A DNA stretch of 64,000 bases from Lentimicrobiaceae bacterium (GTDB taxonomy: Bacteria; Bacteroidota; Bacteroidia; Bacteroidales; P3). The stretch covers positions 1-64,000 of the forward strand of contig JAFLTI010000005.1 of the NCBI GenBank assembly GCA_022510485.1. The letters run 5' to 3'. Under the pieces are notes generated by a model. It did no database searches. It saw only the letters and a list, made by a program, of their open reading frames with translations, and had not been told where the DNA came from. Shown one piece after another: positions 1 through 64,000 of this stretch; position 1 is the stretch's first letter; the number at the start of each line of letters is the position of its first letter. A program made the position numbers and the translations under genes.

Positions 1-12
1 GGGTCTTTGGAA

Positions 13-128
13 CGGCAAAAGCCAAGCTTGCTTGGCGATACGCTCCGGCGCGGCAGAGACAAAGCTTGCTTTGGCTATGACGAGATGGAGCGTATCGTCA
101 GCCACGTTTACGTGGCTGGCTTTTGCCG
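13..128. repeat. Cloverleaf-like nested inverted repeats
   Basis: A closing stem pairs 13-24 with 117-128 (12 bp, perfect; CGGCAAAAGCCA). Inside lie a hairpin at 21-36 (GCCAAG/CTTGGC), a long arm pairing 36-46 with 87-97 (11 bp, perfect), a small hairpin at the tip of that arm at 60-73 (CAAAG/CTTTG), and a hairpin at 101-116 (7-bp stem GCCACGT, loop TT). If the closing stem uses only its outer 8 bp, all arms can form together. The structure lies downstream of the PAS gene stop on the minus strand. It is not a tRNA: no anticodon arm or T-loop is present. It could be an extragenic palindrome, a recombination site, or a folded transcript end; the sequence does not decide. Confidence 0.75.
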
Positions 129-173
129 AGGCGCCCTATCTTCAACGGAGCGAAGCGAAGTTAAAGATCCCTC

Positions 174-518
174 CTATACCTTTGGCTTGCGCACAAAGTG
201 CGGCATCTCAAACGGAATCTCCATCGAAAACTCCACCAAGCCCATAAATACACCCTTTTCGTACCAAGGCGTTTGGTAAATAAGTTTCTTTACGCCGTTC
301 TTCTCAACAGTATAGATATTGGTTTCCTGATTATCCAGCAGGCTTTGCAGCTTGGTGCGCGCCGGTTCGGGATGACAGTCGAGCACATTCTGCCCGATAA
401 TGCTTTCCTGTCCCGGTCTAAGGTTCACCGTTTTGGATTTTTGGTTCATTTCGATAATTTCTCCGTCTGCCTTGCAAACGGTAATCGCCACGTTCAGTTC
501 TTCAAAAATCTTGTCCAT
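174..518 (-). CDS. Small single-domain PAS protein
   Basis: A 114-residue protein that is essentially one PAS domain: an N-terminal helix (MDKIFEELNVAITV), the 'dangling' segment DGEIIEMN and a C-terminal sheet (VEKNGVKKLIYQTPWYE..GLVEFS). It has no kinase, GGDEF or membrane segment, so it probably senses a ligand or partners with another protein in the cytoplasm. It ends in a basic tail (PHFVRKPKV). The start lies 4 bp after the stop of the nucleotide-sugar dehydrogenase, so it is the last gene of a three-gene minus-strand operon. No function is inferred from that link. The family assignment comes from the fold pattern and is fairly safe; the ligand is unknown. Confidence 0.8.
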   Translation of the reverse strand: MDKIFEELNVAITVCKADGEIIEMNQKSKTVNLRPGQESIIGQNVLDCHPEPARTKLQSLLDNQETNIYTVEKNGVKKLIYQTPWYEKGVFMGLVEFSMEIPFEMPHFVRKPKV

Positions 519-522
519 AACT

Positions 523-1821
523 TTACAAGCTCCAGTATTCCAAAGTTTTTATCTTATTCCGGCAGATGCCTTTAACATCGGCAACCAAGCAGTTGTCCTC
601 ACTCAGCCAAGAACGGAAATCCGCTTCGCCCAGTTCGCGGTATTCTTTGTGCGCCACTGCCACCACCACCGCTTCGTATGCTTTTTCCTGAGGTTTGCGG
701 CAGAGTTCCATACCGTACATACACTTTACCGATTCGGCATCCGCCCTCGGGTCAACCACATCTACCTGCATGCCGTAATCCTTAAGTTCGTTGATGATGT
801 CCGCCACTTTTGAATTGCGTATATCGGCTACATCTTCCTTAAAGGTGATGCCCAGCACAAGAATCCTTCCGTTACGTATGGTTTTGCCCATCGAGATAAG
901 CCTCTTGACAATCTGCTTGCCCACATAGCCTCCCATCGAATCGTTTACAAAACGCCCGGCATTGATAACGTGCGGATGATATTTGAGTTCACGCGCCTTA
1001 TACACTAAATAGTAGGGATCCACCCCTATGCAGTGCCCGCCCACCAAGCCGGGGCTGAAAGGTAAAAAGTTCCATTTGGTTCCTGCCGCCTCCAGCACAT
1101 CGTAGGTATTGATGCCCATACGCCCAAAAATAATGGATAGCTCGTTCATCAGGGCGATATTTACGTCGCGCTGTATATTCTCTATAATCTTTGCCGATTC
1201 GGCAACCTTGATACAAGGTGCGTAATGTAAGCCCGCCTCCACCACCAGAGAGTAAACCTGCCCTATCAGCTGCAAGGCTTCTTCATCGCAAGCCGAAACA
1301 ATCTTGCGCGTATTGAAAAGGGTGTGTTTCTTATCGCCGGGATTTATCCTTTCGGGAGAATAGCCCACTTTGAAATCCGTTCCGCAACGAAGCCCCGAAA
1401 GCTTTTCGAGCAAAGGTACGCACTGCTCTTCGGTAACTCCCGGATAAACCGTTGATTCGTACACCACGTAATCGCCTTTTTTGAGAATACTGCCTATTGT
1501 GGCGGTAGCGGCGAGCAAGGGTTCCAGATCGGGATTGTTAAAAGAGTCGATGGGCGTGGGAACCGCCACGATATGAAACGAAGCCTGCGCCAAATCGCAA
1601 GATGAGTCGGTATAAACGATGTCGGTATCAGAAAAAGCCTCCGGCGGCAACTCGCCCGAAGTGTCTGAACCCTGCCTCAAGGCTTCGATATGCGGACTTG
1701 ACGTATCGAAACCTATCACGCTCAACTTTTTTGCCAGTGCCAAAGCCAAAGGCAAACCCACATACCCCAATCCGGTTACCGATATTTTGTTTTTCTTTTC
1801 GACAAAATCCGTAATTCCCAT
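523..1821 (-). CDS. UDP-N-acetylhexosamine 6-dehydrogenase (TviB/WbpO type)
   Basis: A 432-residue nucleotide-sugar dehydrogenase that oxidises C6 of a UDP-HexNAc to the uronic acid with NAD. The N-terminal Rossmann motif VTGLGYVGLPLA is at about residues 15-26. The catalytic cysteine is in GGHCIGVDPYY (about C264), and the YESTVYPG and YSPERINPGD motifs of the family are present. The combination LVGGHCIGVDPYYL..KARELKYHP fits the TviB/WbpO branch better than WecC, but exact substrate (GlcNAc or GalNAc) cannot be read. It starts 11 bp after the WbpB-like gene on the same strand. The pair would give UDP-HexNAcA and then its 3-keto derivative for capsule, LPS or a T9SS cargo-linking sugar. Confidence 0.88.
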   Translation of the reverse strand: MGITDFVEKKNKISVTGLGYVGLPLALALAKKLSVIGFDTSSPHIEALRQGSDTSGELPPEAFSDTDIVYTDSSCDLAQASFHIVAVPTPIDSFNNPDLEPLLAATATIGSILKKGDYVVYESTVYPGVTEEQCVPLLEKLSGLRCGTDFKVGYSPERINPGDKKHTLFNTRKIVSACDEEALQLIGQVYSLVVEAGLHYAPCIKVAESAKIIENIQRDVNIALMNELSIIFGRMGINTYDVLEAAGTKWNFLPFSPGLVGGHCIGVDPYYLVYKARELKYHPHVINAGRFVNDSMGGYVGKQIVKRLISMGKTIRNGRILVLGITFKEDVADIRNSKVADIINELKDYGMQVDVVDPRADAESVKCMYGMELCRKPQEKAYEAVVVAVAHKEYRELGEADFRSWLSEDNCLVADVKGICRNKIKTLEYWSL

Positions 1822-1832
1822 TTCACAATGTT

Positions 1833-2837
1833 TTAACGAAGTGAATAAATCCTTTCTATCATATCCACCACCAAACGGCCTTCCTCGGCTGTGGCAGTAA
1901 TGGCATCCGTTCTGCCTTGCAATACATCCACCACATTCTGAATAACATAATGATGATTCTGAGCCGAGCCTTTATAGCCGCCATAGTCGTTGCCCGGATT
2001 GGTGGGAGGCAACACCGGCATCGTATAGTCTTTTACGTGGCAATATTCCACCTTATCCATATACTGCCCTCCTATCTTTACGCTGCCGTTTTTCGCCACA
2101 ATCGTAAGCGAGCTTTCCAGATTTACGTCATACACCGCCGTGGAGTAATTGAAACACCCCATCCCTCCGCCTACAAAATTAAATTGCACCATACCCGAAT
2201 CCTCAAAGGCGGTCAGATCCTTGTGGCAGAAATCCTCAAAACGCGCCCTGATATCGGTAATGTCTCCGAACAACCATGCCATAATGTCTACAAAATGGCT
2301 GAACTGGGTATAGAGGGTGCCGCCGTCCATATCGGCAGAACCGTGCCAGCTGCCGGGGGTATAGTAGCGTTCGTCGCGGTTCCAATAACAGTTTATCTGC
2401 ACCATCTCTATTGCGCCTAAAATACCCGAATCCACCAAGGATTTAATCCATACCGAGGGAGGCGAATAGCGGTTCTGCATAACGCAAAACACCTTTTTGT
2501 CCGTTCTTCGGGAGGTTTCTACAATCCTGTCGGCATCGCGCTTAGAAAGTGCCATCGGTTTTTCCACCACCACGTGGGCACCGTATTCCATAGCCTGCAC
2601 GGCAAAATCGGCGTGCAATCCATTGGGAACACATATATTGACCACATCCAAGCCGGCTTCCTCTTTCAACATTCGGGTATAATCCGCATAAAAAGCAGCC
2701 CGATAAGCATCTACGCCTAAGGTTTCTTTAGGTCTTATATCGCACAATGCCTGTAGCCTGCAAGCCTCGTTGGCGGCAATCATAGCCGCATGACGCTTGC
2801 CTATATAGCCACAGCCCACAATTCCAAAGTTTATCAT
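1833..2837 (-). CDS. Gfo/Idh/MocA oxidoreductase, WbpB-like
   Basis: A 334-residue NAD(P)-dependent sugar oxidoreductase. The N-terminal Rossmann loop GCGYIGKRHA is at residues 8-17, and the family EKP motif (VVEKPMAL) is at 92-94. The conserved GGTLYTQFSHFVDIM follows, with likely catalytic H181 and D184. This is the pattern of WbpB/GnnA-type enzymes that oxidise C3 of UDP-GlcNAc(A) before amination. It is the first gene of the operon with the 6-dehydrogenase and the PAS gene. No aminotransferase or acetyltransferase follows in this window, so the later steps must be encoded elsewhere. A weak -7 box (TAACTTTA, 2856-2863, minus strand) precedes it. Confidence 0.82.
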   Translation of the reverse strand: MINFGIVGCGYIGKRHAAMIAANEACRLQALCDIRPKETLGVDAYRAAFYADYTRMLKEEAGLDVVNICVPNGLHADFAVQAMEYGAHVVVEKPMALSKRDADRIVETSRRTDKKVFCVMQNRYSPPSVWIKSLVDSGILGAIEMVQINCYWNRDERYYTPGSWHGSADMDGGTLYTQFSHFVDIMAWLFGDITDIRARFEDFCHKDLTAFEDSGMVQFNFVGGGMGCFNYSTAVYDVNLESSLTIVAKNGSVKIGGQYMDKVEYCHVKDYTMPVLPPTNPGNDYGGYKGSAQNHHYVIQNVVDVLQGRTDAITATAEEGRLVVDMIERIYSLR

Positions 2838-2880
2838 ACGTGTGTAAAAAGCGGGTAAAGTTACACATTTTCAAGCCACG

Positions 2881-2910
2881 TTGTTTGAACAAGTATTTTC
2901 AATAACTTTG
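2881..2910 (+). promoter_or_regulatory. dapD promoter, nearly leaderless
   Basis: TTG (2881-2883), 19 bp, then TAACTTTG (2903-2910) match the Bacteroidota TTTG-N19-TAnnTTTG promoter. The dapD ATG begins only 7 bp after the box, so the transcript would have almost no leader. A weaker opposing box lies at 2856-2863, so the gap holds divergent promoters. Confidence 0.65.
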
Positions 2911-2916
2911 TAACTT

Positions 2917-3723
2917 ATGGAATCGCTCAAAACGTATATTGAAGAGGCATGGGAAAACCGCGCTCTATTGCAGCAAAAAAACCACGCCCAAGCTGTGCGG
3001 GAGGCTGTGGAACTTTTGGACCAAGGCAAACTCCGCGTAATGAATCCCGAAACATGGGAGGTAAACGCATGGGTAAAGAAAGCGGTGGTGCTGTTTTTTC
3101 CCTTATCGGATATGCAGGTAACGGAAATCGGACCTTTTGAGTTTTTTGATAAAATTCCCCTCAAGAAGAACCTTAAGCAAGCCGGAGTCCGCGTGGTTCC
3201 GCACGGTATTGCGCGTTACGGCTCCTTTTTGGAAGCCGGGGCGGTGATGATGCCCTCTTATGTGAACATTGGCGCCTATGTGGGTTCGGGAACAATGGTG
3301 GATACATGGGCTACGGTGGGTTCTTGCGCTCAAATCGGAAAGAACGTGCATCTGAGCGGAGGCGTAGGTATAGGAGGGGTACTGGAACCTGTAATGGCGC
3401 AGCCGGTGGTGGTGGAAGACGATTGCTTTATCGGTTCTCGCTGTATTGTTGTAGAGGGCGTGCATATAGGCAAACAAGCCGTATTGGGAGCCAATGTATG
3501 CCTTACCCGCTCCACCCATATCATTGACGTAAGCGGCAAAGAGCCACGTATCTATAAAGGTGAGGTTCCTCCGCGCTCGGTAGTGATTCCCGGCATGATG
3601 CCCAAGGAATTTCCCGCCGGTACCTACCAAGTGCCCTGCGCCCTGATTATCGGGCAACGAAAGGAATCTACCGATACCAAAACCACGCTGAACGAAGCCT
3701 TGCGCGACTTTAATATTGCTTGA
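2917..3723 (+). CDS. dapD: 2,3,4,5-tetrahydropyridine-2,6-dicarboxylate N-succinyltransferase
   Basis: A 268-residue cytoplasmic enzyme of lysine/diaminopimelate synthesis that transfers succinyl from succinyl-CoA to tetrahydrodipicolinate. The N-terminal helical domain runs to about residue 95 and contains RVMNPETWEVNAWVKKAV. It is followed by a left-handed beta-helix of hexapeptide repeats (VNIGAYVGSGTMVDTWATVGS, CIVVEGVHIGKQAVLGANV). The length matches the family. The start at 2917 keeps the conserved N-terminal helix and no better upstream start exists. The thioredoxin gene follows 15 bp downstream. It implies the succinylase branch of meso-DAP synthesis, whereas many Bacteroidota use DapL; this is worth knowing but not a contradiction. 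Confidence 0.93.
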   Translation: MESLKTYIEEAWENRALLQQKNHAQAVREAVELLDQGKLRVMNPETWEVNAWVKKAVVLFFPLSDMQVTEIGPFEFFDKIPLKKNLKQAGVRVVPHGIARYGSFLEAGAVMMPSYVNIGAYVGSGTMVDTWATVGSCAQIGKNVHLSGGVGIGGVLEPVMAQPVVVEDDCFIGSRCIVVEGVHIGKQAVLGANVCLTRSTHIIDVSGKEPRIYKGEVPPRSVVIPGMMPKEFPAGTYQVPCALIIGQRKESTDTKTTLNEALRDFNIA

Positions 3724-3738
3724 TAAATATAACCCGCT

Positions 3739-4179
3739 ATGAAACGCATATTCTTATTGACGACCGCACTCTTTATGACCGCCTGCCTTTGGAGGTGTTC
3801 GGCGCAGACTCCCTCGCAGGTGAAATACCTGAGTACCGCCGACTTTCTGAAAAAAGTGTACGACTATAAAGCAAACCCTGATACTTGGACCTATAAGGGC
3901 GAGTTGCCCTGCCTTATCGATTTCTATGCCGATTGGTGCCGTCCCTGCAGGATGATGGCTCCCATTATGGAAGAATTGGCGGCTCAATACCAAGGTCAGG
4001 TTATCTTTTACAAAGTGAACGTAGATGTAGAAAAGGAACTTTCGGCAGCTTTCGGCATACAAAGCATACCCAGTCTATTATTTGTACCCCTCAATGGGCA
4101 GCCTGCCATGAACGCCGGCGTTTTGCCCAAAGAACAGCTCAACTCCTATATCCAATCGTTTATTCTCGGTAATAAATAA
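3739..4179 (+). CDS. Exported thioredoxin-fold protein
   Basis: A 146-residue thioredoxin with an N-terminal export signal (MKRIFLLTTALFMTACLW). The active site WCRPC is at residues 66-70 within a typical FYADWCRPCRMMAP segment, and a cis-proline region (QSIPSLLFVP) follows. It should act as a periplasmic disulfide reductase or oxidoreductase. The signal region contains two cysteines (C16, C20). FMTAC resembles a lipobox, so it may be a lipoprotein, but a cleaved signal ending near CSAQ is equally possible. It shares the dapD transcript and ends before a strong bidirectional terminator. Confidence 0.88.
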   Translation: MKRIFLLTTALFMTACLWRCSAQTPSQVKYLSTADFLKKVYDYKANPDTWTYKGELPCLIDFYADWCRPCRMMAPIMEELAAQYQGQVIFYKVNVDVEKELSAAFGIQSIPSLLFVPLNGQPAMNAGVLPKEQLNSYIQSFILGNK

Positions 4180-4211
4180 ATCCACCTCCCTCTTTCGGCG
4201 GAGTGGATAAA

Positions 4212-4247
4212 AACAAAAGATGCGCCCATTCGGGCGCATCTTTTGTT
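4212..4247. terminator. Bidirectional terminator
   Basis: A 16-bp perfect stem pairs AACAAAAGATGCGCCC (4212-4227) with its complement at 4232-4247 around a 4-nt loop, flanked by A/T runs on both sides. It lies between the convergent thioredoxin and subtilase genes and can end both transcripts. Confidence 0.88.
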
Positions 4248-4270
4248 AAAGGCTGAGGCTATCGAGTATC

Positions 4271-7200
4271 TTAGCGGCGAACCAACTTAAAGACCTCAAC
4301 CCTGTCTTTTCTGATAAAACGCAGGTAATAAACACCCGAAGGCTCACGGCTCAAATCAAGACGGCAACTCTGCCCCTTGGCTATTTCCCGCTCAAGCAAC
4401 TTGGCTCCAATCGGAGAAAACACATCTACTTTTGCCGCTACCGAAGATTCTATCACCGCATATCCGTCGGTGGGATTGGGGTAGACTCTAAATACCTCTT
4501 CTTGTTCGGATTCAATGCCTGTCTTTTTTGCAAAATCGGCATAAATCGTTACGTCTTCTTTAAGTTCGTAACCACGCAAGGCTTTGGTGTCGCCATCCCA
4601 CCACGCAACAAAATGATAGTCGTTATCGGCTTCCGCGTCTAAAATCAGCGTACTGCCTATCGGCAAAGAATCTCCCGATTTCACGATTTCCTGACCATGC
4701 CTTACCGTTATTGTACCTCCGGGATTCTGCTCCATACGAACAATAGCCGTTTCGACTTCAAGTTTTTCGTCTGCCTCGAAAGTGGCATAAATCTCTACGT
4801 CTTCTTTAAGTTCGTAACCACGCAAGGCTTTGGTGTCGCCATCCCACCACGCAACAAAATGATAGTCGTTATCGGCTTCCGCGTCTAAAATCAGCGTACT
4901 GCCTATCGGCAAAGAATCTCCCGATTTCACGATTTCCTGACCATGCCTTACCGTTATTGTACCTCCGGGATTCTGCTCCATACGAACAATAGCCATTTCG
5001 GGTTCGGGTTCAGGATCGGGATCAGGCTTTTCGTCTGCCTCAAAAGTGGCATAAATCTCTACGTCTTCCGTGAGTTCGTATTCACGTATCTCTTCGGTAT
5101 CTCCATCCCACCACGCAACAAAATGATAGCCCTCTTCGGCATCCGCCAACATATATATCATGCTGCCTTTAACTACCTCGTCGCCGGATTCCACCGCCTT
5201 ACCGTCTGCATATTCCACTTCGATAATACCGCCCTGCCGCTGTTCTATCCGCACCACTACCGTTTCGGGTTCGGGTTCAGGCTCTTCCGCCTCATCTTCT
5301 GCCTCTAAATATAGCAATCCCGCCAAGGCATCCACTTTGCCGTATCCCCATGTAGTATTCGGATTGGTACGTGCTTCAAGCCCTGTATAACTATCGTTGG
5401 TTGCCGTTTGGGAAAGCAATTTTTTAAGTTTGGCTATATTCAGCGTAGGGTCTTTTTGTAGAAAAAGCGCCACGATACCGGCTACGGCGGGAGAAGCCAT
5501 AGAAGTACCTTGTTCAAGCACCCAAGGATAAGTTTTGCCGCTTAGCGTGGTGTTGGCAATTAAACTGTTTGCACTTATATTATTTTTATTATAACTGTTG
5601 CCAGACGAAACAATACCCGCACCGGGAGCGGCTATATCGGGTTTGTTGACACCGTTTGCCAAAGGTCCCCGACTGGAAAAAGAGGATATGTCATTCTCGT
5701 CTCCAACAGAAGAAGGATTTCCGTACCAGTACGTCTCTCCCGTAGAAATCTGCCACGTAGTGCGTGTGTTGTATGCCGCCACAGACAGCACGCTTTGAGA
5801 GGCGGCAATGTTGGCACTGTGCGTATATTCGGTATTTCCTCTGTCAAATTCGCCCGATTGGAGCCAAGCATGGATGCCTGCCTCGTCATTTACCGGCTGA
5901 AACTGCACCATTATATCGTAGCCTTGTCTAATGGCTGTAGAAGCCTCCAACGATATGAGTACGTGCGGTTGCCCATTATTTTGATAGGTTTCGCAATCGG
6001 CATTGACAACAGCCAAAACCGTATCTCCGCTCTTGATTTCCTTTCTGCCTCCCGTTCCGTTAGACTGATAAGTAGCATATGCCACCGACTGGCTGTTTGA
6101 CATTACCGCGACAAAAACTACAAAATGCTTTTTGTTACTGCTCCAACAGTCTATATAGGTGCTTTGCGTATTATCCAGATCGAGATAGGTGGAAGCCGCA
6201 TTATTTGTTGTTGTACTTGCCTGATAATGCAGTTTGGTATCGCCGCTGTTGCCTGCGCTGGCAACTAACAGAAAGCCGTCGCGCACAATCTTGTCGCAAG
6301 CCAAATCAAAGGCATCCGTTCCATCGTGAGGTCCTATATTGCTTCCTAAGCTCATGTTTACCACACAAGGCTTGTTTTGAGCGGCAGCATACTTTTCTAT
6401 ATAGGAAATACCGTCAAGGATACCCGAGTTATACATATTGGTCGCCACAAAAATCAAATCGCTGCCGGGCGCCATTCCCTTGTAAACGGTTCCGGCACCC
6501 GAACCGCCAGCCGTTCCAGCCACATGGGTAGCGTGCGTTCCATAATCTTGATCATGGGCAGCGGCGAGAATGGCATCCGTGCCTGTATATTCTGCCCCGT
6601 AACTATAGCCGGAAGGTTTGCTTCCCGACGCGCTCTGATCCCATACCTTCTTGACCCGATAGGTAGATTTATTGGCCGGGTCGGAATAAAAGGTGGGATG
6701 GGTGTAATCGAAACCCAAGTCGATAATGCCCAACAAAACGCCTGTGCCGTCGTAGGCTTGTTTGAGACCGTTGCTATTATAACTTTCCTGTACCCGATCC
6801 ACTTTATTTGCTTTACGGCTCTTGTCGTTATGCAGCTGATTTTTCAAAGAGGCACTGATCCGCACAACTCCTCCGATAGCGGTAATCTGCGTGGCTGCAT
6901 CCAGCGGAATAAGCCCTGTGCAGATACCTTCAAGCCGGGTTTGCACCTCAAATCCCAAAGCCTCGGCTTGTACCAGCACATCTTCTCCTTCATATTCCAA
7001 GAAAACGGGCAGATAAGCCCGGATTGTCTTGGCTTTTGAAATCTGCTGCATGCCGAAATCGTCTTTAAGGCGTTGTTCCAGCTCGCCGCTTTTGGACTTT
7101 TGATTTTGGTATTGCCTGTAAAGGGATAGAAAAAGCCTCCCTTCGGCATTCCATTTGTCGATACCCAGTATCGGGTCTTCTCCTTTTTCATTCTTTTCTT

Positions 7201-7312
7201 GCAAAGGCAAGGGATCTACAAGACGGCTCCTGACGGGATCTTGGGCTTGAACGCTCCAAACGAATAGAACCAATGCCCCAAAAGCCGAAAGAACTTTCAG
7301 AAATTGTTTCAT
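4271..7312 (-). CDS. T9SS-secreted subtilisin-like (S8) serine protease
   Basis: A 1013-residue secreted protease. Signal peptide at residues 1-23 (ending WSVQAQ). The S8 catalytic triad is D198 (GIIDLGFDYTHP), H260 (GTHATHVAG) and S604 (GTSMASP), with the oxyanion-region SSRGP/AAPG motifs before the serine. A PA-like or insert region separates H and S. After residue 680 there is an acidic E/P linker, then three InlB-B-like repeats ending HFVAWWDGDT..YATFEADEK; the last two are nearly identical. The C-terminal 80 residues (VYPNPTDG..LSREPSGVYYLRF..FKLVRR) form a type A T9SS sorting domain. It is likely surface-bound or released and digests proteins for nutrition or processing. A weak -7 element may lie near 7340-7351. 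Confidence 0.92.
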   Translation of the reverse strand: MKQFLKVLSAFGALVLFVWSVQAQDPVRSRLVDPLPLQEKNEKGEDPILGIDKWNAEGRLFLSLYRQYQNQKSKSGELEQRLKDDFGMQQISKAKTIRAYLPVFLEYEGEDVLVQAEALGFEVQTRLEGICTGLIPLDAATQITAIGGVVRISASLKNQLHNDKSRKANKVDRVQESYNSNGLKQAYDGTGVLLGIIDLGFDYTHPTFYSDPANKSTYRVKKVWDQSASGSKPSGYSYGAEYTGTDAILAAAHDQDYGTHATHVAGTAGGSGAGTVYKGMAPGSDLIFVATNMYNSGILDGISYIEKYAAAQNKPCVVNMSLGSNIGPHDGTDAFDLACDKIVRDGFLLVASAGNSGDTKLHYQASTTTNNAASTYLDLDNTQSTYIDCWSSNKKHFVVFVAVMSNSQSVAYATYQSNGTGGRKEIKSGDTVLAVVNADCETYQNNGQPHVLISLEASTAIRQGYDIMVQFQPVNDEAGIHAWLQSGEFDRGNTEYTHSANIAASQSVLSVAAYNTRTTWQISTGETYWYGNPSSVGDENDISSFSSRGPLANGVNKPDIAAPGAGIVSSGNSYNKNNISANSLIANTTLSGKTYPWVLEQGTSMASPAVAGIVALFLQKDPTLNIAKLKKLLSQTATNDSYTGLEARTNPNTTWGYGKVDALAGLLYLEAEDEAEEPEPEPETVVVRIEQRQGGIIEVEYADGKAVESGDEVVKGSMIYMLADAEEGYHFVAWWDGDTEEIREYELTEDVEIYATFEADEKPDPDPEPEPEMAIVRMEQNPGGTITVRHGQEIVKSGDSLPIGSTLILDAEADNDYHFVAWWDGDTKALRGYELKEDVEIYATFEADEKLEVETAIVRMEQNPGGTITVRHGQEIVKSGDSLPIGSTLILDAEADNDYHFVAWWDGDTKALRGYELKEDVTIYADFAKKTGIESEQEEVFRVYPNPTDGYAVIESSVAAKVDVFSPIGAKLLEREIAKGQSCRLDLSREPSGVYYLRFIRKDRVEVFKLVRR
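4550..4994. repeat. 199-bp perfect tandem duplication in the protease gene
   Basis: 4550-4748 and 4796-4994 are identical at DNA level (199 bp), with a period of 246 bp (82 codons). They encode the second and third InlB-like repeat of the S8 protease. A third, older copy (about 5040-5260) is only similar. Synonymous identity indicates recent duplication or ongoing gene conversion. Confidence 0.93.
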
Positions 7313-7387
7313 GTCGCGTATGTGTTTCGGTTATACAAGCGTAAATATACCAATTTTTTACAATACGCGAATCGGGTGTACGCTGAT

Positions 7388-7430
7388 ATAAAAAAACAGA
7401 GGAGGAGCGATAATCGCTCCTCCTCTGTTG
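7388..7430 (-). terminator. Rho-independent terminator of tRNA-Asp
   Basis: A 16-bp perfect stem (7395-7410 with 7414-7429, AACAGAGGAGGAGCGA) has a 3-nt loop and, on the minus strand, is followed by a T run at 7396-7391. It sits directly downstream of tRNA-Asp. Confidence 0.9.
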
Positions 7431-7431
7431 G

Positions 7432-7505
7432 CGGTCCGGACGAGACTCGAACTCGCGACCCCATGCGTGACAGGCATGTATTCTAACCAACTGAACTACC
7501 GGACC
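7432..7505 (-). tRNA. tRNA-Asp (GTC)
   Basis: A 74-nt cloverleaf. The acceptor stem GGTCCGG pairs with CCGGACC, with discriminator G at 7432. The D arm contains AGTTGGTTAGAAT, the anticodon loop reads CTGTCAC (anticodon GTC), and the T arm has GTTCGAGTC. CCA is not encoded. It is a single-gene transcript with its own promoter and terminator. Confidence 0.96.
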
Positions 7506-7526
7506 TGCTCTCTTGAATTGAGGCTG

Positions 7527-7557
7527 CAAAGATACGCATATTTTTGAAATCTCCAAA
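7527..7557 (-). promoter_or_regulatory. tRNA-Asp promoter
   Basis: On the minus strand TTTG (7557-7554), exactly 19 bp, then TATCTTTG (7534-7527): a perfect Bacteroidota housekeeping promoter about 22 bp upstream of the tRNA. Confidence 0.82.
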
Positions 7558-7588
7558 CAAAAAATTTGCAGTCTCAGACAAAAGTTTC

Positions 7589-8557
7589 CTAAGCGTCTTC
7601 CGCCAAAGCGTTTGCCCCGCTTACAATTTCCAAAAGTTCGTTCGTAATGGCAGACTGCCGCAGCTTGTTATACCTCAGATTGAGTTCTTTTATCAAGGCA
7701 TCGGCATTATCTGAAGCCTGACTCATGGCGGTCATGCGGGCTCCGTGTTCAGCCACTAAAGACAGACATAGGGTCAGATAAAAATACTGCACCGCCACCA
7801 TAGGTACCATAGTGTCGATAAGGGTGTGCGCATCGGGCAGGATTTCTACCTTATCCGCAAAGAGAGAACCGAAATCCGCCGCAGAAGTAACATCGTCGAG
7901 CACTGCCGCAGAAGCCGCATTGGGTCGTTCGTCGTCAAACAATCTGCTGCCGGCTTCCAAAATCTCGCCTATGGGCAACAGTTTGCGCGCCCTTACCACC
8001 TGCGTGGCGGCGTTTATCGGCTTTTCACACACCACATCGACCCGCTGATAAACACCCTGACTGTACTTATCCATAACCCGCTGCATAAAGGCGGCAACCT
8101 GTGCGTAGTCGGCTTCGGTGGGAGAAAATCCCGGTATATCGCCAAGCTTGTATTTTTTTCCTGAAAAATACACCACAGCACGGTTTCCTATTGGCAATAC
8201 CTCTATGTCGCTTGCCGGCAGATGAGCGTAAGTGCGCCCGATATATTGCTCGGTTTCCTTACATACATTGGAATTGAAACTGCCGCACATTCCCTTGTCG
8301 GATGCCAGAACAATAACCAAAACCCGGTTTACCTTATCGTAACCGTGATGCAAAAGGCTGTTGCTGCCGGCAGGCACATTATTTTCCGCCACATTCCGGT
8401 ATATCTCGAACAGACGGAAACACAAGGCACGCACATGGGCTGCCTTTGCCTGCGCCTTACGCAACTTTGAAACCGATACCATCTTCATCGCAGAGGTAAG
8501 CTGCTGCGTGGACCGCGCCGATTCCAAACGGATTCTGAGTTCCTTTAAGCCTGCCAT
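7589..8557 (-). CDS. atpG: ATP synthase gamma subunit
   Basis: A 322-residue central-stalk subunit of F1 that couples c-ring rotation to catalysis. The N-terminal helix (LKELRIRLESARSTQQLTSAMKMVSVSKLRKAQ) and the C-terminal helix (MTAMSQASDNADALI..LRYNKLRQSAITNELLEIVSGA) are both canonical. It is slightly longer than the usual 285-295 residues because of central insertions. It is the last gene of the atp operon, starting 7 bp after atpA. Confidence 0.96.
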   Translation of the reverse strand: MAGLKELRIRLESARSTQQLTSAMKMVSVSKLRKAQAKAAHVRALCFRLFEIYRNVAENNVPAGSNSLLHHGYDKVNRVLVIVLASDKGMCGSFNSNVCKETEQYIGRTYAHLPASDIEVLPIGNRAVVYFSGKKYKLGDIPGFSPTEADYAQVAAFMQRVMDKYSQGVYQRVDVVCEKPINAATQVVRARKLLPIGEILEAGSRLFDDERPNAASAAVLDDVTSAADFGSLFADKVEILPDAHTLIDTMVPMVAVQYFYLTLCLSLVAEHGARMTAMSQASDNADALIKELNLRYNKLRQSAITNELLEIVSGANALAEDA

Positions 8558-8564
8558 GCCTGTT

Positions 8565-10160
8565 TTATTCTACGGTTGGGGGAAGGATATTCTCTATCGC
8601 CGCTGCCGCCGTTTTCTTGAGCACTTCTTCCATATCGGCATCTATCGCACCCGAAGCGATACGCGCAAGCACATCGGCATGGTCTTTCTTAAGCAGACGC
8701 AGGTATTCCTGTTCAAACTCCTCTACCTTTTCTACCGGCAGTTTAAGCAACAAACCCTTTACTCCGCAATACAGCACCGCCACCTGATCTTCTACATTCA
8801 TAGGCGAATATTGCTGCTGTTTGAGCAATTCCATATTACGGTAGCCTTTATCCAATGCCAATTTGGTAGCCGGATCCAAATCGGAACCGAACTTGGAGAA
8901 AGATTCCAGTTCGCGGAACTGCGCTTGGTCGAGCTTGAGCGTTCCCACTACCTTTTTCATCGACTTGATCTGGGCGGCACCTCCCACACGCGAAACGGAG
9001 ATACCCACATTGATGGCAGGGCGCACCCCGGCGTTGAACAGCCCGGTTTCCAAGAAAATCTGTCCGTCGGTGATAGAAATTACGTTGGTGGGGATATATG
9101 CCGAAACATCGCCTTCCTGCGTTTCGATAATGGGCAATGCCGTAAGCGAACCTCCACCCTTTACCTTACCTTTGAGACATTCGGGAACGTCGTTCATTTT
9201 CTGAGCCACTTCATCGGAACGGATAATCTTGGCGGCGCGTTCCAATAGGCGGGAGTGCAGATAGAACACATCGCCCGGATAGGCTTCCCGTCCGGGGGGA
9301 CGGCGCAGAAGCAAGGACACTTCGCGGTAAGCCACCGCCTGTTTCGACAAGTCGTCGTAAACCACAAGTGCATGACGTCCTGTATCGCGGAAATATTCGC
9401 CTATCGCCGCGCCCGCAAAGGGGGCGTAGAACTGCATTGCCGCCGGGTCTGCTGCCATAGACGCCACTACAATCGTATAGGGCATGGCTCCGTTGTCTTG
9501 CAGGGTCTTTACCACCGCCGCCACCGTAGAGCCTTTCTGTCCTATGGCAACATACACGCAATATATGGGATCTCCCGCTTCGTAACGGGCTTTTTGGTTC
9601 AATATGGTATCAACGGCAATGGCGGTCTTTCCTGTCTGACGGTCGCCGATAATCAACTCACGCTGACCACGTCCGATAGGAATCATGGCGTCCACGCTCT
9701 TTAAGCCTGTCTGCAAGGGCTGTGCCACCGGTTCACGATAGATTACGCCGGGAGCCTTGCGTTCCAAGGGCATCTCCAAAAGTTCGCCTTCGATAGGTCC
9801 TTTGCCGTCTATGGGCTGCCCCAAGGTATTGACCACACGACCCAACATCTGTTCGCCAACACCGATAGAAGCGATACGGTGAGTGCGTTTTACCTTGTCG
9901 CCTTCCTGCACTTCCGCAGAGTTACCCAACATTACCACGCCCACATTGTCTTCTTCAAGATTGAGCACGATGCCGTCTATTCCGGCAGCCGTAAATTCCA
10001 CCAACTCTCCGGATTCAGCCTTGTCTAATCCGAACACACGGGCAATGCCGTCGCCGGCTTTAAGCACGGTGCCGACTTCCTCCATGTTCTCATTCAGGTT
10101 CAAACCCGCCAGCTGCCGCTTCAAAATTTCCGTTACTTCCGATGCCTTGATACCTGTCAT
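8565..10160 (-). CDS. atpA: ATP synthase alpha subunit
   Basis: A 531-residue non-catalytic nucleotide-binding subunit of F1. The P-loop [11 protein letters not shown], the signature [17 protein letters not shown] and the C-terminal bundle are intact. It is somewhat longer than the E. coli protein. It is the fifth gene of the minus-strand run atpB-E-F-H-A-G; 31 bp separate it from atpH. Confidence 0.97.
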
Positions 10161-10191
10161 CTTGTCGTTTTTGTAAAATTCTTAATAAATC

Positions 10192-10755
10192 TTAAAAAGT
10201 GCGCGTCAACGTTTTGTCGGTAAGCAGTTCCCTGCGGAGTGCATGTAAACGCCCCGCCACACTGCAATCTACAAACTGCCAGCCCACACGCATGGTAAAA
10301 CCGCCTAAAAGCCGGGACACAACCTTATTGGTCATCTCCACCTCCGTATCGGGCAGATTCTTTTCCAACCAATTTTCAAAAGTTTTGATTTCGGTTGGGG
10401 ACAGAGGCTGCGCACTGCCTACCACCACCCTTGCGATTCCTTTCTTTTTACGGTATAAATCAACAAAGTCGTGGACTATACCATACACATCCGCACTTCT
10501 GTTCTTCTCCACAATCAGATTGAGAAACCGCGCCGAAAGTCCGTCTATGCAGTCCTTGAACAAGCCTGCCAAGGTCTGTTTCTTAAGGGCGACCGGAATT
10601 ACCGGATTAGACATCCATACCCTAACCTGCTTGGCTTCGGCAAAGAAATCCATCAACACACGCATCTGCTCATATACCTGCTCGCCTTGACCGTATTCTT
10701 CAGCCAAATCGTAGAGGGCGCGGGCATAGCGTATGTTCGCCTTTGAGTGTTGCAT
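10192..10755 (-). CDS. atpH: ATP synthase delta subunit (OSCP)
   Basis: A 187-residue peripheral-stalk subunit joining F1 to the b subunits. The N-terminal helical domain starts ARALYDLAEEYGQ. The conserved C-terminal motif lies near residue 150-165 (VSRLLGGFTMRVGWQFVDCSVAGRL in two pieces: LLGGFTMRVG and DCSVAGRL). It begins 3 bp after atpF. Confidence 0.94.
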   Translation of the reverse strand: MQHSKANIRYARALYDLAEEYGQGEQVYEQMRVLMDFFAEAKQVRVWMSNPVIPVALKKQTLAGLFKDCIDGLSARFLNLIVEKNRSADVYGIVHDFVDLYRKKKGIARVVVGSAQPLSPTEIKTFENWLEKNLPDTEVEMTNKVVSRLLGGFTMRVGWQFVDCSVAGRLHALRRELLTDKTLTRTF

Positions 10756-10758
10756 GGC

Positions 10759-11250
10759 TTAGAGCTTTACGTTTTTCAATTCCTTTTCTATCAAAGCCTG
10801 CCGGCGTTCTTGGTCGGAAAGTTCGGTTCCCAGCACCTTTTCCGCCACATCCAATGCCACCGATGCCACTTGATTCTTGATTTCCTCTACCGCCATACGC
10901 CTTTCTCTTTCTATATCGTTCTTGGCGGAGAGCATCATACGTTCATACTCGGCTTTGGCTTTATCGCGGCTTTCTTCTTCAATCTGGCGTCTGATCTGAA
11001 CGGCTTCTTCCAAAATCTTTTCGCGTTCGGTACGAGCCTGCGCCATCATCGTTTTGTTTTCCTCCTGAATACGCTCCATCTCGGCTCGCGTGGCTTCAGC
11101 TTGGTTCAAAGCCGTGCTGATTTTTTCTTCCCGCTTTTTAAGCATTCCGTTAATAACGGGGAATGCCCACTTCTTGAGCATAAAGAAGAGCAGCAAGAAA
11201 ATAAGGCACGTCCAGAACAACACGCCGATTCCCGGCATTACCAATTCCAT
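10759..11250 (-). CDS. atpF: ATP synthase b subunit
   Basis: A 163-residue peripheral-stalk subunit with one N-terminal membrane segment (GIGVLFWTCLIFLLLFFML), then a long charged coiled coil (RAEMERIQEENKTMMAQARTEREK) and a C-terminal delta-binding helix. Single b gene, so the stator is probably a homodimer. Confidence 0.95.
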   Translation of the reverse strand: MELVMPGIGVLFWTCLIFLLLFFMLKKWAFPVINGMLKKREEKISTALNQAEATRAEMERIQEENKTMMAQARTEREKILEEAVQIRRQIEEESRDKAKAEYERMMLSAKNDIERERRMAVEEIKNQVASVALDVAEKVLGTELSDQERRQALIEKELKNVKL

Positions 11251-11276
11251 AACAGCTAAGGTTTAAGGTTTACGCC

Positions 11277-11582
<306 letters not shown>

Positions 11583-11586
11583 CTAA

Positions 11587-12699
11587 TCAATGGCTATGTG
11601 TTTCTTCTGCCGGATGTCCCAAGGCATCGGCCAGATAGGAACAGGACAAAGTGGTAAAAATATATGCCTGAATAAACGAAACCAAGAGTTCAAGGGCATC
11701 GGCGAACAAGCCGAAAACTATCGTGAGCGGCGACACCATAAAACCTAAAGCCGTGCCTATCGCTCCAAAAATCAACACAAGGGAAACAAAACCCAAAATA
11801 ATGATATGCCCTGCCGTCATATTGGCAAAAAGCCGTATCATCAAGACGAAAGGCTTTGTAATAATCTCCATAGCTTCGATAAGCGGCATCAAGGGCAAAG
11901 GAAATTTCATCCACATCGGAATGGCAGGGTTGTTGAACGCATGCGCCCAGAATTTCTTGGTGGAATATCCCATAGTAATGAGATAGGTCAAGAATGCCAA
12001 TACAAATGTTACCGATATGTTGCCGGTTACATTGGCTCCAAAAGGAAAGAAAGGCACGATACCGAGCAGATTACCCAGCAGGATAAAGAAAAACAAGGTT
12101 GCCATATACGGCAGGAACTTGTCGCCTTGTTTCTTACCTAAACTGGCATATATCACATCGTTGCGTACAAAAAGGTATATCGGTTCAAACAAGGCGGCAA
12201 CCCCCTTGGGCGCATTTTCTCCGTTCTTTTTGTAGGAACGCACAATAAAAAAGAAGAGAATCAATATAATGACACAGGAAACCATCAAGCCGAAAACGGT
12301 TTTGGTAATGGAAAAATCCAAAGGTTTCTTGGCTGCGATATGGGTAATTCCAGCTTCATCGGCTTCTAAAACAATGATTTTGCCTTTATGCGGATCTTCC
12401 TTGCGAAGTTGGAAATTTTTATAGGTATGCTGCGGATTTTCAAACCTTGCCGAAGAGAAGACGTGCAGTTTACCTTGATAGATAAGAATAACGGGGAGAT
12501 GCAGTTCTATCTTTTTCCCTTTCCAATCGCAGATATGCCACGAATGTTTGTCGGTAACGTGGTCTAAAATCAGTTCCCCGGCATTGAAACTTTCGTGTTC
12601 AGCAACAGCTTCCTCTGTATTCCGCTGAGCGGAAAGCGATCCCATAGCTGCAAAAGCGCAGGCTAAAATCAAAAATATTTTCAAAAGCAAGCCTCTCAT
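11587..12699 (-). CDS. atpB: ATP synthase a subunit with extracytoplasmic N-terminal domain
   Basis: A 370-residue stator channel subunit. Residues 1-24 form a signal-like segment (LILACAFAAMGSLSAQ). About 110 soluble residues follow (GELILDHVTDKHSWHI..LEADEAGITHI) before the first of the usual membrane helices, an arrangement typical of Bacteroidota. The essential arginine region is present (PFVLMIRLFANMTAGHII). First gene of the operon; no atpI precedes it. A near-consensus -7 box (TAAATTCG, 12740-12733, minus) may drive it. Confidence 0.95.
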   Translation of the reverse strand: MRGLLLKIFLILACAFAAMGSLSAQRNTEEAVAEHESFNAGELILDHVTDKHSWHICDWKGKKIELHLPVILIYQGKLHVFSSARFENPQHTYKNFQLRKEDPHKGKIIVLEADEAGITHIAAKKPLDFSITKTVFGLMVSCVIILILFFFIVRSYKKNGENAPKGVAALFEPIYLFVRNDVIYASLGKKQGDKFLPYMATLFFFILLGNLLGIVPFFPFGANVTGNISVTFVLAFLTYLITMGYSTKKFWAHAFNNPAIPMWMKFPLPLMPLIEAMEIITKPFVLMIRLFANMTAGHIIILGFVSLVLIFGAIGTALGFMVSPLTIVFGLFADALELLVSFIQAYIFTTLSCSYLADALGHPAEETHSH

Positions 12700-12850
12700 C
12701 GTAACATGCCCATTTTTCAGAAATGGCAGACGCGAATTTAAGTAAAAGATTTCAAATCATCTAAAAAAAATGAGGCTGCCTTTTAAGTTAACAAATGTTA
12801 AAATTAAGTTTTATTAACTTAAAATATTATTCTTCAAACACATAGAAACC

Positions 12851-12858
12851 TACTTTTG
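12851..12858 (+). promoter_or_regulatory. -7 box of the SprB-like gene
   Basis: TACTTTTG (12851-12858) matches TAnnTTTG; no good -33 TTTG is seen. It sits 30 bp before the ATG at 12889 and overlaps the TTG at 12856, which argues against translation starting there. The gap 12700-12888 is AT-rich and otherwise shows nothing. Confidence 0.6.
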
Positions 12859-12888
12859 CGTCAATCGGAAACAAAAAAATATACGAAA

Positions 12889-15800
12889 ATGAAAACAATC
12901 CTATCCCTAAAAATCCGCCTTCGGCAGGTATTCCTTTTTCTTCTGCTCCTTATCGGAACGCATACCGCATCCGGTAATAATTTTACCGAGCAGCCCTGTA
13001 ACTACTACAACGTTTTTACCCTTTCCGCCACACTCACGCACAATACGGCGGGTTGCAGCAAAAAAAACGAGGACCTTCCTCATTTTTTTACGCACTATAG
13101 GGCTGCGATAGTCAGCAAAAAAATATTGGATGAGGCAAAGTCTAGTCCTGACATTATAAACTTTTACATGGCACGCCTGCAAAGCGGCTCCAGCTCTTTT
13201 CTTGATCTTCCGCTCGTGGATGACTTTTTGGTGGAAGTTTATTATCTTGATTATATGAATGTTGACATCGAAGACTACTATGTGATCATCTGCACAACCC
13301 AAAAGAAATCAGGAAGCAGTTCAAACGCTCCACTATACGAAGATGCCGCAACCAATCTCAACCAATTGCTGCAATCGCCCATAGCGGTACAACCTATCGG
13401 GGGTTCAGCCACTTTTGATTACAGCAATCCCGTATTGATAAAACTTACCGACTTATTACAAAATAAACTGATAGCTAATTCATCAAATCCAAGTTGTGAA
13501 ACAGTGGAATTCCATTTACAATCAAAATGCGAGTTTACCATCAATGATACCAAAACCATTTATTTAGGCAGTCCTTACTATATTGCCCTTGGCGCCCAAG
13601 CGTCCTGCAACAGCAACTCTTTTCTTGCCACTCCGAATTCTTATCCGGCAGAGATGGACTTTGTCTACACTTCTGGAATATTCAGGTGGGAATATACCCA
13701 CAGCGGTCTTACCGGCTACAAACTTCTGTCCCGGAAAGGGCAAAACACGCGGATTATCGCCACAGAAAGCCCCGATATGCCTATTGGAGAGAATATTGTT
13801 GTAAAAGTTGTTGACGGCAGGGAAGGCAATTCAAAAAACTCAAGGGTGGTCTGCTTCTATCCCGATCTTCCGCAACCCACCAATACCGGCTTTCAACAGA
13901 TTCCCGAAGGGCAGCTACAATTGCCGGAACTCAAACTCAAATTCAACCGGTCCTTTAATTCCGATATGGAAGAAAGACCCACCGTACTTACCGTTTATTC
14001 TTCGGTAGGCAAGGCAGCAGACGGCAGCCCCCTGCCGAACGAATCGATTGTAGTTTATCAGGAACAAATGGATACGTCGAAGTTAGATGGACTGGTCTAT
14101 TCCACCAAGGGTGTATCCAGCAGCTTCATTTCTGCCGGCAACTATTATGTTACGGTAGAGGGCACGGTACGGGGTAAAAGCAATCACCCTGACAAGAACC
14201 CCTCTCTACCGGGAGAGATAAAGACCGCCATGTTTCAAATAGTTCCGATAACGGTGGGAACCAACAGCATCAACATAAAAAACATAGAATTCATTCCGCC
14301 TTTATGTTATGGAGAAAAAGGGAAAATCAAACTGACACTCGGGTCTTATTTCTTACCCGGAATATCGAAATATCCCAATTTCTATTACCGCACGGGAGAA
14401 GACCCCAATGGCGGATTCACTTATGACACCATCAATTTTCGCTGCACCTACTCCGGCTTGCCGGGCGATCCGCAATCTACCTTTGAATGTGATCATATCA
14501 GTTCTCACCAAACCCATTTCAAAATAGAAATCCCTCCTCTGGTACAAACCAAACCTAGTACAGGCGGCATCTTAGGGGAAACGCTTTCATCCAACATAGC
14601 AACCATAGCTTCGGCAACAGATGTCTACGAGAGCCAGACAGCATATTTCCAAATAGATTTTACCCAACCCGATGCACTTGATTTTCCCGTAGAGGTAAAG
14701 CATAACAGCGGCTATTATTATGTGAACCGTCAGATGAAGATGGAAGATGACGGACAAATTACCGTTTTTAGAAACGAAGCAAGCGGCGGCACGCCTCCCT
14801 ACTCTTTCTTTTTCCGCGATGAACTTACCAATTTAAGCGACAAGCCATTGACAAGCGATGTACTGTCTGCTCCCAACATAGGCAAACGCTATATTACGAT
14901 AAAGGATTCCAAGGGCTGTTCCCTGACCAAAACCGTACCGGTGGGAACCCTCAACGGAATGCTGTATGTGCAACTCGACACTGAACGCGAAATTAGCTGT
15001 TACAACGCCAACGACGGTATCTTGAAAGCCACTGTGGTAAAGAAAACAGAAAATCCCTTAAGTTATTCGTGGTATAAAGACGGTGTGCTGTTGCAGGGAA
15101 AAATAAGCCCGATACTCTATGACTTGGGGCCCGGTACCTACAAGGTGGTGTTGACCGACACCGAGACAGGCATGGCATCAAGCGATGAAATAAAACTGAC
15201 TCAACCGAGCCAACTGAACTTGAGCGTACAACAGCAGGAGGATGTGGATTGTTTTGGCAATCGGAGCGGGGTACTTGCATTAAAGGGTTCGGGCGGTATT
15301 TCTCCCTACCTTTATTTATGGGACGGGGTGGACTACGGCAGTCTGCGCCGTGACCTGCCTGCAGGCACTTATCAGGTAAAGTTGATAGACCACAACAGTT
15401 GCGAACTTACGCAATCCTATACAATCCAACAGCCCGAAAAGTTCGAAATCATTATCGACTCGGTTATCCACGCCCATTACGGCATAAACGGAGAGTATGT
15501 GCCGGGGCGGATAGCCTTACATTCTCAAGGAGGAACAAAGCCTTATAAAACCTTGCAAAGCGATGCGGCAGACCTTTCTAAGCTTGATGCAGGCACTTAC
15601 CGGTTCGTGCAATACGATGCAAAACAATGTATTGACGAAAAAGAAGTGCAGGTTTCGTTTTATGAGAAAATGGAAATCCGCATCGTGCAAGACCGGCAGA
15701 ATCTGTGCGCGGGCGACAAAACCGCTGCTTGTCATGTAGAAATTGTGGGCGGTGTTCCTCCTTTCGACATTCAATGGAGCAACGGCAAGCGGCAAAGTTC

Positions 15801-18800
15801 TATAGAGGGGCTTCAGGCAGGCTCCTACGAAGTAAGGGTTACAGATGCTGTGGGAGTGGTTCAAAGCCAGAGCCTGCTTATCCTAACACCGGATCCGCTC
15901 GTTATAGATTCCCTCTCGGTTAAGAATCCTACTTATTACGGTTGTATTGAAGATAACTGCCAGCCCAACGGTACCGACGGAAAGGTCAATTTTGCCATAA
16001 GGGGCGGTACCGCTCCCTATAGCCAGCAATGGAAAAAAGACGGTATCGCCATCTCGGAGGTTTTGCCCGATATGCCGAACTTGGACGCGGGAAAATACGA
16101 ACTGCATATTACCGACAACAACGGCTGCGAAGCGTATCAAACATTCAATCTTGCCGATATTCCTCCTCTGCGTGTCCAAATCGAGGTTTTGCAGCCTATA
16201 GACTGCTCCGGCAACAATAACGGAATCTTGCAGGCTAAAGTTTTGGGAGGTACGCCGCCTTATCGTTATGCTTGGGAAAACATACCCGACACCCTTGCGG
16301 AAATAGGGCAATTGACAAGCGGTACTTATAAAGTATCTGTAACGGATGCATTGGGTGTAACCGCTTCCGCTTCTTTATTCCTGAATGAACCCGAACCTTT
16401 GCGTATTCTCGTAGACGAAGTGATACCGCCCTCTTATCCCGGCAGCAAAGACGGCATAGTTTTTGAGCGTATGGCAGACGGTCAGATTCGGGTTTCCGCC
16501 GCAGGGGGAAGCGCAGCCTATCGTTTTGAATGGAGAAACAAATCGGATTCCCTTATCGGCAATCAAGCCAATCTGCAAGGTCTTTCTGAGGGTATTTACC
16601 GCCTGCGCCTGAGCGACAGGGCGGGCTGCCTTGCCGATACTTTGTTTGAACTACCGCGCACCGAAGCCTTGTTATGTTCTATCGGTATTGAAAAACCGGT
16701 ATCGTGTTTCGGATTTTCCGATGCCGCATTGCAGGCGCATATTCAAGGGGGAAAGACACCTTACCGCATACAATGGATACAGAACGGTATCGATTCGGTA
16801 GGTAATGGAATGTTGCTTGAAGAACGGGCGTGTGCGGACTATATTTTGCTGGTAACTGACAGCGGGGGCGTAGAGGCATCATTTAGCCTGCATTTGCCCC
16901 AGCCGGACAGCCTCAATCTGCAACTTACCGCACAGAATGGGCTTTGCGCGCAGGATTCGGGCGGATTTGCCTTGGCTTCCGTACAAGGCGGCACCTTGCC
17001 TTACCGTTACCACTGGACTGTAAACGGAGAAGAATCCGCCGAGGAAGATTCGCTGCTTTCGCAACTCGAAAACGCTACCGTAGAACTGAGTGTAGTTGAC
17101 CATAGGGGCTGCACCGCCTTTGCCTCTACCACCATTACCGCACCTAAGACTTTGAAATTGGAATATACCGCCATAGATCCGTCTTACTCAGGCAGTTATT
17201 GGAACAAACCAGTATCCGATGCCCTCGACGGCAGTATAGAACTCTTTGCGCAAGGCGGTACGCAACCTTACCGTTTCTTTTGGAATGAAGTTGAAGAAGG
17301 CAGCCGAAAAGAGGGCTTAGACAGCGGCACATACCGTATCAGCATACAGGATGCCAACCATTGCCGGCTCGATACAAATATCCGTTTGGAGCGCACCCCC
17401 AACCTGCTTAGCCGGCTCGACGTATTGCAAAATCCCCTTTGCGCCGACTCGCTCACAGGGGCGTTCAGTCTGTGGTTGCAAGGCGGTGTTAAGCCTTATA
17501 CCTTCGATTGGTATAAAGACGGAAAATGGATCAGTAATGATTCGGTGTACCTGCACAGTGGCATGGGGGCGGGAGTTTACAAGCTTATCCTGCGCGATGC
17601 CAACGGTACAATAAGCCAAGACAGCCTTGTAATCAGCGAACCGGAAAGAATCTCGGTATCGGCTCAGATACACGATGCCAGCGCATGGACTATAGCCAAC
17701 GGTAGTATTCACGTGGAGGTGAGCGGCGGAATTGCCCCCTATGAGCTTTTATGGAGCAACGGAAGCCACCAGAACGATTTGCATAATCTCAAACGGGGCT
17801 CTTATACGCTGAATCTATACGATGCCAATCATTGCCCGGCTCAAAACAGCTATTGGGTGGGCAGCCCCGATTCACTCTTCATCTCGTCTTTGGCTATACA
17901 AAACTGCCGAGCCGAACAAAACGACGGTTCAATCAAACTCAGCATACAGGGAGGATTAGCCCCCTATCGTTACCACTGGAAAGATGCCGTCGGCGCGATT
18001 ATCCACACCGATTCGGGTTCTGAAAAACGGACGGAACTGAACTCCCTCAGGGCTGGTTCCTACCATTTTTACCTTATGGATTCGGGCGGAGCGGAAATAG
18101 AGCGGCTGTTTGAAATCACCACGCTACTCAAATTAGAAGCCGCTCTTTTGCTCGAAAACCCGATACATTGCTACGGAGAACGAACCGCCACCATACAGGC
18201 GTGGATTCGGGGCGGTAAGGAGCCATACAACTGCACTTGGTATGCTATTTCCGACAGTCAACAAACCCATATTCTCCCAAATGACGACCCTACCCGCTTG
18301 GAAAACCTGCCGGCAGGCACCTACCGTTTGCGTGTACAAGATGCTGACGGAGACACTTGTTCAGTGCAACTTACCGTAGGTCAAGCCCCTGCCCTCAATC
18401 TCCTTGCCGACCTCTACCCTGCCGACAATTTAGATACGCTCGACGGCTATTTTATACTAAGACCGCAAGGGGGACGCCCTCCCTATACCTATCGGTGGAG
18501 CAACGGAAACAGATCTTCGATACAATATTTCTCGCGTAATGAAACCTACGCTGCCACCGTTACGGATGCCGAGGGCTGCTCCGCCCATATCAACTTGGAT
18601 TCGGTTATCTCGCAGAAGCTGAAAATCAGTTTACACCAAACTTCCGATATATTGTGCTTCGGAGAAAAGTCGGGGGCTTTACGGGTAGATATTACCAATG
18701 GGAAACCGCCTTTCAGCATACGATGGTCAAACGGAGCCACGAGTCAAGAGAACGAAAATCTTTCTGCCGGTTTATACACCGTATGGGTAAGGGATGCCTA

Positions 18801-20097
18801 TGGCAAAAGCGATTCGGGCAGTTTCCTTATCCGCCAGCCGGAAGAACTGACAAACAGGATTATTGTTGAAACACCTTCTTGCAAGGGCTTCTCAGACGGA
18901 AGTATAAGCGTGTCGGGCACAGGGGGTAACGGTTCCTATACCTATGCATGGAACACCGGCGATTACACTTCAAGCATTTCGCATCTTTTGCAAGGAACAT
19001 ATATTGTTCGGACATCGGATCGCCTGCAATGCACCCGTACCGATACCATCGTGCTGCGCGAACCTGAAAAATTGCTGTGTGAACTGCGCATCGACTCTAT
19101 CTTCTGCCCCGACGAACAAGGGCGTATCGAATGTTTTGCCCAAGGCGGCACGGCTCCGTACAGTTATCGTTGGTACTTGCAACATCCAAGAAAGACGGAG
19201 GTAATCAAAAGCGGCAACGAAGCCTTGATAGACCCTGCCGAAGCCGGTTGGTACAACCTGTACCTTACCGACAGCAAGCGTTGCGTGTTCGATACCGGTA
19301 TATTCCTTGCCAATCCCACACCGCCATCCTACCAACTTGAGAATGAACGCAGCCTTTGCATCGGACAGACCTTAAGCCTTAAACCCGAGGATTGCGATAC
19401 GGCTTCAAACCTGCAATTCCTTTGGTTCTATCCCGACGGAAGCGCTTCCGGAAACTTTGAAATTCAGACCGATATGACTGGTTTGCACAAACTTATCATA
19501 ATCCAGAACCTCCGCTGTCTTTACCGCGACAGTGTGAATGTAACGGCTTTTGACGACAGCATTCATGCCGAATTTTGGGTAAGCAGCCAGATTACCGCCC
19601 GCCAAAGCTGCCTGTTGGTAAACCTTTCCGAGTATTTTCCCGACAGTATCGCTTGGCACGTTCCCCAAAACGTGAACATACTCAGTCAAGACGGCAACTA
19701 TCTGGAAATTCAGTTCCCGACCGCCGGCACTTATACCGTAGGCATGACTTCTTTCAAAGGCTCCTGTTCGGAATCTACTTTCCGTCAAGTGGAAGTATTT
19801 GATGAACGGCAACTCTTTGCCGACAATTCTTCCCGAACACGCCTCCGTTGGCATATCGCCCCCAACCCGACCCTTAACAATTGCCGGCTGTATGGGGAAA
19901 GCGACCGCAATCTGTTGGTTCGATACCGTCTTGTAAGAGCCTCTACAGGACATATTGTCGACTACGGAACTTTCTCCGTAGAAAAAGGTGATAAAATCGA
20001 CAAGAGCCTATTCAAAGGACAGGAAGCGGCAGGTATGTATATCCTGCTCTTGGAATACGGCAACGAAAAACAGAGTTTCAAAATCGTTAAACTTTAA
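12889..20097 (+). CDS. Giant SprB-repeat surface protein, T9SS cargo
   Basis: A 2402-residue secreted protein starting at the ATG at 12889; the frame is open to a TTG at 12856, but that lies inside the promoter box. Signal peptide MKTILSLKIRLRQVFLFLLLL..TASG. After a unique N-terminal region of about 600 residues come roughly 19 SprB-type Ig-like repeats, recognised by GG-x-x-PY-x-x-x-W and a closing AGTYxVxVxDxxGC. The last ~90 residues (WHIAPNPTLNNC..AAGMYILLLEYG..FKIVKL) look like a type A T9SS sorting domain. SprB in Flavobacterium is the moving adhesin of gliding cells; here only an adhesin or surface-filament role can be inferred. The repeats differ at DNA level, so the gene is old rather than recently expanded. 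The partner gene follows after 11 bp. Confidence 0.9.
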   Translation: MKTILSLKIRLRQVFLFLLLLIGTHTASGNNFTEQPCNYYNVFTLSATLTHNTAGCSKKNEDLPHFFTHYRAAIVSKKILDEAKSSPDIINFYMARLQSGSSSFLDLPLVDDFLVEVYYLDYMNVDIEDYYVIICTTQKKSGSSSNAPLYEDAATNLNQLLQSPIAVQPIGGSATFDYSNPVLIKLTDLLQNKLIANSSNPSCETVEFHLQSKCEFTINDTKTIYLGSPYYIALGAQASCNSNSFLATPNSYPAEMDFVYTSGIFRWEYTHSGLTGYKLLSRKGQNTRIIATESPDMPIGENIVVKVVDGREGNSKNSRVVCFYPDLPQPTNTGFQQIPEGQLQLPELKLKFNRSFNSDMEERPTVLTVYSSVGKAADGSPLPNESIVVYQEQMDTSKLDGLVYSTKGVSSSFISAGNYYVTVEGTVRGKSNHPDKNPSLPGEIKTAMFQIVPITVGTNSINIKNIEFIPPLCYGEKGKIKLTLGSYFLPGISKYPNFYYRTGEDPNGGFTYDTINFRCTYSGLPGDPQSTFECDHISSHQTHFKIEIPPLVQTKPSTGGILGETLSSNIATIASATDVYESQTAYFQIDFTQPDALDFPVEVKHNSGYYYVNRQMKMEDDGQITVFRNEASGGTPPYSFFFRDELTNLSDKPLTSDVLSAPNIGKRYITIKDSKGCSLTKTVPVGTLNGMLYVQLDTEREISCYNANDGILKATVVKKTENPLSYSWYKDGVLLQGKISPILYDLGPGTYKVVLTDTETGMASSDEIKLTQPSQLNLSVQQQEDVDCFGNRSGVLALKGSGGISPYLYLWDGVDYGSLRRDLPAGTYQVKLIDHNSCELTQSYTIQQPEKFEIIIDSVIHAHYGINGEYVPGRIALHSQGGTKPYKTLQSDAADLSKLDAGTYRFVQYDAKQCIDEKEVQVSFYEKMEIRIVQDRQNLCAGDKTAACHVEIVGGVPPFDIQWSNGKRQSSIEGLQAGSYEVRVTDAVGVVQSQSLLILTPDPLVIDSLSVKNPTYYGCIEDNCQPNGTDGKVNFAIRGGTAPYSQQWKKDGIAISEVLPDMPNLDAGKYELHITDNNGCEAYQTFNLADIPPLRVQIEVLQPIDCSGNNNGILQAKVLGGTPPYRYAWENIPDTLAEIGQLTSGTYKVSVTDALGVTASASLFLNEPEPLRILVDEVIPPSYPGSKDGIVFERMADGQIRVSAAGGSAAYRFEWRNKSDSLIGNQANLQGLSEGIYRLRLSDRAGCLADTLFELPRTEALLCSIGIEKPVSCFGFSDAALQAHIQGGKTPYRIQWIQNGIDSVGNGMLLEERACADYILLVTDSGGVEASFSLHLPQPDSLNLQLTAQNGLCAQDSGGFALASVQGGTLPYRYHWTVNGEESAEEDSLLSQLENATVELSVVDHRGCTAFASTTITAPKTLKLEYTAIDPSYSGSYWNKPVSDALDGSIELFAQGGTQPYRFFWNEVEEGSRKEGLDSGTYRISIQDANHCRLDTNIRLERTPNLLSRLDVLQNPLCADSLTGAFSLWLQGGVKPYTFDWYKDGKWISNDSVYLHSGMGAGVYKLILRDANGTISQDSLVISEPERISVSAQIHDASAWTIANGSIHVEVSGGIAPYELLWSNGSHQNDLHNLKRGSYTLNLYDANHCPAQNSYWVGSPDSLFISSLAIQNCRAEQNDGSIKLSIQGGLAPYRYHWKDAVGAIIHTDSGSEKRTELNSLRAGSYHFYLMDSGGAEIERLFEITTLLKLEAALLLENPIHCYGERTATIQAWIRGGKEPYNCTWYAISDSQQTHILPNDDPTRLENLPAGTYRLRVQDADGDTCSVQLTVGQAPALNLLADLYPADNLDTLDGYFILRPQGGRPPYTYRWSNGNRSSIQYFSRNETYAATVTDAEGCSAHINLDSVISQKLKISLHQTSDILCFGEKSGALRVDITNGKPPFSIRWSNGATSQENENLSAGLYTVWVRDAYGKSDSGSFLIRQPEELTNRIIVETPSCKGFSDGSISVSGTGGNGSYTYAWNTGDYTSSISHLLQGTYIVRTSDRLQCTRTDTIVLREPEKLLCELRIDSIFCPDEQGRIECFAQGGTAPYSYRWYLQHPRKTEVIKSGNEALIDPAEAGWYNLYLTDSKRCVFDTGIFLANPTPPSYQLENERSLCIGQTLSLKPEDCDTASNLQFLWFYPDGSASGNFEIQTDMTGLHKLIIIQNLRCLYRDSVNVTAFDDSIHAEFWVSSQITARQSCLLVNLSEYFPDSIAWHVPQNVNILSQDGNYLEIQFPTAGTYTVGMTSFKGSCSESTFRQVEVFDERQLFADNSSRTRLRWHIAPNPTLNNCRLYGESDRNLLVRYRLVRASTGHIVDYGTFSVEKGDKIDKSLFKGQEAAGMYILLLEYGNEKQSFKIVKL

Positions 20098-20108
20098 TGC
20101 TACATATT

Positions 20109-21575
20109 ATGAAAAAGCACGCCATTTTTGCTAAACTGCTCCGTTTGCTGTTTCTGCTGCCCGCCGTACCGGCGGGCAGCCTCTTCGGGCAGACCGTTTC
20201 TCCCGTAAGCTCGCAAACCTTTCTGCAATCGCCTTATCATTACAACATCAACAATTGGTCGCGTATGACAGGCAACCGGCTGCAATTACGGCTGCGACTG
20301 CTCGACACCCGCGTAGAACAGGCATCTTTATTGCTTAGGATGCGTATGGTCTGCGAAAGCCTTTCTTTAGAAAATCCGGCACCCATACCTATTCCGTTTT
20401 CGTTATCAGGAGGAGAAGAATTACTGTTGGATGCCGATGCTCTAAGCACGTATTTTCTACCCTCCAACCTCTCTTACGGCGGCAACGGAAAACAAGCCTT
20501 CCTGCAATCGGGAGGTATGCTGCCCGATGGTGTTTACCGACTGTATTTCGAGGTATATGAAGCCAAGTCGGGCAACAAGGTTTCCATTCAGGAAAGCCCT
20601 GCCATCTTTAAGTTGGTGGCGGGAGAACCGCCGCTTATCAATACGCCTGTCTACGGCAGCACGCAATATTACGGCAAACAGACCTCCATACGTTTTCAAT
20701 GGACACCCCGGCATCTGCACGTGGCAGGCTTCTTTCTTACCGAATACACTTTTGAACTTGCGGAAATTCCGCAAGGAGCCGAAAGCTGGAAAGAATATTT
20801 CCATACCCTGCCCTTGATTCTACGCACCACCACTTCGCAAACCTTTTTCGACTACGGGCAGGAATACACCCAGCTTATTCCCGGAAAACGCTATGCGTTT
20901 CGGGTGCACGCCAAGTGTTCCAATGCCGAAAACGAACAGCTTTACATCAAGAACGACGGATACAGCGAAGTATTTCTGCTCTACTACGAAGAAGACTGCC
21001 CTGTCGTGCCCCAACTGCGCATTACCAACATACGCGCCACTACCGCCACTATTGAATGGAGTGAACCGGTAGAAGCCAATTCCTATACCCTGCTATACCG
21101 AAAAAACGGCAAACCCGATGCCCGCTGGTTCAAATTTCAAGAAGAATTGCCTGCCGGAACGAGTATGCTCAAACTTACCGATCTTACTCCCGCCACCGGC
21201 TACGAATGTAAACTGAGCGTGCAATGCGACTATTCTCATAGTGAGAACGATGCCGTTTACCGCTTTACCACCTTGGCAAGCGACAATGCCGGGCTAAAAT
21301 GCGGAAAGCACGAAAGCGCGCAAGGTGAAACCAAAGACCAGACGCCCCTTAAAAAGCTGATGCGCTTTGATCAGGTACGCAATTCCAACGGCTTTATTTT
21401 TGAAATAGAAGAAGCCGAGGGACAAGACGGAATTTTTAGCGGAAGCGGCTATACCCATATCCCGCTGCTAGCAAACACAGGAGTAAAGGTTAAGTTCAAG
21501 AATATTTTCGTAAACAAAGATTACGAACTTGTTTCAGGAACATTTACTGCCGAAAGCGACAAAAAGGGGCTGTAA
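20109..21575 (+). CDS. FN3-containing surface protein, TANFOR-like, probably C-terminally truncated
   Basis: A 488-residue exported protein (ATG at 20109; signal peptide MKKHAIFAKLLRLLFLLPAVPAG). An N-terminal beta-rich domain (residues ~25-290) resembles the opening of TANFOR-type Bacteroidota surface proteins. A fibronectin III domain follows at about 290-385 (LRITNIRATTATIEW..LTDLTPATGYECKLS). The tail begins another domain (VKVKFKNIFVNKDYELVSGTFTAESDKKGL) that in larger relatives, as I recall them, continues for many hundred residues. Here it stops abruptly, overlapping the convergent acyltransferase by 32 bp and lacking a T9SS sorting domain. It is co-transcribed with the SprB-like gene. 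Truncation is inference; it could also be a natural short form. Confidence 0.68.
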   Translation: MKKHAIFAKLLRLLFLLPAVPAGSLFGQTVSPVSSQTFLQSPYHYNINNWSRMTGNRLQLRLRLLDTRVEQASLLLRMRMVCESLSLENPAPIPIPFSLSGGEELLLDADALSTYFLPSNLSYGGNGKQAFLQSGGMLPDGVYRLYFEVYEAKSGNKVSIQESPAIFKLVAGEPPLINTPVYGSTQYYGKQTSIRFQWTPRHLHVAGFFLTEYTFELAEIPQGAESWKEYFHTLPLILRTTTSQTFFDYGQEYTQLIPGKRYAFRVHAKCSNAENEQLYIKNDGYSEVFLLYYEEDCPVVPQLRITNIRATTATIEWSEPVEANSYTLLYRKNGKPDARWFKFQEELPAGTSMLKLTDLTPATGYECKLSVQCDYSHSENDAVYRFTTLASDNAGLKCGKHESAQGETKDQTPLKKLMRFDQVRNSNGFIFEIEEAEGQDGIFSGSGYTHIPLLANTGVKVKFKNIFVNKDYELVSGTFTAESDKKGL

Positions 21576-22947
21576 TGCCGTCTTTGAGTTTTTGCAAGGC
21601 ACGGCACTGTTTTTTATGAACCGGCGCACGCAACCGCTGCAAACTGCGGCAGGCATAACGCATATAGTCTTGCCAGAATGCCCGCGTGAGTACCCAGCTT
21701 GCCAAAAGCAGGAAGAATCCGCCCCACGCCCAAGCCACGCCAATGCCTATGCAAGCCACGCAGACCCAATACGCGATGATGTACAGCAGATAGAACAATC
21801 CCGTACATATCAATTGCGTAATGACAAAATCGAAACTGGATTGCAACATCTTGTTTTTTATGCGCGTGGCTATGGCGGCGGACTTACGCCTGCCTATGAG
21901 TATGGGTAAGCCTGTAAAACAGATGCCGTAAATAGCCAATGGCAAACCTACCGCCAAAGCGATTATACGCAAGAACGCCTCAAGAAAGCCCATCGGGTTT
22001 TCAATATCTTCCGATTTTATGCGCAAAGTTGCCAATGCCTTGCGGTAATCTTCCGTTTTCTGTCTCAACGTTTTTATCGGCTCCGCATCAAAACTGCCGT
22101 TGTCTTGATTCGCCATAGCTTGCAGACGCTCGGCAAAAATACGGTCAGCCTGCCACTGGTGTGGAAAATATGCCTTGCGCAAGCCCTCTTCCTTGCAGAT
22201 GCAGGGGCGAACCACCTCGCGCAAGAAATCATAGGTCGGATAATGTTCCGTATCGGGAATATCCAGCATCAAGGAACGTATCGCAAGCTGTATTTCCTGA
22301 GCCAGCAAAGTCATCGCCTTGGGCGGGTTTTCCTTATACAGCGCATAATACGGACTAAGGCGGATAGGTTCTCCAAAACGCACGCACAACTTGGCACGCT
22401 TGGCAAAATAATCCGAATAATGGTTGCCCACCGGCACAATCACCATATCTTCGGGATAGCCGTTGCGTTCTGCGGCTTCAAAGGCAATACGCGCAAAGCC
22501 TTTCTTTACCTGCCCCAAATAATGTCCTTCCTGATGCCTGCCTTCGGGAAAAAGCGTTACAGGAAAACCCAAACCCACCAATTTTGCCGATTCGTCGAAA
22601 ATAGCCGTGTTCTCGCCTAAATTTTCCCGACCGTCACGTTGGCGGTAAATCGGCATAATCTTGCAAAAATTAAGGATTTTCGCCGCTATGTTTTTTCTGA
22701 ACACATCTGCCCTTGCCAAAAACACCACTGTGTAGCGTAATGGCATAGTGAACACTATCGCCAAGGCATCCAACAAACCGTTCTGATGATTGCTCACCAT
22801 CATAAAAGGCGTGCCAGCAGCAGGCAGGTTCTTTTTTCCAAAAACGTAAACCCGCTTGTAATAAGCGTGGCAAAAAATCAGACTCAACCACTTGCGGAGA
22901 AAAAAATACCCAAAAGGCTTTTTCTCTACTATCTTGAAATATATCAT
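21544..22947 (-). CDS. Membrane-bound glycerophosphate-type acyltransferase (PlsC family)
   Basis: A 467-residue protein with the PlsC acyltransferase motifs NHQNGLLD (catalytic H and D, about residues 53-60) and FPEGRHQ (about 135). The C-terminal part has two hydrophobic regions (LRIIALAVGLPLAIYGICF and LICTGLFYLLYIIAYW). It should acylate glycerol-3-phosphate, lysophosphatidate or another lipid at the inner membrane. The C-terminal membrane part makes it longer than simple PlsC. Its 3' end overlaps the FN3 gene by 32 bp. No clear promoter is seen in the shared upstream gap with rho. Confidence 0.85.
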   Translation of the reverse strand: MIYFKIVEKKPFGYFFLRKWLSLIFCHAYYKRVYVFGKKNLPAAGTPFMMVSNHQNGLLDALAIVFTMPLRYTVVFLARADVFRKNIAAKILNFCKIMPIYRQRDGRENLGENTAIFDESAKLVGLGFPVTLFPEGRHQEGHYLGQVKKGFARIAFEAAERNGYPEDMVIVPVGNHYSDYFAKRAKLCVRFGEPIRLSPYYALYKENPPKAMTLLAQEIQLAIRSLMLDIPDTEHYPTYDFLREVVRPCICKEEGLRKAYFPHQWQADRIFAERLQAMANQDNGSFDAEPIKTLRQKTEDYRKALATLRIKSEDIENPMGFLEAFLRIIALAVGLPLAIYGICFTGLPILIGRRKSAAIATRIKNKMLQSSFDFVITQLICTGLFYLLYIIAYWVCVACIGIGVAWAWGGFFLLLASWVLTRAFWQDYMRYACRSLQRLRAPVHKKQCRALQKLKDGITAPFCRFRQ

Positions 22948-23015
22948 GGCTACGGCTTCTATCGTGACACAATACCTGCAAATTTACAGCCTTGCCGCGA
23001 AAAATAGGAAAAGCA

Positions 23016-23046
23016 TTTGTTTTTTTTTCAAAAGAACTTATATTTG
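23016..23046 (+). promoter_or_regulatory. rho promoter and short leader hairpin
   Basis: TTTG (23016-23019), 19 bp, TATATTTG (23039-23046): a perfect Bacteroidota promoter. The leader of about 65 nt contains a small hairpin at 23074-23090 (GGAAGCC, loop AAG, GGTTTCC). No T run follows it. Confidence 0.78.
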
Positions 23047-23116
23047 CAACGCTTTTCTAAAGAATCGCAACTAGGAAGCCAAGGGTTTCCACATTAAATT
23101 CCCTTTAATTTTTTCT

Positions 23117-25042
23117 ATGCTGAACATTCTTGAACTCAATGCCATGGACGACGCTCGTTTGCGTCAACTGGCGGAAGAATTTGCCGTAAAACGTTACGAA
23201 AAACTCAGCCGGCAAGATTTGATTTACCGTATTCTCGACGCTCAGGCATTACAACAGGTCGCTGCCCGGGCTAAAGCGGAAGTATCCGGAACAAACGCAA
23301 ACGCACAAGAAAGCGCGGTAGAGAATCCTACCGAAGAACCTATAAAACGTAAACGGGGCCGTCCCCGCCTGCATCCTGAAAAATCTGCGGAAACGATTAC
23401 CGCCACGCTCAATGCCGATGACACACCGGCTCCTAAGAAAAGGGGGCGTCCCAAGAAAATACGCGAGGAAGAAGAAACGCCTCAAGCCCAAGTTCAACCC
23501 ATCGCAGGAGAAATCGCGCCGGCGGCAGAACCAATCGCACCCGCCGCACCGGCAAGCGCGCCGATTCAACGCTACGCCGCCCGCGCTCCATACAACAACC
23601 GGTATGGCAACAATTACAACAGCCGCTACAACAATAACGGTTACAACAACGCATACGGCAGCCGCTACGACCGCAATACCGTGCAGCCTCCCGTACTCAA
23701 GAACCGTCAGGAAAGCCCCGCTGCCTACGATGAATTTCAAGATACCCGCTATCAGGCTCCGCAAGCCGAAGCCGTTCCCGAACCGGCAGCAGTGGAACTC
23801 AATTCCAAAGAAATAGAAAACGACCGCCTCAACCGCATTGACGAAGAACAGATGTACAAGGCGTTGCAGACCAATAAACCGAATGTGGCAAGCAAGGCTG
23901 CACCGGATATGCCCGCCTATAACTTTGAAGATTTCGTTACCTACGAAGGCGTATTGGAAACCATGCCCGACGGCTTCGGCTTTTTGAGGTCTTCCGATTA
24001 CAACTACCTCAGCTCGCCCGACGATGTGTACGTATCTCCTCAACAGATCCGTATTCTCGGACTCAAGACCGGCGATACGGTGCAATGTACGGTACGCCCG
24101 CCCCGCGAAGGCGAAAAATACTTTCCTTTGGGAAAAATCCTTTCGGTAAACGGCTGCACCCCCGAAGAAATCCGCGACCGCGTGGCTTTCGACTACCTTA
24201 CCCCGCTTTTCCCCAATCAAAAGTTCAAGCTTACCGATGCGCCCGAAAACTCCATGTCGATGCGGCTTATGGATATGTTCACGCCTATCGGCAAAGGGCA
24301 GCGCGGACTTATCGTAGCTCCGCCCAAAACCGGTAAGACGGTATTGCTCAAACAGCTTGCCAACGCAATTGCGCACAATCATCCCGAAGTATATATCATC
24401 GTGCTTCTTATCGACGAACGACCCGAAGAAGTTACCGATATGCAGCGCAGTGTCAAGGCGGAAGTTATCGCCTCCACCTTTGACGAACCGGCGGAACGCC
24501 ATGTAAAGATTGCCAATATCGTACTTGAAAAAGCCAAACGATTGGTGGAATGTAAACACGATGTGCTTATCGTGCTCGACTCCATTACCCGCTTGGCGCG
24601 TGCCTACAATACCGTAAGCCCCGCTTCGGGCAAGGTGCTCTCCGGCGGTGTGGAAGCAAACGCCCTGCAAAAGCCCAAACGCTTTTTCGGTGCGGCACGT
24701 AAGATAGAAAACGGCGGCTCGCTCACCATTATCGCCACCGCCCTTACCGAAACCAACTCGCGTATGGACGAAGTGATCTTTGAAGAATTCAAGGGTACAG
24801 GCAATATGGAAATACAGCTCGACCGCAAGATTTCAAACCGCCGCATCTTCCCGGCTATCGACATCGTGGCATCCAGCACCCGCCGCGACGATTTGTTGCA
24901 AGACAAAGACATCCGCCAAAAAGTTTGGATTTTACGCAACCACTTTGCCGATATGACTCCGGTGGAAACTATGGAATTCCTCAACACCCGATTGCCGCAG
25001 ACCACCGACAACGAAGAGTTCTTGGCATCGATGAACAGTTAG
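23117..25042 (+). CDS. rho: Transcription termination factor Rho with large disordered insertion
   Basis: A 641-residue hexameric RNA helicase that ends transcripts. An N-terminal SAP-like Rho_N helix pair (1-50) is followed by a long insertion (about 50-265) that is low in complexity: two AT-hook-like motifs ([18 protein letters not shown]), an Ala/Pro stretch and an Asn/Tyr/Arg-rich block around residues 150-190. The cold-shock RNA-binding domain ([15 protein letters not shown]) and the RecA-type core follow, with P-loop APPKTGKT near 402 and [13 protein letters not shown]. coli Rho is about 420 residues; insertions of this kind are normal in Bacteroidota. ispE begins 2 bp after the stop. 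Confidence 0.96.
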
Positions 25043-25044
25043 TC

Positions 25045-25878
25045 ATGCTGTTTTTTCCTCCTGCAAAAATCAATATCGGGCTCCGGATTTTGCGTAAGCG
25101 ACCTGATGCTTACCACGATCTGGAGCTTTCCTTTTTTGCCGTTCCGGAGCTTTGCGATGTGCTGGAAATAACGCCCGCACCAAAAGATGAATTTCTTTGC
25201 GAAGGCTTGCCCATAGCGGGATATGCCGATAACAATCTCGTTTTGAAGGCACGGAACCTCATCGACTGTAAACTGCCTTTCAAACGACCTGCCTGCCGTA
25301 TTCATCTGCTTAAGAAAATCCCGATGGGTTCGGGATTGGGCGGAGGTTCTTCCGATGCCACCTACACCCTCTTGGGTATGAACCGTGTCTTGAATTTGGG
25401 ATTTTCGCAAACCGACTTGTTCCAAATGGCAAGTTCCTTAGGTTCCGACTGCGCTTTTTTTACCCAAAAGCACGCCTGCATAGGCTACGGAAAAGGCGAT
25501 GAATTGCAGGAATTGCAAACCGGACACAAGCAAACTTTTAAGCTCGTAATCGTCGTTCCCGATTTTGCCGTCTCTACAGCGGAGGCATACCGAAACGCAC
25601 AGCCCGCAGAGGGAAGACACACCTTGGCGGAATATTTGTCCGCCCCCGTTCAGACTTGGAAAGACCATATCGAAAACGATTTTGAAAAAACGCTCGCTCC
25701 ACTTTATCCGCAAATCGGGCAAATCAAGGAAAAACTATATGCAAAAGGAGCCGTCTATGCTTCTTTGAGCGGAAGCGGAAGTGCGGTTTTTGCAATTTTT
25801 AAGGAACAAGACAAGCCCTTGATTAACCAATTTCCCTCGTCTTACTTTATTCATCAAAGCAATATTGCAATTCTTTGA
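25045..25878 (+). CDS. ispE: 4-diphosphocytidyl-2-C-methyl-D-erythritol kinase
   Basis: A 277-residue GHMP kinase of the non-mevalonate isoprenoid pathway. The N-terminal PAKINIGLRIL and the ATP-binding PMGSGLGGGSSDA (about residues 93-105) are diagnostic; the C-terminal LSGSGSAVFAIF is present. The start chosen is the ATG at 25045, 2 bp after rho; an open upstream extension lies inside rho and is not conserved in kind. Its 3' end overlaps birA by 32 bp tail to tail. Confidence 0.95.
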   Translation: MLFFPPAKINIGLRILRKRPDAYHDLELSFFAVPELCDVLEITPAPKDEFLCEGLPIAGYADNNLVLKARNLIDCKLPFKRPACRIHLLKKIPMGSGLGGGSSDATYTLLGMNRVLNLGFSQTDLFQMASSLGSDCAFFTQKHACIGYGKGDELQELQTGHKQTFKLVIVVPDFAVSTAEAYRNAQPAEGRHTLAEYLSAPVQTWKDHIENDFEKTLAPLYPQIGQIKEKLYAKGAVYASLSGSGSAVFAIFKEQDKPLINQFPSSYFIHQSNIAIL

Positions 25879-26599
25879 TGCCGGCAAGGATATTGCCTCC
25901 GTTCCGTTTTTCAAGTTCTAAATGCCCGTTATCATCCACATTCCGGATGCAGGCTTCCATTCTGTTCCCGAGATAAACAAAATTTCGCCATTGGTCCTTA
26001 AACAAAAGGCTTTCTAAATACTCTGCCTTTATGTTCTGCAAGATGCCGTCTTTATATTCCCTGCGGAACTCTCCGTATGCGGCGTGTATGCTCTCCGCCA
26101 ATTTTTCTATCTCTACCTGTAAATCGCGCCTCTTTCCGTCTATCTGAAACAAAGAAACCGGACGCGGCAAACCGGGCGGAAAAACCGCTTGGTTCACATT
26201 AAGACCTATGCCGAAACAAACTCTTTTCACCTTGCCCGAAACAACGGTGTTTTCCAACAGCAGACCCGCGGCTTTCTTATTTTTCCAATAAAGGTCGTTG
26301 GGCCATTTGAGAAAAAAATCCTCCCCTTGGGAGCGGGCATAACGCAACACCCCCACACTCAGTGCCATATCAAGAAAAAACAGATGCTCCGCCGATAAGA
26401 ACACAGGGTCGAATACAAAGGTGGCGGCAATATTTGTGTTTTCGCCGCAGAACCAAGCGTTTCCCCTCTGCCCCCTGCCCTGCCGCTGACAAAAGGTATA
26501 GACCGTTTCCATACAGGTTTCATCGGGCAAAGGCGCAAGATTCTTAGCTATATCCTGCGTAGACGTTTCCGTTTGAGAACAATACCGTAGGCTTCTCAA
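25847..26599 (-). CDS. birA: Biotin--protein ligase, regulator-domain-free
   Basis: A 250-residue ligase that activates biotin with ATP and attaches it to carboxylase carrier domains. The RQGRGQRGNAWF motif (about 35-47) and KWPNDLYWKNKKAAGLLLE (about 118-136) form the active site. It lacks the N-terminal winged helix of E. coli BirA, so it is an enzyme only. It lies 2 bp after pcm on the minus strand. Confidence 0.92.
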   Translation of the reverse strand: MRSLRYCSQTETSTQDIAKNLAPLPDETCMETVYTFCQRQGRGQRGNAWFCGENTNIAATFVFDPVFLSAEHLFFLDMALSVGVLRYARSQGEDFFLKWPNDLYWKNKKAAGLLLENTVVSGKVKRVCFGIGLNVNQAVFPPGLPRPVSLFQIDGKRRDLQVEIEKLAESIHAAYGEFRREYKDGILQNIKAEYLESLLFKDQWRNFVYLGNRMEACIRNVDDNGHLELEKRNGGNILAGIKELQYCFDE

Positions 26600-26601
26600 G
26601 A

Positions 26602-27252
26602 CTATCCCGATTTTTTGCTCAGCATCGGCACAAAAGTAAAGTCGCCGTGTTCGCTCGTTTCCATATCGGTTTCGGAGGTACGGACCACCTTGGTCATAAC
26701 TTGTTTGGGAAAACCTAAAGGTATCACCATAATGCCCCCTATCGCCAACTGGGAAAACAGCTCTTTGGGAAAATCCGCCGCACCGCAGGTTACCAAAATG
26801 CGGTCAAAGGGCGCAAACTGCGGCAATCCCTTGTAGCCGTCGCCGTAATAACAATGAATCCGGCTCTTAAAGGAATCAAAAAGAGCCTTAGTCTTGACAT
26901 ATAGGTTACGTTGGCGTTCTATCGTATAAACCTCGGCTCCCATTTTATCTAAAACCATAGACTGGTAGCCCGAACCCGTACCTACTTCCAATATTCTCGC
27001 ATCCGGAAAAACCTCTAAGAGCGCGCTTTGGCTCGCTACGGTGAGCGGGCGCGAAATAGTTTGCCCATCCCCTATCGGAATGGCTATATCCTGATACGCA
27101 CGCGCATCGAAAACCGAATCTAAAAAACAATGGCGCGGCACCGCTCCGATAGCATCTAAGACCGCAGAGTTATCAATGCCTTTCTTACGCAACTCATCTA
27201 CCATGCGTTGCCGCATTCCCTGATGCCGAAATGTATCCTGTTGTTTCATCAT
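26602..27252 (-). CDS. pcm: Protein-L-isoaspartate O-methyltransferase
   Basis: A 216-residue SAM-dependent repair enzyme that methylates isoaspartyl residues of damaged proteins. The motif QTISRPLTVA and the SAM loop LEVGTGSGYQS are clear. The start is the first of two adjacent ATGs (27252), which overlaps the stop of the sugar transferase as ATGA; a longer open frame upstream lies inside that gene. Confidence 0.93.
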   Translation of the reverse strand: MMKQQDTFRHQGMRQRMVDELRKKGIDNSAVLDAIGAVPRHCFLDSVFDARAYQDIAIPIGDGQTISRPLTVASQSALLEVFPDARILEVGTGSGYQSMVLDKMGAEVYTIERQRNLYVKTKALFDSFKSRIHCYYGDGYKGLPQFAPFDRILVTCGAADFPKELFSQLAIGGIMVIPLGFPKQVMTKVVRTSETDMETSEHGDFTFVPMLSKKSG

Positions 27253-28166
27253 TTTCCAACTCCATAAAACACCACACGCACCGTCCGTCCCAAAATCCGT
27301 ATGTCTTCCCGCAAGGAAAGCCGTTGCAGGTAATCCATATCGCACGCAAGCCGCACCACCATCTGCCGTACATCCTCGGCATATCCGAAAGTAGTGATAC
27401 CCAACGAACTGATGCCGGGTTTTATGGCGAACAAGAGCGGATAATACGGTGCCTGTTCCTCTATTTTTCCAATAAAATAATCGCGTTCAGGTCGATAGCC
27501 CACCACCGACATATCTCCTCTTAAGGCATTGTACAGTTGCGGCAGTTCGTCTAAACGGAACTTGCGCATGATATTGCCCCAAGGGGTTATCCGGCTGTCT
27601 CCGGCAAACGACAATTGAGGCACGGAATCTTCTGCTCCCACGCGCATAGAGCGAAATTTATAAATACGGAAAGCTCTGCCGGCTTTTCCGATACGCTCCT
27701 GACTGTAAAAGACCGGACCTTTGGAACTGGCTTTGACTAAAACGGCGCACAGCAAAAACAAGGGGGAACACAGCAGCATGCCTAAAACACAAGCCACCAT
27801 ATCAAAGGCACGTTTTACTATCCTCTGAGCTAAGGGCAACTGCCGGAACGAAAAGCAGGCAAATTCAATGCCCTCCACCTGTTCAAAACAATATTCGGGC
27901 AGATTCCAAAAGCGGGCTTGCGCACAGGAAATACCCACCTTGTACTGGGAACAGGAAGAAAGAACTTTGAAAAAACGGGGCAGTTGCGCACATTGCGCTT
28001 CGTCAGGCAATCCATATACCATACCGTTGCCGCCGTTTTCGTTCATAGCCCCAAGACAGTCTTTCCATGTTTCGGCATAAAAGACCTCCCTGCCACGCGC
28101 CTGCATGCGGTAAAAGAAATCAAGCGCGGCTTGCGATTTTCCCCATATCCAAATCCTCTCGTTCAT
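27249..28166 (-). CDS. Polyprenyl-phosphate sugar-1-phosphate transferase
   Basis: A 305-residue member of the bacterial sugar transferase family (WcaJ/PglC type core). Residues ~1-115 form a soluble N-terminal part of unknown role. One membrane helix follows (FDMVACVLGMLLCSPLFLLC), then the catalytic block (KGPVFYSQERIGKAG, FKFRSMR-like YKFRSMRVGAE, RKFRLDELPQLYNALRGDMSVVGYRPE). It should start a lipid-linked glycan for surface polysaccharide on undecaprenyl phosphate. Its stop overlaps the pcm start; it begins 1 bp after the Gfo/Idh-like gene. Confidence 0.9.
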   Translation of the reverse strand: MNERIWIWGKSQAALDFFYRMQARGREVFYAETWKDCLGAMNENGGNGMVYGLPDEAQCAQLPRFFKVLSSCSQYKVGISCAQARFWNLPEYCFEQVEGIEFACFSFRQLPLAQRIVKRAFDMVACVLGMLLCSPLFLLCAVLVKASSKGPVFYSQERIGKAGRAFRIYKFRSMRVGAEDSVPQLSFAGDSRITPWGNIMRKFRLDELPQLYNALRGDMSVVGYRPERDYFIGKIEEQAPYYPLLFAIKPGISSLGITTFGYAEDVRQMVVRLACDMDYLQRLSLREDIRILGRTVRVVFYGVGK

Positions 28167-28167
28167 A

Positions 28168-29088
28168 TCACAACAATATGCGCTTTATCTCAAACAAAAC
28201 CTCCTGCACCTGTCCGCTTTCAGCAAAATTGAGACTACCCTGCCTGCCACATTCAAAAGCTTGCGTAAAGCCCTGCAAATCGTGCGTCAAGAAAACCTCA
28301 TCCATGCGTTCCCTGCGTTCCACCGCTATTTTTTTACGGTCAGAAAAACGGCGGGCATACTGCCATTCTATCTCAAAGCCGATAAAATCCAAATCCACAA
28401 TGGTCTGCGAGTTGATGCACCGCATTTTGCCTTTTGGCGCAGGCAATACATTGCTTAGCCAAAACTCCGCCAACATACCCGAAAAAAACTCAATTTCCAT
28501 TTGAGCCGAAAAGCCCCCGTCGTCTTCTTTTCCCACCTTTCGCGCCCTTACCGTCTTTACTTCCGAGCCTTCTAACGAAAGCACACGGTCTATATACGGA
28601 AACAAGTCGCGTTCCAAAGCATATTCCAAACCCGGAGAATCAGGCACGGAAATATCCACCCTCAACATACGCAGCTGTTGCAGATAGGGCAATGCCGCCA
28701 ACCAGACCGGATGCTTGCGCCCGGCGTGCGCCACTTGGGTACACACCCGCGCCTCTTCCGCCAAAGCCGCCAGTTTGCGCACTTCAGCCCCTGCCGTACT
28801 CAACGGCCAGTCGCTCCAAACCGATTTACCCTGCCGCAACAAAGACGATATATAATCGAACCTCTGTTCGGGTTTGCCGCCCACCACCACCAAATCGGCT
28901 TCGTGAGCCAACTGTTGCGGAGAATCATAGACTCTCGGCAAAACCTCCGTCGTGCCTATATCGTCGTTGTTCAAGGCTCCCGACTCGGAGGTAAGGCAAT
29001 AGCCCACCCACTCCGAACCCGGAATACAGGCAAGGCTTTGCGCATAGCGGCGCAACTCGTAATCGGCTGCAAAAAGGGCTATTTTCAT
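28168..29088 (-). CDS. Atypical Gfo/Idh/MocA-like protein
   Basis: A 306-residue protein with the overall plan of the Gfo/Idh/MocA family: a Rossmann-like N-terminus and a C-terminal beta domain (DFIGFEIEWQYA). The GxGxxG nucleotide loop is replaced (LFAADYELRRYA), and the EKP motif position reads VWSDWPLST. The family histidine region reads ALERDLFPYIDRVLSL. It may therefore bind a different cofactor or be non-catalytic. It is the first gene of the run with the sugar transferase, pcm and birA, which suggests a role in glycan synthesis, as inference only. Confidence 0.65.
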   Translation of the reverse strand: MKIALFAADYELRRYAQSLACIPGSEWVGYCLTSESGALNNDDIGTTEVLPRVYDSPQQLAHEADLVVVGGKPEQRFDYISSLLRQGKSVWSDWPLSTAGAEVRKLAALAEEARVCTQVAHAGRKHPVWLAALPYLQQLRMLRVDISVPDSPGLEYALERDLFPYIDRVLSLEGSEVKTVRARKVGKEDDGGFSAQMEIEFFSGMLAEFWLSNVLPAPKGKMRCINSQTIVDLDFIGFEIEWQYARRFSDRKKIAVERRERMDEVFLTHDLQGFTQAFECGRQGSLNFAESGQVQEVLFEIKRILL

Positions 29089-29186
29089 CGTCAGGTGGCA
29101 AAAATAGACTATAAAGAAAATCCTTTCACAGCTTTCCCCGTCTTCTTTTCAACGGAACTCTGTGTATAAAGCCTCTTGCAAAATTG

Positions 29187-29217
29187 TTGGCAGGCTCATT
29201 TAGTTTTTATACTTTTG
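29187..29217 (+). promoter_or_regulatory. Ferredoxin promoter
   Basis: TTG (29187-29189), 20 bp, TACTTTTG (29210-29217); ATG 30 bp further. Typical Bacteroidota promoter with a short leader. Confidence 0.7.
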
Positions 29218-29246
29218 CCTTCAGAAAACCTTAAAAACTCAAAAAA

Positions 29247-29414
29247 ATGGCTTACAAAATTTCTGACAGCTGCGTAGCTTGCGGGTCTTGCATCGACGAA
29301 TGCCCTATGGAAGCTATTAGCGCCGGTGACATCTACACCATAGATCCGGACAAGTGCACCGAATGTGGCACCTGCGCCGGTGTCTGCCCCCAAGAAGCTA
29401 TCTCTTTAGCATAG
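29247..29414 (+). CDS. 2[4Fe-4S] ferredoxin
   Basis: A 55-residue electron carrier. Two classical clusters are visible: CVACGSCIDECP (residues 9-20) and CTECGTCAGVCP (38-49), with the usual pseudo-twofold symmetry. The protein starts MAYKIS at 29247 and ends EAISLA. It is a monocistronic gene with its own promoter and terminator, typical of clostridial-type ferredoxins in anaerobes. It would serve pyruvate:ferredoxin oxidoreductase, Rnf or hydrogenase partners encoded elsewhere. Confidence 0.96.
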   Translation: MAYKISDSCVACGSCIDECPMEAISAGDIYTIDPDKCTECGTCAGVCPQEAISLA

Positions 29415-29433
29415 TTTTTGCGCGCATGCAGAC

Positions 29434-29472
29434 AAAAAGGCGGTCGGCTTAATGCTTGACCGCCTTTTTTTT
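29434..29472 (+). terminator. Ferredoxin terminator
   Basis: Stem AAAAAGGCGGTC (29434-29445) pairs with GACCGCCTTTTT (29458-29469), followed by more T. It is 20 bp after the ferredoxin stop. Confidence 0.9.
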
Positions 29473-29516
29473 GTAAATTTGCCCCTCGCGGTTTATCCGC
29501 CGATAAAACATCCGCC

Positions 29517-30104
29517 ATGAAATCGGATAAATTACTGCAAGAACTGCAAATGCTCAATTGCGTCAAGGTGCTGGAACGGGGCGAAACCCTGCTCTATCCC
29601 ACCGACACCATTTGGGGATTGGGCTGCGACGCCACCAACAAGGAGGCTGTTTCTAAGGTTTACCGCATCAAGGGCAGAAGCGAAGACAAAAGCTTTATCA
29701 TTTTGGTATCTTCGATGGATATGCTAAAGCAGTACGTAGAAGAACTGCCTCCTATGGCCTGCGACCTGATAGATGCCATGAACGAAACGCCGCTCACCAT
29801 CATCTATCCCAAGAGCGCGAACCTGCCCGACAATGTTACGGCCGAAGACGGAAGCATAGCCATCCGCTTGGTAAACAATATATTTTGCGCAGACTTAATC
29901 AGCCGTTTCGGAAAACCGATTGTTTCTACTTCGGCAAACCTTTCCGGCGAACCCTCCCCTCTTTGTCTGGCGGATATTTCGCCGCAATTGATTTCTTCGG
30001 TAGACCATATCGCTATTGTAGAAGACTCCTCCGCCCGAAAGCTGCAACCCTCGCGCATTATCCGGTTAGAAAAGAGCGGAATGTTCAGTATCATACGCGA
30101 TTAG
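29517..30104 (+). CDS. YrdC/Sua5-family protein, L-threonylcarbamoyladenylate synthase
   Basis: A 195-residue YrdC-domain protein. The motifs TLLYPTDTIWGLGCDATN, YRIKGRSEDKSFIILVSS and GKPIVSTSANLSGEPSP are diagnostic. The family makes threonylcarbamoyl-AMP for t6A37 in ANN-decoding tRNAs. It lacks the C-terminal Sua5 domain, so it is YrdC-sized. It heads a plus-strand run with porT 25 bp downstream. Confidence 0.9.
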   Translation: MKSDKLLQELQMLNCVKVLERGETLLYPTDTIWGLGCDATNKEAVSKVYRIKGRSEDKSFIILVSSMDMLKQYVEELPPMACDLIDAMNETPLTIIYPKSANLPDNVTAEDGSIAIRLVNNIFCADLISRFGKPIVSTSANLSGEPSPLCLADISPQLISSVDHIAIVEDSSARKLQPSRIIRLEKSGMFSIIRD

Positions 30105-30129
30105 CATTACACGATTCAAAACCAGACCC

Positions 30130-30879
30130 GTGAGAAGCACAATACTCAAAACAGCCTTTGTTCTGACTTTCGCCTTGGTGGCATTGCGTCCGCTTTACGC
30201 CATCGGTTTCCGCGGATCGAAAGTTCCCAACACGCCGCTGTACGACAGCCGTCTTTTTCATTTCGGTTTTTCGTTGGGGATGAACCTGATGAATTTTTCC
30301 CTAAAATCAGACGATAACTTAGGTTTTGAGGGCGACACACTTTTGGGGATGAGGCATGGATTCCTGCCCGGTTTCTCAGTGGGTGTGGTTACCGACCTGC
30401 GTATGGGCAAGTATTTCAACCTGCGCTTTATTCCCACTTTCAGTATGGGGCAGCGTTCAATAACCTACAAAACCCACCTGCCCGACCAAGATATCCGTAA
30501 TGTAAACAAGCACATAGAGAGTATTATGGTGTTGCTTCCCTTGGAAGTAAAATGGAAAGCGGCACGTATGGTCAACAACCGTCCCTATGTAACGGCAGGC
30601 TTTCAGTACACGCTCGATATGGCTTCGCGCAAGAACAAGAAAAAGAATGCCGAAGACGATGAAAGAAATGCCTATAAGATGAAATTAGGCAGGCACGATG
30701 TGGGTGTTACCGTAGGGGCTGGCTGGGATTTCTTTCTGCCCTACAACAACAAACTGGCACTTGAAATAAAACTCTATTTCGGACTGTTAGACCTTTTGGT
30801 TCCCGAACACAACATCTATACCGACCGCATCAACAGCCTTACCAGCCGTATGCTGCAAATCAACTTTACGTTTGAATAG
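30130..30879 (+). CDS. porT: Type IX secretion protein PorT/SprT
   Basis: A 249-residue outer-membrane beta-barrel protein needed for T9SS function in Porphyromonas and Flavobacterium. It has a signal peptide (ILKTAFVLTFALVALRPLYA). The PorT pattern appears in YDSRLFHFGFSLGMN, SIMVLLPLEVKWKAARM and NNRPYVTAGFQYTLDMASR, and it ends in the aromatic residue pattern INFTFE. The start is GTG at 30130; no ATG is near. It lies 2 bp before the FAD gene. It is over 27 kb from porPKLMN, as is common for T9SS genes. Confidence 0.88.
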   Translation: MRSTILKTAFVLTFALVALRPLYAIGFRGSKVPNTPLYDSRLFHFGFSLGMNLMNFSLKSDDNLGFEGDTLLGMRHGFLPGFSVGVVTDLRMGKYFNLRFIPTFSMGQRSITYKTHLPDQDIRNVNKHIESIMVLLPLEVKWKAARMVNNRPYVTAGFQYTLDMASRKNKKKNAEDDERNAYKMKLGRHDVGVTVGAGWDFFLPYNNKLALEIKLYFGLLDLLVPEHNIYTDRINSLTSRMLQINFTFE

Positions 30880-30881
30880 CC

Positions 30882-32495
30882 ATGCCGCAAACGCTTTCGC
30901 TAAACTTCCAGCCCGAAGAATGGGGCAACAGCACCTTGCTCTATACCCGGACGGCAGCGGCATTGAAAGTTCCTGCAAAAAAAATATCCTATATCCATAT
31001 CCAGAAGCTTTCGCTGGATGCCAGAGGGCGCATACCCTGCTACCGCGCTATGGTAGAGGTATATGTGCTTCCCGAAAAATACACTTCCGAACCGCTCCAA
31101 GGCATTCCCTCAGCACCGATAGCGAAACACGCCCCCACAGTATTGATTGTCGGTATGGGACCCGCCGGATTGTTCGCCGCCCTCACCTTGGCTTCTGCCG
31201 GAATCAAACCGATAATCTTTGAAAGGGGCAAGCCTGTGCGGGAGCGCAAACGCGATGTGGCGGCACTCGGCAGAGAAAGTCTGTTGAATCCCGAATCAAA
31301 CTACAGTTTCGGTGAGGGCGGCGCGGGCTGCTTTTCGGATGGCAAACTCTATACCCGCTCCAACAAACGGGGCGACATACATCGGGTCTTGCGCACCTTT
31401 GTGCATTACGGAGCGAAAGAAGAAATCCTCTATCAGGCTCACCCGCATTTAGGCAGCGACAAGATGCCCGCCATGATAGAAAAGATGCGCGAAAGCCTAT
31501 TGCAAGCCGGGGCAGAAATACATTTCAACACCTGCATTACCCAAATTCATACCGATTCCAAAGGGCGTTTTGCCGCCCTAAGCGACCAAAACGGTAAAGA
31601 ATACAAGGGCAACGCATTGATTTTGGCTTGCGGAAACTCCGCCTCAGACCTTTACCGCTATCTGCACCAAAAAGGAATCGCCTTGCAGGAAAAGCCTTTT
31701 GCTATGGGCGTGCGCATTGAACATCCGCAAGATACCGTTAACGCTATGCAATACAAGGGGGCGGAAAAACGCTATGATTTGCCGCCTGCCGAATATTCCT
31801 TTGCCGAACAATCGGGTAATATCGGCGTTTTTTCTTTCTGTATGTGCCCCGGAGGGGTGGTGGTTCCTGCAAGCACAGACAACAACACTTTGGTGGTAAA
31901 CGGAATGTCGGACTCGGGGAGGCGTTCTCCTTGGGCAAATGCGGGCTGGGTTGCGAGCGTGAGCCGCGAGATTTTAGAGGCAAACGGCATCCGCCTGCCT
32001 CAACACCCCTTGGCTCTTTTGGACTTCCAACAGCAGACCGAAAGCCGTTTTTTTACACCCGGCAAGGGATTTGCCGCTCCGGCTCAACGGCTCACCGATT
32101 TTCTAAAGCACAAGAACTCCGCCAGCCTGCCCCGCTCCTCTTATTCTCCCGGTATTTTTGCCGCCGATATGCACCAATATCTGCCCGCCTATATCGCCCA
32201 AGCCTTGCGCGATGTATTAGGCAAGGTAACACAAAAAAAGCCGGCTTTCCTTACCGAACAGGCTATCCTGCTGGGTTTGGAATCGCGAACTTCCTCGCCT
32301 GTGCGTATCTTGCGCAATCCCGAAACGCTGGAACACCCGCAGATGCCGGGCTTATACCCTTGCGGAGAAGGCGCCGGGTACGCGGGAGGCATTACTTCCT
32401 CCGCCATAGACGGCATCAACTGTGCCGAAAAAATATTGCAGAACGCAGCTATAATTGCAAAAAATCAAAATAAGCATGAGCCAACAGGATTCTGA
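30882..32495 (+). CDS. FAD-dependent oxidoreductase (COG2509-like)
   Basis: A 537-residue flavoprotein. The dinucleotide-binding motif IVGMGPAGLFAALTLASAG is at about residues 89-107. The family signatures FGEGGAGCFSDGKLYTR and the C-terminal GLYPCGEGAGYAGGITSSAIDG are clear. The N-terminal 80 residues contain a small alpha/beta domain common in this family. The substrate is unknown for the family. It begins 2 bp after porT and overlaps the next gene by 20 bp. Confidence 0.88.
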   Translation: MPQTLSLNFQPEEWGNSTLLYTRTAAALKVPAKKISYIHIQKLSLDARGRIPCYRAMVEVYVLPEKYTSEPLQGIPSAPIAKHAPTVLIVGMGPAGLFAALTLASAGIKPIIFERGKPVRERKRDVAALGRESLLNPESNYSFGEGGAGCFSDGKLYTRSNKRGDIHRVLRTFVHYGAKEEILYQAHPHLGSDKMPAMIEKMRESLLQAGAEIHFNTCITQIHTDSKGRFAALSDQNGKEYKGNALILACGNSASDLYRYLHQKGIALQEKPFAMGVRIEHPQDTVNAMQYKGAEKRYDLPPAEYSFAEQSGNIGVFSFCMCPGGVVVPASTDNNTLVVNGMSDSGRRSPWANAGWVASVSREILEANGIRLPQHPLALLDFQQQTESRFFTPGKGFAAPAQRLTDFLKHKNSASLPRSSYSPGIFAADMHQYLPAYIAQALRDVLGKVTQKKPAFLTEQAILLGLESRTSSPVRILRNPETLEHPQMPGLYPCGEGAGYAGGITSSAIDGINCAEKILQNAAIIAKNQNKHEPTGF

Positions 32496-33165
32496 ACTTT
32501 ACCGATACATTTTTGCCAAAGACGCCCTTAAACAAGGCATCCATGCAAATACCCAACAAGCTTTTGACCTGCTCAGAAACGAATGTAAAAGGGTTTTTGA
32601 CTGCCTGAAGGAAACCAAGGAGCAAGATTTCGCCACCTCGCCGATTAAGCTTGACTACATCGAAAAAAGCGAGACGGAATTTTCTATCGCCTTTTCGAGC
32701 GACGTGCTTTTATTCAGCCTGCACTCCAATGTGTTTGAATTTTCCCGCACGCATCCGCTTATGCAGAACAATCCTTATATAAGGGAAGACCGGGAACGTT
32801 CCTATTGCGGAGTGATCCATATCTACAATTTCTTGGCAGACTCGCTACGCTACGGACGGGAAAACGACTTGGGATACCTTATCGGCAGGCTTTTTGTCAA
32901 CAAAGAGAACCATTACTTTATAGAAGGCAAGCAGGAATTAGGCGGATTCCACACTCAATTCGGGCGTGCGGTATTCAATCAGGAGGCTGCCGTCTTATTG
33001 TTGCGCAACGCCATGGATTATTGCGCCCACTTTGATTTGCTCACCCCGCCCTACGATGAGATAAAAGACGTTACGGTAGGCGATTTGTTAGACGAACTCG
33101 CCCATAAAAAGATGACAACCGGCAAAAGGCTCGGCTTTCAGTTCAAAGCCGACCGCACCGAATAA
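32476..33165 (+). CDS. Conserved Bacteroidota protein of unknown function
   Basis: A 229-residue soluble protein starting at the ATG at 32476 (MSQQDSELYRYIFAKDAL); an upstream in-frame ATG at 32455 lies further inside the FAD gene. No signal peptide, membrane segment or catalytic motif is recognised. The pattern HSNVFEFSRTHP and the repeated aromatic/charged helices suggest a compact alpha/beta fold. Overlap with the FAD gene implies translational coupling. Confidence 0.8.
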   Translation: MSQQDSELYRYIFAKDALKQGIHANTQQAFDLLRNECKRVFDCLKETKEQDFATSPIKLDYIEKSETEFSIAFSSDVLLFSLHSNVFEFSRTHPLMQNNPYIREDRERSYCGVIHIYNFLADSLRYGRENDLGYLIGRLFVNKENHYFIEGKQELGGFHTQFGRAVFNQEAAVLLLRNAMDYCAHFDLLTPPYDEIKDVTVGDLLDELAHKKMTTGKRLGFQFKADRTE

Positions 33166-33195
33166 AACCTCGATAAAATATAGTAACTTAGCCCT

Positions 33196-34059
<864 letters not shown>

Positions 34060-34086
34060 CTACGCGGCGATAGACTGGATTTTAAT

Positions 34087-34094
34087 TAACTTTG
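34087..34094 (+). promoter_or_regulatory. -7 box before the MNT remnant
   Basis: TAACTTTG at 34087-34094, 22 bp before the MNT start codon; no clear -33 element. Confidence 0.45.
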
Positions 34095-34116
34095 CTTTGC
34101 AAACATTGAAAGTTTT

Positions 34117-34412
34117 ATGCGAACAAAACAGGAATACATTGAAATTATTGACTGGTATTCACCGATTTTGCGACAAAAATTCGGCATTCGGTCTTTATGT
34201 ATATTCGGTTCTGTAGCGCGTAACGAACAGAAAACTGACAGTGATATAGATATTTGCGTGGATATGGAGGCAAAAATGTTTTGGTAGTCCAGTTAAAACG
34301 CTTTTTGGAATCCATCTTGGGAGCAACTGTTGATGTTGTACGCTTTCGCAAAAACCTTAACCCTTTTTTGAAATCCGAAATCGAACGCGATGGAGTCTAT
34401 ATCATACAATAA
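34117..34412 (+). pseudogene. MNT-type nucleotidyltransferase, frameshifted
   Basis: The first frame reads MRTKQEYIEIIDWYSP, then the nucleotidyltransferase signature CIFGSVARNEQKTDSDIDI, and hits a TAG at about residue 57. Moving the frame by one base near 34275-34285 restores NVLVVQLKRFLESILGATVDVVRF...GVYIIQ, the usual C-terminus, ending at 34412. MNT proteins AMPylate and silence their HEPN toxin partner. One indel is enough to explain the break; a sequencing error in the homopolymer GGCAAAAATGTTTTGG cannot be excluded. Confidence 0.82.
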
Positions 34413-34503
34413 GACTATAATCAAAGGAATACTTCTTCAGATTCAAACCGCACTTCAACAAATACAGGCGTGGAATACGGATATTTTGTCTTCCAATGAC
34501 TAA
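34390..34503 (+). pseudogene. HEPN-domain fragment paired with MNT
   Basis: A 37-residue frame (MESISYNKTIIKGILLQIQ...) overlapping the MNT end, as in intact MNT-HEPN pairs. It resembles the first helix of Bacteroides HEPN/DUF86 proteins and stops at SSND, where the rest of the domain including the RX4-6H motif should follow. McrC on the opposite strand begins its stop 4 bp later, so the HEPN body was probably lost when the mcr genes arrived. Confidence 0.6.
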
Positions 34504-34506
34504 TCC

Positions 34507-35877
34507 TTAATTAACGCGCTCTGACATCCCACGCCACTTAGCGCAGTTGAAAGCCAATTGTGCTTCAGATTCCTTTATTTGCCGCTTAAATTCTTCGTAA
34601 TCAGAAACCTGCGGTATACGAAATGGATATATCTTGATTTCAGCATTATCCTCATCTCCATAACCGGATAATGAATATGTTAATTCTTCATTACACGAAC
34701 TCCTATCAGCAGGATGAATAAAAACGCCATATTTACCTCTCAAACGGTACATATAGGCTATAAGTTGATGTATATCATTTCTATCTTCCACTGTTGGTTT
34801 ATATTTTGCATCAATAATGATTCCTAAAGGTTCTTTATCATAATAATCAGGATAACGGAGCAACTTGCCTCCCTTTGCCAAATATATCCGTCCTATGCCG
34901 CTTCTATTTTGTGGATGCCTAAAACCGTGTTCTGCAAGCAGGATTGCAAGATATTCTTCCCACAAATACGACACATCAATAAGAATCCCATAAATTTCGT
35001 TATCAGAATTGCCATATTTTACCTTTTCGTGTCGTAATATCTTCAAACATAACAATTGTAATGCATTATAGCGGGTAAAATACGGATGATTCCTTAATCT
35101 TTGGTTGTTTCGAATTGTCTTTTCTCTATCATTACGACAATAAGATGGGGTTACAGCAATAATTTGATTTACATTCGCCCGTATTTCCGCGTCTTTATCC
35201 AACAACGATTTTCCGATTTTTTGTGTACGGATATATTCAATAGTATGCCGAATCAATTCAGTCATAGCATTGTCTTGACTGAACTCTCGGGTTCGGTATG
35301 CAATCCGTCCGTTAAAGGGAATATTCTGCCTTATTTGCCTGTTTATATCAATATATCCTCGTACCCGAACATCATTATATTCTTTTCGTTGATATTCCCG
35401 ATAGATACCTTGCTGCAATGCTTCATTCAAAAATTTAGGAAACAGATACAACAAAAAATCAAATGTTTGTTCTATTGATGTTCCGTGTGGCAAATTAACC
35501 ATATTGCCTCCACATATCGCCTCAAGCATATAATGAAGAAAACAATCTTCCTCTCGTCCGGAGAAACGAGAACAGATTGACACATTCCGCCCTCCTATTC
35601 CGATAAATCCTACCACATTGGATGTCTGAATCTCCAAACGCGTACACTTCCCCTCTTTTTCTGTTTCTCTTAACGATACGATTGTCTGTTTATCCATATT
35701 ATCCTTGCAGTCCACAAAAGAATGCGGATAGACAAGCAGACTTTCGCCATTTTCCCTTAATAACGTGGCTATATCGTAATTAGCTATATTCCGTAAGAAA
35801 AGATATGATTCAATATCTTTTTGGGGAACATCAAAAGACGTATTATCTTTCAGATTGATTGTCTTCATTTTCTTCAA
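34507..35877 (-). CDS. mcrC: McrC nuclease subunit of a McrBC restriction system
   Basis: A 456-residue partner of McrB. The C-terminal PD-(D/E)xK nuclease core is visible near residue 337-357 (PDYYDKEPLGIIIDAKYKP), followed by DIHQLIAYMYR. An upstream beta-rich region (residues ~1-150) contacts McrB in known complexes. It overlaps the mcrB end by 35 bp. The region is visibly AT-richer than the flanks. It is intact and could cut DNA bearing modified cytosine, or act in another recognition mode set by the McrB N-terminus. Confidence 0.9.
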   Translation of the reverse strand: MKKMKTINLKDNTSFDVPQKDIESYLFLRNIANYDIATLLRENGESLLVYPHSFVDCKDNMDKQTIVSLRETEKEGKCTRLEIQTSNVVGFIGIGGRNVSICSRFSGREEDCFLHYMLEAICGGNMVNLPHGTSIEQTFDFLLYLFPKFLNEALQQGIYREYQRKEYNDVRVRGYIDINRQIRQNIPFNGRIAYRTREFSQDNAMTELIRHTIEYIRTQKIGKSLLDKDAEIRANVNQIIAVTPSYCRNDREKTIRNNQRLRNHPYFTRYNALQLLCLKILRHEKVKYGNSDNEIYGILIDVSYLWEEYLAILLAEHGFRHPQNRSGIGRIYLAKGGKLLRYPDYYDKEPLGIIIDAKYKPTVEDRNDIHQLIAYMYRLRGKYGVFIHPADRSSCNEELTYSLSGYGDEDNAEIKIYPFRIPQVSDYEEFKRQIKESEAQLAFNCAKWRGMSERVN

Positions 35878-37633
35878 AATACGCCTTTTTCAATCTTTCA
35901 AGTTTTTCCAACGAATCCGGCATACCACGCAAATATTCAAAAAGCACACCACACAAGTGTTTTTCCCAAAGATGTGCATAAGCCTCTATTTTGTTGGTTT
36001 GTTCTTGGTTCAAATAGTGTTCCAACTGACAAAAATAAGCTCCTCCGATATGGTATGCGGAACCAAGTCCTTCGATACATTCAATTTCAACATTCAAACG
36101 TTGCATCTTTTGCTGTATCTCAGTTTTCATACCACCAAACACATCAAGCATTTCTATATTTTCTTCCGCTTTAATCTCCTGCCATGCAAAGCGGCGGCGC
36201 ATAGCGAAATCCATACTTTCCACTCCACGGTCAATATCGTTCATTGTTCCTATGATATAAACATTTTCGGGTACATAAAAACCTTTATAGAAAGGATCCG
36301 ACTCATTCTGTATCAAATTCTGATATTGGGTTGTTACTCGCCCTTTCTCTCCGCGGTAACCAGGGTCTATGCTAAAAAACAACTCCCCAAATATTTTTGA
36401 AATTTCCCCACGATTGATTTCATCGATAATAAATACATATGGGTTCTGCTTTTCATCAACTTGAAGCGTACCCACTGGGGCTTCCTGTTGAGATGCAACA
36501 TTCTCTGTTTTCTTCTCTGTTCTGTCTAATAAACCTTGAACCACTCCCCTGTACAAGGAGTAGTCCAAGGTATTACCAATAACGTCAATGAAATTCTGTC
36601 TTCGTTCATACCTAATATCATATATACCCAACGACACATAGTGATCATAAAGTTTTTTCAAATACTCGATTTGCGCATTTTGAAAGTCTTCTCCTTTCAA
36701 AAATTCTATTCTTGGGCTACCTTTAAATGATTCTATCCGCACTTGCAGTTTACGATGTTTCCGAAAGTCCGAATATAATTCAGCCTTTCCTGTCTCAACA
36801 TCCTGCATTAAATTTTGATAAGCTTCTTCAAATGATTTACCATGATTCAGAGTAAAAGGAATCCGGTTCTGAGAAGATCCTAATGCTTTTTTACAAAACT
36901 CCTTAAATACTCCATCCTTTCTTTCAAAACCGATATTACCGTTTTTATCAGGCTTTGTCGGTCGTAATCCTTCCACAAAATCTGTATAATCGTATGAAGG
37001 ATGAAATTGTACAAACCCCACTTTTGCCTCCATTGCTTTAGCTATCGCCTTGGCTAAATATGTTTTTCCCGTTCCAGGTGCGCCCGTCAGAATAAGATTT
37101 CTATTGGATTTCAATAACTGAATATATTTTTCGTATGAAGTTGTATTATCTTTTTCATCAAAAAGTCCAACAGATGTAAGCAAATCGGACACCTCCAATT
37201 CACGAGGAATATAGAACTTCAAATCCTTACTATACTTTTTAGGAAAACCAAGTAAAGATAAGAAGCGTTCATACTGAACCAATAGACTCCCATTCTCTCT
37301 TTCAGGCCTATATATTTTCTGTTTCCTATCTAATTGTTCATTTGTTTTCCTGCCATCCCCCTTATTCGCCTCATGCTTTTTCAATGTGTTATTTTTATAA
37401 CCCACAAACATACTCGGCGCAAAATACAACTGATCATCGATTTTCTCAACAACAACCCACTTACCTAGAGAATACCTTTCCTGTGCCCATTTCCTCTCTT
37501 CTTTCTTTCTACTTTTTGCGTAAGCATAAAGTGTTTTTATGTTCTTTACAACATCTTCCCTACTTGTGATATAATCTGTGCGTAACATTATTTGTTGTTT
37601 TTTATCCAATCTTTTTACCTTAACATAGTCCAA
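35843..37633 (-). CDS. mcrB: McrB-type AAA+ GTPase with non-standard N-terminus
   Basis: A 596-residue motor of the restriction complex. Walker A GAPGTGKTYLAK is at about 183-194, Walker B FIIDEINRG at about 398, and the McrB signature GTMNDIDRGVESMDFAMRRRFAW starts near 461. The N-terminal 150 residues (KWVVVEKIDDQLYFAPSMFVGYKNNT..HEANKGDGRKTNEQ) do not look like the 5mC-binding DUF3578 domain and are probably a different DNA-reading module. An internal ATG at residue 16 (37588) could also start the protein. A good -7 box lies 56 bp upstream. Confidence 0.88.
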   Translation of the reverse strand: MDYVKVKRLDKKQQIMLRTDYITSREDVVKNIKTLYAYAKSRKKEERKWAQERYSLGKWVVVEKIDDQLYFAPSMFVGYKNNTLKKHEANKGDGRKTNEQLDRKQKIYRPERENGSLLVQYERFLSLLGFPKKYSKDLKFYIPRELEVSDLLTSVGLFDEKDNTTSYEKYIQLLKSNRNLILTGAPGTGKTYLAKAIAKAMEAKVGFVQFHPSYDYTDFVEGLRPTKPDKNGNIGFERKDGVFKEFCKKALGSSQNRIPFTLNHGKSFEEAYQNLMQDVETGKAELYSDFRKHRKLQVRIESFKGSPRIEFLKGEDFQNAQIEYLKKLYDHYVSLGIYDIRYERRQNFIDVIGNTLDYSLYRGVVQGLLDRTEKKTENVASQQEAPVGTLQVDEKQNPYVFIIDEINRGEISKIFGELFFSIDPGYRGEKGRVTTQYQNLIQNESDPFYKGFYVPENVYIIGTMNDIDRGVESMDFAMRRRFAWQEIKAEENIEMLDVFGGMKTEIQQKMQRLNVEIECIEGLGSAYHIGGAYFCQLEHYLNQEQTNKIEAYAHLWEKHLCGVLFEYLRGMPDSLEKLERLKKAYFEENEDNQSER

Positions 37634-37688
37634 ACAAACCTAACTCTTATTCTTAGCCTACAGAAAAGGTTGGCGGTTTAGCAAAACG

Positions 37689-37696
37689 CAAAGATA
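37689..37696 (-). promoter_or_regulatory. -7 box of mcrBC
   Basis: TATCTTTG on the minus strand (37696-37689), 55 bp upstream of the mcrB ATG. A -33 element is not clear. Confidence 0.6.
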
Positions 37697-37742
37697 AAAT
37701 ATATTTTTACAACTAAAAACGCTATTTATGCACCAAATATGG

Positions 37743-37846
37743 AATTTATATTATTATAATTTTCAATACATTAGCAAAACGTGTTGGCTTTTAATCATAT
37801 AGCATTTCGCTTATTAAAAATCTGCCCGATTATAATAATATAAATT
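37743..37846. repeat. AT-rich 18-bp perfect inverted repeat, 68-bp spacer
   Basis: AATTTATATTATTATAAT (37743-37760) and its exact complement at 37829-37846. The spacer shows no ORF. No target-site duplication was seen outside the arms. It lies at the edge of the AT-rich McrBC patch. Confidence 0.75.
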
Positions 37847-37892
37847 TTTACAAAAATTACCACCTTTCAAGACATTTGGTCTTGCAGTTTGA

Positions 37893-37974
37893 ATAGTGCG
37901 TTTGAAATCGACAAAATGTACGAGATAGTGCGTTTGAAATCGGCTAAATCTATAAAATAATGCGTTTTGCCGTC
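37893..37974. repeat. Three copies of a ~18-bp motif at exact 32-bp period
   Basis: ATAGTGCGTTTGAAATCG occurs at 37893-37910 and 37925-37942, identical, and a degraded copy (ATAATGCGTTTTGCCG) begins at 37957: start-to-start distance 32 bp both times. The spacers between copies are unrelated. 32 is not a multiple of three, so protein coding does not explain the period. Confidence 0.82.
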
Positions 37975-38009
37975 TATTTTCAGCGTGAGAAGCTGAAAAT
38001 AGACGGCAA
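37967..38009. repeat. 18-bp perfect stem-loop
   Basis: TTGCCGTCTATTTTCAGC (37967-37984) and its exact complement (37992-38009) with loop GTGAGAA. The left arm overlaps the third 32-bp repeat copy. On the minus strand it lies 60 bp after the SUMF1-type lipoprotein gene but is followed by only four A/T pairs, so it is a weak terminator candidate. 37634-38069 holds no gene that can be supported. Confidence 0.85.
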
Positions 38010-38069
38010 GTTGATACACGTTGTGCCTGCCTATGATTGGCTGTTGCAAAAATAAGGTGGCGTTTGGAG

Positions 38070-39137
38070 CTACGGCATCATCACCACGCGGAAGCCTATG
38101 TAGTAGTTGCGGAGGTTTGGATATTCGGAAAAGCGGAATGCCGCCCGGCAATTCTCGGCATTATACATATAACAGCCTCCCCGGGTTACATGGTTGGCAG
38201 TAGGATATATACTTTTATCAGGGCCCTGCGGGTTTTCGGTTTCTTTTTCGTTATAGGAAGCATCATACCAATCCGAGCACCATTCCCATACGTTACCGCT
38301 CATATCATAGATTCCCAACTCATTGGCTTCCTTCAGACCTACCGGATGGGATTGAATACCGCTATTGTTTTCGTACCAAGCCACCTCATCCACATTATCG
38401 CTTCCACTATACCTGAAATGCCGAGATTTGTTGCCGCCTCTGGCTGCATATTCCCATTGCGCTTCGGTAGGCAACATATATTTCTTGCCCGTCGCCTCGC
38501 TCAATTTATCGCAAAATTGCTTTGCGTCTTCCCAACTTATATAATACATAGGGTATTCACTTCCCGAACCTAAGATACCATAATTAAACTCATCCGCCAA
38601 TATCATCTGTTCCTCCAAACTCGTTCCCATCACTGCCGTCCACTGCGCCTGCGTAATCTCATACTTTCCTATATAATACGAATCCAATCTGATGTTTCTC
38701 ACCGGTTTTTCATTTTCATAGGCGTCTTCCCCTTGCTCCGGCGTGGCTCCCATCTCAAAAAAGCCACCCTCCACATACACCATTCCCAAATCAAGCTCCG
38801 TTTCCATATAGCCCTTTGCCATCGCTATATCTATCCGCATGCTCTGTCCTGCTGCAAGTTCTATATCTTTTTTCACATAGTCAACGTAGCCTTCCTGCTG
38901 TATCTTAATCGTATAATTACCCTTGCGCAAGCGGTTAAACTGAAAAGTTCCGTCTTCTGCCGTAGTGGTTTCCTTATCCAATTCCTCTAAGCGAACCGTC
39001 AGACCCGAAAGGGTCTGACCCGTTTCTATATCTATTACTTGTCCTTGTATGGAGGCTTTTTTAGCCTCATCTTTTTCACAGCCCGTCAGGCAGGTAAGCA
39101 CCGCCACACCTGCCAATACATAAAGCAGTCTTTTCAT
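38070..39137 (-). CDS. Lipoprotein with carboxypeptidase-regulatory-like and SUMF1/FGE domains
   Basis: A 355-residue lipoprotein starting at the ATG at 39137 (MKRLLYVLAGVAVLTCLTGC); the longer frame adds 18 unlikely residues. The lipobox cysteine is about C20. Residues ~30-105 form a CarboxypepD_reg-like beta domain (GQVIDIETGQTLSGLTVRL..GNYTIKIQQEGY). Residues ~120-355 form a sulfatase-modifying-factor domain (MVYVEGGFFEMGATPEQGED..NVWEWCSDWYD..RAAFRFSEYP..IGFRVV). The same domain is the body of PorK, but this gene has no other T9SS link. Function unknown; a surface binding role is as likely as catalysis. Confidence 0.88.
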   Translation of the reverse strand: MKRLLYVLAGVAVLTCLTGCEKDEAKKASIQGQVIDIETGQTLSGLTVRLEELDKETTTAEDGTFQFNRLRKGNYTIKIQQEGYVDYVKKDIELAAGQSMRIDIAMAKGYMETELDLGMVYVEGGFFEMGATPEQGEDAYENEKPVRNIRLDSYYIGKYEITQAQWTAVMGTSLEEQMILADEFNYGILGSGSEYPMYYISWEDAKQFCDKLSEATGKKYMLPTEAQWEYAARGGNKSRHFRYSGSDNVDEVAWYENNSGIQSHPVGLKEANELGIYDMSGNVWEWCSDWYDASYNEKETENPQGPDKSIYPTANHVTRGGCYMYNAENCRAAFRFSEYPNLRNYYIGFRVVMMP

Positions 39138-39188
39138 TCTTGATTTTGGTTTTATAGTTGTGCCCTCAACACTATTGCCGAAAGCCCG

Positions 39189-39219
39189 CAAATATACTCA
39201 ATCCACCCTTAAAACCAAA
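39189..39219 (-). promoter_or_regulatory. Promoter of the SUMF1-type lipoprotein
   Basis: Minus strand TTTG (39219-39216), 19 bp, TATATTTG (39196-39189): perfect match. Start codon about 50 bp downstream. The remaining gap to 39306 shows two small hairpins (around 39255-39290) that could end the operon on the right. Confidence 0.8.
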
Positions 39220-39306
39220 CAAAAATTTCTATGTATTAATACGTTACTAAATACTGAGGATTTTATATCCTTAGGCTTGGATTAGCCTCTTTTTAGACAA
39301 ATATTG

Positions 39307-40290
39307 CTAGTATTCTCTTCCCAAAAGGCCGGCAGTAAAAGCTTTCAAGGCGTGCAACGTGTCTGAATCCACCGAAGAAACAAGCGCATCTATCTCTGTT
39401 CCGGCTTCGGCAAAGAGTTGGTTCACGGCAGCACGGCAGTCTTCGTGGGCATTTGCCTTCTCAAAGAGAGCCTTTACGGTAGCTATCTTTTCTTCTTCAT
39501 TCATGCCGGTAGAAGTAAACAGTGCCTCTAATTTCTTGCGATCCGTTTCTTTTAAGTTCTCTATTGCCCTGACATACAGATACGTTTTTTTATTCTCCCG
39601 GATATCGCCTCCTATGCGTTTGCCGAATTTGGATTCATCCGCATACAGATCCAGCCAATCGTCTTGCAACTGGAAAGCCAGCCCGATTTTGTTGCCATAG
39701 GCGTATAAACGCTTTACGTCTTCTTGGGGAGCACCTGCCACCAATGCGCCTATTTCTAAGGAACCTGCAATGAGCACAGCCGTTTTAAGGCGAATCATCT
39801 CCATATATTCGCTCTTGCTTACCTCAGACTGCGTTTCAAAGTTCATATCGTATTGCTGCCCCTCGCAAACGCCCAATGCCAAGCGGTGAAAGGCATCCAG
39901 CACTTCGGGCAGGCAATCTTTAGGGGCTTTTGCCACCAAACAAGAAGCGGCGGCAAACATCGCATCGCCCGAAAGAATAGCCGTGTCGGCGTTCCATTTT
40001 ACATGAACCGTAGCCATACCGTGCCGCATGGCGGCATTATCCATCACATCATCGTGCAGCAAGGTAAAATTATGAAACACCTCCAGCCCCACGGCGGGCA
40101 TCAAGGCTTCGCGGTAATCCTTGCCGAACAAACCACACGCCATCAACGCCAATACCGGACGTATGCGCTTTCCGCCCTGCCCCAAGGCATACACGGCAGG
40201 TTGGTAGAGGGCTTGAGGCTCGCCCTTCCAAAGTTGCAATTCCCGCAAGGTTTTCTCTACTTCCTGTCTGAGTTGCGCATAGTTTTTCAT
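39307..40290 (-). CDS. Polyprenyl diphosphate synthase (trans-isoprenyl)
   Basis: A 327-residue enzyme starting at the ATG at 40290. First aspartate-rich motif LLHDDVMDNAAMRHG (about residues 78-92) and second motif LAFQLQDDWLDLYAD mark the trans-polyprenyl synthase family. It extends isoprenoid diphosphates for quinone tails or similar; chain length cannot be read with certainty. Its ATG overlaps the ABC-F stop as ATGA, so the two are translationally coupled. Confidence 0.92.
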   Translation of the reverse strand: MKNYAQLRQEVEKTLRELQLWKGEPQALYQPAVYALGQGGKRIRPVLALMACGLFGKDYREALMPAVGLEVFHNFTLLHDDVMDNAAMRHGMATVHVKWNADTAILSGDAMFAAASCLVAKAPKDCLPEVLDAFHRLALGVCEGQQYDMNFETQSEVSKSEYMEMIRLKTAVLIAGSLEIGALVAGAPQEDVKRLYAYGNKIGLAFQLQDDWLDLYADESKFGKRIGGDIRENKKTYLYVRAIENLKETDRKKLEALFTSTGMNEEEKIATVKALFEKANAHEDCRAAVNQLFAEAGTEIDALVSSVDSDTLHALKAFTAGLLGREY

Positions 40291-42242
40291 AAGCCCAATT
40301 CCTCCAATTTTTCCTGCAATGCCGCCCATTCATCGGTTTTGGCGGCAGAGAGCCGTTTCTTTTCTTCGTATCGGTTGCAGTTTTCTACGGTACACTGCGT
40401 GGCATCGGCAATAAAAATCCCGTCCATTTCCGCCAATTCGGCTTCCAATGCCGCAATTTCGGTTTCAAGTTTTTCTATCGCGTTCTTGAGTTTGCGCGTT
40501 TCCCTGTCCAACTGCTTTTTCTGTTCCCTTTCCTGTGCCGCGCTGGTTTTGGGAGCGGACACCACGTTTACAGAAGCGTTCCTGTCGGCTGGTTTAGCCC
40601 CTGCCGAAGCGCGTTCCAACTCTTGCAGGCGTTCCATCTTGCGGTCTTCCAAAAACGAAGCCACATCGCCTATATGCGGTTTTACCTTTCCGTCTCTGAA
40701 TTCGTAGGTTTTGGTGGTAAGTCCTTCCAAAAAGTCGCGGTCGTGGCTCACCACAATCAAACTGCCGTCATATTGCAACAGAGCCATCTTGAGAATATCC
40801 TTGGAACGCATATCAAGATGGTTGGTAGGTTCATCTAAAATGAGCAGGTTTACCGGTTCCAGCAAGAGTTTTGCCAAAGCAAGCCTGCCTTTTTCTCCCC
40901 CGGAAAGAACCTTTACTTTCTTTTCTATATCCTCGCCCGAAAAAAGGAAACAGCCCAAAATATTGCGGATTCGGGTGCGGACTTCGCCTACGGCTATATC
41001 GTCTATGGTTTCAAACACCGTTTTGTCTGCGTTGAGCAAAGCTGCCTGATTCTGGGCAAAGTAGCCTATCTTTACGCCGGAGCCGAGTTCCAGCAAGCCC
41101 TCGTGATCGGTAATCTCGCCTACGGCAATCTTTGAAAAAGTGGATTTTCCCTCGCCGTTGCGCCCCACCAGCGCCACTTTCTCACCTTTTTCGAGCACGA
41201 AATCAAAATGTGAAAAAATCTGTTTTTCTCCGTAACGTTTGCCTATATCCTGCGCCCTTATCACGATTTTACCGCAATGCGGAGCAGGCGGAAAACGGAA
41301 TGAAATGGCGGATTTATCGGTTTCGTCAACCTCTACCCTTTCCATTTTTTCCAACATCTTAAGGCGCGACTGTGCCTGCCGTGCCTTAGTTGCCTTGTAT
41401 CGAAAGCGTTCTATAAAACGCTCTATGTTCTCTATTTCTTTCTGCTGGTTGTCGTATGCCGATTGCTGTATCTGCCGGCGTTCCTCCCGCTGAATCACAT
41501 ATTCGGAATACGATACGCTGTAGTCTTCTATCTTACCCAGCACAATTTCTATGGTGCGGTTGGTAACGTGATCCAAAAATTTGCGGTCGTGGCTAACCAA
41601 CACCACCGCGCCCTGATAGCCCTGCAAGAACTCTTCCAGCCATCCGATAGACTCTATGTCGAGGTGGTTGGTAGGCTCGTCGAGCAACATTACTTCCGGG
41701 TTCTTGAGCAATATTTTCGCCAACTCCACACGCATCTGCCAACCGGAGCTGAATTCGGTAATTTTACGAGTAAAATCGCTGCGTTTGAAACCCAAGCCGA
41801 GCAATACTTTTTCCGCCATTCCCATACGGTCGCTTCCGCCTAAGAGATGAAACCTCTCGTTGGCTTCGGCAAGGCGTTCAATCAGCTTATGATAGGCTTC
41901 CGATTCATAATCGGTGCGTTCCGAAATTTTGAGCGTAAGTTCTTCTATCTCCTTTTCGAGCGCGTTGCTTTTGTTAAAGGCAGTCAGCGTTTCGTCCATA
42001 ACGCTGCGCGTGGAGTCGGGAATCATTTCCTGCGGCAGATACCCCACTTCATGCCCGCCGGTAAGCACGATGCTACCGCTTTCGGACGCCTGCAATCCCG
42101 CCAGTATCTTAAGCAAAGTGGATTTTCCCGCACCGTTTTTTCCGGTAAGCCCTATGCGGTCTTTGTCTTTTATGATAAAGGAAACATTGTCGAAAAGCGT
42201 TTTTCCGGTAAAGGAAACCGAAAGGCGGTTAACGGAAATCAT
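40287..42242 (-). CDS. ABC-F family ATPase
   Basis: A 651-residue soluble protein with two ABC domains. Walker A motifs are GKNGAGKSTLL and GRNGEGKSTFSK; both Walker B/linker regions (LLLDEPTNHLDIES, LILDEPTNHLDMRS) and the central P-site linker (KKERR-like EERRQIQQSAYDNQQKEIENI) are present. A charged C-terminal coiled coil ends the protein. ABC-F proteins act on stalled ribosomes rather than as transporters. Start at the ATG at 42242, ATGA overlap with lspA. Confidence 0.93.
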   Translation of the reverse strand: MISVNRLSVSFTGKTLFDNVSFIIKDKDRIGLTGKNGAGKSTLLKILAGLQASESGSIVLTGGHEVGYLPQEMIPDSTRSVMDETLTAFNKSNALEKEIEELTLKISERTDYESEAYHKLIERLAEANERFHLLGGSDRMGMAEKVLLGLGFKRSDFTRKITEFSSGWQMRVELAKILLKNPEVMLLDEPTNHLDIESIGWLEEFLQGYQGAVVLVSHDRKFLDHVTNRTIEIVLGKIEDYSVSYSEYVIQREERRQIQQSAYDNQQKEIENIERFIERFRYKATKARQAQSRLKMLEKMERVEVDETDKSAISFRFPPAPHCGKIVIRAQDIGKRYGEKQIFSHFDFVLEKGEKVALVGRNGEGKSTFSKIAVGEITDHEGLLELGSGVKIGYFAQNQAALLNADKTVFETIDDIAVGEVRTRIRNILGCFLFSGEDIEKKVKVLSGGEKGRLALAKLLLEPVNLLILDEPTNHLDMRSKDILKMALLQYDGSLIVVSHDRDFLEGLTTKTYEFRDGKVKPHIGDVASFLEDRKMERLQELERASAGAKPADRNASVNVVSAPKTSAAQEREQKKQLDRETRKLKNAIEKLETEIAALEAELAEMDGIFIADATQCTVENCNRYEEKKRLSAAKTDEWAALQEKLEELGL

Positions 42243-42883
42243 ACTCGCTCGGGCTGTTTTTTCTTGGATGAAAACCAAAAATCGCGCTGGGATATAAAGA
42301 ACACGACAAAGCCTACCGTAATGGCGGAATCGGCTATATTGAACACCGGGCGGAAAAACAGAAACTCTTGTCCGCCCACTGCCGGCATCCAATCCGGGTA
42401 GAAACCGTGCACAAGCGGAAAATAGAGCATATCCACTACCCTGCCTTGCAAAAACGGAGCATATCCCTCCGCCGGAAAGAGCTGCGCCACATGAAAATAG
42501 CTTTCGCTAAAGATTAGCCCGTAAAAGGCACTGTCTATCATATTGCCGATTGCTCCTGCCAAAATCAGCGAAAGCGAAACGATTAGGGCGGTGTTTGTTC
42601 TTTTTTTCCGGTTGCTTTTGATTATATACCAAATCAAAAGACCTATGGCAGCCAAACGTATCAGGCTCAGCAACAACTTGCCGCCCTCTCCGCCGAAACT
42701 GAAGCCGAAAGCCATGCCCTCGTTTTCTAAAAAATGAATCTTGAACCAACTGAAAACGTTGATTTCATCGCCTATGCGCATAGTAAGCTTTATCCAAAAC
42801 TTACTCGCCTGATCCAGCACCAGCACAAGCAATACCACCCATAGCGGCAAATGCCGCCCAAACCAGGCAAAAAAACTTTTCAT
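42239..42883 (-). CDS. lspA: Lipoprotein signal peptidase
   Basis: A 214-residue inner-membrane aspartyl protease that removes lipoprotein signal peptides. Four membrane helices are visible (LPLWVVLLVLVLDQASKFW at the N-terminus). The conserved blocks are LDQASK, GAIGNMIDSAFYG and FNIADSAITVG with the two catalytic aspartates. An insertion between the last helices (HVAQLFPAEGYAPFLQGRV) is usual in Bacteroidota. The start at 42883 is chosen because the upstream frame is unlike the family. Confidence 0.94.
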   Translation of the reverse strand: MKSFFAWFGRHLPLWVVLLVLVLDQASKFWIKLTMRIGDEINVFSWFKIHFLENEGMAFGFSFGGEGGKLLLSLIRLAAIGLLIWYIIKSNRKKRTNTALIVSLSLILAGAIGNMIDSAFYGLIFSESYFHVAQLFPAEGYAPFLQGRVVDMLYFPLVHGFYPDWMPAVGGQEFLFFRPVFNIADSAITVGFVVFFISQRDFWFSSKKKQPERV

Positions 42884-42896
42884 GCAAGGAACACTC

Positions 42897-43325
42897 TTAC
42901 AAATTTTCGGACTCTTCCTGCACCATCGGGCGTTTGAACCTATCGTTCTTGGCATCGATGCTCAAAGTGGCGTGAGGCACCACCTTAAGGCGTTCCTTGT
43001 CGATAAGCTTGCCCGTTTCACGGCAGATACCGTAGGTTTTGTTTTCGATACGCACCAAAGCTGCTTCCAGAGAAGCGATAAACTTTTGCTGACGGTTCGC
43101 CAAGCGGGCGTTTTCCTCTTTCGACAGAACCTGATAGCCTTCTTCCAACACCTTGAAAGTAGGCGAAGTGTCGTTAATGTCGTTCTCTCCGTTGTTGGTA
43201 TAGGCTTCACGCAAGGCTTCCAAATCCAGCTTAGCCTTGGCTAACTTATCCAATATAATCTGTTTGAATTCCTCCAATTCCTTGTCGGAATAGCGGTTTT
43301 TTTCGGCGGGTTCTTTTGTTTTCAT
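42897..43325 (-). CDS. TraR/DksA-family regulator without zinc cysteines
   Basis: A 142-residue protein (start ATG 43325; a GTG at 43352 is possible). Residues ~15-90 form the coiled coil and the C-terminal part has the DksA globular pattern (YGICRETGKLIDKERLKVVPHATLSI). Only one of the four zinc-binding cysteines remains. DksA-like proteins bind the RNA polymerase secondary channel with ppGpp. It lies between ileS and lspA in one transcript. Confidence 0.87.
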   Translation of the reverse strand: MKTKEPAEKNRYSDKELEEFKQIILDKLAKAKLDLEALREAYTNNGENDINDTSPTFKVLEEGYQVLSKEENARLANRQQKFIASLEAALVRIENKTYGICRETGKLIDKERLKVVPHATLSIDAKNDRFKRPMVQEESENL

Positions 43326-43352
43326 AGTGTTTCGTTTGTCTTCTTTAAGCAC

Positions 43353-46300
43353 TTATACAGATGCCTTTTCGATACGGATACGCACCGTAATTTCAGGAGA
43401 AAGCTCCTGAGCGGCGTCTTCCTGCATCCGGTCACTTTCGGCAAGGCTAAGCTCGCAAGCCAAAGTTTCGGAACAAATATACGCATTATGATGTTGCAAA
43501 GCAGGCGTAAGCGCGGCATTGTTTTCAACCGTTACACGAATCTTGTCGGTAACGTCAAAACCCTTTTCCTTGCGCATATTTTGAATACGGTTCACGATTT
43601 CGCGAGCCAAGCCCTCTTCTATCAAACTATCGGTCAATGCAATATCGAGAGCCACCGTTAGCATGCCTTCGTTGGTCACCGCCCAGCCGGGAATATCCTC
43701 GGTAAAGATATCAACATCTTCGAGCGCGATTTCCACTTCTTCGCCCTCGATTTGCACCTTCATTCTGCCGTTCTGTTCCAAAGCGGCGATGGCATCGGCA
43801 TCCATAGCGGTGATATAGGCGGCGATAGACTTCATCAATTTGCCGTACTTGGGACCCAAAACCTTGAAATCGGGCTTGATCGTCTTGCTCAAAAAGCGCG
43901 GATCGGTAATGAATTCCAATGTCTTTACGTTCACTTCCGAAAGAATCAGGTTCTGCACCTTTTCTATCTGTTCCTTAAAACGGGCGTCTAATGCCGGAAT
44001 CATAAGCCTTTGCAGAGGCTGACGTACCTTAAGGTTCTGTTTCTTGCGCAAGGAAAGCACCAAGGAGCATATTTTCTGCGCCAGCTGCATACGTTCTTCC
44101 AATGCCTTGTCTTCCCATTCGGGATGAAGCGCCGGAAAATCGCAGAGGTGCACCGAAGCGTGCTTGTCGCGGCCCGTTACCGCGTTCAGGTCCTGATACA
44201 ATCTTTCGGCAAAAAACGGTGCGATAGGCGCAATCAGTTTGGAAAGCGTTTCCAAGCAGGTGTAGAGCGTCTGGTATGCCGAAATCTTGTCCTGTCCCTG
44301 TCCGCCTTTCCAAAAACGGCGGCGGCTCAGGCGCACGTACCAGTTGCTGAGCCTTTCGTCTACAAAAGTCTGCACCAAACGACCGGCGCGGGTGGGTTCG
44401 TATTCTTCCAGCGCCTTATCCACTCCCGTTACCAAAGTGTTGAGTTCCGAAAGAATCCAACGGTCTATTTCGGGGCGGGAAGCGTAATCCATTTCGGCAT
44501 CTTGGTACGAGAAGCCATCGATATTGGCATATAAGGCAAAAAAGCTGTAGGTATTGTAGAGCGTTCCGAAAAACTTACGCTGCACCTCGGCAATGCCTTC
44601 TTCGTCAAACTTAAGGTTATCCCAAGGCTGGGAATTGGTAATCATATACCAGCGCGTGGCGTCGGGACCGTATTTTTCGATGGTCTTGAACGGATCTACG
44701 GCATTGCCTAAGCGTTTAGACATCTTGTTGCCGTTCTTGTCGAGCACCAAACCGTTTGAAACCACATTCCTGTACGCCACCGAATCGAACACCATGCTCG
44801 CTATGGCGTGCAGGGTAAAGAACCAGCCTCGGGTCTGGTCCACCCCTTCGGCAATAAAGTCGGCGGGGAAATTATGGCTGAACCTGTCTTTGTTTTCAAA
44901 TGGATAATGCAACTGCGCGTAGGGCATGGAACCGCTGTCGAACCATACGTCGATAAGGTCGGGTTCGCGCAGCATCTTTTTGCCGGTGGGAGAAACCAAC
45001 ACAATTTCGTCTACGTAGGGACGGTGCAGGTCAAAACTTTCGTAATTGGCATCGCTCATATCACCGTCTTTGTAGGCTTCAAAAGGATTCTTGCTCATAA
45101 ATCCCGCCTGCACCGACTTGGCTATTTCCGCCTTGAGTTCCGCTACGGAACCTATGCAGATTTGTTCGCTGCGGTCTTCCGAAACCCAAATGGGCAGCGG
45201 CGTTCCCCAATAACGCGAGCGGGAAAGGTTCCAGTCCTGCAAATTTTCGAGCCAGTTGCCGAAACGCCCCGTTCCGGTGGCTTCCGGTTTCCAGCCGATA
45301 GTGTGGTTAAGGGCTATCATCCTGTCTTTGCAGGCGGTGGTGCGGATAAACCACGAATCGAGAGGATAATAGATAATCGGCTTGTCGGTACGCCAGCAGT
45401 GCGGATAAGAGTGTTCGTGCTTTTCGGCACGGAACGCAAGGTTCTCTTTCTTGAGTTTTACAATAATGTCTACATCTACCGGCACCGTGGTCTTGGGGTC
45501 GTAATCGGCTTCGTACTGCGGTTTTACAAAACGACCCGAAAATTCGCCCATACCCTCTACAAAGCGACCCTGACGGTCTACTAAACAGAGCGAACCTATG
45601 CCGTTCTGCCTGCCCACCTTAAAGTCGTCGGCACCGAAAGCGGGTGCGATATGCACAATGCCCGTACCGTCTTCGGTGGTAACGAAATCGCCGCCGATAA
45701 CGCGGAAAGCATCGCCATCTTCGGGCTGTATGTACGGCATCAGCTGTTCGTAGCGCATACCCACCATATCCTTGCCCTTAAACTCGGCTACGATTTCAAA
45801 AGGAATGTCTTTGTCGCCCTCCTTATAATCCGCCATTGCCAAAGATGCGTTCTTTTCGGGAAAATAGGCATTGAGCCTGTCCTTACCCAAAATTACGGTA
45901 ATGGGCAGCCCCGTATAGGGGTTAAAGGTATTTATCTCCACATAGTCGATGCCGGGTCCCACGCAAAGAGCGGTATTGGAGGGAAGTGTCCAAGGCGTGG
46001 TGGTCCATGCCATAATATAGAGCGGGTTTTTCGCCTTGGCAAAAAACGGCTCGGACTCTTTGTTGCGGATTACCTTGAACTGCGCCGTAAGTGTGTTGTC
46101 CTTTACATTGCGGTAACAGCCAGGCTGGTTGAGTTCGTGGGTGCTCAGCCCGGTTCCCGCCGCAGGAGAAAAAGGCTGAATCGAATAGCCTTTGTAAAGC
46201 AAGTCCTTTTGGTAGAGTTCCTTAAGCAGGAACCAAACGCTTTCGATATATTTGTTGGTAAAGGTGATGTACGGATGTTCCAAGTCGACCCAATAACCCA

Positions 46301-46715
46301 TCCTGCGGGTCAGGTCGTCCCAAAGGTCCTTATATTTCATCACCTCCTTGCGGCAGGCGGCATTGTAGTCTTCTACGCTTATCTTTTTGCCTATGTCTTC
46401 CTTGGTGATGCCCAAGTTCTTTTCCACGCCCAGTTCCACAGGAAGCCCGTGCGTGTCCCAGCCGGCTTTGCGTTGCACGTTAAAGCCTTTGAGCGTTTTG
46501 TAACGGCAAAAAATATCCTTGATGGTTCGCGCCATTACATGATGGATGCCCGGAACGCCGTTGGCGGAGGGAGGTCCTTCGTAAAACACAAAATCGGGAT
46601 AGCCCTCGCGGTTCTTAAGGCTCTGTTCAAAGCAATGGGTTTCTTCCCAGTATTTCTGCACGCTCTCTCCTATCTGCGGGAGATTGAGCTGCCGGTATTC
46701 GTTGTATTTGTTCAT
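43353..46715 (-). CDS. ileS: Isoleucine--tRNA ligase
   Basis: A 1120-residue class I aminoacyl-tRNA synthetase. The HIGH-type motif HHVMART lies near residue 58 (GVPGIHHVMART), the KMSKR loop near 660, and the editing domain between them (TTPWTLPSNTALCVGP). The C-terminus lacks the Cys-rich zinc knot of the shorter bacterial type, so this is the eukaryote-like long form found in many Bacteroidota. It heads the run ileS-dksA-like-lspA-ABC-F-polyprenyl synthase. -7 box TAAATTTG at 46742-46735. Confidence 0.96.
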   Translation of the reverse strand: MNKYNEYRQLNLPQIGESVQKYWEETHCFEQSLKNREGYPDFVFYEGPPSANGVPGIHHVMARTIKDIFCRYKTLKGFNVQRKAGWDTHGLPVELGVEKNLGITKEDIGKKISVEDYNAACRKEVMKYKDLWDDLTRRMGYWVDLEHPYITFTNKYIESVWFLLKELYQKDLLYKGYSIQPFSPAAGTGLSTHELNQPGCYRNVKDNTLTAQFKVIRNKESEPFFAKAKNPLYIMAWTTTPWTLPSNTALCVGPGIDYVEINTFNPYTGLPITVILGKDRLNAYFPEKNASLAMADYKEGDKDIPFEIVAEFKGKDMVGMRYEQLMPYIQPEDGDAFRVIGGDFVTTEDGTGIVHIAPAFGADDFKVGRQNGIGSLCLVDRQGRFVEGMGEFSGRFVKPQYEADYDPKTTVPVDVDIIVKLKKENLAFRAEKHEHSYPHCWRTDKPIIYYPLDSWFIRTTACKDRMIALNHTIGWKPEATGTGRFGNWLENLQDWNLSRSRYWGTPLPIWVSEDRSEQICIGSVAELKAEIAKSVQAGFMSKNPFEAYKDGDMSDANYESFDLHRPYVDEIVLVSPTGKKMLREPDLIDVWFDSGSMPYAQLHYPFENKDRFSHNFPADFIAEGVDQTRGWFFTLHAIASMVFDSVAYRNVVSNGLVLDKNGNKMSKRLGNAVDPFKTIEKYGPDATRWYMITNSQPWDNLKFDEEGIAEVQRKFFGTLYNTYSFFALYANIDGFSYQDAEMDYASRPEIDRWILSELNTLVTGVDKALEEYEPTRAGRLVQTFVDERLSNWYVRLSRRRFWKGGQGQDKISAYQTLYTCLETLSKLIAPIAPFFAERLYQDLNAVTGRDKHASVHLCDFPALHPEWEDKALEERMQLAQKICSLVLSLRKKQNLKVRQPLQRLMIPALDARFKEQIEKVQNLILSEVNVKTLEFITDPRFLSKTIKPDFKVLGPKYGKLMKSIAAYITAMDADAIAALEQNGRMKVQIEGEEVEIALEDVDIFTEDIPGWAVTNEGMLTVALDIALTDSLIEEGLAREIVNRIQNMRKEKGFDVTDKIRVTVENNAALTPALQHHNAYICSETLACELSLAESDRMQEDAAQELSPEITVRIRIEKASV

Positions 46716-46734
46716 CGCACGAAGTTAAAGGTGG

Positions 46735-46742
46735 CAAATTTA
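46735..46742 (-). promoter_or_regulatory. -7 box of ileS
   Basis: TAAATTTG on the minus strand, 19 bp before the ileS ATG. The gap 46716-46826 shows nothing else. Confidence 0.6.
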
Positions 46743-46826
46743 CATTTTTCGCACGGATTTTAATAGAACAACTTCTTTTATAAAAAATTCAAATGTTTTA
46801 GCAGTATTTCAAGCAGGAACGTTGAT

Positions 46827-47084
46827 TTAATCTATATCCTTAAAAAATTCGCCAAGGGTAATCCTGTGAATATCCAATATGCGGAACAGCGAAGCCATCG
46901 TGATATTGCTGCCTTTTTCCATCCGCCAATAACTAATTCGGTTCAAATCGTGTTCGTAAGCGAAAATTTCCGCACTCGTATAACCGCTATTGATACGCAA
47001 GGATTTGATTTTCTCTCCGATAACATTAAGGCGCGAATCTTGGAGTAACGGTACCACCTTCTTTTGCTTACGCTTTTTTTCCAT
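46827..47084 (-). CDS. Small Xre-like helix-turn-helix regulator
   Basis: An 85-residue protein with a lysine-rich start (MEKKRKQKKVVPLL) and one cro/C1-type HTH (VIGEKIKSLRINSGYTSAEIFA..NRISYWRMEKGSNITMASLFRIL, about 20-70). No ligand or oligomerisation domain. It faces away from the small-lipoprotein locus, and two identical 13-bp repeats lie in the gap, so it may be their regulator and its own. A TATCTTTA near-match at 47115-47108 may be its promoter. Confidence 0.85.
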   Translation of the reverse strand: MEKKRKQKKVVPLLQDSRLNVIGEKIKSLRINSGYTSAEIFAYEHDLNRISYWRMEKGSNITMASLFRILDIHRITLGEFFKDID

Positions 47085-47136
47085 GGTAAATAGAGTTCAA
47101 AATGTATGTAAAGATACCTTGCCCCCTTAATTTGAT

Positions 47137-47192
47137 AAACTGCATATATACAAACTTATTTTACCTACCTTAATATTAGAAACTGCATATAT
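47137..47192. repeat. Operator-like direct repeats
   Basis: AAACTGCATATAT occurs at 47137-47149 and 47180-47192, 43 bp apart (about four helical turns). They lie in the divergent gap, the right one 24-36 bp before the plus-strand -7 box. Confidence 0.7.
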
Positions 47193-47215
47193 TAGAATTT
47201 TAGGAGAGAAATTAC

Positions 47216-47223
47216 TACCTTTG
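47216..47223 (+). promoter_or_regulatory. -7 box of the small secreted-protein locus
   Basis: TACCTTTG followed by C at 47216-47224, perfect TAnnTTTG. The -33 position overlaps the second AAACTGCATATAT repeat, which would let a bound protein block or recruit polymerase. Confidence 0.65.
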
Positions 47224-47314
47224 CAGTTGCCATCAGTTGGATTAAAAATCCGAAATGACTCGAATTTTCCAACATTAAGACAATGTTTAACACCTTAAAT
47301 CTTTAACAAAATAA

Positions 47315-47671
47315 AAATCAAATCTTTCTTTATCCCTTGCTTCGGTTACGGTCATGTTATTGGCAAGTTGTGGATCAAGTAAACAAATCTCCTCGAATCA
47401 TGAAGGCAATAACTCAAAATCCAATCCGATCGGACAAGAGATGGAGGTACTGTGTGGGATCGAAGGTTTCGACACCGATGAATATTTTGCGGGAACCGCC
47501 CTACATGTGAACATTTAGAGTACCTAGTTATCTGCTTACCAAGCAGCCAAAACTATCGTTTACGAAAAACTCGATTCATTTGTGAACGGCGTATCAACAA
47601 GTTATTCAAGAAGTGTAGCAGAACAAGTCCCTGCCGATAAAGTTCAACGGATGATGGAAGGCGGAGTGTGA
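47315..47671 (+). pseudogene. Decayed small lipoprotein gene (copy 1)
   Basis: The frame ending at 47671 reads a lipoprotein leader (LASVTVMLLASCGSSK) and a mature part (MEVLCGIEGFDTDEYFAGTA..), then in-frame TAG codons near 47517 and 47523, then continues with AYQAAKTIVYEKLDSF..VPADKVQRMMEGGV. No start codon precedes the leader in frame; a stop is at 47312. So it is a pseudogene with a lost start and two stops. It resembles LPP20-type small secreted proteins in length and pattern, which I treat as tentative. Confidence 0.75.
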
Positions 47672-47692
47672 ATAACCTTAAAAGATAAAAAC

Positions 47693-48113
47693 ATGAAAAG
47701 TTTAAATTTAAATATACGAAGTACATTATTGTTGTTAAGTTGTATTTTGATCCTCAGTATACGTTGTACCCCTATGAAACAAACAACCTTTCAATTACCC
47801 TACTATACAAAAGCGATGGATGACGAAATGAACTATCGCGCTCTGGGGGTTGGAGAATCATCCAATCTGCAAATCGCCAGAGAACAGTCTTATTCAAATG
47901 CCCCACACGAATTGATAAACCGTTTTGCCCCAAGTATCGTACATACAGTAAACATAAAAACAACCCTACAAGCAACTACTTTTTCCATACCAATGATACA
48001 AAATGCCTGTGCAAAAGTTTCAAAAGGAAAGATCTCTAATATTTAAGGAGGATTGGAAAAGGATCGAACAGAATAAGGAAGAAATGCCGAAACAAATCAG
48101 AAACAACCAATAA
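47693..48113 (+). pseudogene. Small secreted protein gene (copy 2), frameshifted
   Basis: The first frame (ATG 47693) has a signal/lipoprotein leader (LLLLSCILILSIRC) and MNYRALGVGESSNLQIAREQ, and stops at 48046. From about 47990-48010 the next frame gives PVQKFQKERSLIFKEDWKRI..NKEEMPKQIRNNQ ending at 48113, exactly on a TAATG overlap with the next gene. That coupling shows the second frame was the original end. The break is one indel. Confidence 0.72.
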
Positions 48114-48493
48114 TGAAAACCATACTTTTGAATGTCTTTCGGAAATCCTATCCAACAGTTGCTAAGATTCTGTTCGTTTCAATACTCTTACTCCTATTTT
48201 CTAAAATAGTGGAAGGGGGAAATGCCACTTCACAAAAAGATTCACCTACAATTCCTTGTGTAGTTTTTGACGACTATTTGTACTTGCGAGACATGGGGAA
48301 AACCATTTCCAATAATTTAGATGTCGCTTTGGAAATGGCACGCAAGGATGCCGCTTTATCTTTAAGCAGGAAGTCGGGGGGATACTTTGCCAGTGCAATG
48401 GTTTGGAAAAGATTTGATTCTTTCGATGATAACTACTTGGAATCAATTTGTGTTGAGGTAACCAAAAACGAAGAAATTACAAGCAATGTATAA
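48113..48493 (+). CDS. Small exported protein (copy 3), probably shortened
   Basis: A 126-residue protein with an N-terminal membrane or signal segment (ILFVSILLLLFSKIVEGG). Its mature part (IPCVVFDDYLYLRDMGKTISNNLDVALEMARKDAALSLSRKS in short pieces) shares with copy 2 the pattern Y-L/R-x-x-G-x-[ST]-x-N-[LQ]-x-x-A. The end (NEEITSNV) is followed in another frame by an unrelated fragment, so the original C-terminus is probably missing. Coupled to copy 2 by TAATG. Confidence 0.6.
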   Translation: MKTILLNVFRKSYPTVAKILFVSILLLLFSKIVEGGNATSQKDSPTIPCVVFDDYLYLRDMGKTISNNLDVALEMARKDAALSLSRKSGGYFASAMVWKRFDSFDDNYLESICVEVTKNEEITSNV

Positions 48494-48692
48494 TTATCGT
48501 TACACAATAGAAAACTTTGTAACAACAAGCAATGTGGATGGTCTTTCGTCTCCTTGTTGCTACTGGAGCTCTGACTTATATGATGACAGACGCGAATTTG
48601 TAGATTTCATTACTGGAGAAACCGGTTGGCTCTGCCCTGATTATAATTCAACAGCACATATGAATGTCCGTGCCGTTCGCACCATCAAATAA
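48486..48692 (+). pseudogene. Fragment of a DUF1566/FISUMP-like domain
   Basis: A 68-residue frame overlapping the end of copy 3. Its last 45 residues (CCYWSSDLYDDRREF, ending HMNVRAVRTIK) match the usual end of DUF1566-type lectin-fold domains (YWSS...NVRAVR). The beginning of the domain is absent. An 11-base word (ACAAGCAATGT) repeats near 48479 and 48526 and may mark the joint. Confidence 0.5.
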
Positions 48693-48749
48693 AGTTGATG
48701 CATTCTATATTTATTTCATAATAATAGATAAGTAACCCTATAAAACGCC

Positions 48750-50255
48750 ATGCCAACGATTCAGCACCTTCCAGAAGCATATAAAAGATTTTATGCTGTT
48801 GTTTCTTTTAGTTTGCTTACCGCCTTTAGCGCGAGCTTTGCCCAACAAAACGACTTTGAAAAATTCGTAGCTGAACGAAACCAAAAGTTCGCCAAGTTCG
48901 AATCAGAGGCTCGGCAACGCTATGAAGACTTTCGGAACAAAGCCAATGCCGATTTTGCAGACTTTATGCAACGTAAATGGGCTGCGGTCAAAACCCAACC
49001 GGCAATTCCCGCACCCTCTATCCCCGAACCTCCCGTACCGGTAATAAAAGACCCCGATGATAACGCTCCCATACAAACAGAGAGCCTCCCTATCGCCAAC
49101 ATCAACCCGCTGGAGCCGCTGTTGCCCCAACCAGAGCCACCTATACCCATTATAGAACCCTCGCTCCGGCAATCGCCTACCTTTTCTTTTCAATTTTATA
49201 ATACGCCTTGTAAGGTTCGCCTTGCCGGTTCCCAAAGATTCAGTCTGCCAAACGTAAACGAAGAAACGGTAGCGAATGTATGGCGTTCTATGGGCTCCGA
49301 CCAAATGGATGAAACACTCTTAGACTGTTTAGTACTGCGCAACAATCTTTTGCTTGGAGATTGGGGCTATATCGCCTTAGTGAGAATACTCTCGGAATCG
49401 TTTTTTGGGAAACCATGTTCCGAAGCCGTTCTACTGCAGATGTACTTATTGACCCATTCAGGTTACAAGGTTCGCTTAGCACGTGTTGAGAATCAGTTGG
49501 TGTTATTGGCGGCATTCTCAGAAACATTCTACGAATACAGTTTCATAGCCCAAGGTTCCGATAGGTTTTATATCCTCGACACCCATGCTCCTCATTCAGG
49601 ATATTATATGTTCGATTACGCATTTCCCAATGAAATGATGCCGTCTTTACAACAAGAGAACTTACCGGTATTGATGTATCAACCCACAAAATCCCGTACT
49701 TTTACCTCATTCAAATATCCGGCGGTAAAAATTAGTCTTTCGCCCAACCGCAACCTAATTGACTTTTTCAACGATTATCCGCTAATCAGTCAATGGCAGT
49801 ATTATGTATCCGCCTCGTTAAGCGATGAAATAAAAGAGGTTCTTTATCCCATGTTACAAACTCAACTTGCAGGCAAAACACAGAAAGAATCAGTTTCTAT
49901 TTTATTGGATTTTGTGCAAACGGCATTCGAATACAAAACCGATGATGAGCAATTCGGTTATGAACGCCCCTTATTCGGAGATGAAACATTCTTTTACCCT
50001 TACAGCGATTGTGAGGACCGGGCTATCCTGTTCTCTATCTTAGTAAGAGAATTGGTAGGCTTAGATGTGGTTCTACTACTTTATCCGGAGCATCTCGCTA
50101 CGGCGGTAAAGTTTACTGAAGCGATGCCGACAGGAAGTTATTTTCCTTTAGAGGACGGCAGTTACGTAATCTGCGACCCCACCTATATCCACGCCGGTGT
50201 GGGCGAATGTATGCCTCAATTCCGTGGTATGGGCGCCACCATAATACGGATATAA
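48750..50255 (+). CDS. Secreted transglutaminase-like protein
   Basis: A 501-residue exported protein (signal peptide ending near FSASFAQQ). Residues ~30-75 are a charged helix (FEKFVAERNQKFAKFESEARQ type), ~85-140 a Pro-rich linker. The body ends in a transglutaminase-like cysteine-protease fold: Cys in YSDCEDRAILF (~420), His in YPEHLATAV (~448) and Asp in ICDPTYIHAGVG (~475). It may cleave or cross-link proteins or bind peptidoglycan; substrate unknown. It follows the small-protein genes at 57 bp and may share their regulation. Confidence 0.8.
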   Translation: MPTIQHLPEAYKRFYAVVSFSLLTAFSASFAQQNDFEKFVAERNQKFAKFESEARQRYEDFRNKANADFADFMQRKWAAVKTQPAIPAPSIPEPPVPVIKDPDDNAPIQTESLPIANINPLEPLLPQPEPPIPIIEPSLRQSPTFSFQFYNTPCKVRLAGSQRFSLPNVNEETVANVWRSMGSDQMDETLLDCLVLRNNLLLGDWGYIALVRILSESFFGKPCSEAVLLQMYLLTHSGYKVRLARVENQLVLLAAFSETFYEYSFIAQGSDRFYILDTHAPHSGYYMFDYAFPNEMMPSLQQENLPVLMYQPTKSRTFTSFKYPAVKISLSPNRNLIDFFNDYPLISQWQYYVSASLSDEIKEVLYPMLQTQLAGKTQKESVSILLDFVQTAFEYKTDDEQFGYERPLFGDETFFYPYSDCEDRAILFSILVRELVGLDVVLLLYPEHLATAVKFTEAMPTGSYFPLEDGSYVICDPTYIHAGVGECMPQFRGMGATIIRI

Positions 50256-50289
50256 ATGGTCTACTATACTTTTCAATCCTCCGTTTAAT

Positions 50290-50310
50290 TAAATTTGCCA
50301 TAATGATGGC
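50290..50310 (+). promoter_or_regulatory. -7 box followed by a small palindrome
   Basis: TAAATTTG (50290-50297) runs directly into GCCATAATGATGGC (50297-50310; 5-bp arms). It is 45 bp before the next ATG. The -33 element is not obvious. Confidence 0.5.
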
Positions 50311-50354
50311 AACAATCTGCCTTTGCAATACCATTAAACCGAAAAAAACAAGCG

Positions 50355-50792
50355 ATGAAAACTATCAGTGATTCTTTCAATGATAACTATGTGGATGAAA
50401 ATACTCGTCTTATCCCAAATATTTATGAGATAATCGATACACATCTATCCTTACGGAAAAGAAACCCTAAATCGTCGTATGTATACACTATCTTCTATAT
50501 AGAAGATAGCTCTGTTGATGGTTGCCATATACAGTTGCTCTCGAATTCGCAGGCTGACTTTATGATAGATATGTTGTTTGAACAGGGCGACCTTAAATCG
50601 CAACTCGAATTAGAAAGATTTAAAAAATCGCAGTACTATTCTTTTTTTCATGGCGACGGCGGTGGTGGATATACACTAATCTTGAATGCTGGTCAAAAGG
50701 ATACTGCTCGGGTCCTCGTTGATTTAATGATAAACGTATTCAATCATCCTAAAGGGGAATTTTTGAAATCATTAACGGAAGATTCTATATAG
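50355..50792 (+). CDS. Hypothetical protein of the accessory locus
   Basis: A 145-residue soluble protein with no signal peptide. It has a beta-rich middle (YVYTIFYIEDSSVDGCHIQLL) and a Gly-rich turn (FFHGDGGGGYTLIL) before a C-terminal helix (LVDLMINVF). No family was recognised. Separate promoter from the transglutaminase-like gene. The gap 50793-51036 is AT-rich with only the next promoter. Confidence 0.65.
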   Translation: MKTISDSFNDNYVDENTRLIPNIYEIIDTHLSLRKRNPKSSYVYTIFYIEDSSVDGCHIQLLSNSQADFMIDMLFEQGDLKSQLELERFKKSQYYSFFHGDGGGGYTLILNAGQKDTARVLVDLMINVFNHPKGEFLKSLTEDSI

Positions 50793-50989
50793 ATAACGTA
50801 TCCTGAACAGCATCGTCATATTGGGGTAGCATCGTCAAACAGCGGTTTTATATAATATCCCACCGAAGGCTTTCGCTTTATTAGATAATTCGGGGACTGT
50901 AAGATATTCTTTTAACCATTTCCTTTACCAAAAAAAATTTCTTTTATACTAAATCATCCACGTCAACTGTCTAATAGACCCAAAACATT

Positions 50990-50997
50990 TATCTTTG
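50990..50997 (+). promoter_or_regulatory. -7 box of the MFS gene
   Basis: TATCTTTG at 50990-50997, 40 bp before the ATG; no clear -33. Confidence 0.6.
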
Positions 50998-51036
50998 TCA
51001 AAATGGTCTCACTCATGCAAATAGATTCCTCTCCCT

Positions 51037-52242
51037 ATGCAAGCGGAAAATCAATTGTTGGCGGATAAACGGTATTACCGACTGGCTATCGGTGTTTTCT
51101 TTTTTCTGCAAGGATTCACCTTTGCCAGCTGGGCAGCGCGGATTCCCGATTTCAAGAGCTTTTTTGAGCTAAACGACGGTCAATTAGGCAGTCTGCTCTT
51201 TGCCTTTCCTTTCGGACAGTTGGCAGGTGTACCGATAGCCGGCTACTGGGTGGAACGCTTTACCTCCCGCCGAACCCTGCTCTGCGCCGCCCTGCTCTAC
51301 CCCTTTACCCTCAGCCTCCTTGGCTTTGTACCCTTTGCTTTCAGCGCTTCGGGCAATCCCCAAAACGGAGTCTGGCTCTTTGCCGCCGTGCTTTTTGTTT
51401 TAGGCATTATGGCAAACCTGCACAACCTCTCGGTAAACACGCAGGCAGCCGGTGTGGAAAAAATCTACGGGCGAAGCATTATGGCAACCTTTCACGGGCT
51501 TTGGAGCTTGGCAGGCTTTGCCGCCGGCATCGTAGGCTCGTTTATGGCAGCCGGTAACATCATACCCTTTTACCACTATCTCTTTATCTTGGCGGCAGGC
51601 ATTTTAACGGTGATATTCCTGCACCGCTACACCCTGCGCTACGATATAGCCTCCACAAACAAAGAAGAAAAACCCACCTTCAACATCTTCAAAGGCATGG
51701 ACCGCTTTGTGTTCCTTTTGGGATTCCTTGCCGGAGCGGGTATGGTGTGCGAGGGTACGATATACGACTGGAGCGCGGTCTATTTTAAGCAGGTGATTCA
51801 AGCACCCGAAGCCTATATCCGCAGCGGCTACACGGTATGTATGCTGGCTATGGCAAGTTGCCGGTTCTTGGCAGACGGCATCGTGAACAGGCTCGGACAG
51901 ACAAACGTGCTGCGGCTTTGCGGTTTTATAACCACTGCCGGCTTTCTGCTTATGGCAGCCGGAGCCAACTTTACGCTGGCGGTTATCGGTTCGGCATTGG
52001 TAGGCTTAGGTGTTTCGGCTATCGTGCCTATCTGCTACAGCACCGTTTCAAAACATAAAGGCGTGGTGGTAGGACGTGCCATCAACGCCGTTTCCACCAT
52101 AGGATTCTTCGGTTTCGTGATGGGACCTCCCGTTATCGGACATTTAGCGCAATGGATAGGACTCCGCACAACCTTCTTGTTAATCGCGCTGCTTGCCGCC
52201 TCTATCGGAATCCTCAGCGGCAAAATAAAAAACAGAAAATAG
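51037..52242 (+). CDS. MFS transporter (YbjJ-like)
   Basis: A 401-residue membrane protein with about 12 helices. N-terminal FFFLQGFTFASWAARIPDFK, DGQLGSLLFAFPFGQLAGVPIAG and ERFTSRRTLL mark the major facilitator superfamily; the WAARIP motif recalls YbjJ-type carriers. Substrate unknown. It ends 18 bp before the convergent DUF368 gene. Confidence 0.88.
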   Translation: MQAENQLLADKRYYRLAIGVFFFLQGFTFASWAARIPDFKSFFELNDGQLGSLLFAFPFGQLAGVPIAGYWVERFTSRRTLLCAALLYPFTLSLLGFVPFAFSASGNPQNGVWLFAAVLFVLGIMANLHNLSVNTQAAGVEKIYGRSIMATFHGLWSLAGFAAGIVGSFMAAGNIIPFYHYLFILAAGILTVIFLHRYTLRYDIASTNKEEKPTFNIFKGMDRFVFLLGFLAGAGMVCEGTIYDWSAVYFKQVIQAPEAYIRSGYTVCMLAMASCRFLADGIVNRLGQTNVLRLCGFITTAGFLLMAAGANFTLAVIGSALVGLGVSAIVPICYSTVSKHKGVVVGRAINAVSTIGFFGFVMGPPVIGHLAQWIGLRTTFLLIALLAASIGILSGKIKNRK

Positions 52243-52260
52243 CTACAGGTTCAATCAGCC

Positions 52261-53163
52261 TTAGGCGGGGCGTTTGGAGAGTTTTTCAAGCCCCCATACC
52301 AAAAAGAAACCGACCAGCATCAGCACAACTGCCTGCCATACAAAGGCATCGGGCATTACATTGACTTCCACCAAGGGCTTTTCCACACCGTGACTGTCAA
52401 CATAAGTCTGCACGGCTTCTTTCCAAGGCCATACTTTCTTGAGTGAACCGATAATAAAGCCAGTAAGTACCGCGAGCGTAACCGCACGAAAACGCCGCAG
52501 CGCATAGGAAAGCAAACGGGAAAAAGTGGTGATGCCCACTACCGCCCCTACGGCGAACACACCCAAAACAGCGGCATCCAAGTTCTTTACGGCACCCAAA
52601 ACATATTCGTACTTACCCATCAAAAGCAGGATAAAGCTGCCCGAAATGCCGGGCAATATCATAGCGCAGATTGCCACAAAGCCGCATAGGAAAATAAACC
52701 ACAAAGCATCGGGAGTCCGGGCGGCGGTCACCGAACTTACCCATACCGCCAAAACGATGCCTACCACCAAGCCTATCAAGGTTTTATAGTTCCATTCCCT
52801 GATGTCTTTCGATACGAACCATGCCGAAGCGAGGATAAGTCCGAAGAAAAAGGCGAACACCAATACCGGACAGTTCTGCAAAAGAGAGGTGATGACCCGC
52901 GCCAGTGTAAAGATGCTCAAGCCTATACCGAATATAAGGCTCAACAGGAAATTTCCGTTGACGGCTTTCCAAAATTCACGGAACCTGCCTCTGAACAGCA
53001 GTTTGAGATTGGCAGGGTTTACACTCTTTATAGACTCGAGGAGTTCATCGTAAATACCTGTAATAAAAGCGATTGTTCCACCCGAAACGCCCGGAACCAC
53101 ATCGGCGGCTCCCATAGCGATTCCCTTGAGTGTTACCAATCCGTATGAAGCAATGCTTCTCAT
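52261..53163 (-). CDS. DUF368 membrane protein
   Basis: A 300-residue polytopic protein (start ATG 53163). The signature GIAMGAADVVPGVSGGTIAFITGIY and a second AMILPGISGSFILLLMGKYEYVL show the internally repeated PGxSGG/S motifs. DUF368 proteins have been linked to recycling of undecaprenyl phosphate across the membrane in other bacteria (polyprenyl-phosphate translocase), which is family knowledge. Confidence 0.9.
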   Translation of the reverse strand: MRSIASYGLVTLKGIAMGAADVVPGVSGGTIAFITGIYDELLESIKSVNPANLKLLFRGRFREFWKAVNGNFLLSLIFGIGLSIFTLARVITSLLQNCPVLVFAFFFGLILASAWFVSKDIREWNYKTLIGLVVGIVLAVWVSSVTAARTPDALWFIFLCGFVAICAMILPGISGSFILLLMGKYEYVLGAVKNLDAAVLGVFAVGAVVGITTFSRLLSYALRRFRAVTLAVLTGFIIGSLKKVWPWKEAVQTYVDSHGVEKPLVEVNVMPDAFVWQAVVLMLVGFFLVWGLEKLSKRPA

Positions 53164-53306
53164 GCGCTGTATTTTTTTTGATTTGCGGGTACAAAGTAAC
53201 GCTAAATATTGACTTCTTCCCAATTTTTTTGTAAATTCGCGCGCTTTTTGGAGAGGTACACCCTTTTCAGAAAAAACATAATCGTCAAAAAATTAAGTCT
53301 TTGGCA

Positions 53307-54362
53307 ATGAAACTCTCGCAATTCAACTATAACCTGCCTGCTAAGTTGGTGGCAACCCACCCTACGCCCGACCGCGACGACTGCAAGCTGATGGTGGTAG
53401 ACCGCAAGAAGCAGAAGATAGAACACAAGCTTTTCAAAGACATTATCAAGTATTTTGACGAGGGAGATGTGCTGGTTATGAACAACACCCGCGTTTTTCC
53501 GGCACGCCTTTCGGGCGAAAAGGAAAAGACAGGTGCTATGATTACCGTTTTCCTGTTGCGGGAGTTGAACCGGGAATCCCTGTTGTGGGATGTGTATGTG
53601 GATCCGGCTCGCAAGATACGTATCGGCAACAAGCTGTACTTCGGGCAGAACGACGAACTGGTGGCGGAAGTTATCGACAACACCACCTCGCGTGGCCGCA
53701 CGCTCCGCTTTCTCTACGACGGAAGCTACGAAAGCTTCAAGGCGCTTATCTATCGTTTGGGGCAGACCCCTATTCCCGACCATATACTGCAAGTACGCGG
53801 TGTGGAACCCGAAGACGAAGAACGCTACCAAACCGTGTTCGCCACCGAAGAAGGTGCGGTGATGGCGCCCACGGCAGGTTTACATTTTAGCCGTTCACTG
53901 CTCAAACGTATGGAGATAAAAGGCGTGGATACGGCGTTCATCACCTTGCACTGCGGCTTGGGCAACGTGCGCGAGATCGATGTGGAAGACCTTACCAAAC
54001 ACAGGGTGGATTCCGAAAAACTTATCATTCCCGAACAGGCGGCACAAATCGTGAACCGAGGAATTGACGCGCACAAGAAAATCTGCGCGGTGGGTACTTC
54101 GGTGCTCAAAGGCATAGAATCTTCGGTTTCTTTTGGCGGAAAACTCAAGCCTTTTGACGGCTGGACCAATAAATTTATCTTCCCCCCCTACGAATTTACC
54201 ATTCCCAACTGCATGATAAGCAACTTCCATGCGCCGCTTTCTTCCTTGTTTATGTCGGTGTGCGCTTTCGGTGGGTACAAGCTTATTATGAAAGCCTACG
54301 AAGAAGCCATCAAGAAAGAATACCGCTTCCTTACTTTCGGGGATGCGATGCTTATTCTCTAA
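53307..54362 (+). CDS. queA: S-adenosylmethionine:tRNA ribosyltransferase-isomerase
   Basis: A 351-residue enzyme that adds the epoxycyclopentane precursor to 7-deazaguanine in queuosine tRNAs. The motifs [39 protein letters not shown] and THCGLG-type [12 protein letters not shown] are clear. The start is the ATG at 53307, not the TTG two codons before. ruvC starts 6 bp after its stop. Confidence 0.96.
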
Positions 54363-54368
54363 ACCTTT

Positions 54369-54980
54369 ATGGGGGCTGCCGACGAAAAAATCATTTTGGG
54401 CATAGACCCCGGCACCCGTATCATGGGATATGGACTTATCCGCGCCTGCGGACAGCAGTTCTCGTATATCGAGATGGGGGTTCTCAACCTTACCAAAACG
54501 GAAGACCCTTTGGTAAGACTGGAAAAGATTCACGAGGAAGTGATACGCATCATAGACGCTTTTTCGCCCCACTGCCTTTCTATCGAAACCCCCTTTTACG
54601 GCAAAAACGTACAATCGCTCATCAAGTTAGGACGCGCCCAAGGAGTGGCTATCGCCGCAGCTATGTCTAAGGGATTGCAGGTGCATGAATACGCGCCTTT
54701 GAAAATCAAGCAGTCACTTACAGGCAACGGAAATGCCTCCAAAGAACAGGTCTGCGCCATGGTGCTGCGCATCTTGGGGCTTCCCGACGGTCAGCCTCGT
54801 TTTTTAGACGCCACCGATGCTATGGCAGCCGCCATCTGTCACGGCATTCATTGCAAGTTCAACGCCATAGCGCAAAGTGCCTCTGCATCAAAAGCGGCAA
54901 CCGCCATCAAAACGGCATCCAAGGGAAAGAAAAGCAATTGGGCGGATTTTCTTCAATCGCATCCGGAACGGCTACGGTAG
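54369..54980 (+). CDS. ruvC: Holliday-junction resolvase
   Basis: A 203-residue nuclease that cuts Holliday junctions moved by RuvAB. The first catalytic motif ILGIDPGTRIMGYG (D13), SIETPFYGKN and the later acidic DATDAMAAAICH are present. A basic C-terminal tail (KAATAIKTASKGKKSNWADFL) makes it longer than E. coli RuvC. Coupled to queA. Confidence 0.95.
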   Translation: MGAADEKIILGIDPGTRIMGYGLIRACGQQFSYIEMGVLNLTKTEDPLVRLEKIHEEVIRIIDAFSPHCLSIETPFYGKNVQSLIKLGRAQGVAIAAAMSKGLQVHEYAPLKIKQSLTGNGNASKEQVCAMVLRILGLPDGQPRFLDATDAMAAAICHGIHCKFNAIAQSASASKAATAIKTASKGKKSNWADFLQSHPERLR

Positions 54981-54984
54981 TTTT

Positions 54985-55242
54985 CTAATTCGCCGTTTGT
55001 TTACGGCTCTTTTTCCAATAAGCCTTTATCCGTTTAATTCCCTCCGCTCCGAGAATCGTCAAACCTCCGTATTGGGCAGTTTTTGCCAGTCCGAAAAAGA
55101 TTACCCACAGCACGCCTTTAAGCGAGGCACTGATAGGTAATGCCATCTGTGCAAACGATATAATGTAGAACGGCACGCACATCAGCAGCACCATCACACC
55201 CGTACGGAACGAAAGTTTAGAGAGCCAAGATTTGATGCCCAT
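54985..55242 (-). CDS. Small membrane protein
   Basis: An 85-residue protein (start ATG 55242) with two hydrophobic helices (TGVMVLLMCVPFYIISFAQMAL and GVLWVIFFGLAKTAQYGGL) and a basic tail (IKRIKAYWKKSRK). No family recognised. It lies downstream of tRNA-Ser on the same strand and 4 bp from the convergent ruvC end. Confidence 0.7.
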   Translation of the reverse strand: MGIKSWLSKLSFRTGVMVLLMCVPFYIISFAQMALPISASLKGVLWVIFFGLAKTAQYGGLTILGAEGIKRIKAYWKKSRKQTAN

Positions 55243-55254
55243 AACGACAAAATG

Positions 55255-55286
55255 AAACACCCGATTCTACATAGAACCGGGTGTTT
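55255..55286 (-). terminator. Hairpin after tRNA-Ser
   Basis: AAACACCCG (55255-55263) pairs with CGGGTGTTT (55278-55286), and the loop holds a second small stem TTCTA/TAGAA. The T run on the minus strand is poor (CATTTTGTCG), so it is a likely but imperfect terminator. Confidence 0.65.
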
Positions 55287-55289
55287 TGG

Positions 55290-55376
55290 CGGAAAGAGGG
55301 GGATTCGAACCCCCGGTAGGGAAACCCCTACGACAGTTTAGCAAACTGTTGGTTTAAGCCACTCACCCATCTTTCC
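55290..55376 (-). tRNA. tRNA-Ser (GCT)
   Basis: An 87-nt type II tRNA. Acceptor GGAAAGA with TCTTTCC, discriminator G at 55290; anticodon stem CAGTT/AACTG with loop TTGCTAA (anticodon GCT, reads AGC/AGU); long variable arm GTAGGGG..CCCTAC; T arm GTTCGAATC. CCA not encoded. Confidence 0.96.
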
Positions 55377-55449
55377 AGCTTAATGTCCGTTTGCAAAAAC
55401 GAACCTCTTTTTTTACGGAAGCCAAAAAGCACTCTCCCGTAAGGGATTG

Positions 55450-55457
55450 CAAAGGTA
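55450..55457 (-). promoter_or_regulatory. -7 box of tRNA-Ser
   Basis: TACCTTTG on the minus strand (55457-55450), followed by C, about 70 bp before the tRNA; -33 not clear. Confidence 0.55.
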
Positions 55458-55548
55458 TGAAAAAGTTTTAACACTTTTTAAATATTTTTTTCTTCGATAA
55501 AATCCGATTTCGGGGTTTATATATAAAGAACCTTGAATCAAATCGGAT

Positions 55549-57327
55549 ATGAAAACATTTTGTAAACGGGTTATTTTACCCATCCTCAGTCTTTTATTAT
55601 GCCTCAAGGCAGAACTGCCGGCACAGGATTTTACAGGTATCGGCAAACGAAAACCCTTTTCTTTTTCGGGAACCGCCGGCGCGCAAGCCTCCTCCCGCCT
55701 CAATTCAGACGGCAATTCCGACCCTTTTGCCTATATCCTGTCGGCTCAGCTCAACCCGGTTATTTACGGCTTTGCCCTACCCCTGTCGTTGAGTTTTGCC
55801 GACAGCCGGTTTTCTTACGCCCAGCCGTTCTCGCGCTTTTCTTTTACCCCCTCGTATAAATGGATAAAAGCCTATTTAGGGCGCACTTCGATGGATATGC
55901 ACCCCTACGGGCTTGCCGGGCATCAATTCGACGGAGCAGGCATAGAGTTGGAATCCGGCTCTTTTCCGCTGCATTTTTCTGCTATGTACGGACGTCTTCT
56001 CAAAGCCCGCCACGCCGATACCCTTACGAGAGACAAGGCTTTTCCAGTCTACAATCCTGCCAACTACAAGCGCACCGCCTACGCTTTCAAACTTGGGTTC
56101 ACGCACAAGAAACAACAGTTAAACCTGCATTTTTTCAGTGCCGGCGACCACCGCAAGTCTTTGCCAGAAGAGTGGCGCAGCCAGTTAGCCCCGCAACAGA
56201 ACGCGGTTCTTGCCTTGGATTTTTCGTTTGAACTCTACAAAGGACTAACCCTTACAGGGCAAGCCGGATTAAGTGCCTTGACGGAAGATACACGCACCCA
56301 AAAAGAGAAGAAAAAGGGCGTATGGGGCGTTGTAATGCGGCCTTTCCTGACTCAGCACGCCTCCACTTCCTTAAGCACCGCTTATAAGGTGCAGTTGGCG
56401 TATAAGGGTATCAGCGTGGCTTACGAAAGAATCGGACCCGATTACGCGAGTTTGGGGGCAGCCTATTTTAACTGGGATTTTGAAAACGCAGTAGTAGCAT
56501 TTACCCATGTATTCAAAAAAGTGTCGGTAAACGCCGAATTAGGCTGGCAGCGCGATGACCTTAAAAACTCCAAATCGAGCCGGATGAACCGCATTGTAGG
56601 CTCCGCCTATATCAATTACAAGATAGACGAGCGTTTTACGCTTACCGCCTCTTATTCTAACTTTACAATGCACACCCAACTCAAACCGGTGGATTTGGGA
56701 CGCCCCGATGATCCGTTGGTTTACGACCCCGATACGGTTTCCTATCGTCAGATTTCCCAGCAGGCATCTTTCAATTTTGACTTTTGCAGCCGCCCTGAGG
56801 CACGTTACAAACAATATGGAGGTGCGGAACTTTCCTATCAAAATTCTCGAGAAAAATCTCAGAAAGTATTCAGCGATTATTTTTATGCGGCGGCACGTCA
56901 TGGCATTGAACTCAACGGAGGCTATCGCCTGCAGAGTGCCGTAAATTTCAGCACACGCATCGATAAGACCGGCGTGCAGAAATCTTTGTTCAACTACTAT
57001 ATCGGCCCCTCTGTAAACTGCGCCAAGGCATTGTTCGACAAAACCCTCAATCTTTCGGCAGGGTTCAGCTATTATTTTGAAATGAATGGATCCAAAGCGG
57101 CGGGAGGAATTGCCGGCTTACTTTTGCGGGCATCCTATATGCTCAAGAAATCGCATGAATTTGAGATGCAGTTCAACGGAAAACTCCGTTCAAGTTTCGA
57201 TGCCGCAAATCGCAAACCGGGACAGGAATTGTTTGTTCAGGCATCTTACCGCTACCGTTTCAACATAGACCCTTTCAAGAAAAAGAAAGAAGAGGCAAGC
57301 CGTAATAAAAAAAGGAGCGCATCTTAA
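55549..57327 (+). CDS. Outer-membrane beta-barrel protein of unknown role
   Basis: A 592-residue exported protein (signal peptide MKTFCKRVILPILSLLLCLKAELPAQ). The mature part is a long alternation of amphipathic strands with aromatic girdles (FTPSYKWIKAYLGRTSMD.., FTLTASYSNFTMHT, LFVQASYRYRFNIDPF) without a plug domain or TonB box. Bacteroidota genomes often encode such barrels next to large T9SS surface proteins, so a partner or anchor role for a surface adhesin is possible but not shown. It faces porN and shares a bidirectional terminator with it. Confidence 0.78.
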   Translation: MKTFCKRVILPILSLLLCLKAELPAQDFTGIGKRKPFSFSGTAGAQASSRLNSDGNSDPFAYILSAQLNPVIYGFALPLSLSFADSRFSYAQPFSRFSFTPSYKWIKAYLGRTSMDMHPYGLAGHQFDGAGIELESGSFPLHFSAMYGRLLKARHADTLTRDKAFPVYNPANYKRTAYAFKLGFTHKKQQLNLHFFSAGDHRKSLPEEWRSQLAPQQNAVLALDFSFELYKGLTLTGQAGLSALTEDTRTQKEKKKGVWGVVMRPFLTQHASTSLSTAYKVQLAYKGISVAYERIGPDYASLGAAYFNWDFENAVVAFTHVFKKVSVNAELGWQRDDLKNSKSSRMNRIVGSAYINYKIDERFTLTASYSNFTMHTQLKPVDLGRPDDPLVYDPDTVSYRQISQQASFNFDFCSRPEARYKQYGGAELSYQNSREKSQKVFSDYFYAAARHGIELNGGYRLQSAVNFSTRIDKTGVQKSLFNYYIGPSVNCAKALFDKTLNLSAGFSYYFEMNGSKAAGGIAGLLLRASYMLKKSHEFEMQFNGKLRSSFDAANRKPGQELFVQASYRYRFNIDPFKKKKEEASRNKKRSAS

Positions 57328-57341
57328 GATGCGCTCCTTTT
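57310..57341. terminator. Bidirectional terminator containing a stop codon
   Basis: AAAAGGAGCGCATCTT (57310-57325) and its exact complement (57326-57341) form a 32-bp perfect palindrome flanked by A/T. The TAA of the barrel gene (57325-57327) lies at its centre. It serves both convergent transcripts (barrel gene and porN). Confidence 0.85.
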
Positions 57342-57360
57342 CCAAACCATCATAAAACGA

Positions 57361-58221
57361 TTAATACTCCCACAAGTCATGTTCTATTTCAAAGAGCATT
57401 TCTTCGATGCGTTCGGATTCACGCATGATATTTGCCCCTTGGGCATACTGCTGAATCTGCCTGTCCTGTTGGTTGTCGATTTTGGTAATATAACTCTGAA
57501 ACCAGCGGTTCCAAGCAAACACATCATCGTAAGACTGCCGCATGGCACTGTTGTGGCGGTTAAAGGTTTCGGTTTTGGCAAACAGAGGACGGATAGAGGG
57601 ATAATAGAGCCAGAACAAAGTTTGGTTTCCCTTAAATTGTCCGCTTTCTTCGTCAAACACCTGAATAACGGGAGCCATACCCAACACACGGATATCCCGA
57701 ATCGAACGCTGTTTGTCGATAAACCAATCTTCTTTAAGACGGATCATCTTTACGTTGTGTATCTGGAAAGAAGACGTATCCATCGAAGTGATATACTGAC
57801 CGGGATTATCCAAATCTTCTTTCTGCAACTCGGTAATCTGCGTGTTCTGACGGATAAATTCCTCATAGGTGAGCTGCTTGCGGAAATCGTCGGTAATGGC
57901 ATCGTAAGCTACAATGCTGCCGTCTTCCATTCCTTTCATAATCAAGCTCATCAAACTGATACGGTCTTGAACCGGAATCATCGGATAATACAGGTATTGG
58001 TTCATTTTCATACGAAAATCCACCATACGCCAAACACGCCACTTGATATACACATCGGCTTCTCGCACGTAAACGTATTCGCGCGGCAAGCGGTCGGCGG
58101 TATTTTCCTTAACAAAGAAGTTATCCAAAGGTGGAGTGTCTTCCAAAACCTGCGCCTTAAGCGAACCTACCGAAGCGGTAAGTGCTGCAAGCATCAAAAC
58201 GGAAAAGGCAAATCGTTTCAT
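57361..58221 (-). CDS. porN: Type IX secretion/gliding protein PorN/GldN
   Basis: A 286-residue periplasmic protein (signal peptide MKRFAFSVLMLAALTASVGSLKAQ) that forms the ring with PorK below the outer membrane. The conserved core NTADRLPREYVYVREADVYIKWRVWRMVDFRMKMNQ (in pieces) and WFQSYITKIDNQQDRQIQQYAQG are typical. Last gene of porPKLMN; 33 bp after porM. Confidence 0.94.
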   Translation of the reverse strand: MKRFAFSVLMLAALTASVGSLKAQVLEDTPPLDNFFVKENTADRLPREYVYVREADVYIKWRVWRMVDFRMKMNQYLYYPMIPVQDRISLMSLIMKGMEDGSIVAYDAITDDFRKQLTYEEFIRQNTQITELQKEDLDNPGQYITSMDTSSFQIHNVKMIRLKEDWFIDKQRSIRDIRVLGMAPVIQVFDEESGQFKGNQTLFWLYYPSIRPLFAKTETFNRHNSAMRQSYDDVFAWNRWFQSYITKIDNQQDRQIQQYAQGANIMRESERIEEMLFEIEHDLWEY

Positions 58222-58254
58222 AATCGTTTATTTTTTCTCTCCCGAGAGAATGTA

Positions 58255-59823
58255 CTACTTAATGGTTAAAATCATATCCCCCAACATACGCTTGCCTTCC
58301 GGCATAGCAGCGTATATATCGGTAATAAACACTTTATCTCCTCGGTTGCAACGCTTAAAGTTGTCTATCATACCTTGCGTGAACCGGTTTCCATCGGATG
58401 GAATCATGGGCGAAAGTTCGCCATTACGCGACACCTGAACATTAAAGGAGGCAATCTTCAGATTCAATTCAAACTCGAAATCCTTCATCGAAACCAACAG
58501 ACCGCCCGCATTGGCAAGGGTGTTCTTGTCGATACGTTTTACACCTTCTTCCTGTCCGTTGATACGCGCTACCGGGTCGGGAACACGTTTTACACGGAAA
58601 GTCTTGCTGCCCATCAGGGTTTCCTTGCCGTTTTCCTTGGCATATACCCTTACGGTAGCTTCCACACCGGGCTTGGTTACACGCACCACATATTCGCCCG
58701 GCTTGGTCTTGGTTATCGTACCGTTGGTTATTTCAACGCGCGTATTGGCATCGGTAATACCGCCGGCAATCGCCGAAACAGGATTATCAACCCCAACATA
58801 GAACACATTCATCTTGTCCGCACTCACGGTGGCGGTAGACTGGCGCACTTCGTACTCAAAACTGAACGGATAGCTCTTTACCCCGAAAGATGCCGGCACG
58901 TGGATAGAACCGTTTACCCTACGTGTTCCGATAGTAGAGGCAGGCACCTTATACCTGATAGAACCGCCGACCCCGGTATATTCCTTACCGTCGATGGTAG
59001 CCGTAATTTCCGCCCTCGAATCGAAAGCAGCCACGAAAATGTCCGCCTCGAAGTTAGAGCCGACCAACACACTGTTGGAAACGGGAACCACGCGCGCCGA
59101 AATGGTGTCGAACTTAAAGTCTTCATCACTGATAGACGAATAGAGATAAGAAATAACATCATTCTCGGCGTTCAGCACGTCATTCTGAAACTTGTTGAGC
59201 AAAGCCAAGTCCGCCACGATAATCGTGTGCGAAAAGTGGAACACTTCCCAACTCTGTTCTTCACCATTGGCATTATACCATTTACTTCCTTCCAAGTGCA
59301 AGGTGCGCAAAGGTATATTGACACGATCCCTTTCTTCTACCTGTTCTATCAGCGTATGACGGTATTCGTGCAATCTTTCGTGCAAATCGTGGGCTCTGCC
59401 GCTCTTTTCGTCTAGTCCAAGGAAAAAACGGGTAGGATCATCGTAATTATCCTGACGGCTGATATGCCTCGGGTCGAGTTTTGCCGCCTCTTCGTAAGAA
59501 ATACCTTCGGTAACGGCTATAAGTTCAATCTTGGTTTTCTGCAAATATTCGAACAGTTCTTTCGTGGCTGACTGTACTATCTGGGCTTTTGCCCAATACT
59601 TGCCCACTTTTGCCGGATTAACCACATAAGATGCCTGAAAACGGCTGTATAAATCGGCGTTTTTCTGCTCGTAACTCTGGTTGGTAACTTCCAATGCCTC
59701 GTTGATCGTAAGGAACGAATCCAATACGGCAACCGACACGTTCAAAGCAAGCAGGGCGGTGTACACAAGGTACATCATCCCGATCATCTTTTGCCTTGGT
59801 GTTTCTTTTCCTCCTCCTGACAT
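58255..59823 (-). CDS. porM: Type IX secretion motor protein PorM/GldM
   Basis: A 522-residue inner-membrane protein with one N-terminal helix (MMYLVYTALLALNVSVAVLDSF) and a long periplasmic part of beta domains reaching the PorK/N ring. The N-terminal GGKETPRQKMIGMMYLVYTALLALNVS is a PorM hallmark. With PorL it forms the proton-driven rotary motor of T9SS. 34 bp after porL. Confidence 0.95.
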   Translation of the reverse strand: MSGGGKETPRQKMIGMMYLVYTALLALNVSVAVLDSFLTINEALEVTNQSYEQKNADLYSRFQASYVVNPAKVGKYWAKAQIVQSATKELFEYLQKTKIELIAVTEGISYEEAAKLDPRHISRQDNYDDPTRFFLGLDEKSGRAHDLHERLHEYRHTLIEQVEERDRVNIPLRTLHLEGSKWYNANGEEQSWEVFHFSHTIIVADLALLNKFQNDVLNAENDVISYLYSSISDEDFKFDTISARVVPVSNSVLVGSNFEADIFVAAFDSRAEITATIDGKEYTGVGGSIRYKVPASTIGTRRVNGSIHVPASFGVKSYPFSFEYEVRQSTATVSADKMNVFYVGVDNPVSAIAGGITDANTRVEITNGTITKTKPGEYVVRVTKPGVEATVRVYAKENGKETLMGSKTFRVKRVPDPVARINGQEEGVKRIDKNTLANAGGLLVSMKDFEFELNLKIASFNVQVSRNGELSPMIPSDGNRFTQGMIDNFKRCNRGDKVFITDIYAAMPEGKRMLGDMILTIK

Positions 59824-59857
59824 AACCGAATAGGTTCAAAAATTTTTACTCGCGGAA

Positions 59858-60592
59858 TTAGTTTTTAGCTGCCGGTTGGGCGTTCTGCATAGCGGCAAGC
59901 ATCTGACCGTACATACGGTTCAGTGCGGATACCTTTTCGGAAAGGTCATCGATTTCCTGACGGTATTTTTGCGAACTTTCGAGCGAGCTGCTCAATGCAG
60001 CCATAATCTTATTCACGTCATCCTGCAGTTTTATTCCCGCTTCGGTCTGTGCCTTGCTAACCTCTAATTGGTTAACGTAGAACTGATTCAATTGGTTAAT
60101 GTTATTCGTCATCTGAACCATTTCGTCGGCATAGGTCTTGTTGACGCTTACCACGCTGGTAAGATTGCTCAGACTGTTGGTGGTTTCGGTAAGTTTTTCC
60201 AAACCGCTGCTGAGACGGTTGAACACTTCCGGCGTAACATTAGCCCTAGCCAACATTTCATCCAGCTTATCCGACAACAAGTTCTGCGATTCGGAAGAAG
60301 CCCTGCCGCCGGTAGGCACAACGCCTTCGGCTTCGGGATACATGGGAGTTCCGTCGGGATTGTTTTTCAAAACCGGATAAACCCTATCCCAGTCGTATTC
60401 GGGATGCGGCTTTTCCATCGTGGAAAAGACAAAGATGATGGCCTCGACACTCATACCTACGATAAGCATCAGGTTAGCACCCGGATAGTGATTGATTTTA
60501 AAAAGAGCTCCCACAATAACGATCGAGGCACCATAACCATAGAGGTAGCTCATGAACTTCTTAAACCCCGGTTTATTCGCAAAACTGGCCAT
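59858..60592 (-). CDS. porL: Type IX secretion motor protein PorL/GldL
   Basis: A 244-residue protein with two N-terminal membrane helices (FMSYLYGYGASIVIVGALFKI, GANLMLIVGMSVEAIIFVFSTM) and a cytoplasmic coiled coil (about 100-235). The acidic/His residues within the helices (HYPG, EAIIF) suit the proton path of the PorLM motor. 56 bp after porK. Confidence 0.94.
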   Translation of the reverse strand: MASFANKPGFKKFMSYLYGYGASIVIVGALFKINHYPGANLMLIVGMSVEAIIFVFSTMEKPHPEYDWDRVYPVLKNNPDGTPMYPEAEGVVPTGGRASSESQNLLSDKLDEMLARANVTPEVFNRLSSGLEKLTETTNSLSNLTSVVSVNKTYADEMVQMTNNINQLNQFYVNQLEVSKAQTEAGIKLQDDVNKIMAALSSSLESSQKYRQEIDDLSEKVSALNRMYGQMLAAMQNAQPAAKN

Positions 60593-60648
60593 TTCTTCTT
60601 AGATTTTCGTTGTTTGTTTTTAAGGTTAATATCTGTTTTGACTAAATA

Positions 60649-62028
60649 TTAGTACACGTTGGAACCGCTTCCGCCGGTCATCATACCGCTTGCCAACAGA
60701 GGCTGAACGCAACGGAATCCCACATACGATTTGCAGGTATCCTGATATTCAAAAGAGCGGTGATAAACCTTGCATATATCGGCAAAGTCCTTGAACGAAC
60801 CGCCACGCACTACCTTGCGTTTAAGCCCGACACCATCTTCGGGTTTGGCATCGTAGGTAAAGGCGGGGTTAAAGTCGTGGTTATTGGCAATCGATTCATC
60901 GTAGGCATCGATACACCATTCCGCCACATTGCCCATCATATCGTACAAACCGTAATCGTTAGGGGCGTAGTGCCCTACAATACAGGGATAGAGCGAACCA
61001 TCGGCGGCATAGTCGCCACGACCGGGCTTAAAGTTACCCAAGAGGCAACCGTTGATGTTGCGTGCATAGTTACCGCCCCAAGGATACGGACTGGCATCGA
61101 TTCCGCCACGTGCCGCATATTCCCATTGAGCCTCGGTGGGCAAGCGGAACTCCTGTGCTTCGGGATAACCTTTGGCTATCATAGCATCGTTATAGAGTTT
61201 GCTGCGCCATTTGCAGAAAGCTTCCGCCTGTTTCCAGTTTACGCCCACAACGGGATAGTTGTCATACAAGGGGCTTGAAAAGTAACCCGCCACCATAGGG
61301 TCGTTGTAGGAATACGACCAGTCGAATATCCAGCAAAGCGTGTCGGGATAAACGTTAACCACATGCTTCTGCATAAACTGCTGACGCGAGCGCATCGACT
61401 GCGGACGACTTACAAAAGAACCGTAGTAAACACCGTCGTTTGGCATGTCGTTATCTTCGGTATTCCACGATTTACGCGAAGCGGCATAGAAATCATACGA
61501 CCAATATTCGTAGTTGAGCTTGCGCACATCAATGTCCTTGCGGTGGGCAAAGCGTTCTTCCACCGGCAGATAGAGGTCTGCCAAAGCTTCTTCCACTTCG
61601 GGCGTTCTTTTGATCTTGGTCTTCCAGTTGATTTCCGGTTCGGCATCTTCGTCGTCTTCGTTTTCAATCTGGAATCCGTCGATACCGTTTTCAGCCAACA
61701 AACGGCGGATATGATATTCTTTTACATACTCCACAAACTGACGGTACTCATTGTTGGTGATTTCCGTTTCATCCATGAAAAAATCGCTGATGGTTACGGT
61801 GCGGATATTGAGCATCTGGTAAGAGGGGTCAAAACCGCCCGATCCCCAGACAAAACTGCCGCCGGGAACATACACCATTCCGAAAGGAACTTGTGTACCG
61901 GGCGCTTTACGCCCTGCCACGCCGACCAGTTCTCCGCTACCGGCATTGTTACATCCCCAAAGGAGAATCGCCACAAAAACGGCAACGGTCAAATTCCGAA
62001 CATCCCATAAATTCGCTACTCTTCTCAT
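60649..62028 (-). CDS. porK: Type IX secretion lipoprotein PorK/GldK
   Basis: A 459-residue lipoprotein with an SUMF1/FGE fold (start ATG 62028; lipobox LLWGC, about C26; the upstream frame is not family-like). Motifs PFGMVYVPGGSFVWGSGG, FRLPTEAQWEYAARGG and VRGGSFKDFADICKVYHRS mark the fold. It forms the ring with PorN. 40 bp after porP. Confidence 0.94.
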   Translation of the reverse strand: MRRVANLWDVRNLTVAVFVAILLWGCNNAGSGELVGVAGRKAPGTQVPFGMVYVPGGSFVWGSGGFDPSYQMLNIRTVTISDFFMDETEITNNEYRQFVEYVKEYHIRRLLAENGIDGFQIENEDDEDAEPEINWKTKIKRTPEVEEALADLYLPVEERFAHRKDIDVRKLNYEYWSYDFYAASRKSWNTEDNDMPNDGVYYGSFVSRPQSMRSRQQFMQKHVVNVYPDTLCWIFDWSYSYNDPMVAGYFSSPLYDNYPVVGVNWKQAEAFCKWRSKLYNDAMIAKGYPEAQEFRLPTEAQWEYAARGGIDASPYPWGGNYARNINGCLLGNFKPGRGDYAADGSLYPCIVGHYAPNDYGLYDMMGNVAEWCIDAYDESIANNHDFNPAFTYDAKPEDGVGLKRKVVRGGSFKDFADICKVYHRSFEYQDTCKSYVGFRCVQPLLASGMMTGGSGSNVY

Positions 62029-62068
62029 TGTATATATGGTTAATGTTTTTCTATTCTGCGCAAAACAC

Positions 62069-63073
62069 CTACAGGTATCTTGCATTCTTGTATTCCGTGT
62101 TTACCCTCTCGCCCTCTAAGCCGAAGCAGTATCTTACGGTAATCTCAAAAGCTCCGCCTATCGTAGAGGCTTTTATAAAGCGGGAAGCCGTAATGTCGTA
62201 GGAGGCTCCGATCTGCAATTTGGCGATATTGACACCCGCCAAAATGGAAACGGCATCCTCGAACCGATAGGAAAGCCCAGCCCAAAAGCGTTTGTTGAAC
62301 GTTCCCATTACAGCCAAACTCCAACTAACACAGGAAAAATCGGTTTCAAGGTATGCCGAAGGTGTAAACTCCACTTTTGGCAAAGACTTGAAAGAGAAAG
62401 AATAACCTCCGTTTACAGCGATATACCGCGAAGGACGGTAGGCTATCTTTGAACTCCGGTGAGCAACGAGGTTGTTGACCGCTATGCCCACAAAGTAGTT
62501 GGCGTTTCCTAAAAGGTAGAACCCTACTCCTACATCGCCGTACATACCGTTTTCTTTCTGTTTGCCGGTAAGGATACGGTCGGCAGTGTTTTCAGGTTCA
62601 AACTTGCTGTAGTCAAGCCCTCTCGACTCCAACTGGGCACGCACGCCCATACCGATGGTGCCGAAAGAGGTCTGCAAGTGATAGGCGTAACCGAGTTTTA
62701 CCACGATATCACGGAAATAAGCCGTGTTGAACGAGGCAAACTCCAAACCTATCCCGCCTTTGAGCACTTTCAAAGGCATATCGGCTAACAGCAGTGTGGA
62801 GTTAGGCGCTATTTTCTTTCCGTTGCCGCCTCCCCTGCCCATGCCGAGCCACTGTTGACGGTGCAGTAACGAAAGGCTGATGCCGTTCGACAATCCTGCA
62901 TAACCCGCATTGTAGGAGTAGGTGGTGTGCATGAATTGCGTCAATTGGTTGCCTTCCTGCTGGGCAAAAAGGAAACCGTTTGCACCACCGCACAACAAAA
63001 ACAAGCAAATCAGGCGTACCCGGCTCCTGCTCCGTGCTGCCCACGCTTTCTTATTCACTTGTCTTTCTGGCAT
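62069..63073 (-). CDS. porP: Type IX secretion outer-membrane protein PorP/SprF
   Basis: A 334-residue outer-membrane beta-barrel protein (signal-like region VRLICLFLLCGGANGFLFAQ). The PorP/SprF pattern is seen in QFMHTTYSYNAGYAGLSNG, LLHRQQWLGM and the C-terminal ITVRYCFGLEG. In Flavobacterium SprF is tied to SprB export; here a SprB-like protein is in the same window. First gene of the operon. Confidence 0.93.
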   Translation of the reverse strand: MPERQVNKKAWAARSRSRVRLICLFLLCGGANGFLFAQQEGNQLTQFMHTTYSYNAGYAGLSNGISLSLLHRQQWLGMGRGGGNGKKIAPNSTLLLADMPLKVLKGGIGLEFASFNTAYFRDIVVKLGYAYHLQTSFGTIGMGVRAQLESRGLDYSKFEPENTADRILTGKQKENGMYGDVGVGFYLLGNANYFVGIAVNNLVAHRSSKIAYRPSRYIAVNGGYSFSFKSLPKVEFTPSAYLETDFSCVSWSLAVMGTFNKRFWAGLSYRFEDAVSILAGVNIAKLQIGASYDITASRFIKASTIGGAFEITVRYCFGLEGERVNTEYKNARYL

Positions 63074-63096
63074 ATAAGCAAGCTATCCTCTTATGC

Positions 63097-63120
63097 AAAA
63101 TGTACGCAAACGTACATTTT
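63097..63120. promoter_or_regulatory. Palindrome at the start of the por transcript
   Basis: AAAATGTACG and CGTACATTTT (arms 63097-63106 and 63111-63120, spacer CAAA) lie just downstream of the porP -7 box, at about +2 to +25 of the transcript. It can act as an operator for a dimer or as a 5' RNA hairpin. Confidence 0.75.
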
Positions 63121-63126
63121 AACTCG

Positions 63127-63157
63127 CAAAGATAACTAAAAATTAGCGTAAATCAAA
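63127..63157 (-). promoter_or_regulatory. porPKLMN promoter
   Basis: Minus strand TTTG (63157-63154), 19 bp, TATCTTTG (63134-63127): perfect match. The -33 half lies inside the 3' end of the preceding gene (stop at 63136). Confidence 0.82.
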
Positions 63158-63867
63158 TTTACAAAGTTCCGCATCTGCTCCACATTGTCCAAATCGGGAT
63201 TCTGTTCGGCTATATAGCGGTTTATATAATCGGCTGCCGCAGGAAAGTGCTTGAGCAGTGTTTTCTTGGTAAGCGGGCTTACTTTGCCGTCTTTCAGAAG
63301 AAATAATCTATCGTCGACGCTCAGCTCGGAATTGGCGGCAAAATCGTAGTTTACATTGGTAAATGTAGTTTGACCGCTGTACGAACCCGAACTTGTTCCG
63401 TTGTTGCTGAAGCCCGACACGCTGCGGATAGACGAAGTGGAACCGCCCGTACCGTAAGCCCCCGTTTTCTTTTCTTCTATATTGACCTTGCGCGAAAGCA
63501 CCAACTTGATTTTGTTGTTGAGTACAATTTCGCCCAAACCCGAAAGAACGGGCACAAACTGACGGTCGCCGATTTCAATCATGATTACATTGGAAAGATC
63601 GTCAAGCCGGCGCAGGGTATCTTCGGGGGTCGTGGGTTTATCGTTGATGAAAAGAACCTGAGGTTCGTAATAGTTGTAGTTGAGTTTACCGTTGTAAATA
63701 CTGCCGTCCGTAAAGTAAACGGTGCCTTTGGTACAGTAAGGAAAAGCAAACATGATACTGTCTTGCTGTGCCTTGCTTAAATCGCCCATCGTGATTTTTT
63801 TCTGGGCTTGTGCGCAGAACGACACCAAAACGGCGAGCAACAGCAGAATCGAGATTTTTGTTTTCAT
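63136..63867 (-). CDS. Exported protein of unknown function upstream of porP
   Basis: A 243-residue protein with a signal peptide (MKTKISILLLLAVLVSFCAQAQ). An N-terminal region has CTKGTVYFTDGSIYNGKLNYNYY and a DRQFVPVLSGLGEIVLN stretch; a Gly/Ser-rich linker follows at about 138-170 (TGGSTSSIRSVSGFSNNG type). The last 60 residues (SPLTKKTLLKHFPAAADYINRY) look helical. No family named. It is 28 bp after a partial gene on the same strand and carries the por promoter in its tail. Confidence 0.78.
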   Translation of the reverse strand: MKTKISILLLLAVLVSFCAQAQKKITMGDLSKAQQDSIMFAFPYCTKGTVYFTDGSIYNGKLNYNYYEPQVLFINDKPTTPEDTLRRLDDLSNVIMIEIGDRQFVPVLSGLGEIVLNNKIKLVLSRKVNIEEKKTGAYGTGGSTSSIRSVSGFSNNGTSSGSYSGQTTFTNVNYDFAANSELSVDDRLFLLKDGKVSPLTKKTLLKHFPAAADYINRYIAEQNPDLDNVEQMRNFVNLIYANF

Positions 63868-63895
63868 GGCTATGTTGTTTTAAAAACTGTCGGTT

Positions 63896-64000
63896 TTAAT
63901 TGGAAACTTGAAAAGTTCCTCCACTCAGGTAGGTAATGCGATACTTACGCAAGGTATATCGGGAAACATTCTTGCTCTTTCCAAATCCATGATATGTACT
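63896..64000 (-). CDS. C-terminal end of an unknown gene (partial)
   Basis: The last 34 codons of a frame entering from the right edge; it ends ITYLSGGTFQVSN at 63896. Basic and strand-like (KSKNVSRYTLRKYR). Nothing more can be said without the rest. Confidence 0.5.
   Translation of the reverse strand, partial: STYHGFGKSKNVSRYTLRKYRITYLSGGTFQVSN

Follow-up and report, generated by a model that had tools for sequence, protein, structure and literature searches.

The window analysed here, a stretch of 64,000 nucleotides from a Lentimicrobiaceae bacterium, opens with a dense set of nested inverted repeats, which raises the question of what kind of structure this is. An earlier note on this DNA regarded positions 13-128 as a cloverleaf that may be a transposable palindrome, a recombination target or a structured RNA. 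As judged from sequence comparison, it is probably a palindromic mobile element of the MITE/REP/Correia-like kind, which targets promoters and grows by nested insertion. The transposable palindrome is thus the best supported of the three options, as indicated by dispersed copies, by presence or absence at orthologous promoters and by direct repeats of the target box; a recombination target may be another option for the element.

Fold and parts of the palindrome

The five stems within 116 bp that had been described, two of them perfect and 11-12 bp long, were recovered, the five-stem form being the fold of the - strand. Positions 13-24 and 117-128 form a perfect 12-bp inverted repeat (the outer arms), and a perfect 11-bp pair, consisting of CGATACGCTCC (36-46) and GGAGCGTATCG (87-97), is paired in the folds of both strands. 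Further hairpins are located at 51-82 (imperfect), at 100-117 and, as a small one present only in the - strand fold, at 23-34. Folding both strands, as the earlier note had proposed, yields a stable branched structure on each, namely a three-way junction on the + strand and a five-stem cloverleaf on the - strand. The minimum free energy as RNA is -63.9 kcal/mol for the + strand (shuffled mean -39.2, sd 3.4, z -7.30) and -59.2 kcal/mol for the - strand (z -7.83), and 0/200 shuffles were as low in either case, in agreement with the expectation that random sequence rarely reaches such a fold.

The element exceeds positions 13-128. Its right edge lies at about 168, behind a terminal hairpin (138-168) that holds inverted and direct copies related to the -7 promoter box (ATCTTT). 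Its left edge lies beyond base 1, because the window starts at the first base of its contig (C45) and the element is therefore cut; the other end, with the promoter core, would be found on contig C53. The parts are as follows.

1-168, no strand assigned: in-window part of the dispersed palindromic element (22 own-genome matches including itself; C53 positions 5170-5224 identical to 1-55; covariation)
13-24, + strand: outer stem, left arm, partner of 117-128 (inverted-repeat search, + strand fold)
23-34, + strand: small side hairpin 1, CAAG CTTG CTTG (- strand fold only; homologous hairpin in other copies)
36-46, + strand: central variable stem, left arm, partner of 87-97 (+ strand fold, covariation)
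51-82, + strand: apical hairpin with mismatches at every third position, like the short signature hairpins (+ strand fold, hairpin mismatch tally)
87-97, + strand: central variable stem, right arm (+ strand fold, covariation)
100-117, + strand: side hairpin 3, AGCCACG TTTA CGTGGCT (+ strand fold, covariation)
117-128, + strand: outer stem, right arm (inverted-repeat search)
125-132, - strand: one strand of the family signature, GCCTCGGC read towards clpX (sequence, signature pattern)
138-168, + strand: terminal hairpin ATCTTCAAC...GTTAAAGAT, at the clpX-distal end (sequence, fold of 139-168, family comparison)
174-518, - strand: gene of a small PAS-domain protein, outside the element (PF08448, E 9.2e-5, at its cut-off)

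A dispersed family

A blastn search with window positions 1-140 against the 2.0-Mb genome of origin gave 22 matches at 16 places, including the query itself; the copy at L002 gave 28 matches in its own genome and further ones in 7/60 relatives. The promoter end, searched as a 19-base pattern with at most 2 mismatches, occurs 40 times in the genome of origin and at 2-44 places in each of the 13 genomes of the genus, whereas the control, the same pattern read backwards, gave 0 matches in eleven of them and 1 in two. Looking for copies in the full genome and in relatives, another check proposed beforehand, thus brought to light small, gene-less palindromic copies, which these matches show to be dispersed at many loci. 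From the promoter-end matches listed, 96 loci were retrieved and 122 sites examined in them. Many of these share the signature CTCGGCA-arm-loop-arm-TGCNCTCGRCTT, in which the arms of the enclosed hairpin differ by copy yet are complementary, and at a number of sites within the 96 loci the promoter half alone is left.

Across the bacterial family, the signature is present in 61/149 sampled genomes from 3/12 genera, a number that includes a few chance-looking matches (some in G116, G143 and G162 show no self-complementarity); the reversed-pattern control gave 0 in all 149. Signature counts are high in G002, G009 and G134 and low in G003 and G008. Genome G134 has 26 matches, the most in its genus (g3), and the 23 of them that were examined share the unit GTT...CGTTTTCTCGCCTCGGCATAG...CTCGGCTTAWCGAAAACGTT in mostly different flanks. 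These copies (L199-L218), some of which stand in tandem, represent a second class without a -7 box. A possible 8-bp direct repeat, ATAGCGTT, was observed at one G134 locus (L204).

A search of named genomes returned 20 stretches, several in unrelated phyla, and the latter are taken for chance matches. Among viral contigs the signature search returned at least 120 stretches. Of the best 25 of 80 by fold energy, three look real and the other 22 chance-like; a viral origin was rejected. The three are IMG/VR contigs with real-looking signature palindromes (L276, with GAAGTTAC and GTAACTTTG, L297 and L307), which would represent phage carriage or misbinned host DNA.

Larger nested palindromes, CGAAGCCCC...CTCGGCCATG...GGCRCTCGGCTTAATCGGGGCTTT, were seen beside the promoter class at L185, L148, L149 and L153 (G009, G001, G002), and seem to be a further repeat type of similar design. 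The near-identical branched copies L113 and L122 are each followed by similar sequence, ACGGAGAGRTAG...CCGTTGAAAGC...GCAGAACCTCGAATTGAAA, which gave no Rfam match at gathering score and is possibly a duplicated RNA gene. The family itself is real and widespread, and it is apparently undescribed in the literature searched, as the top-ranked results contained no description of this palindrome family.

Compensatory changes and conserved mismatches

The pairing was evaluated on ten branched copies of the genome of origin (the window, L043, L045-L048, L053, L055, L113 and L122), against a manually defined structure and leaving out shorter, longer or truncated copies. Standard pairs occupy 95.4% of 415 cells, compared to 83.4% in shuffles and 29-51% with slid partners. 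Changes on both sides occur in 20 of the 43 pairs and amount to 54 double-change cells vs 18.3 in shuffles, counts which are not probabilities because related copies are not independent. One of the five measures, further pair types, was not above shuffles (33 vs 30.8, with 106/500 shuffles as high). Most double changes are carried by the central stem (14/24 pairs of its helix), whose alignment columns 29-38 and 77-86 are paired in 9-10 of the ten copies, with both partners changed in 9/10 pairs. Pairing in the outer stem reaches 92.2%, with 6/9 pairs invariant, and the homologue of the small hairpin at 23-34 (helix 2) is paired in 90.0% of cells. Unaided, RNAalifold predicts the central stem and two side hairpins with 20/40 pairs doubly changed, and does not predict the outer stem. 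The compensatory changes asked for by the earlier note are thus present, and they show that the arms are kept complementary.

Some mismatches are conserved. In a tally of the short signature hairpins of the fetched loci (67 distinct ones, at 93 places), with positions counted inside GCA/TGC, position 1 is mismatched in 50 and position 4 in 51, T.C accounting for 46 and 34 of these, respectively, while positions 2, 3, 5, 6 and 7 are Watson-Crick pairs in 53-61 of the 67. As these mismatches persist while the arms vary, they argue against mere homogenisation of the arms and for recognition of a folded strand, and suggest that a folded single strand may be what the mobilising enzyme recognises.

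The promoter end

In the direction of the gene, this end has the sequence TTTG-N20-TATCTTTG and fits the consensus of sigma-ABfr, described as TTTG near -33 and TAnnTTTG at -7 (PMC7366714, PMC12632263). The motif TAnnTTT lies at most 14 bp away from 105/133 core sites (96 loci among the matches listed), so that the promoter consensus is at the gene-nearest end, a Correia-like trait. Among the core sites with sufficient flanking sequence, an ORF of at least 60 aa starts within 150 bp of 112/129, compared to 60/122 on the opposite side, under a lax ORF rule for both. These counts show that in most copies of the promoter class the gene-proximal end overlaps a consensus-type Bacteroidetes promoter, the -33 TTTG lying inside the palindrome, followed by element sequence as spacer and then by the -7 box. 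The element end would accordingly be active as a promoter, as we infer from this layout. The genes at promoter ends include clpX, enolase, leuS, fabD, dnaG and ruvB (names read from translations), and tmRNA also neighbours a copy. Elsewhere in the window there are six consensus promoter matches, four of them ahead of an ORF or tRNA, and all of their spacers are unrelated to the element.

The assignment of clpX follows from an overlap of 55 bases: the last bases of contig C53 (5170-5224) are identical to window positions 1-55. Contigs that meet at a repeat commonly share identical ends, and C53 presumably adjoins C45 at the element, bringing in clpX. Note that contig C9 also matches window positions 1-64, with 95% identity. 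If C53 follows, the window copy would lie between the PAS gene and clpX, and its C53 end seems to merge into a promoter core (TTTG-N20-TAnnTTTG) that precedes clpX. The PAS gene that had been named as the neighbour of the cloverleaf does adjoin it, as the upstream neighbour of clpX in the same direction, but the promoter end presumably faces clpX, which lies outside this contig.

The PAS-clpX order is kept in G006, G007 and G010, where the PAS stop and the -7 box are separated by 21-31 bases, compared to about 210 in the genome of origin (G000), the latter value assuming the C53 junction. A simple empty site at clpX was rejected, since G006 retains a promoter-core-like half, and is thus not a clean empty site, and G007 and G010 contain the strip CCTCGGCAAAATC. 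This strip may be a deletion remnant, and the short clpX versions may be what is left of reduced elements, instead of sites that never had one.

Contig breaks in this MAG often fall on or close to element copies (C45:1, C53 end, C18:78, C27 end, C3 end, C66:10, C47:32, C59:111, C58 end), and the copy numbers are therefore probably lower bounds. On C9 of the same genome, L049:1600-2100 contains an array of short units resembling CAAAAGCCAARCTTGTTTAGSTCAGGGTCTTKGGAAYGG, parts of which are matched by window positions 1-36.

The position of the promoter also bears on the option of a structured RNA, either an independent one or one that acts at the mRNA 3' end of the PAS gene upstream, for instance in processing or stabilisation. 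The very stable fold and the compensatory changes would suit such an RNA, as would the frequency of G-U pairs, which a manual count in the ten-copy alignment puts at 16 of roughly 396 paired cells for the + strand. However, the most conserved flank is a promoter, and the element precedes the -7 box of the gene at whose promoter it sits, so that it would not be transcribed together with clpX. At gathering score, Rfam identifies only two tRNAs in the window, both elsewhere than the element, and a known Rfam RNA family was rejected on the lack of any such match on the element. With E<=1, eight related loci gave tmRNA as a neighbour and weak matches elsewhere, the sole match on an element being an animal microRNA family (E 0.27, 26 bits, compared to a gathering score of 90.5). 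An RNA element thus appears less likely than a mobile one, and we consider it quite improbable.

Presence, absence and repeats of the -7 box

Orthologous promoters were compared within the genus. Enolase was found in 12/13 genomes, with its upstream region readable in 11 (that of G008 is cut by a contig end). Six of these 11 are without the element (G007, G010, G005, G001, G011, G004), whereas the branched form is seen in G000, differing versions in G012/G003 and in G009, and pieces in G002. FadD was found in 10/13 genomes: its promoter region carries the branched form in G000, a simple hairpin in G010 and, in G007, a remnant that looks like a partial deletion, and no element was seen in the remaining 7/10 (G005, G009, G011, G001, G002, G004, G012). 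At ruvB, a simple hairpin in G007 corresponds to the branched form in G010. These comparisons show orthologous promoters in related species that lack the element, which would hence be mobile.

A conserved promoter with a regulator-binding palindrome, that is, an extended operator common to a regulon of housekeeping genes, would leave the end pattern with its promoter spacer in 13/13 genomes, and the retention of the promoter half alone at a number of sites might be explained in the same way. Such an operator is very unlikely, though, considering that the promoter core is separated from the opposite signature by anything from 42 to 222 bp, that the palindrome is present or absent at orthologous genes, and that the class 2 copies examined end in AACGTT, without a -7 box.

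Mobility by insertion would be expected to leave a trace at the target. An exact copy of the local 7-base -7 box is located at the far end of 24/54 outermost units and absent from 30, the shuffled mean being 12.3 and the maximum 19, with 0/5000 shuffles reaching 24; such direct repeats might correspond to the target-site duplication of MITEs. Three loci (L161, L163, L165) were dropped from this test as orthologous duplicates. The exact 7-mer test was a second attempt, after an automatic box choice that had picked wrong boxes (25/49, shuffled mean 18.2, 1/2000 as high). Boxes other than TATCTTT have a direct copy in 7/20 cases vs 0.89 expected. Three of these seven (L130, L172, L178) lie in tandem arrays, the direct repeats of L044 and L147 border sequence unlike a further unit, and L116 and L118 may be read either way.

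The adjacent inverted arm likewise resembles the local box, with a mean of 5.81 bp compared to 4.96 for boxes from other loci of the same genome (79 sites; 0/500). It might therefore be asked whether there is a mobile element at all, or whether the palindromes arise locally at promoters by template switching at quasi-palindromes, the -7 region being copied to the inverted arm and the arms kept matched. Apart from the resemblance of the inverted arm, this proposal would account for short tandem arrays holding the local box sequence, and template switching is an established route to homogenised inverted-repeat arms (e.g., PMC7202029, PMC8604942). On the other hand, unrelated loci have similar cores (CTCGGCA...TGCNCTCGRCTT) and similar long branched arms, the 23 copies in G134 have a common unit in mostly different flanks, and the mismatches at positions 1 and 4 stay uncorrected in most hairpins. 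A purely local origin is thus unlikely, and template switching may instead keep the arms matched after insertion. At L147 the direct copy reads TATTTTT and the inverted arm is still GAAGATAG, a mismatch which suggests duplication of the box at insertion and later matching of the arm, perhaps by template switching.

Proposed mechanism and search for the mover

According to the favoured reading as a mobile element, insertion would occur at the TAnnTTTG -7 box, which would be duplicated in the process, and the element would bring along a correctly spaced new -33, which would keep the gene expressed. Later spread would proceed by tandem duplication and nested insertion of further palindromes, the latter turning a hairpin of about 43 bases into the branched form of about 120 bases, and the folded single strand would be recognised by the mobilising enzyme. 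If this reading holds, the element inserts at promoter cores of housekeeping genes (clpX, enolase, fabD, dnaG, ruvB) and leaves a consensus promoter behind, and would therefore escape selection and rewire expression. The signature occurs in three genera of one uncultured Bacteroidales family and the arms covary strongly, which makes the question of which enzyme moves transposase-less palindromes directly testable.

The search for an autonomous relative covered the Y1 transposase and tyrosine recombinase families. Neither Y1 transposases (PF01797) nor matches to a subclass-2.6-like query were found in any of the 13 genomes of the genus, and both searches were also negative in G134, despite its 26 signature matches. 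In another signature-carrying genus, 10/12 genomes tried contain Y1 genes, G134 and G170 being those without. Twelve of the 16 listed Y1 places were scanned for the signature; 11 had none, and the single match at L226 lies in coding DNA and looks like chance. A thirteenth place (L197, on C25 of G111) lies about 580 bp from signature palindromes, and the gene there (L197:354-911) is flanked by a different repeat of its own, CCGGATTGAAAATCC / GTCAGATTGCAAATCTG. By its NHLH and YIHQNP motifs we read it as apparently subclass-2.6-like, and together with its repeats it possibly represents a separate REP/RAYT pair. A RAYT as mover is not supported, given the lack of Y1 genes in the 13 genomes of the genus and of flanking signatures at the Y1 loci examined in the other genus. 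Of the traits of such systems, the imperfect hairpin is present, here with conserved mismatches, and a flanked Y1 (HUH) transposase in the genome is not. Of those of MITEs, dispersed gene-less copies at unrelated loci are found, and a plain terminal inverted repeat was seen in none of the copies examined.

At E<=0.001 the genome of origin has only two tyrosine recombinases, probably XerC and XerD, and what we take to be the attB core of CTnDOT, GTANNTTTGC, contains the -7 box seen at the element. A far-reaching scenario, to which we attach little credence, would have a gene-less element homing to -7 boxes, recognised as a folded strand via its mismatches, with the TAnnTTT-complementary outer arm taking part in target choice, and mobilised in trans by one of the host's tyrosine recombinases, for example Xer. 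Such an element would behave as a promoter-preserving parasite similar to an integron cassette, which builds cloverleafs and arrays by inserting into itself.

Comparison with known systems

CTnDOT itself is a large conjugative element with genes. The likeness to the CTnDOT/IntDOT system consists in the presumed attB core, which includes the -7 box of the element, whereas the element is gene-less and its genome has only the two tyrosine recombinases mentioned. The REP/BIME repeats associated with RAYT (TnpA_REP) are extragenic imperfect hairpins in many copies, with a Bacteroidetes subclass 2.6 noted for "atypical secondary structures" (PMC6006769). The element resembles them as a multicopy extragenic imperfect hairpin, but the genus is without a Y1 transposase in 13 genomes, and the subclass-2.6-like gene of G111 is flanked by a different repeat.

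The CREE of Neisseria are small, gene-less palindromic repeats, dispersed and often 5' of genes, which terminate in inverted repeats, insert at TA in most cases and can create a promoter at the gene-nearest end (PMC2649163). The element shares with them small size, lack of genes, palindromic design, dispersal, location 5' of genes and a promoter at the gene-nearest end; it differs in that its target is apparently the -7 box, a plain terminal inverted repeat was not observed, and no sequence resemblance is evident by inspection. The BOX elements of Streptococcus pneumoniae are composite and modular, the number of internal folding modules being variable (PMC3049150), a design shared by the element, whereas, judging from that description, the nested arms varying with compensatory change and the end forming a promoter core set the element apart. 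Taken together, the element appears to work in the manner of Correia or BOX elements, but with the -7 box as its apparent target.
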